A stretch of DNA of 8,669 nucleotides from the NCBI GenBank assembly GCA_946479535.1, contig CAMLGP010000080.1, forward strand, positions 1-8,669, given 5' to 3'. The translations under genes and the position numbers were made by a program. Positions 1 to 8,669 of this stretch are shown here, in pieces; the stretch's first letter is position 1, and every line of letters starts with the position of its first letter. The notes beneath the pieces are model-generated. The model saw nothing but the letters and a program-made list of their open reading frames with translations. It was not told where the DNA came from and did no database searches. The stretch is from an uncultured Bacteroidota bacterium (GTDB lineage Bacteria > Bacteroidota > Bacteroidia > Chitinophagales > Chitinophagaceae).

Positions 1-575
1 GGTATGACAATATCTGTAAATATATTCACCTGCCGGTGCAGAGCGGATCTTCAAGGATATTGCAATTGATGAACCGGACCTATACGCGGGAGTGGTACAT
101 GGCTAAAGTGGACCGCATCAGGGAAATCATGCCGGAGTGCGGGATCAGTTCAGATATAATTGCAGGATTTTGTACTGAAGAAGAACTGGATCACCAGCAA
201 ACACTGGAGATCATGGAATATAGCAGATATGATTACAGCTATATGTTTTTTTACAGTGAAAGGCCGGGCACACTGGCACAAAAAAGGTATAAGGATGATG
301 TTCCTGAGGAGATCAAGAAGAGAAGATTACAGGAGATAGTGGAAGTACAGAACAGGCTTTCCTTCCAAAATAATAAGCTGGATATCGGTAAAAGCTTTAA
401 GGTACTGATAGAAGGTAATAGCCGGAAAAGTGATGCAGACTGGATGGGAAGAAGCAGCCAAAACAAGGTTGTTGTTTTTCCCAAAGGCAATTTTGAACTA
501 AAAAAAGGGGATTACGTTACAGTAAAAGTAACGGATTGCACACAGGGAACGCTGTTAGGTCATGTGTTGCCGTAA
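1..575 (+). CDS. miaB: tRNA-2-methylthio-N6-dimethylallyladenosine synthase MiaB (3' part)
   Basis: Radical-SAM methylthiotransferase that adds a methylthio group to C2 of i6A37 in tRNAs reading UNN codons; cytoplasmic. Only the last 191 codons are present. The reading frame is open from base 3 to the left edge, so the start and both Fe-S cluster regions lie outside the window. The visible part opens with the conserved HLPVQSGS motif of the family, followed by a stretch typical of MiaB (LMNRTYTREWY), then SYMFFYSERPGT, and ends in a C-terminal TRAM-like RNA-binding domain (roughly the last 65 residues: KSFKVLIEG ... VVVFPKGN ... GDYVTVKVTDCTQGTLLGHVL). MtaB and RimO are the related alternatives. 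The YTREWY stretch and the TRAM ending favour MiaB. It is the first visible gene of a + strand operon; the next gene starts 15 nt downstream. Confidence 0.93.
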   Translation, partial: YDNICKYIHLPVQSGSSRILQLMNRTYTREWYMAKVDRIREIMPECGISSDIIAGFCTEEELDHQQTLEIMEYSRYDYSYMFFYSERPGTLAQKRYKDDVPEEIKKRRLQEIVEVQNRLSFQNNKLDIGKSFKVLIEGNSRKSDADWMGRSSQNKVVVFPKGNFELKKGDYVTVKVTDCTQGTLLGHVLP

Positions 576-590
576 TTAACAAAAGAAGAA

Positions 591-1850
591 ATGGACATTC
601 AATCTATAAAGAACAGGTTTGGGATCATTGGCAATTCCACTGCCCTCAACTATGCATTGCAGGTAGCATCGCAGGTATCCAATACGGATCTCACTGTATT
701 GATCATTGGGGAAAGTGGTGTAGGTAAAGAGGCATTTGCGCATATCATCCATGCTTTATCTACCCGCAAACACAATGCATTTATTGCTGTGAATTGCGGC
801 GCCATACCAGAGGGTACAATCGATTCGGAATTATTTGGACATGAAAAGGGTTCCTTCACAGGAGCTGTAGATAGCCGCAAAGGATATTTTGAAACAGTAA
901 ATGGCGGTACCATTTTCCTTGATGAGATTGGTGAAATGCCAATGGGAACCCAGGCGCGTTTGTTACGTGTGCTGGAAAGTGGTGAATTTATCAGAGTGGG
1001 ATCAAGCAAAGTGCAGAAAACTGATGTGCGAGTAATAGCGGCAACCAACAAGGATCTGCTTCAGCTGGTACAGCAGGGAAAATTCAGGGAAGATCTTTAT
1101 TATCGTTTAAGTACCGTGCCTATCAGGGTACCCGCATTGAGAGACCGTAAAGAAGATATATATCTTTTGTTCCGAAAATTTGCTTCTGATTTTTCTGATA
1201 AGTATAAAGCCTCATCCGTGCAACTGGAAGAGGACGCCAAAAACCTGTTAATTAACTATCCCTGGCCCGGCAATGTGCGGGAATTGAAGAATATTGCAGA
1301 GCAGATCTCAGTTCTTTCACAGGAAAAAATGCTTACTGCAAACGAATTGAATAAATACCTGCAACCCTATAGCAATAACCGGTTACCGGTATTGGCGCAT
1401 AGCAATGGACAGGCAGACGGTCAAAGCTTTGCAAACGAACGGGAGATCCTTTACAAACTTTTCTTCGACATGAAAAAGGATGTAACGGAATTGAAACGTA
1501 TGTTCCTTGATGTATTGCAGAATCCCGGCATCATTAGCAACAATCCTTCTTTTATCAATGATTTGAAAGAATTGAAAACAGCTGATGCCCTTAATTTTCA
1601 ACCCGTACTGATGCAGCCAGCAACAAATTATCAGCCAGCACAGCAGTCAACCGTTGCACTTAATTCACACGAGGATATTCATGAGCATGAAGAAGTAGAG
1701 GAAAGCCTGAATATTATGGACAAGGAAAAAGAGCTCATCGTTAAAGCATTAAAGAAACATAAAAGCAAGCGTAAGGACGCTGCGCTTGACCTTGGCATCA
1801 GCGAAAGAACACTATACCGGAAATTGAAAGAATATAATATTGATGAATAG
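591..1850 (+). CDS. Sigma-54-dependent transcriptional activator without a sensor domain (NtrC/Fis type)
   Basis: A 419-aa bacterial enhancer-binding protein that would hydrolyse ATP to remodel RpoN-RNA polymerase. The AAA+ domain begins almost at the N-terminus. It carries Walker A GESGVGKE (40-47), the sigma-54 contact loop GSFTGA (87-92), Walker B TIFLDEIGEMP (107-117), the arginine-finger region FREDLYYRL (165-173) and the WPGNVREL motif (225-232). A linker of about 115 residues (261-375) includes EREILYKLFFDMKKDVTELKR (split at 283-303), which I recall from Bacteroidota homologues. A Fis-type helix-turn-helix ends the protein (about 380-416, SKRKDAALDLGISERTLYRK). There is no receiver, PAS or GAF domain, so activity must be set by abundance, a partner or the linker. 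The loop has Ser where the consensus GAFTGA has Ala. The start follows miaB by 15 nt with an A/G-rich AGAAGAA before ATG. The target promoters cannot be told from the sequence. Confidence 0.93.
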   Translation: MDIQSIKNRFGIIGNSTALNYALQVASQVSNTDLTVLIIGESGVGKEAFAHIIHALSTRKHNAFIAVNCGAIPEGTIDSELFGHEKGSFTGAVDSRKGYFETVNGGTIFLDEIGEMPMGTQARLLRVLESGEFIRVGSSKVQKTDVRVIAATNKDLLQLVQQGKFREDLYYRLSTVPIRVPALRDRKEDIYLLFRKFASDFSDKYKASSVQLEEDAKNLLINYPWPGNVRELKNIAEQISVLSQEKMLTANELNKYLQPYSNNRLPVLAHSNGQADGQSFANEREILYKLFFDMKKDVTELKRMFLDVLQNPGIISNNPSFINDLKELKTADALNFQPVLMQPATNYQPAQQSTVALNSHEDIHEHEEVEESLNIMDKEKELIVKALKKHKSKRKDAALDLGISERTLYRKLKEYNIDE

Positions 1851-2373
1851 AAAGACCGCATACCGCCTGGTTATCCTGATCCCGCTAGCTGCATTCCTAT
1901 TCTTTACCAGTCTGGTAAATACAGGATGCAACATCTATAAATTCAATGAAGCTGTTGTTCCTGATAGTATCAAAACTATTAAAATAAATTTTATAGAGAA
2001 CAAGGCGCCTTATGTTAATCCCACATTAAGTCCCCGCCTGACTGATAAATTGCGTCAGAAGATCACTGGACAAACACGGCTTTCACAAACCAATAATGAT
2101 AATGCGGACTGGATAATCAGTGGCAATGTTTCCAGCTACGGATTCAGTACATCCGGCATTTCCCAGCAGCAGGTTGCTTCAAACCGGTTGACGGTTGGCG
2201 TTCATATCACTGTTAATGATCAGAGGGCAAACAAGACAACTGACTATGATGTAAGCCGTAGTTTTGAATTTGCAGCTTCTCAATCCATCCAGCAGGCTGA
2301 AAGCACACTGGGGGATGAGATCGTCCGCAGTTTAACGGACGATATATTCAATAAGATCTTCTCAAACTGGTAA
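1843..2373 (+). CDS. lptE: LPS-assembly lipoprotein LptE
   Basis: Outer-membrane lipoprotein that plugs the LptD beta-barrel and helps insert lipopolysaccharide into the outer leaflet. The 176-aa product has a basic start (MNRKTAYR), a hydrophobic segment (9-25) and Cys29 as the probable lipidated residue, followed by NIYKFNEA, which resembles the G-I-Y-x-F opening of Bacteroidota LptE. The mature region (IKTIKINFIEN, YVNPTLSPRLTDKLRQKI, DWIISGNVSSYGFS) fits the LptE family in pattern and length. The lipobox is poor: LVNTGC has Asn at -3, where Leu, Val or Ile is usual. I chose ATG at 1843; a TTG at 1840 directly before it is a possible but less likely start. The gene overlaps the activator's 3' end by 8 nt, which suggests translational coupling. 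Confidence 0.85.
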   Translation: MNRKTAYRLVILIPLAAFLFFTSLVNTGCNIYKFNEAVVPDSIKTIKINFIENKAPYVNPTLSPRLTDKLRQKITGQTRLSQTNNDNADWIISGNVSSYGFSTSGISQQQVASNRLTVGVHITVNDQRANKTTDYDVSRSFEFAASQSIQQAESTLGDEIVRSLTDDIFNKIFSNW

Positions 2374-2436
2374 TATTCAATACATAAAAAAGGCACTCGT
2401 TTTGCTATAAAGCGGCATTACTCTTAAATTGTGGCC

Positions 2437-3687
2437 ATGAACAATGCCATCAACGAATTGGTAAGGTCTATTGTTAAAAAGAATTCCCTCGCCGAATGTA
2501 GCGTGAGTGAATTGCAACGGCTCACAACGCAGTATCCTTATTTTGGGCCTGTGCAATTCCTGCTGGCCAGGAAACTGAAGGAAGAGAACTCTTCCCAATA
2601 TTCAAAACAATCCCAGAAAGCAATACTGTACTTCCAGGATGATCTCTGGTTTGATTATGTAATCAGCAGCAGGCTCAATGAAGTTGTTTTCTCAAAGAAT
2701 AACGACCAGGCAGAAGTTATTCCCATTCAGCCTTTGGTGGCAACGGAAGAAACAACAGGGACGGCAATTGAGAATAGTAATGAAGTTGAAGAGCCTCCAA
2801 GGCAAGACAGCTTTATTGCTGAAGAAAAATTACCTGAACCCGTACTTGAGCGTGTAGAAGAAGTAATTTCCCCTGTTGAAGAAAAATTATCTGAACCCGT
2901 ATTTGAGCGTGTAGACCAGGTAATTGCTCCTGTTGAAGAAATACAAACTGAAGTAGCCAGTGACCCTTTAATTGAGAATATTGAACCGCTGGAAGATAAA
3001 GAGGTGCAAGCCATTGAAGTTATCCAGGAACCTGCAGAGAACACAGAGACAGAAGTTGAGTTATCTGAAAGGATAGAAGAAAAGACAGAACCTGCCCCAC
3101 CGGTTGTACACAACAAAGCTCCGGTTGAATATGATGATGGAATTAGCTATTCATCACAACCTGAAATAAACCCTGTTGAAAGTGTGCATGAGCAACCCGT
3201 TGAACCCATGGGTTCGGAGGATCTGAATGAAGCAGAAGAAATCACACCAGTAAATACTGATCTTCCTCCCCTTCCCGGATTAAAGATTGAACCCTTTAAT
3301 CCTGAAACTGCCAAACTCAGTTTTGAACCCTATCATACGGTTGATTATTTCGCTTCCCTGGGAATAAAATTCAGGGAGGAAGAGAAGCCCAAAGATCGGT
3401 TTGGGCAGCAGCTCAGGAGTTTCACTGAATGGTTGAAGACCCTGAAAAAGGTACCGGAAACTGCGGGTGGAGCACCCACTGCAAGCGGGCCAGAGGATAA
3501 AAAAGTAACCCAGATGGCAACGCATTCCCTGACTGGAAAAGAAGTGGTCACAGAGGCAATGGCGCAAGTTTGGGAAAAACAGGGAAATCATGAAAAAGCC
3601 ATTGAAACCTACCGCAAATTAAGTTTGCTCAATCCCTCCAAAAGCGCTTATTTTGCTGCCAAAATTGACCATTTAAAGCAGTTGTGA
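2437..3687 (+). CDS. Acidic protein with C-terminal TPR, function unknown
   Basis: A 416-aa protein with no signal peptide or membrane segment, so probably cytoplasmic. Three parts are visible. The folded-looking N-terminus (1-88) includes LQRLTTQYPYFGPVQFLLARKL, split by hydrophobic and aromatic residues. A long Glu/Pro/Val-rich, probably disordered stretch covers about 92-285. The C-terminal region has YHTVDYFASLGIKF (299-312), an amphipathic RFGQQLRSFTEWLK (321-334) and one TPR-like motif, VTEAMAQVWEKQGNHEKAIE (371-390), continuing to YFAAKI. Similar proteins sit next to secG or lptE in other Bacteroidota, as I recall, but I know no assigned function. The TPR suggests a protein-protein contact role. 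The start is ATG at 2437; GTG at 2431 is an in-frame alternative. Residues 129-166 are two 19-aa tandem copies. The stop is one base from the secG start, so the two are probably co-transcribed. Confidence 0.8.
   Translation: MNNAINELVRSIVKKNSLAECSVSELQRLTTQYPYFGPVQFLLARKLKEENSSQYSKQSQKAILYFQDDLWFDYVISSRLNEVVFSKNNDQAEVIPIQPLVATEETTGTAIENSNEVEEPPRQDSFIAEEKLPEPVLERVEEVISPVEEKLSEPVFERVDQVIAPVEEIQTEVASDPLIENIEPLEDKEVQAIEVIQEPAENTETEVELSERIEEKTEPAPPVVHNKAPVEYDDGISYSSQPEINPVESVHEQPVEPMGSEDLNEAEEITPVNTDLPPLPGLKIEPFNPETAKLSFEPYHTVDYFASLGIKFREEEKPKDRFGQQLRSFTEWLKTLKKVPETAGGAPTASGPEDKKVTQMATHSLTGKEVVTEAMAQVWEKQGNHEKAIETYRKLSLLNPSKSAYFAAKIDHLKQL
2821..2934 (+). repeat. Two tandem 57-bp copies inside the acidic TPR gene
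   Basis: Bases 2821-2877 and 2878-2934 are direct copies matching at 50 of 57 positions by my alignment, with no gap. They encode two 19-residue units, EEKLPEPVLERVEEVISPV and EEKLSEPVFERVDQVIAPV. A third unit starts (EEIQTEV) but does not continue. Because 57 is a multiple of three, a change in copy number would lengthen or shorten the linker without breaking the frame. Five amino-acid positions differ between the two copies. Confidence 0.9.
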
Positions 3688-3688
3688 C

Positions 3689-4039
3689 ATGACTATAATT
3701 TTTGTGATACTGATCATACTGGCTTCCTTCATATTAGGGCTTTTTGTATTGATTCAAAACCCCAAGGGTGGCGGTCTTGCCGGAAATATAGCTGGTTTCA
3801 GCACCCAGTTCATGGGCGTTAAGCAAACTACAGATGTGCTTGAAAAAGGCACCTGGATCTTTGCCGGAGTAATTGCTGTGCTCTGCCTTCTTTCCACCTT
3901 CTTCCTGAGTGGCAGTACAGGTGGTGCGGCTCCTGCATCCGATGTTAGAGGGGCAACAGTGCCAACTTCTCAGGGTGCACAACCTGTAGCGCCCACTACT
4001 CCTAAACCAAACGCAATTCCTTTTGATGCCGGCAGGTAA
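3689..4039 (+). CDS. secG: Preprotein translocase subunit SecG
   Basis: Small inner-membrane subunit that associates with SecYE and assists SecA-driven protein export. The 116-aa product has two membrane helices (about 2-22 and 55-74) on either side of the family hallmark QNPKGGGLAG (23-32), followed by the loop GFSTQFMGVKQTTDVLEKGTW. The tail (about 75-116) is Ala/Pro/Gly/Thr-rich and poorly conserved, as is usual in this family. ATG at 3689 follows the previous stop (TGA 3685-3687) by one base, so translation is probably coupled. It is the last gene before a terminator. SecG, LptE and MiaB in one unit is a housekeeping arrangement with an envelope and secretion bias. Confidence 0.95.
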   Translation: MTIIFVILIILASFILGLFVLIQNPKGGGLAGNIAGFSTQFMGVKQTTDVLEKGTWIFAGVIAVLCLLSTFFLSGSTGGAAPASDVRGATVPTSQGAQPVAPTTPKPNAIPFDAGR

Positions 4040-4061
4040 TTACCCGGTCATAATATTTAGT

Positions 4062-4092
4062 AAAACCCTGTTTCAAAGACAGGGTTTTTTAT
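4062..4092 (+). terminator. Intrinsic terminator after secG
   Basis: The inverted repeat AAAACCCTGT (4062-4071) and ACAGGGTTTT (4079-4088) forms a perfect 10-bp stem with a 7-nt loop. The right arm runs into a T tract (4085-4090) and more T-rich sequence. It lies 22 nt past the secG stop, as expected for the end of the miaB-secG transcript. The A-rich left arm could also let it work on the other strand. Confidence 0.9.
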
Positions 4093-4135
4093 TTAATTTG
4101 TTGGAACATAATAATCCAACCCTGGTAAAAAGCTA

Positions 4136-4153
4136 TCCCGATAGCTATCGGGA
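4136..4153. repeat. 18-bp perfect palindrome before mltG
   Basis: TCCCGATAGCTATCGGGA is its own reverse complement. It ends 9 nt before the mltG ATG. The preceding AGCTA (4131-4135) gives an overlapping alternative pairing, AGCTAT (4131-4136) with ATAGCT (4141-4146). A separate small hairpin, GTTGGA (4100-4105) with TCCAAC (4115-4120), lies between it and the secG terminator. It could be an operator, a structure masking the mltG ribosome site, or a dispersed palindromic repeat. The sequence alone does not decide. Confidence 0.7.
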
Positions 4154-4162
4154 CCAAATCAG

Positions 4163-5179
4163 ATGAAAAAAAAGATAATTCTTACTGCCCTTATTTTACT
4201 GATTGCAACCGCCGGGTTCTTTGCCTTGAAGTTCCTGGGCGCAGCGGTAAAAGTGGCAGATCCCAATAATGAATACCTCTATATCCACACGGGTTCCAGT
4301 CTGGAAGATGTAAAGAACCAACTGATACAGAATAAATTTCTCAAAAGCACCGGCTGGTTTTCCAGTACGGCCCGCTTATTAAAATACAAAACCATTAAGC
4401 CGGGTAAATATAAAATGAAACCGGGCATGAGTTTGGCAGACCTGGTAAGAATGCTGAAGAATGGAAACCAGACACCAGTCAATTTTGTAATCACAAAACT
4501 CCGCACAAAAGAAGCGCTTGCTTCAAGGGCAGGAAAGAATTTTGAATCTGATTCTCTTCAGTTCATCAGCTTTCTCAACAACCCGGACTCCCTGAAGAAG
4601 TATGATCTTGATACCAATATTGTAATGACGGCGGTAATGCCCTATACCTATACAATGAAATGGAATAGCAGGCCGGGAGAGATCTTTCAGCATTTCTATA
4701 CGGCTTATAAAACATTCTGGACGGATGATAGAAAACAAAAGGCCGCAAAATTGAATATGTCCCCGGCAGCTGTGTCAACGCTGGCTTCCATTATTGATGA
4801 AGAAACCAATGCCAGATCAGACAAACCCAATATTGCAAGCGTATACCTGAACCGGATAGCTAAAGGAATGCCACTACAGGCTGATCCAACCATTAAATTC
4901 GCTATGCGGAATTTTGAGTTACGCCGCATTCTGAATGCATACCTGGATACTCCTTCGCCCTACAACACTTATATAAATAAAGGACTCCCTCCGGGACCAA
5001 TATGCACGCCACAACTGGAAACTATAGATGCCGTTTTAGACTCACCAAAGACTGAGTATATTTATTTTGTGGCCAGTCCTGCATTTGATGGTACGCATAT
5101 ATTTACTACCAATTATGCTGATCACATAAAAAATGCAAAACTCTACCAGCAGGAATTGAATAAACGGAATATTAAGTAG
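4163..5179 (+). CDS. mltG: Endolytic murein transglycosylase MltG (YceG-like)
   Basis: Membrane-anchored lytic transglycosylase that cuts nascent glycan strands in the periplasm and so limits strand length. The 338-aa protein has a Lys-rich N-terminus and one membrane helix (about 5-27). A LysM-like N-terminal part follows (about 36-105: GSSLEDVKNQLIQNKFL, then KPGKYKMKPGMSLADLVRML). The YceG catalytic domain has LASIIDEETN (207-216), then SVYLNRIAKGMPLQADPTIKFA (split across 226-247), SPYNTYINKGLPPGPICTP (265-283) and YIYFVA (299-304). Glu214 aligns with the likely catalytic Glu. Asp212 sits where homologues often have Glu. Length and order are normal for the family. The gene follows a terminator, so it probably has its own promoter, although I see no convincing one. 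yihY follows after 11 nt. Confidence 0.94.
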   Translation: MKKKIILTALILLIATAGFFALKFLGAAVKVADPNNEYLYIHTGSSLEDVKNQLIQNKFLKSTGWFSSTARLLKYKTIKPGKYKMKPGMSLADLVRMLKNGNQTPVNFVITKLRTKEALASRAGKNFESDSLQFISFLNNPDSLKKYDLDTNIVMTAVMPYTYTMKWNSRPGEIFQHFYTAYKTFWTDDRKQKAAKLNMSPAAVSTLASIIDEETNARSDKPNIASVYLNRIAKGMPLQADPTIKFAMRNFELRRILNAYLDTPSPYNTYINKGLPPGPICTPQLETIDAVLDSPKTEYIYFVASPAFDGTHIFTTNYADHIKNAKLYQQELNKRNIK

Positions 5180-5190
5180 AATTTTGGAAT

Positions 5191-6156
5191 ATGCATTTAC
5201 TCACCCGGATAAAAAGAAGGTTGCTGGTATCTCCGCCATCAAAACTTGTTATCAGGAAAAGTAAGAAGATATTTCTGCCCGGATTCCAGCGCATTCCTCT
5301 TTTTGATGTGGTACGATTTTTCTTTCAGCAGGCTCAGCGTTCAGGTTTTACTGAACGGGCTTCCGCCATTGCCTATAATTTTATTATGACCATACCACCT
5401 ACGGTCATCTTCCTGTTCACCCTGCTTCCCTATCTACCCATACCAAAGAATTTTATCCAGGAAATGTTTGACCTGATAAAGGATGTGGTACCGGGTGAAA
5501 AAAATAATGAGGGACTGATCAAATTCCTATCGGATATCCTGAATAACCAGCGGACGGCATTACTTTCAACCGGATTTTTATTGGCCATGTTCTTTTCTTC
5601 AAATGCTATAATGGGTATCATGCGGTCCTTTAACAAGAACTATGTTGGGTTCCGGAAAAGAAAAACCTTTGCCACCAGATGGGTAGCCATTCGCCTCACC
5701 TTCATTTTATTTTTGTTATTCTTTGCAACAATAATCACCCTGATCATGCAGGGAGCTGTTTTACGCTGGCTGGGTATTACAGACAAAACACTTATCTGGC
5801 TCATCGTAAATTTCAAATGGGTAGTTATAGTTTTGCTCTTTTTCTTTTCCATATCATTCATCTATCGCTACGCACCAGCTGTTCACAAAAGATGGAAATT
5901 TATCAGCCCCGGTTCCATATTGGCCACCTTTCTAATGATCGTATTCACAGCAGGCTTTTCTTACTGGGTAAACAATTTCTCCCGCTATAATGAGCTCTAC
6001 GGATCCATCAGTACCCTGCTGATCCTGATGTTGCTTATTTACTTCAACTCCCTGGTATTATTAATTGGCTTTGAGCTCAATGTGAGCATAAATTCCCTCA
6101 AACACCATGTGGACGAAAGGAATAAAAATCTGGCAGGTGGTATCCATTCCTTATAA
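5191..6156 (+). CDS. YihY/BrkB-family (UPF0761) inner-membrane protein
   Basis: A 321-aa polytopic membrane protein. After a basic, cytoplasmic-looking N-terminus (1-50) come about six hydrophobic segments (about 57-80, 124-145, 165-188, 207-227, 241-262 and 272-297). Family signatures are ERASAIAYNFIMTIPP (55-70), FIYRYAPAVHKRWKFISPGS (223-242) and LYGSISTLLILMLLIYFNSL, which runs 269-288 and ends in GFELN. Length and topology match UPF0761. The family was once called ribonuclease BN or BrkB, but the nuclease assignment was later shown to belong to another gene, and its biochemical role is not settled. It starts 11 nt after mltG and probably shares its transcript, placing it with cell-envelope genes. 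Its stop codon overlaps a palindrome that precedes the next gene. Confidence 0.9.
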   Translation: MHLLTRIKRRLLVSPPSKLVIRKSKKIFLPGFQRIPLFDVVRFFFQQAQRSGFTERASAIAYNFIMTIPPTVIFLFTLLPYLPIPKNFIQEMFDLIKDVVPGEKNNEGLIKFLSDILNNQRTALLSTGFLLAMFFSSNAIMGIMRSFNKNYVGFRKRKTFATRWVAIRLTFILFLLFFATIITLIMQGAVLRWLGITDKTLIWLIVNFKWVVIVLLFFFSISFIYRYAPAVHKRWKFISPGSILATFLMIVFTAGFSYWVNNFSRYNELYGSISTLLILMLLIYFNSLVLLIGFELNVSINSLKHHVDERNKNLAGGIHSL

Positions 6157-6172
6157 AATTTCCGGAAATTTG
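6156..6172 (+). promoter_or_regulatory. Palindrome with a -7-like motif before the redoxin gene (tentative)
   Basis: AAATTTCCGGAAATTT (6156-6171) is a perfect 16-bp palindrome starting at the last base of the yihY stop. Its right half plus one base gives GAAATTTG (6165-6172), which matches five of six fixed bases of the Bacteroidota -7 element TAnnTTTG. I see no matching TTTG about 20 nt upstream. The redoxin ATG would lie about 17 nt after the implied transcription start. This could be an operator over a weak promoter, or simply chance in AT-rich DNA. Confidence 0.25.
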
Positions 6173-6195
6173 TATACACCTTAAAATAACCATAT

Positions 6196-6798
6196 ATGAA
6201 AAAGACTATGTTTTTGGCATTGCCGGCTCTGGCGCTTGTCTTTCTTACGATAGCCCCTGCTGACCCTCTTCCCATTGGTGCAACTTTACCAAATCCAGAA
6301 GTAAAAATGAAGGATATCTCCGGTAAGGAAGTGTCTTTCAAAGATGCAACAAAGAAGAATGGTTTGCTGGTAATGTTCAGCTGCAATACCTGCCCTATTG
6401 TAAGGGGATATAAGGCAAGAACAGTTGCAGCAGCAAAACATGCAATGGAAAGTGAAATTGGTGTGATACTGCTGAATCCAAATGAAGCAACCCGTACCGA
6501 TGGTGATTCATTTGATGATATGAAGGCTTATGCCAAACAATCAGGCTATACTTTCAATTATGTGATTGATAATAATTCAAAAATGGCAGACGTATTTGGA
6601 GCCAATCGTACGCCGGAATGCTTCCTGTTTGACAAGAATGGCAAACTGGTTTACCATGGTGCTATTGACAACAACGCAGGAGATGCAGATGGCGTTACCA
6701 AACAATACCTGATCAAGGCAATTGATGAGGTGAAAACCGGCTTACCAGTTTCTGTAAAAGAATCCAGGTCTGTTGGTTGCGGTATTAAAAGAGTTTAA
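6196..6798 (+). CDS. Exported thioredoxin-fold protein, AhpC/TSA redoxin type
   Basis: A 200-aa protein with a signal peptide (about 1-22: MKKTMFLALPALALVFLTIA) and a single thioredoxin-like domain. It carries FSCNTCP with Cys63 and Cys66 as the redox pair, a cis-Pro motif TPECFLFD (Pro140), and KNGKLVYHGAIDNN (147-160). It ends SRSVGCGIKRV, where Cys195 sits in the conserved C-terminal GC-x-IK signature seen in this redoxin subgroup. The probable location is the periplasm, or membrane-associated if the signal is not cleaved. It may act in thiol-disulfide exchange or peroxide reduction; the substrate is unknown. It lies 39 nt after yihY, so it may be read from mltG-yihY, from the tentative promoter at 6156-6172, or both. 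A strong terminator follows. Confidence 0.87.
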   Translation: MKKTMFLALPALALVFLTIAPADPLPIGATLPNPEVKMKDISGKEVSFKDATKKNGLLVMFSCNTCPIVRGYKARTVAAAKHAMESEIGVILLNPNEATRTDGDSFDDMKAYAKQSGYTFNYVIDNNSKMADVFGANRTPECFLFDKNGKLVYHGAIDNNAGDADGVTKQYLIKAIDEVKTGLPVSVKESRSVGCGIKRV

Positions 6799-6856
6799 AT
6801 AAAAGAGTCTAAATTAAAGAGCATTATTAAAAAATAATTGACCTGTTCATGTTATC

Positions 6857-6896
6857 AGCCCCGGCCCCGCTTTCAGCGGAGCCGGGGCTTTTTTTT
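6857..6896 (+). terminator. Strong GC-rich intrinsic terminator after the redoxin gene
   Basis: AGCCCCGGC (6857-6865) pairs with GCCGGGGCT (6881-6889). The stem continues inward past one C/A mismatch with CCGC (6867-6870) and GCGG (6876-6879), leaving a 5-nt TTTCA loop. Eight Ts follow (6889-6896). It lies 58 nt past the redoxin stop. The GC-rich stem stands out sharply from the AT-rich surroundings. Confidence 0.95.
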
Positions 6897-6985
6897 ACAA
6901 ATTCTTATGGATTTTTTGTGGAAATATTTTATGGAATCATCCTATACCTGAGTTCCCCACTTTTATCACCACAAAAACCTGGCTT

Positions 6986-7207
6986 ATGATCCACAGACCA
7001 ATCTTCCAACGCCTGCTTGTAATTGGCTTTATGGTACTGGTAGGCTTTTGCCTCGCAAAAGGCATTTATTCCCAGAGCGTAACAGGGATTATCCTGGCAA
7101 TCATCAGTCTTATAGCAGGCCTTTATTTTGTGCATCTGCTGCAGCATGCAAATGAGGATACGGATACGGTGTTTGAAAGGCAGACAGAGTCCATTCCGCA
7201 GGACTAA
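6986..7207 (+). CDS. Small two-helix membrane protein, function unknown
   Basis: A 73-aa open frame from ATG at 6986 with two hydrophobic helices (about 9-25, LLVIGFMVLVGFCLAKG, and about 34-51, GIILAIISLIAGLYFVHL), a Gln/Ser-containing turn between them and a polar, acidic C-terminal tail (HANEDTDTVFERQTESIPQD). The helix-turn-helix membrane layout with a basic N-terminus (HRPIFQR) looks like a real protein. I recognise no family. It has no Shine-Dalgarno sequence, which is usual here. It lies after a terminator, and the stop is 9 nt from the 3' end of the convergent thioredoxin gene. An opposing open frame over the same DNA (6929-7147, minus) lacks these features and is probably a shadow. 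Confidence is limited by length and lack of recognised homologues. Confidence 0.6.
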   Translation: MIHRPIFQRLLVIGFMVLVGFCLAKGIYSQSVTGIILAIISLIAGLYFVHLLQHANEDTDTVFERQTESIPQD

Positions 7208-7216
7208 GACCTGCCA

Positions 7217-7747
7217 TTAATCAAGTATAGCCATGATTTCTTTCTTCAGGGTTTCCCGGGAAAGAGCGTCTTCGTAAAATTTACGGTACCCTGTTTTATT
7301 ATTGATGAAGAGAGTGGCTGGTAATACACCAGACCATTGGGGATCAACTTTTGGGCAGAAGTAATCTGCATCAGTCTCATTCAGCCAGAGAATGGGAGCG
7401 GTAAACCTGCGACTGGCGGCAAAGGTTCTTATCTTTTGAGGGTAATAGGATTTCAGGTCCAGGCTAACCAGCACTAATTGTACGCCTTTTGCTTTTTGTT
7501 TCTTCACTTCCTCCTGGAAATAAGGGATCTCAGCAACACAGGGCTTGCAATAGGTTGCCCAGAAATTTATTACCATTGGCGTTTTGCTTTCCGAAATGGT
7601 TTTTTCCAGGTCAGTGATCTTAATTGATCTTATTTGCAACGCGGATTTTATCTCCTGTGCGGCCAGACATTGTACTGCGAATAATGCCATGACCACCATC
7701 ATTGACCTGAACATTGACATAGTCTCAAGACTAGCTATTTTCTTCAT
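7217..7747 (-). CDS. Exported TlpA/ResA-like thioredoxin
   Basis: A 176-aa thioredoxin-fold protein. A signal peptide is visible (hydrophobic core MMVVMALFAVQCLAA, 16-30, with likely cleavage before Gln31). The TlpA-type active site is NFWATYCKPCVAEIP (61-75, Cys67 and Cys70). The cis-Pro motif is VLPATLFI (Pro143). One further Cys (131) is present. The likely role is periplasmic thiol-disulfide exchange, as a reductant for envelope proteins or cytochrome maturation; the partner is unknown. The start is uncertain. ATG at 7747 lies inside the trmH 3' end (17-nt overlap) and is preceded by GGAG five bases upstream, a good Shine-Dalgarno rarely seen here. ATGs at codons 10 and 12 would give a more typical, shorter signal peptide. 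It is probably translated from the trmH transcript. Confidence 0.87.
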   Translation of the reverse strand: MKKIASLETMSMFRSMMVVMALFAVQCLAAQEIKSALQIRSIKITDLEKTISESKTPMVINFWATYCKPCVAEIPYFQEEVKKQKAKGVQLVLVSLDLKSYYPQKIRTFAASRRFTAPILWLNETDADYFCPKVDPQWSGVLPATLFINNKTGYRKFYEDALSRETLKKEIMAILD

Positions 7748-8324
7748 AAATACTCCATTCTTTCAAAAGATTCTGTTTTATGACGCTGTCCATTCCCGCC
7801 TGGTTGTAATGACCGGCCTTATACTTTTGCCGGTAGGCTTCGTATAAGGTAACGGCACAGGCTACACTTATATTTAAAGAACGAATGATCCCTGCCTGGG
7901 GAATGATGAAATTACCATCTGCCAGTGCCCGGATCTCCTCACTTACCCCACTATGTTCATTCCCAAACACCAGTGCTATCGATTTTGTAAGATCCAGTTC
8001 ATACAAACCTACGGCATCACTGCTTAGATGGGTTGTTAAAATGGTGGAATAGCGTTTCCGCAAAGAATTGAAGCATTCTTCTGCATTCTCAAATTGATGA
8101 ACGGTGAGCCATTTGGCGGCACTGGAAGAACTGCGGGTTCCCCATTTCTTGTGTCGGGGGATCTTCGTATTTAAAATATAGATATCCTGGACTCCTACCG
8201 CATCACAGGTACGCATTACCGCTGAAATATTATGGGGGTCAAAAACGTTTTCCAGTACAACGGTTATATCGTTTTGTCGTTTGGAAAGAACACGCAATAA
8301 TTTTTCTTTTCGTTCCGGTGTCAT
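7731..8324 (-). CDS. trmH: tRNA (guanosine-18-2'-O)-methyltransferase TrmH (SpoU family)
   Basis: SAM-dependent enzyme methylating the ribose 2'-OH of G18 in the tRNA D-loop; cytoplasmic. The 197-aa SPOUT protein shows the three SpoU motifs: NVFDPHNISAVMRTCDAVGV (26-45, with Asn32 and the probable catalytic Arg38), IALVFGNEHSGVSEE (116-130) and FIIPQAGIIRSLNISVACAV (139-158, Ser149-Leu150-Asn151). The start TPERKEKLLRVLSKRQNDITVVLENV and the end of motif 3 (TLYEAYRQ) resemble TrmH of E. coli as I remember it. The length is near the short TrmH type and lacks the long C-terminal extension of the E. coli protein. Other SpoU enzymes such as TrmL and RlmB are less likely. The only sequence upstream in the window is the repeat array, and the promoter is not obvious. 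Confidence 0.88.
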   Translation of the reverse strand: MTPERKEKLLRVLSKRQNDITVVLENVFDPHNISAVMRTCDAVGVQDIYILNTKIPRHKKWGTRSSSSAAKWLTVHQFENAEECFNSLRKRYSTILTTHLSSDAVGLYELDLTKSIALVFGNEHSGVSEEIRALADGNFIIPQAGIIRSLNISVACAVTLYEAYRQKYKAGHYNQAGMDSVIKQNLLKEWSIYEENS

Positions 8325-8438
8325 GAATTTTTATTAGTACGAATTTAAGTATATTTATAGGTGCTGTATCCAGCTCCTGAGAAAAAGTAAATACATATTC
8401 TACCGGGAGCTTCATCTGGCTAAAAAAAATAAGAAACT

Positions 8439-8501
8439 ATCAGATGAACCGAAGGCCATGTAACCTAAAATAATAAATAAATGGCCTGAGCACCATCTGG
8501 C
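8439..8501. repeat. Hairpin unit 1 (R2-loop-R1, 63 nt)
   Basis: Outer stem CAGATG (8441-8446) pairs with CATCTG (8494-8499). Inner stem AGGCCAT (8453-8459) pairs with ATGGCCT (8481-8487). The two are separated by a 6x6 internal loop. The terminal loop (8460-8480) is 21 nt, AT-rich, and unlike the loops of the other two units, while both stems are intact. Confidence 0.75.
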
Positions 8502-8524
8502 TGAAATAAATAAAACATAAAATA

Positions 8525-8587
8525 ATTAGATAAACCGAAGGCCATATATTAATATCTAATAAACAGATGGCCTGAGCTCCATCTGGC
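8525..8587. repeat. Hairpin unit 2 (R2-loop-R1, 63 nt, weakened outer stem)
   Basis: The inner stem AGGCCAT/ATGGCCT (8539-8545 and 8567-8573) is perfect. The outer left arm is TAGATA (8527-8532) instead of CAGATG, two transitions that leave a T-G wobble, four pairs and one mismatch against CATCTG (8580-8585). The 21-nt loop (8546-8566) is identical to that of unit 3. Confidence 0.75.
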
Positions 8588-8606
8588 CTAAATAAAATAT
8601 AAAATA

Positions 8607-8669
8607 ATCAGATGAACCGAAGGCCATATATTAATATCTAATAAACAGATGGCCTGAGCTCCATCTGGC
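8607..8669. repeat. Hairpin unit 3 (R2-loop-R1, 63 nt) at the window edge
   Basis: Both stems are perfect: CAGATG (8609-8614) with CATCTG (8662-8667), and AGGCCAT (8621-8627) with ATGGCCT (8649-8655). The last 55 bases (8615-8669) are identical to 8533-8587 in unit 2. The window ends on the last base of this R1 element, so further copies may follow. Confidence 0.75.

What the first reader, a model, noticed from the sequence alone, without database searches (positions are those of the whole stretch)
8400..8669. Mosaic array of one 21-bp element in strictly alternating orientation
Seven elements alternate R1, R2, R1, R2, R1, R2, R1. R2 reads as a plain direct repeat until it is reverse-complemented, when it matches R1 at 15 of 21 positions: ATGGCCT and CATCTG are shared and the central six bases differ by type. 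Two types facing each other with AT-rich spacers is the architecture of BIMEs (REP mosaics), but this element sequence is not one I recognise. It could be a new REP-like family, possibly moved by a RAYT-type transposase encoded elsewhere.
Basis: partly seen in the sequence, partly recalled or inferred. Interest (0 to 1): 0.72.

Follow-up and report, generated by a model that had tools for sequence, protein, structure and literature searches.

The report
Mobile hairpin inserted into start codons
The repeat at the end of this window belongs to a family of short mobile DNA hairpins scattered through Bacteroidota, which insert at the sequence ATGAA, mostly exactly at a gene's start codon, and leave a fresh start codon behind, so that the gene keeps its protein but gains a new leader.

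Summary
The array is real: 6 matches to ATGGCCT-N6-CATCTG, shuffle mean 0.34; the 15-of-21 match holds. R1 and R2 are the two arms of one hairpin. The array is tandem copies of a dispersed element running from one ATGAA to the next (82-86 bp here): ATGA..[variable stem]..CCAT-CTGGCC-(A-rich linker)-CAG|ATGAA. In the nearest relative held (a Segetibacter MAG) the syntenic copies end on the start codon of an aldehyde-dehydrogenase gene. A covariance model found the element in 20 of 29 genomes reached through relatives' loci and 17 of 296 across the phylum. Outside training genomes, 98 of 131 solo or terminal copies lie on the start of an ORF of at least 50 aa; the target sequence alone predicts 44%. 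One Longitalea locus gives the empty site: a 99-bp insertion exactly at the start codon, ATGAA once before, twice after. CATCTG pairs and covaries with CAGATG at the new start. None of 30 Y1-transposase (RAYT-type) loci is flanked by a convincing copy. The moving enzyme is unknown, and an effect on translation is inferred. The window's own genome is not held.

The parts
8400..8443 (+). Partial, decayed 5'-most unit: right arm GAGCTTCATCTGGC plus A-rich linker ending in CAG
   Evidence: Model R1 hit 8406-8452, 55.6 bits (this sequence was in the training set); decayed R1 with 6 mismatches
8444..8529 (+). Unit 1 (86 nt): ATGAACCGAAGGCCAT - AT-rich loop - ATGGCCTGAGCACCATCTGGC - A-rich linker - TAG
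   Evidence: Sequence; R1 hit 8487-8538, 47.5 bits (in training set)
8530..8611 (+). Unit 2 (82 nt): begins with a mutated ATG (ATAAACC) and ends in CAG
   Evidence: Sequence; R1 hit 8573-8620, 68.2 bits (in training set); repeat copies 96% identical
8612..8669 (+). Unit 3, cut off by the end of the window: ATGAACCGAAGGCCAT ... ATGGCCTGAGCTCCATCTGGC
   Evidence: Sequence
8441..8459 (-).
8481..8501 (+).
8527..8545 (-). R2, 5' arm of hairpin 2, with 2 mismatches to the motif
8567..8587 (+). R1, 3' arm of hairpin 2
8609..8627 (-). R2, 5' arm of hairpin 3
8649..8669 (+). R1, 3' arm of hairpin 3, at the window end
7731..8324 (-). SpoU-family RNA methyltransferase gene transcribed away from the array; anchor for synteny, not part of the element
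   Evidence: PF00588, E 4.7e-35; 92% identical in L001

Best explanation
It is a non-autonomous mobile hairpin element of Bacteroidota, roughly 80-100 bp from one ATGAA to the next, that inserts at ATGAA, above all at start codons. SHOWN: copies are dispersed and, in some genomes, near-identical; their limits are sharp (ATGAA...CAG|ATGAA); at one locus a filled/empty comparison shows a 99-bp insertion exactly at a start codon, with ATGAA once before and twice after; at most loci examined the regenerated ATGAA opens the reading frame; CATCTG near the 3' side is complementary to CAGATG at the new start and covaries with it; tandem copies occur in register with the ATG. INFERRED: insertion is tolerated there because the element brings an A-rich ribosome-binding region and restores the ATG. 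ATG is the target because the element carries CAT, which can pair with the ATG on either flank (ATGA..TTCCAT on the left, CATCTG..CAGATG on the right), comparable to the guide/cleavage-site pairing of single-stranded IS200/IS605-type transposition. In mRNA the same CAT can cover the start codon, so a gene that gains the element probably gains a start-masking leader. The window array is this element in tandem, amplified locally in front of an off-window aldehyde-dehydrogenase gene.
For: (a) Dispersal: R1 hits at E<=0.5 in 58 of 119 relatives, up to 51 in one genome, where only 51 candidates were scored; exact core TTCCATCTGRCC 41 times in G156 against 0 for the reversed control; 20 of 29 genomes at E<=0.01. 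(b) Sharp limits: in G156 12 of 17 units with a recognised 5' end are 99-100 nt; with the L. arenae query, 30 of 33 listed dispersed copies begin at 737-739 and 25 of 33 end at 842-848, the two ATGAA being at 739-743 and 838-842. (c) Empty site: L. luteola (G071) and G515 align to both flanks with a 5-base overlap, ATGAA. Of 10 genomes at that locus R1 finds the element in L. arenae, a different copy at the same start codon in G514, a weak linker remnant in G518, and none in the other 7. (d) Lineage specificity: 1 of 19 fetched aldehyde-dehydrogenase loci and 1 of 30 fetched HisS-like loci have it. (e) Start codons: 98 of 131 terminal or solo copies outside training genomes, against 321 of 728 non-coding ATGAA sites. 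(f) 3' junction is ATGAA in 141 of 145, against 40% of 748 background ORFs. (g) Helix CATCTG/CAGATG: 96.4% and 98.6% of cells paired, covariation 0.146 and 0.167 against at most 0.043 and 0.021 for slid partners; 101 of 145 exactly complementary, 19 of them with a non-consensus pair such as CATGTG/CACATG or CATCCG/CGGATG.
Against: Only one locus supplies empty sites. The R1 model was trained on 16 hand-trimmed copies, mostly from start codons, so start-codon and ATGAA counts are biased upwards, and the copies fetched were mainly the best-scoring. A general test of the upstream hairpin by swapping upstream sequences was weak: own duplex in the best 5% for 22% of 89, median rank 0.31, G156 median 0.62; only the position-wise test (offsets 5, 6, 10 of 18) supports it. 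Of 6 short pieces folded, 2 of them truncated, z-scores ran from -2.85 to +0.32. No transposase was found. The G514 copy begins ATGGC, so only ATG is common to both ends there. Start-codon share varies by genome, 12 of 12 in G217 but 9 of 21 in G413 and 5 of 10 in G363, so part of the pattern is just target sequence.
Confidence: 0.8

Rival explanations
1. A cis-regulatory RNA family of 5' leaders: CAUCUG switches between the upstream AUGA arm and the start codon and so controls translation; inherited with its gene, mobility secondary.
For: Covariation at the start-codon helix and at three offsets of the upstream hairpin; fixed orientation and near-fixed distance to the start; start-codon share above the target-sequence expectation; four gene pairs at 69-98% protein identity in different genomes both carry a copy (L319/L360, L331/L361, L367/L509, L359/L505).
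Against: Empty site and lineage-specific presence; near-identical copies within G156; copies at ATGAA that opens no ORF; downstream genes without a common theme (L34, malic enzyme, 6PGD, glutamine synthetase, AcrB, RmlD, aldehyde dehydrogenase); no Rfam family at those loci; ordinary folding energies.
Confidence: 0.3
2. A REP/BIME family moved by a RAYT (TnpA-REP) transposase.
For: Small imperfect palindromes, high copy number, alternating arms; Y1 genes present in 11 of 12 genomes tested; PMC6006769 (section read) reports Bacteroidetes TnpA-REP subclass 2.6 flanked by atypical structures that recur in the genome.
Against: On 30 Y1 loci R1 gives only two matches, E 0.47 and 0.85, and a core-pattern scan one poor match; several Y1 genes are flanked by other, GC-rich palindromes. 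Copies duplicate ATGAA and lie on start codons.
Confidence: 0.1
3. Only a local minisatellite: tandem duplication of the leader of one gene, with chance symmetry.
For: Units 2 and 3 of the window are 96% identical; the nearest relative has only two shorter units at the same place.
Against: The same unit is dispersed in relatives, including 12 solo or terminal copies examined in G001 itself, and other genomes have in-register arrays too (G413, spacing 92-93).
Confidence: 0.05
4. A MITE of a DDE transposase with a 5-bp target duplication ATGAA.
For: ATGAA once in the empty and twice in the filled allele; small, non-coding, multicopy.
Against: Inside the ATGAA repeats the ends show no obvious terminal inverted repeat in the sequences printed; the palindrome sits at one side of the element and includes the flanking ATG.
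Confidence: 0.15

Closest known systems
REP / BIME with RAYT (TnpA-REP), including the Bacteroidetes subclasses 2.4 and 2.6 (PMC6006769) and GTAG-/CGTC-tagged palindromes (PMC3733652)
   Same: Short imperfect palindromes with variable parts, multicopy within a genome, sporadic between genomes, tandem/alternating arrangements
   Different: No RAYT association found; ends are ATGAA; most copies on start codons in one orientation; includes an A-rich linker that forms the new ribosome-binding region
IS200/IS605 family ends (IS608, ISDra2)
   Same: Hairpin near one end, insertion beside a short fixed sequence, and base pairing between an internal guide and the cleavage/target sequence (guide principle seen as a passage of PMC6006769). 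Read on the bottom strand the element is TTCAT|CTG-linker-CAGATG-hairpin-TTCAT; the similarity to TTAC and TTGAT targets is recalled
   Different: No transposase, a single hairpin, target equals start codon; single-strand mechanism untested
Small bacterial MITE-like repeats (RUP, Correia, ERIC, Rickettsia palindromic elements; all recalled)
   Same: About 100 bp, non-coding, insert near or in genes
   Different: None recalled as inserting at start codons and regenerating them
Start-codon-masking 5' leaders
   Same: Anti-start sequence complementary to the start region, with covariation
   Different: Here the leader is acquired by insertion, at unrelated genes

Membership tests
REP/BIME (RAYT-mobilised) | Dispersed multicopy small palindrome | tested here: met
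REP/BIME (RAYT-mobilised) | Copies flank a Y1 (RAYT) transposase gene | tested here: not met
   30 Y1 loci from 11 genomes: R1 only E 0.47 and 0.85; one poor core match. G001 shows no Y1 hit but is a draft MAG; the window genome was not testable
REP/BIME (RAYT-mobilised) | GTAG or CGTC tag at one end | tested here: not met
   By eye on printed copies: CGTC occurs in G156 and some Longitalea copies, but not in the window units or in the G010 and G363 consensus
REP/BIME (RAYT-mobilised) | Extragenic, no fixed relation to start codons | tested here: not met
   98 of 131 copies on the start of an ORF of at least 50 aa
MITE of a DDE transposase | Target-site duplication | tested here: inconclusive
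   ATGAA once/twice in empty/filled alleles at one locus; equally explained by a target plus an identical element end
MITE of a DDE transposase | Terminal inverted repeats shared with an autonomous element | tested here: inconclusive
   No obvious inverted repeat inside the ATGAA copies by eye; no autonomous copy sought beyond Y1 genes
IS200/IS605-like | Insertion at a fixed short sequence | tested here: met
   ATGAA at 141 of 145 3' junctions (biased model)
IS200/IS605-like | Subterminal hairpin and internal guide complementary to the junction | tested here: met
   the swap test of the hairpin was weak
IS200/IS605-like | Y1 transposase, single-stranded intermediate | not testable with these tools
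   No linked Y1 gene found; the intermediate needs the bench
Described structured RNA family (Rfam 15) | Match to a curated family | tested here: not met
   Window tail: one hit at E 0.18, below the gathering score; 13 loci: only a tRNA and a TPP riboswitch at L215, neither on the element; 20 loci: none at E<=0.1

The most novel reading that the evidence does not exclude
A transposable element whose target is the start codon itself because its guide reads CAT: single-stranded DNA of the element pairs CAT(CTG) with ATG on either flank, inserts there, regenerates the start codon with its own ribosome-binding region, and thereby places each gene it enters under a start-codon-masking leader - a mobile 5' leader that can move translational control from gene to gene and amplify in tandem.
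Probability: 0.35. Interest if true: 0.9.

Novelty: new variant of a known kind. Interest (0 to 1): 0.76.

Why it matters
Most small bacterial repeats are read as scattered between genes. An element aimed at ATGAA that rebuilds the start codon would be a way for a mobile element to live inside essential genes without breaking them, and a way for genomes to swap 5' leaders. It gives a direct source of leader diversity in a phylum that relies little on Shine-Dalgarno signals (recalled), and the filled/empty pair makes both the insertion mechanism and the expression effect testable in non-pathogenic Longitalea or Niastella species.

Tried and rejected
BIME of two REP types: rejected, since the two types are arms of one hairpin with a conserved A.C mismatch (67 of 86 copies).

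RAYT mobilisation: no linked Y1 gene.

Known RNA family: searches give no match on the element.

No match to one L. arenae copy in plasmids or phages at E<=0.01.

Simple pattern CCATCTGGC-N12-36-CAGATG in 99 genomes: 19 with a match, but most listed matches had non-A-rich spacers and look like chance, so it was replaced by a covariance model.

The loose core pattern with 2 mismatches in G001 gave 152 matches against 81 for the reversed control, too unspecific to use.

Global arm-swap test of the upstream hairpin: weak, see evidence against.

Integron attC was considered because of the variable terminal stem; not pursued, since the AAC/GTT boxes are not constant among copies and cassette genes are absent.

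A functional uORF was considered: G413 units encode a 24-aa peptide, but window and other units do not share it.

Literature: listings (open PMC papers only) showed no description of a start-codon-targeting repeat; PMC3733652 was seen as one passage, PMC6006769 as passages and sections 23 and 25 only.

Full report
OBSERVATION. The tail of the window holds the described alternation and is also an 82-bp tandem repeat. It lies upstream of a SpoU-family methyltransferase gene transcribed the other way. The window's genome is not held. Homologues of that methyltransferase led to 80 loci in genome contigs; the closest, L001, is a Segetibacter MAG at 92% identity.

SYNTENY. In L001 the same intergenic region holds two shorter units, and the second ends exactly on the start codon of a divergent gene whose product is an aldehyde dehydrogenase (PF00171). 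Read that way, the window array points into the same gene, off the window's end; this is by synteny only.

DISPERSAL. Searching 190-350 bases of the tail in G001 (the genome of L001) and in 196 relatives gave short hits elsewhere, many in the stretch GCTCCATCTGGCC - A-rich - CAGATG; in the strongest ones read by eye the ATG is a start codon. Sixteen such stretches, three of them from the window, were aligned and made into a 48-position model R1 with one 6-bp helix. R1 matched in 58 of 119 relatives at E<=0.5: G156 51 (only 51 candidates were scored), G008 21, G010 20, G001 17. It matched 20 of 29 genomes reached through L001-L080 loci at E<=0.01, among them Niastella caeni 28, Longitalea arenae 12, L. 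luteola 9, Terrimonas sp. NS-102 8 and a Sediminibacterium MAG 8 (a thirtieth was not held), and 17 of 296 genomes drawn across the phylum at E<=0.001.

ANATOMY. I fetched 80 regions and later 60 more, mostly the best-scoring copies of selected genomes. R1 gave 89 hits in 82 sources (the 80 regions, L225 and the window) and 75 hits in the other 60. The picture: ATG A nnn, a stem that differs between loci but is similar within some genomes, n'n'n' C CAT CTG(G/A)CC, an A-rich linker of about 22 nt, CAG, then ATGAA. In G156, conservation starts at ATGAAACG and stops after ATGAAA; 12 of 17 units with a recognised 5' end are 99-100 nt. In 86 copies with a 5' box chosen without regard to pairing, offsets 5, 6 and 10 of the arms pair more often than in any of 500 shuffles, and offset 3 is an A.C mismatch in 67. 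A cruder arm-swap test was weak, which I count against the strength of the upstream-stem claim.

START-CODON HELIX. CATCTG is complementary to CAGATG at the junction. In both hit sets the helix is 96.4% and 98.6% paired, with a covariation score of 0.146 and 0.167 against at most 0.043 and 0.021 when the partner is slid. Among 145 terminal or solo copies, 101 are exactly complementary, 19 of them with non-consensus pairs: CATGTG/CACATG 9, CATCCG/CGGATG 6, CATTTG/CAAATG 2, CATCAG/CTGATG 1, CATATG/CATATG 1. These alignments were fitted to R1 and lean towards its structure.

POSITION. In the first set 68 of 88 hits with a start-like triplet open an ORF of at least 60 aa. Merging both sets and dropping 18 inner array units and the window, 110 of 145 open an ORF of at least 50 aa; without the training genomes G001, G051 and G022, 98 of 131. 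In the 80 syntenic loci non-coding ATGAA sites are 321 at predicted starts and 407 elsewhere, so 44% is expected; binomial p about 1e-12. Genomes differ: L. arenae 12 of 12, G010 13 of 14, G156 13 of 20, G413 9 of 21, G363 5 of 10. The 3' junction is ATGAA in 141 of 145, against 40% of 748 background ORFs. Model bias favours both numbers. Downstream genes have no common theme (HisS, SusD and PIG-L names are recalled from sequence, not from a call).

INSERTION. Using an L. arenae copy as query in the 10 genomes that the tool counts in its genus, which include N. caeni, L. luteola aligns to query 1-743 and 838-1646 with a 5-base overlap, and G515 does the same. The empty allele reads ..AACCATTGTATAACCTAT|ATGAAG; the filled one ..AACCATTGTATAACCGTT|ATGAA[..]CAG|ATGAAAC; unit 99 bp. 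G514 has a different copy at the same start codon, G518 a weak linker remnant, and the other 7 genomes, G071 and G515 among them, no R1 match there. The same call lists 33 dispersed copies; 30 begin at 737-739 and 25 end at 842-848, so the limits agree with the empty site. Element presence is lineage-specific: 1 of 19 fetched aldehyde-dehydrogenase loci and 1 of 30 fetched HisS-like loci. On the other side, four gene pairs at 69-98% protein identity carry a copy in both genomes, so some copies persist or recur.

ARRAYS. In-register arrays also occur in G413, spacing 92-93, and two units occur in L001. The window array is therefore one case of a general tendency; its last two units are 96% identical and recent.

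ENZYME. Y1 (PF01797) matches occur in 11 of 12 genomes tested, 33 in all. On the 30 loci fetched R1 gave two weak matches and a core scan one. Several are flanked by GC-rich palindromes of another kind. No other enzyme was sought.

RNA. The whole tail folds better than shuffles on both strands (z -3.68 and -3.34); 6 shorter pieces were mixed, z -2.85 to +0.32, two of them cut. Rfam has no family here.

VERDICT. A mobile, non-autonomous hairpin element aimed at ATGAA and mostly found at start codons: well supported (0.8). Single-stranded, CAT-guided insertion: plausible, untested (0.35). Translational masking: supported by pairing alone.

Noticed in passing
L328, L329, L330, L363, L364, L366, L355, L359 (near 801): A second, GC-rich hairpin (such as CCCTGCCCGAC...TCATTCAGGCGGG) sits inside the element close to CATCTG, apparently a nested insertion of another repeat family.
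   Followed up: no
L381, L383, L384, L392, L394 (Y1 loci): Y1 transposase genes of these Bacteroidota are flanked by short GC-rich palindromes, probably their own REPs.
   Followed up: partly
L474-L492 (G413): Many element units encode a near-constant 24-aa peptide starting MKSSMTKIVTHWDDY; not shared by other genomes seen here.
   Followed up: no
L370, L371 (G001): The element is open in frame with the downstream gene from its 5' ATG, so it could add an N-terminal extension; in L370 the junction codon is CTG instead of ATG.
   Followed up: no
window 2820-2941: 57-bp tandem repeat, 2.1 copies, inside the ORF at 2431-3687.
   Followed up: no
window 6786-6821: 14-bp tandem repeat TAAAAGAGTCTAAA, 2.6 copies, at the end of the AhpC/TSA-family gene.
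   Followed up: no
window 8360-8377: Inverted repeat GGTGCTGTATCCAGCTCC between the methyltransferase gene and the array, also present in L001.
   Followed up: no
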